Of a stretch of 5,710 nt of DNA, positions 1 to 5,710 are shown in pieces (the first letter of the stretch is position 1; each line of letters begins with the position of its first letter). This DNA comes from Deltaproteobacteria bacterium. Lineage in GTDB: Bacteria > Desulfobacterota > Desulfobacteria > Desulfobacterales > JAFDDL01. The notes below the pieces were generated by a model. That model saw nothing but the letters and a program-made list of their open reading frames with translations. It was not told where the DNA came from and did no database searches. The translations under genes and the position numbers were made by a program. The stretch spans positions 1 through 5,710 of the forward strand of contig JAFDDL010000268.1 in NCBI GenBank assembly GCA_019310865.1. The letters run 5' to 3'.

Positions 1-1008
1 TGGGTGATCGATGAGCCACATGTGCGCGGTATGCGCGCGGTCATGGACGCATGGAAAATCATAGATGCCGGGTTTACCACTATTCGTGATGTGGGGGGGA
101 TGCTGGCCATCTACCTGAAAACGGCCGTGAACGAAGGATCCATCGTGGGGCCGCGTATTTTGGCCTCGGGCCTGGTGGTTACCCAGACGGCCGGTCATGC
201 CGACTGGCATTTTGTCCCCAGAGAGTGGGCCGATCGCATGCTGCTGGGCCGGGTGGCCGACGGTGTGGCGGAAGTGCGCAAAGCCGCCCGTGAACAGCTT
301 CGGGAAGGGGCCGATTTGTTAAAGATCATGACAACCGGCGGCGTGATGTCGGAAAAAGACAGCCCCTCTGCCGTGCAATACAGCATGGAGGAGGTGCGCG
401 CATTTTCAGAAGAGGCCAGAAACGCCGAAGTGAAAACCACCACCCACTGCCACGGCGCCCAGGGCATCAAAAACGCCATTCTCGGCGGAATCGACTGCAT
501 CGAGCACGGCACCCTCATGGACGACGAGTGCGTTGAATTGATGGTCAAACACGGCACCCACCTGGTGCCCACCTTCGCCATCGTTGATGCCATCGTTACC
601 AATGGCCGAAAAATGGGGGTCATGGAGGGCTCCGTTCGAAAAGCCGAGGCAGTCACCAAACATCATATGAACAGTTTCCTATCCGCCTACAAGGCCGGCG
701 TGACCTGCGGTCTGGGCACCGATTATCTGAGCGATCCCATGAGCCCCCACGGGGAAAACGCGGTGGAGCTGGACATCTATGTCAACAAGGCGGGTCTGAC
801 GCCCATGGAAACCATTGTCTGCGCCACCAAGAACAACGCCATTATCCTTAATCTGGAAAAGGATCTGGGCACATTGGAGGCGGGTAAACTCGCCGATGTG
901 CTGGTGGTGAACGGAAACCCCCTGGACGATATCACCCTCTTGCGCGACAAGACCCGGATCACCGAGATTTATAAAGAGGGCACGCCGGTGCCCAGGCTTC
1001 CGAAATAG
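1..1008 (+). CDS. Metal-dependent amidohydrolase, Xaa-Pro dipeptidase/imidazolonepropionase-like (5' truncated)
   Basis: This is the C-terminal ~335 residues of an amidohydrolase-superfamily enzyme (COG1228-like). The frame is open to the window edge. Family members have about 400-430 residues, so roughly 70-90 N-terminal residues, including the HxH metal motif, lie outside. Numbering from the codon at nt 4, visible hallmarks are TTIRDVGG (25-32), the candidate carboxylated Lys107 in LLKIMTTGG, the metal-ligand His148 in THCHG, His168 in IEHG and Asp240 in GLGTD. The closing segment LGTLEAGKLADVLVVNGNPL (288-307) is the typical return to the small beta domain. Established relatives hydrolyse imidazolonepropionate or, for the subgroup with this KIMTTGG-style lysine, dipeptides with C-terminal proline or other residues. 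I infer a peptidase-like, cytoplasmic role, which fits the M32 carboxypeptidase downstream. The GTG at nt 4 is unlikely to be the real start. The family call is firm; the substrate is not. Confidence 0.9.
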   Translation, partial: WVIDEPHVRGMRAVMDAWKIIDAGFTTIRDVGGMLAIYLKTAVNEGSIVGPRILASGLVVTQTAGHADWHFVPREWADRMLLGRVADGVAEVRKAAREQLREGADLLKIMTTGGVMSEKDSPSAVQYSMEEVRAFSEEARNAEVKTTTHCHGAQGIKNAILGGIDCIEHGTLMDDECVELMVKHGTHLVPTFAIVDAIVTNGRKMGVMEGSVRKAEAVTKHHMNSFLSAYKAGVTCGLGTDYLSDPMSPHGENAVELDIYVNKAGLTPMETIVCATKNNAIILNLEKDLGTLEAGKLADVLVVNGNPLDDITLLRDKTRITEIYKEGTPVPRLPK

Positions 1009-1020
1009 ACTCTCGCCATC

Positions 1021-1047
1021 GTGCCCATCCGGAAAGGGGATGGACAC
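1021..1047 (+). terminator. Terminator-like hairpin after the amidohydrolase gene
   Basis: GTGCCCATCC (1021-1030) pairs with GGATGGACAC (1038-1047) over 10 positions with one C-A mismatch and a 7-nt loop. It begins 12 nt after the stop codon and is followed by T-rich sequence, though not by a clean T run. It probably ends or attenuates transcription from the first gene, which would separate it from the membrane-protein gene. No folding energy was calculated. Confidence 0.45.
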
Positions 1048-1060
1048 TTAATCGTATCTG

Positions 1061-1099
1061 TCTATTGTATTTATCTATTGTATTTATCTGTTGTATTTA
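1061..1099 (+). repeat. Three tandem copies of a 13-bp AT-rich repeat
   Basis: The unit TCTATTGTATTTA occurs at 1061-1073 and 1074-1086 exactly, and at 1087-1099 as TCTGTTGTATTTA (one change). A partial unit (TTTA) follows. The array lies in the leader region of the membrane-protein gene, ending 34 nt before its ATG, where promoter elements would be expected. It may hold overlapping promoter-like hexamers (TTGTAT recurs every 13 bp), may bind a regulator, or may simply be a slippage-prone microrepeat. 13 bp is not close to a multiple of the helical turn, so cooperative binding on one DNA face is not obvious. Confidence 0.8.
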
Positions 1100-1133
1100 T
1101 TTATAGGACCCCGACGTAAACGAAAGGAGCAAC

Positions 1134-1574
1134 ATGACGGATCAAGAGATGAGCAAGGCCGACAAGGCGTATAAAAAATATGTAAAGCCCGCTGGGATCG
1201 GTATGTTTATTTACGGTGCCATCGTGCCCTTTGTGGCTGCCTTTTCCGGTGAATCGACATTCAACTATTTCCCCATGCCTTTTTTTGAGACCCTGTTCGC
1301 CAAGCGGGTAACGCTTGCCCTGCTGGCCCCAGTGATGTTGATCCTCGGTTTCGGACTGATAAAGAAGCAATTCTGGGGGTGGATCGGAATGCTTGCATTG
1401 GTGATCGGTTTTCCCGGGTATCTGGTGGCGATGGCATTGCTGGGCCATATGGCCGGCGCGATACCATTCGGTTTATCGCCGATGACGTACGCCATTGCCA
1501 ATGTCATTATGGTTGTGCTGGGGACCTGGTCGATTTATGCTTGGTACAAGCCGGTCTTTGTTCCTGAATCGTAA
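1134..1574 (+). CDS. Small four-helix integral membrane protein, function unknown
   Basis: A 146-aa protein with a short charged N-terminal tail (MTDQEMSKADKAYKKY) and four hydrophobic segments at about residues 20-37, 57-76, 82-104 and 117-138. There is no cleavable signal peptide. The tail is rich in Lys, and Lys-Lys also occurs between helices 2 and 3 (77-78), so by the positive-inside rule the N-terminus is probably cytoplasmic. The start is supported by an AAAGGAG box (1123-1129) four bases before the ATG. The stop is 42 nt before the carboxypeptidase gene on the same strand, so the two are probably co-transcribed. I see no transporter or enzyme motif and do not recognise the family. A role as an accessory or a transport component for peptide use is only a guess from its position. 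Confidence 0.85.
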   Translation: MTDQEMSKADKAYKKYVKPAGIGMFIYGAIVPFVAAFSGESTFNYFPMPFFETLFAKRVTLALLAPVMLILGFGLIKKQFWGWIGMLALVIGFPGYLVAMALLGHMAGAIPFGLSPMTYAIANVIMVVLGTWSIYAWYKPVFVPES

Positions 1575-1616
1575 AGACATTGATTTTAAAAAGCCACCCT
1601 TGAAAGGAAATAACCC

Positions 1617-3116
1617 ATGGACGTTCAGTTGAAGAACAACCTGGAAAGACTGCGCAAGCATTCTGAAATAAATGGATATTACGGTGGTCTCACCAGCTTA
1701 TTCATGCTCGACGCCTGGACGGCCATCCCCCCCAAGGGGCGCCCCTACCGCAGTAAGATGTCCGGCTTTTTCGCCGGCGAGCAGCTCAGGCACCAGACCT
1801 CCAACGAGGCAAAGGAATTGATCGCGTGCCTCGAGGGCGTTGACCTGGAAGATGATATTCAACAGGCCATGCTTCGCGAACTCAAGCGCGAGTACGCGTA
1901 CAACACTGCCATTTCACCGGAAAAGATGGCCCAAGTGACAGAACTGACCTCCGAAGCCCAGGCCGTCTGGAAGGAAGCGCACGAAAAATCGGACTACAAT
2001 CTGTTCAAACCCTATTTGAAGCAAATTTTCGATTTAAACCGGGAGCTCGCTGATCTGATCGGCCTGGACGGCCACCCGCTCAACAGCCTGGCCGCCCGAT
2101 TTGAGCCGGAAATTGACGTGGAGAAGGTCGCGGCCCTGTTTGCGGATTTAAAAATCGGCATTATCGATCTGTTGGGAAAAATTACGGCCGGTGCTGCCGA
2201 TATCGACGACAGCTTTTTCCACCAGGATTTTGATAAAACCCAAGTTTTCGAATTCACAAAACACGTGGTTGAAACAATGGGCTACGACGCCCAGGCTGGC
2301 GGATACGGCGAAGTGCTCCATCCCTTTTGCGCTATGATCGGCCCCAACGACGCGCGAATCACCTCCAATTACAGCAACTTTAAATTCGGTGTCTTTGCCG
2401 GTATTCACGAGGCTGGACACGGCATGTACGGCCAGAATTCCGATGCAGCGTTGGCCGATACCGGCCTGTGGGGCGGCATCATGGGTGCGGTGCACGAAAG
2501 CCAGTCCCGGTTCTATGAAAATATTCTCGGGAAAAGCCGGGCCTTCTGGAGCGGATTTTTCCCCGAGGCCAAGCGCCGATTCGCTCAATTTGCTGATGTG
2601 GACCTGGATCAGTTCTACCGGGCGTTAAACCGCGTGGAGCCCTCGCTCAAGCGCATCACCTCCGATGAGGTGACCTACAGTCTGCACCCGATCATTCGAT
2701 TCGAAATCGAAAAGGAAGTCCTGGAAGATAAGGTCAGCGTCGATGAGCTTCAGGACGTCTGGAACGCCAAGTACAAAGCGTTTCTCGGCGTCGAACCGCC
2801 CAACGACCGCGAAGGCGTGCTTCAGGACGTTCACTGGTCCATGGGACTTTTTGGTTATTTTCAGAGCTACTCTTTGGGCAACCTCTATGGCGGACAGCTG
2901 TTGGCCCAGCTGAAAAAAGAGGTTCCCACGGCCTTTACAGAAATTGCCGCGGGTAATTTCAAACCGGTCAATACATGGTTTCAGGAAAATGTGCATGGGC
3001 CCAGCCGCGTGCTCACCCCGGACGCCCTGGTGAAAAAGGTGACCGGCGAAGAACTGTCCGCGCGCTATTTCGTGGATTACCTCAACCAGAAGTATTCCGA
3101 AATCTATGGGTTATAG
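1617..3116 (+). CDS. M32-family metallocarboxypeptidase (carboxypeptidase Taq type)
   Basis: A full-length 499-aa protein, which is the usual length for M32 (about 500). It removes C-terminal residues from peptides using a metal ion; known family members are cytoplasmic with broad specificity, commonly poor on C-terminal Pro. Visible hallmarks in order: LHPF (235-238); HEAGH (264-268), the HExxH metal motif with His264, His268 and catalytic Glu265; HESQSR (293-298), where Glu294 is the third ligand; IRFEIEKEVL (360-369); and the closing signature DVHWSMGLFGYFQSYSLGN (404-422). There is no signal peptide or membrane segment. The ATG is preceded by AAAGGA (1603-1608) with 8-nt spacing. It follows the membrane-protein gene by 42 nt, so probably shares its transcript. 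A long palindrome begins 9 nt after the stop and may end the transcript. All catalytic residues are present, so an active enzyme is expected. Confidence 0.96.
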   Translation: MDVQLKNNLERLRKHSEINGYYGGLTSLFMLDAWTAIPPKGRPYRSKMSGFFAGEQLRHQTSNEAKELIACLEGVDLEDDIQQAMLRELKREYAYNTAISPEKMAQVTELTSEAQAVWKEAHEKSDYNLFKPYLKQIFDLNRELADLIGLDGHPLNSLAARFEPEIDVEKVAALFADLKIGIIDLLGKITAGAADIDDSFFHQDFDKTQVFEFTKHVVETMGYDAQAGGYGEVLHPFCAMIGPNDARITSNYSNFKFGVFAGIHEAGHGMYGQNSDAALADTGLWGGIMGAVHESQSRFYENILGKSRAFWSGFFPEAKRRFAQFADVDLDQFYRALNRVEPSLKRITSDEVTYSLHPIIRFEIEKEVLEDKVSVDELQDVWNAKYKAFLGVEPPNDREGVLQDVHWSMGLFGYFQSYSLGNLYGGQLLAQLKKEVPTAFTEIAAGNFKPVNTWFQENVHGPSRVLTPDALVKKVTGEELSARYFVDYLNQKYSEIYGL

Positions 3117-3124
3117 GGAGAAGG

Positions 3125-3211
3125 GGGACGCCGTTTTGGGGGACGTTCATGCATAAATGCATAACTCTGGAGAGTTATGCATTTATGCATGAACGTCCCC
3201 CAAAACGTCCC
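3125..3211. repeat. Long palindromic element 1 (37-bp perfect arms, GGGGGACGTTC ends)
   Basis: Bases 3132-3168 and 3171-3207 are exact reverse complements over 37 bp around a 2-nt centre (GG). After a 3-nt bulge on the left (3129-3131), GGGA (3125-3128) pairs again with TCCC (3208-3211). The core contains repeated ATGCAT and the arms carry GGGGGACGTTC / GAACGTCCCCC. It lies between the stop of the carboxypeptidase gene and the 3' end of the convergent zinc-ribbon gene, so it can act as a two-way terminator. Its ends match palindrome 2 about 1 kb away, which marks it as a copy of a dispersed element rather than a plain terminator. No transposase is present. Mobilisation in trans by a Y1/RAYT-type transposase is a guess. 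Confidence 0.93.
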
Positions 3212-3425
3212 AATCCGGTATATATGCGGTGATATTGGTAAAATTGAGTTTTGCTCCGCCGCATTCCGAACATTTTTTTCTGGGGATTGCCGCTGTTATG
3301 ATATAGCCGCAGATCTCGCATCTCCAATCCGTCAACCCACAATTTGGACAAATATCCTCATCAAACCGTTTGGAAGCGCCATGGCCGCAATTCGTGCAAA
3401 TATATCGCGAATGGTTAAACCGCAT
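3183..3425 (-). CDS. Small double zinc-ribbon (rubredoxin-like) protein
   Basis: An 80-aa protein with eight cysteines in four CxxC knuckles: C10-C13, C26-C29, C36-C39 and C52-C55. This spacing fits two consecutive zinc ribbons, one from pairs 1 and 2 and one from pairs 3 and 4. CEICGYI (36-42) resembles a rubredoxin-type knuckle, so iron binding is also possible. The ATG is preceded by AGAGG and GAAAG purine boxes. It is the last of four minus-strand small genes, 23 nt after the preceding stop. The C-terminus is odd: about the last nine residues (from Trp72) and the TAA stop are encoded inside the long palindrome, so the native tail may have been replaced by the element. Zinc ribbons usually bind nucleic acid or protein partners; no specific function can be given. 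Cysteine conservation on this strand argues strongly against the opposite-strand frame. Confidence 0.8.
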   Translation of the reverse strand: MRFNHSRYICTNCGHGASKRFDEDICPNCGLTDWRCEICGYIITAAIPRKKCSECGGAKLNFTNITAYIPDWDVLGDVHA

Positions 3426-3448
3426 ATCGTCTTTCTACCTCTATCCTG

Positions 3449-3643
3449 TTAATTGTGTCTGACATTGCCCCCAGGCAACATGAATTTATTGCCATATTTT
3501 CCAGTAAAAACGAAGCCATTGGTTAACTTGCTAAAAGCTCTGGACTCTTTTATAAAAACATCCCGGCCCAAAGGATGGAAGCAAGACAGCCCGGAGGTGT
3601 GGATATAGATTTTTCGATGGATGTGGCATCTTTGTTTTATCAT
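3449..3643 (-). CDS. Small protein of unknown function (about 64 aa)
   Basis: Encodes 64 residues from the ATG at 3643, or 70 from an in-frame ATG at 3661. I prefer 3643 because GGCGG lies seven bases upstream, whereas the AGGA before 3661 is only one base from the ATG. The sequence is soluble, basic and probably beta-rich: RKIYIHTSGL (10-19), GRDVFIKESR (26-35), and NGFVFTGKYG (42-51). It has two cysteines (C6, C21) and several histidines. The residue make-up looks protein-like rather than random, and the order of genes (4 or 22 nt after the preceding stop, 23 nt before the zinc-ribbon start) suggests co-transcription. I do not recognise a family. The DNA here is AT-rich (20 G/C in 60 bases at 3481-3540) compared with the carboxypeptidase gene. 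Confidence 0.55.
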   Translation of the reverse strand: MIKQRCHIHRKIYIHTSGLSCFHPLGRDVFIKESRAFSKLTNGFVFTGKYGNKFMLPGGNVRHN

Positions 3644-3664
3644 CTGAAGTCCGCCCCGCATTTC

Positions 3665-3835
3665 CTATGTCTCAGATTGGTGATCTTGCGGTTTTTCCAG
3701 GCAAAGATCTCGCCAGGTGCAGTTCTCACGGCTGCAATGACTTTGAATTTCCGCCACAGCAAAACAGTCAGGGTCTTTCTCAAAACGCTGAATGCTTCTA
3801 ATAAGATGTGCTATATCAACATTGTCAGTAGCCAT
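3665..3835 (-). CDS. Small Cys-rich protein (56 aa), function unknown
   Basis: A 56-aa frame from ATG 3835 to TAG 3665, short enough to be missed by length cut-offs. It begins with a probable helix (DIAHLIRSIQRFEKD, 7-21) followed by a Cys cluster: C24 in DPDCF, C34, C39 in ENCTW and C45 in RDLCL, i.e. C-x9-C-x4-C-x5-C. The compact arrangement with a Trp-Arg between the last cysteines looks like a small metal-binding or disulfide-linked fold, and I have an unverified impression of similar CF...C...C-WR..C tails in small deltaproteobacterial proteins. An in-frame TAA three codons upstream of the ATG fixes this start as the longest. The ribosome site is weak (only ATAAG). Its stop lies 4-22 nt before the next small gene, which supports translational coupling. 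The longer plus-strand frame across it has no such signature. Confidence 0.6.
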   Translation of the reverse strand: MATDNVDIAHLIRSIQRFEKDPDCFAVAEIQSHCSRENCTWRDLCLEKPQDHQSET

Positions 3836-3889
3836 TTGTGCTTATCGTTATTGTCTGACTGTATAGGCTCCCGGTGCACTGCGCAGTAG

Positions 3890-3913
3890 AGAGTGCGACA
3901 ACATTCGCACTCT
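3890..3913 (-). terminator. Hairpin over the stop codon of the 64-aa gene
   Basis: AGAGTGCGA (3890-3898) and TCGCACTCT (3905-3913) form a perfect 9-bp stem with a 6-nt loop. It contains the end of the 64-aa minus-strand gene, since the TAG occupies 3914-3912. No T run follows on either strand, so it may be an attenuator or an mRNA-stabilising processing site within the cassette rather than a full terminator. Confidence 0.5.
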
Positions 3914-4106
3914 ATTTCGCCCAAATTGGCCCATCTTCCTGTCTGCGGGTTCTGTCCCGACGGCAAACCCATCCAACAACACTGATATGGGTATAGCCGT
4001 CACTTGGCTGCAACCTGCGGTCTTTATTACGGCGGTTTTGCGTGCTGTTTTTCGGGTCGCGGTTTGAATTTGAGTGCTGTTTGGGTAGATCTCGATTTGT
4101 GTACAT
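3912..4106 (-). CDS. Small basic protein (64 aa), function unknown
   Basis: A 64-aa frame with one of the best ribosome sites in the window: GGAGG six bases before ATG 4106. The N-terminal half is rich in Asn, Gln, Arg and Lys and probably disordered (NRDPKNSTQNRRNKDRR, about residues 15-31). The second half looks ordered: LQPSDGYTHISVVGWVCRRD (32-51), ending in a charged tail. It has one cysteine. A strongly basic tail plus a short ordered patch is compatible with nucleic-acid binding, but that is inference only. It is the first of the four minus-strand small genes and starts 32 nt from palindrome 2, so its promoter must overlap or lie beyond that element. CCCTAATAAAA just upstream of the ribosome site could hold a -10 region. 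I do not recognise the family. Confidence 0.55.
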   Translation of the reverse strand: MYTNRDLPKQHSNSNRDPKNSTQNRRNKDRRLQPSDGYTHISVVGWVCRRDRTRRQEDGPIWAK

Positions 4107-4137
4107 AGAAAGCCTCCGTTTTTATTAGGGTAGTAAC

Positions 4138-4197
4138 GGGGACGTTCTTCAGATTATAAGATTCTCAATGGAATCTTATAATCTGAAGAACGTCCCC
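4138..4197. repeat. Long palindromic element 2 (27-bp perfect arms, GGGGACGTTC ends)
   Basis: Bases 4138-4164 and 4171-4197 are exact reverse complements over 27 bp around a 6-nt loop (TCAATG). The outer ten bases GGGGACGTTC are shared with palindrome 1; the inner arms (TTCAGATTATAAGATTC) are unrelated to it. On the right the flank AAAATGTCCCAA (4198-4209) matches AAAACGTCCCAA (3202-3213) after palindrome 1 with one change, so the similarity extends beyond the stem and the two copies have the same orientation. It sits between the 98-aa gene (minus) and the start of the small-gene cassette (minus), so it can terminate the former and lies in the promoter zone of the latter. Confidence 0.92.
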
Positions 4198-4225
4198 AAA
4201 ATGTCCCAAAATGGGTCCATGAATC

Positions 4226-4238
4226 GGTCGGTCCGACC
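4226..4238. repeat. Short GC-rich inverted repeat after the 98-aa gene
   Basis: GGTCGG (4226-4231) and CCGACC (4233-4238) are inverted around one base. As RNA it could only form with a larger loop (GGTC/GACC around five bases). It lies directly downstream of the stop of the 98-aa gene on the minus strand, between that gene and palindrome 2. It may be part of a terminator region or a protein-binding site. Confidence 0.3.
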
Positions 4239-4240
4239 CC

Positions 4241-4537
4241 TCAGGCCGCCTTGATCTTGGTACCCGTTCCTATACTATGTGGGCTTTTTGTGTGCTTTTC
4301 CAGAATGCCTGCCAGATAATCGAGCCCTTTCAGGAACAATTCCCGATAATCCTGGAAGGCTTTATTGGTATCGGCTTGCCACTCGGAGTAAAGTTTGTCC
4401 AGACTCTGATTTCCTTTTTCGAGCTGTTCCACGAAAATTTCGAACATTTTTTCATTCTGTTTTTGGAAATGTTCATAATTATTAAATGCGGTTTCAAAAT
4501 GATCTCGGGTCGTGGAAAAGATGTTTTCGGATTTCAT
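4241..4537 (-). CDS. Helical, phasin-like small protein (98 aa)
   Basis: The frame is open upstream to 4657, but ATG 4537 is preferred: GAGGAG (4545-4550) sits seven bases before it, the upstream extension is low-quality sequence, and a promoter overlaps the longer start. The 98 residues are almost all amphipathic helix from about 8 to 82, rich in Phe, Glu, Gln and Lys (RDHFETAFNNYEHFQKQNEK at 11-30, SEWQADTNKAFQDYRELFLK at 51-70), followed by a basic tail ending KIKAA. No cysteine, signal peptide or membrane segment is present. This layout resembles phasins and other granule- or synthase-associated coiled-coil proteins of polyhydroxyalkanoate storage; that assignment rests on overall character only, and no PHA gene is visible. 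Other helical adaptor proteins would look the same. It has its own likely promoter and lies downstream of the two-component system on the same strand. Confidence 0.8.
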   Translation of the reverse strand: MKSENIFSTTRDHFETAFNNYEHFQKQNEKMFEIFVEQLEKGNQSLDKLYSEWQADTNKAFQDYRELFLKGLDYLAGILEKHTKSPHSIGTGTKIKAA

Positions 4538-4628
4538 GGGGATTCTCCTCTTTTTTGACAAATGGATTTTTTTTGGTGCTCCTGCCGGAAACACACAATG
4601 TCGATGATCAACTTTTCTTTGTCTGTAA

Positions 4629-4656
4629 TTTATATCGGATTCCGAATGTTTGTCCA
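4629..4656 (-). promoter_or_regulatory. Sigma70-like promoter of the 98-aa gene, with an inverted repeat in the spacer
   Basis: On the minus strand TGGACA (4656-4651) and TATAAA (4634-4629) each differ from the consensus -35 and -10 hexamers by one base and are 16 bp apart. The predicted transcript begins near 4622, giving a leader of about 85 nt. The spacer contains the inverted repeat TCGGA-T-TCCGA (4635-4645), well placed for a repressor. Seen by eye only. Confidence 0.5.
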
Positions 4657-4700
4657 TAGAGGCAGGGCTTTATTTTAATGGGGCAAACACCCATGGCTGG

Positions 4701-4734
4701 GGAATTATCCCGGGGCAAAGCCGGGATCTATTCC
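4701..4734 (-). terminator. Terminator-like hairpin at the end of the response regulator gene
   Basis: ATCCCGG (4707-4713) pairs with CCGGGAT (4721-4727) around a 7-nt loop, and outside a small internal loop GGAAT (4701-4705) pairs with ATTCC (4730-4734). The response-regulator stop codon (4730-4728) lies within the structure. There is no T run on the minus strand beyond it, so it may be a weak or factor-assisted terminator, or an mRNA 3' stabiliser. Confidence 0.5.
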
Positions 4735-5405
4735 TTCCACAGATCGATGTCGATGAGACCCAGCTTTGCGGCATAGCGGGTCACTTCAAGGGAGCTGCGC
4801 AGGTCAAGCTTGCGCATGATGCTCGATCGGTGGTTTTCAACTGTTTTGGGGCTGATGAAAAGTCTTTGACTGATTTGATGGTTTGAAACCCCTTCGGCGA
4901 CCAGTACCATTATTTCCTGCTCCCGGGGAGTCAGCGAGTTATAGGCATCATCGGTGATGATGAGCTCTTTATCCTGTATCCCCACAAGCTTTCTAACGAC
5001 CTCCTTGGAGACATGAGAATCCATATAATAGTCGCCTTTTAAAACGGTATCAATTGCTTGCAACAGTTTTTCAGAGGCGGATTCCTTGACGACATATCCC
5101 CTCGCCCCGGCCTGGAAGCCTTTGACGATATAATCGACCTTGGAATGCATACTGACGATCACAATACGCATCTTAGACGATACTTTCAGTAGTTTCGGAG
5201 TCAGTTCGATGCCGCTTTGATCCGGTAAGGAAATATCCACCAGGGCCAGATCAGGGCCGAGCTTTTGGGCCATTCGAAGGGCTTCACGCCCATCGCCTGC
5301 CTCACCGACCACATCATAACTGCCGATACGTGCAATAATGGCCTTGAGTCCCTCCCGAAAAAGGGGATGATCATCAACAATCAAGATTTTTTTATGTTGC
5401 GCCAT
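4728..5405 (-). CDS. NarL/LuxR-family two-component response regulator
   Basis: A 225-aa protein, the normal length for NarL-type regulators. The receiver domain spans about residues 5-122: acidic pair D11-D12, phosphoacceptor Asp57 in LALVDISLPD, Ser85 in VIVSMHS, and Lys107 in YVVKES. A linker leads to a LuxR-type helix-turn-helix (about 158-213) with LTPREQEIMVLVAEG, SNHQISQRLFISPKTVENHR and IMRKLDLRS. Phosphorylated by its kinase it should dimerise and bind DNA to control transcription. All phosphorylation residues are intact. The start is supported by AAGGGA about six bases upstream and by the 14-bp overlap with the end of the upstream kinase gene, which suggests translational coupling. 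The regulated genes cannot be told from the window; the promoter of the downstream 98-aa gene, with its inverted repeat, is one candidate. No specific gene name is warranted. Confidence 0.95.
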   Translation of the reverse strand: MAQHKKILIVDDHPLFREGLKAIIARIGSYDVVGEAGDGREALRMAQKLGPDLALVDISLPDQSGIELTPKLLKVSSKMRIVIVSMHSKVDYIVKGFQAGARGYVVKESASEKLLQAIDTVLKGDYYMDSHVSKEVVRKLVGIQDKELIITDDAYNSLTPREQEIMVLVAEGVSNHQISQRLFISPKTVENHRSSIMRKLDLRSSLEVTRYAAKLGLIDIDLWKE

Positions 5406-5710
5406 GTTGGTCCCTTTTTTGTGGAATTTTTATCAAAATGATCGTTCCTTTCGAGGGGAGTGACTTGAGGGTCATTTTCCCGCCGAGCAGGCCGGTTCTT
5501 TCCCCCATACTCTGGATTCCCATCCGTTTCTCATTTGCTGCGGCTTCCAATCGACGCGCCACATCAAACCCCCGGCCATTATCTTCGATGCGAAGAGTGA
5601 TGTTCGGAGAAGCTGCGATCAATTTAACGAACGCATCAGCAGCCCCAGCATGCTTTCGGATGTTGTTCAGGCCTTCTTGAACCAAACGATACAAATTGAT
5701 CTCGGTTTCA
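5392..5710 (-). CDS. Histidine kinase, C-terminal ATPase domain (NarX/DegS type; 5' part outside window)
   Basis: Only the last ~105 residues are present; the frame is open through the window edge (first full codon at 5709). The visible part is the HATPase domain: the N box ETEINLYRLVQEGLNNIRKH, the G1 motif IEDNGRGFD, and the final lobe MGIQSMGERTGLLGGKM followed by SLPSKGTIILIKIP. ETEINLYR with LNNIRKHA is characteristic of kinases with a HisKA_3 dimerisation domain, the standard partners of NarL/LuxR regulators. The sensing and phosphoacceptor His regions are outside the window, so signal and membrane location are unknown. The gene ends inside the start of the regulator gene, sharing ATGGCGCAACATAA in different frames. 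An internal TTG at 5694 could be mistaken for a start but lies within the N box. Confidence 0.93.
   Translation of the reverse strand, partial: ETEINLYRLVQEGLNNIRKHAGAADAFVKLIAASPNITLRIEDNGRGFDVARRLEAAANEKRMGIQSMGERTGLLGGKMTLKSLPSKGTIILIKIPQKRDQHGAT

Follow-up and report, generated by a model that had tools for sequence, protein, structure and literature searches.

Two perfect palindromes with common tips and different cores, probable gene-less dimers of TIRYT-type terminal inverted repeats

Y1 tyrosine transposase genes that lie between long terminal inverted repeats (TIRs) starting with GGGG-A-C have been described as TIRYTs or TIRtrons, and copies of their TIRs as scattered single units, dimers, or clusters (Di Nocera, De Gregorio, and Rocco 2013, PMC3733652). 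Most TIRYTs have been equated with subclass 2.1 of the TnpA_Y1 transposases, in which the HUH/Y1 core is joined to a C-terminal Bac_DnaA_C or HTH_23 domain; in that survey's account of the subclass, no REP-like sequences were found near the genes, and the role of the additional domain was left open (Quentin et al. 2018, PMC6006769). TIRYTs, their scattered TIR dimers, and the DnaA-like domain are already known. Here, we describe two palindromes in a 5,710-nucleotide stretch of deltaproteobacterial DNA (the window, meaning the whole of that stretch). Both are probably gene-less inverted dimers of single TIRs, derived from two subfamilies of TIRYT-type Y1/HUH transposons.

Palindrome 1 (3132 to 3207) consists of perfect 37-bp arms (3132 to 3168 and 3171 to 3207) around a 2-nt loop, and palindrome 2 (4138 to 4197) of perfect 27-bp arms (4138 to 4164 and 4171 to 4197) around a 6-nt loop. 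In both cases, the arms are 100% complementary, as the initial annotation had stated. The folding z scores are about −16 and −13, respectively, and none of 200 shuffles folded equally well. With loops of up to 8 nt, the longest perfect arm was 10 bp in 60 order-1 Markov controls and 9 bp in the rest of the window after removal of both palindromes. The two elements have the same stem ends: GGGGACGTTC on the left (plus strand; 3139 to 3148 and 4138 to 4147) and, on the right, a minus-strand tip that reads GAACGTCCCC on the plus strand (3191 to 3200 and 4188 to 4197). These ends, as well as the matching right flanks read from the sequence, are as first described. The cores had also been called unrelated and unequal in length, which holds in part. 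The first 16 inner bases are identical at 3 of 16 positions, so in letters the inner arms are indeed unlike, but they have the same architecture, since a single degenerate profile, which contains a hidden 8-nt direct repeat, accommodates both. In palindrome 1, the inner arm (3149 to 3164, plus strand; mirrored at 3175 to 3190) is an 8-nt unit used twice, ATGCATAA ATGCATAA, and in palindrome 2 (4148 to 4163, plus strand; mirrored at 4172 to 4187) it reads TTCAGATT ATAAGATT. Likewise, the arms are 37 versus 27 bp long because palindrome 1 pairs for 7 bp further outward (CGTTTTG) and because the loops differ, whereas the tip-to-tip spans are 62 and 60 bp and the cores 42 and 40 bp, respectively. 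When the elements were compared with classical REPs and REPINs, GT[AG]G was absent from the stem foot, both elements beginning with GGGGACGTTC; when they were compared with CGTC REPs, the 8- to 9-bp stem, 4- to 5-nt loop, and CCA-type tail were absent (27- and 37-bp arms, loops of 6 and 2 nt). An additional outer GGGAC lies 11 to 15 nt beyond the tip at three of the four palindrome ends in the window, on the plus strand to the left of palindrome 1 (3125 to 3129) and, as GTCCC (minus-strand orientation), to the right of palindrome 1 (3207 to 3211) and palindrome 2 (4203 to 4207). It also occurs in 13 of 199 flanks of other TIRYT ends, duplicates counted, and perhaps reflects a target preference or stacked ends.

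Palindrome 1 begins 15 nt past the stop codon of an M32 carboxypeptidase gene (1617 to 3116), and the closest relative of its protein with an organism name comes from a MAG assigned to the Deltaproteobacteria (71% across 76% of the protein), which makes a host within the Desulfobacterota probable. An M32 peptidase with 90% identity is encoded on a JGI contig. The right end of the palindrome supplies the final residues and the stop codon of a rubredoxin-like zinc-ribbon open reading frame (ORF) (3183 to 3425, minus strand; RUBY_RBDX match, E value of 6.8e-9), and palindrome 1 appears to have rewritten the 3′ end of this ORF. Palindrome 2 ends 43 nt before a minus-strand ORF (4241 to 4657), i.e., past its 3′ end. 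Between the palindromes lies a 56-amino-acid ORF with a cysteine-rich end, CTWRDLC (3665 to 3835, minus strand), which may be a real small gene. Further upstream, at 1051 to 1102, a 13-nt tandem-like repeat of the TATTTATCTATTG type occurs fourfold ahead of an ORF at 1134. Ten ORF proteins of the window were scanned; none had a transposase match above the Pfam cutoff, and there was no Y1 gene among them.

Elements with the same ends recur elsewhere. At least 117 stretches in the genome collection match the pattern GGGGACGTTC-N20-50-GAACGTCCCC, the taxa given in the record titles being Deltaproteobacteria, Myxococcota, Clostridia, Collinsella, Aminicenantes, and others; no stretch of a viral contig matched. 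In an even draw from the phylum of Desulfatitalea (G001), a form ended by the 9-mer was present in 10 of 297 genomes compared to 1 of 297 for the reversed control pattern. The extended tip GGGACRTTTTGGGGACGTTC was found in 0 of 291 genomes, and the palindromes had no Rfam match at gathering score. Single pattern matches with almost no pairing (e.g., L032 and L099) may be due to chance. Judged by eye, the cores are mostly similar inside one genome and different across genomes, and these relatives support the proposal, made in the initial annotation, of an element family with constant ends and changeable cores. Their pairing is often imperfect. Of the 129 distinct palindromes fetched, 48 have no unpaired base among the first 10 inner positions, and in 15 the pairing continues uninterrupted across 17 inner positions or as far as the loop. 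In one genome (G464), three core types lie side by side, all of them paired, and the differences among six copies fell on both arms 71 times and on one arm 5 times. This reproduces within a single genome the combination of fixed ends and variable cores first noticed in the window. Between copies in two other genomes, one-arm differences prevail over two-armed ones (26 versus 12 in G377 and 11 versus 2 in G592). The first 15 inner positions are free of mismatches in 12 of 72 long-core dimers, both window dimers included, and in 15 of 55 left/right TIR pairs; perfect dimers may be young, or they may be products of fold-back copying. G464 is a copy-rich host, with at least 100 BLAST matches to one of its own elements when both strands and single arms are counted. 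An empty-site comparison of one G464 copy with four genomes gave a flank match that stopped at the contig edge. Elements of the Collinsella and Syntrophomonas type (L002, L018, L105, and similar) carry GGGGACGTTC inside the loop of a short flank-core stem. We read this layout as a second architecture around GGGGACGTTC, and these elements were excluded from the support for the window arms.

The same ends were also found on both sides of Y1/HUH transposase genes in other genomes, as the initial annotation had anticipated. Matches to Y1_Tnp (PF01797) were present in 21 of 24 and 11 of 12 genomes examined, and many of the Y1 genes are bordered by inverted repeats made up of GGGGAC, four bases, and an inner arm. 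For instance, the TIR GGGGACGTTCCTTGCAAATTACAAAT of genome G303 has the same inner arm as the gene-less palindromes in L066, and G002 carries two Y1 transposons that both have GGGACGTTC tips with unlike inner arms (L165 and L166). In the 23 genomes having both palindromes and TIRs (genomes with no usable TIR were excluded), the best palindrome-TIR match within a genome averaged 7.65 of 10 inner bases compared to 4.71 (standard deviation, 0.34) with permuted labels, a mean reached in 0 of 20,000 permutations. A match of at least 8/10 was found in 14 of these 23 selected genomes versus 27 of 506 cross-genome pairs; the nine genomes below that level were G001, G002, G065, G298, G305, G306, G314, G573, and G592. 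This means that the cores of palindromes can differ because their parent transposons differ, while the pairing would be inherited from the two nearly identical TIRs of a single parent. As for the transposases of these relatives, Pfam assigned Y1_Tnp to 21 of 21, Bac_DnaA_C to 11, and HTH_23 to 3 (14 of 21 with a C-terminal HTH), and this combination of an HUH/Y1 core with a C-terminal DnaA_C or HTH domain is that by which TnpA_Y1 subclass 2.1 is defined. The NCBIfam model REP_Tyr_transpos (NF047646) was exceeded at its cutoff by 1 of 10 transposases, the other 9 scoring below it. In its fold, the C-terminal domain corresponds to DnaA domain IV, with structure matches to 4er8 and 1j1v. Besides Y1/REP transposases and DnaA, the Foldseek and VIA-align rows include tRNA-His guanylyltransferase, ribosomal S6, and others, and a single-sequence search gave 0 direct structure matches.

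An alignment of 21 proteins was searched against 116 genomes from the order of G001 and matched at an E value of ≤1e-40 in 57 of them, and 80 further regions were fetched for TIR analysis. The 119 loci examined gave 96 ORFs that passed the filter, of which 80 had a TIR and 78 could be anchored. Seventy-three TIRs start with GGGAC, fixed by the anchoring itself, and have at least 25 nt. Position 6 is G in 71 of the 73, and after GGGACG the profile runs T, C/T, C/G, N, T, N, A, N, four A/T, T, N, A, N, T. On the 8-nt-repeat profile of 34 nonredundant inner arms, the window arms score 4.40 (palindrome 1) and 3.88 (palindrome 2), compared to a leave-one-out median of 2.0 and an upper quartile of 3.7 for known TIRYT arms; the real scores were reached by 0.8% and 1.3% of shuffled window arms, respectively. 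One Collinsella, one clostridial, and one Syntrophomonas arm score below 0. The window arms are identical to their nearest TIRs at 11 of 16 inner positions in palindrome 1 and at 12 of 16 in palindrome 2 (transposon L265). By the 8-nt-repeat profile, which is a criterion defined here and not in the literature, the inner arms of the window are of the TIRYT type. The repeat itself is seen in 34 nonredundant inner arms as 48.5% base agreement at offset 8 compared to 29.7% after shuffling (z = 7.4; 0 of 2,000), offset 9 being likewise elevated (z = 4.3); the 8-nt idea arose from inspecting arms, some of which (e.g., L165, L171, and L181) are in this test set, although most of the 34 were fetched after it arose. 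An initial offset test on all palindrome arms gave no result, as single linkage merged nearly all of them, and a second, with 59 loose clusters, reached a z of only 2.4 at offset 8 and 3.1 at offset 9. The −35-like hexamer TTGACA is present in 33 of 78 upstream TIRs of the relatives (arm plus 12 nt). The promoter of the transposase gene may therefore coincide in part with the inner-arm site, which would allow autoregulation.

Variation in the inner arm follows the C-terminal domain rather than the HUH domain. Among 77 nonredundant transposases, the association of inner-arm distance with C-terminal distance was 0.295 after removal of the N-terminal component (0 of 1,000 permutations), compared to 0.013 (P = 0.40) for the N-terminal distance after removal of the C-terminal one. 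Given the N terminus, the middle region added no signal (0.03; P = 0.26), and the tip bases correlated weakly with both domains. In 38 disjoint closest-relative pairs, a design in which each protein is counted once, the partial rank correlation was 0.63 for the C terminus (0 of 5,000) and 0.07 for the N terminus (P = 0.36). Against the 99 fastest remaining columns, whose mean divergence (0.78) is close to that of the C terminus (0.75), the same pairs gave 0.64 for the C terminus (0 of 5,000) and −0.07 for the control columns (P = 0.66). In the all-pairs version, the C terminus gave 0.266 (0 of 1,000) and a small signal of 0.103 (5 of 1,000) remained in the control columns; tests of the Mantel type correct for shared ancestry only in part. 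The two columns that co-vary most with the inner arm among 293 are 311 and 277 (L265 numbering), in that order, and they align to D433 and R399 of Escherichia coli DnaA. The DnaA box is contacted by R399, P423, D433, H434, T435, and H439 (PMC7561715). The corresponding columns rank 2, 24, 1, 15, 29, and 108, a mean reached by 0 of 20,000 random six-column sets and by about 0.01% of six-column sets drawn from the 77 C-terminal columns. This ranking should be regarded as exploratory: the N-terminal domain supplies 11 of its top 20 columns, and the six-contact test was chosen after 311 and 277 had already been seen to rank first and second. For tip bases 6 to 9, all six top columns fall inside the HUH domain, with no enrichment of the contact columns (P = 0.11).

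The reading of the palindromes as TIR dimers is supported by the same-tip Y1 transposons elsewhere whose arms match gene-less palindromes, by the profile fit, and by the co-variation of arm and C terminus. It would work as follows. The TIR would have two parts, an outer GGGGACG(TTC) tip common to many transposons and a transposon-specific inner arm, roughly 16 nt long, made up of two degenerate half-sites 8 nt apart. The HUH domain probably recognizes and cuts the tip, judging by its kinship with TnpA_REP, and the C-terminal DnaA-domain-IV-like HTH probably binds the inner arm, as suggested by the co-variation, and would do so with the arm as duplex. An inverted pair of TIRs with no gene between them could be used in trans and would give rise to MITE- or REPIN-like palindromes, whose pairing persists since a single TIR sequence is the source of both arms. 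Parents with different C-terminal domains would leave palindromes that share the tip and differ in the core. For the window palindromes, we infer such mobility and predict two parent Y1 genes, one with ends of GGGGACGTTC plus ATGCATAAATGCAT and one with ends of GGGGACGTTC plus TTCAGATTATAAGATT. Counting against the TIR-dimer reading are the absence of a Y1 gene among the ten ORFs scanned, the nine genomes below 8/10 together with the exclusion of genomes with no usable TIR from that test, the prevalence of one-arm differences in G377 and G592, and the departure of the tip from the TIRYT motif GGGGWSAS. The small signal left in the control columns and the 11 N-terminal columns among the top 20 likewise weigh against it.

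Several other explanations have to be weighed against this one. The pairing could have arisen by fold-back, a single TIR being inverted and duplicated by snap-back copying on single-stranded DNA before moving or staying in place. This is a variant of the TIR-dimer explanation that bears only on the origin of the pairing. Several dimers are perfect almost to the center and have tiny loops (palindrome 1 of the window, L054, L066, and L088), and in L066 the pairing extends past the TIR common to both ends of the resident transposon. However, most dimers have unpaired, copy-specific centers of 11 to 26 nt, and just the 15 of 129 distinct palindromes noted above are unbroken so far inward, so we consider a fold-back birth rather unlikely. 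The initial annotation had suggested that the core of one ancestral palindrome is swapped whole between fixed ends, either through hairpin template switching or through the acquisition of a new palindrome. The three paired core types of G464, where one Y1 match was found, would suit this, as would the mismatch-free window dimers and the others among the 12 of 72. Core rewriting is nevertheless improbable and is not needed, because in the 14 of 23 genomes the core is nearly or fully the TIR arm of a resident Y1 transposon and thus preexists as a transposon end, and because inner arms that track one profile and the C-terminal domain are unexpected under free rewriting. The initial annotation had set against its own proposal the case that the two palindromes are just two subfamilies of a known element; what was found is largely of that kind.

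The comparison with REP sequences and RAYTs, also drawn in the initial annotation, proved close. The transposases score on NF047646, if mostly below its cutoff, and the dimers lie near gene ends. Yet these elements lack a short GC-rich stem with GT[AG]G at its foot, and the transposases near these ends mostly carry the extra C-terminal HTH (14 of 21, Bac_DnaA_C or HTH_23), which makes classical REPs or REPINs served by a canonical RAYT highly improbable. REPs and REPINs are reportedly treated together with RAYTs in work by Bertels and Rainey in 2011. Finally, the palindromes might be unrelated terminators or other RNA or DNA hairpins at gene ends that came to have like ends by chance or function. 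Their positions 15 nt past the M32 stop codon and 43 nt before the ORF at 4241 to 4657 fit such a role, and the hairpins might influence transcripts incidentally, but a 10-nt end common to many lineages and to the tips of Y1 transposons would be left unexplained, and no Rfam family matched; we find this explanation hardly credible.

Within the TIR-dimer reading, a more specific version can be put forward tentatively, as a possibility we take seriously but do not lean toward. The HUH domain would read the GGGGACG tip, and a captured DnaA domain IV would read the duplex inner arm through half-sites 8 nt apart, using the residues with which DnaA reads its box. The DnaA-like reader would require a DNA duplex and the HUH reaction a single strand, and the inner arm would hence have to be capable of pairing with an inverse copy. 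If true, this would account for the presence of TIRs in these Y1 elements, unlike the IS200/IS605 elements (IS608 and ISDra2), in which we know of no DnaA-like domain. It would also account for their palindromic miniature derivatives and for cores that change freely with the domain and yet change as paired units, and it would mean that a replication initiator's DNA-binding domain has been put to new use in a single-strand transposase, as its specificity module. More generally, the analysis offers a possible origin for palindromes whose ends are constant and whose paired cores are interchangeable, and it connects the core with a protein domain. The function of the DnaA-like domain, a question left open in 2018, is now testable: with residues 277 and 311 (L265 numbering) as candidate contacts and a named DNA partner, binding, exchange of specificity, and mobilization in trans can be assayed.

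In the open-access literature searched, no report was found of the GGGGACGTTC family, of a two-part TIR with an 8-nt repeat, or of a link between the arm and the DnaA-like domain. The bare 9- or 10-mers occur in 124 papers, and the 30 whose titles were seen look unrelated by title. Among described systems, the IS200/IS605 elements are characterized as having no TIRs (PMC2817692). CGTC-tagged REPs, as described by Di Nocera et al. (2013), resemble the window elements in that they are short and palindromic, occur mostly as inverted dimers, and carry a CGTC tag, which GAACGTCCCC contains, and differ in having 8- to 9-bp stems, a CCA-like tail, and no known transposase. REPs and REPINs with their RAYTs are alike in being non-autonomous inverted dimers beside genes that are thought to be mobilized by a Y1 enzyme in trans (Nunvar et al. 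2010, PMC2817692), whereas here the GT[AG]G foot is absent, the perfect arms are long, and the relatives' transposase has a DnaA-like C terminus. Of the motif GGGGWSAS given for TIRYTs (PMC3733652), the first six letters fit the window sequence GGGGACGT and the last two do not. We file the window tip as a TIRYT variant because the wider TIR group departs from the motif in the same way (G at position 6 in 71 of 73). The rest of the TIR, which that account presents as type-specific sequence, here consists of the remaining tip and an 8-nt-repeat arm that tracks the C-terminal domain. With respect to subclass 2.1 as treated by Quentin et al. (PMC6006769), the difference is that dispersed palindromes here match the TIRs and that the inner arm co-varies with the domain.
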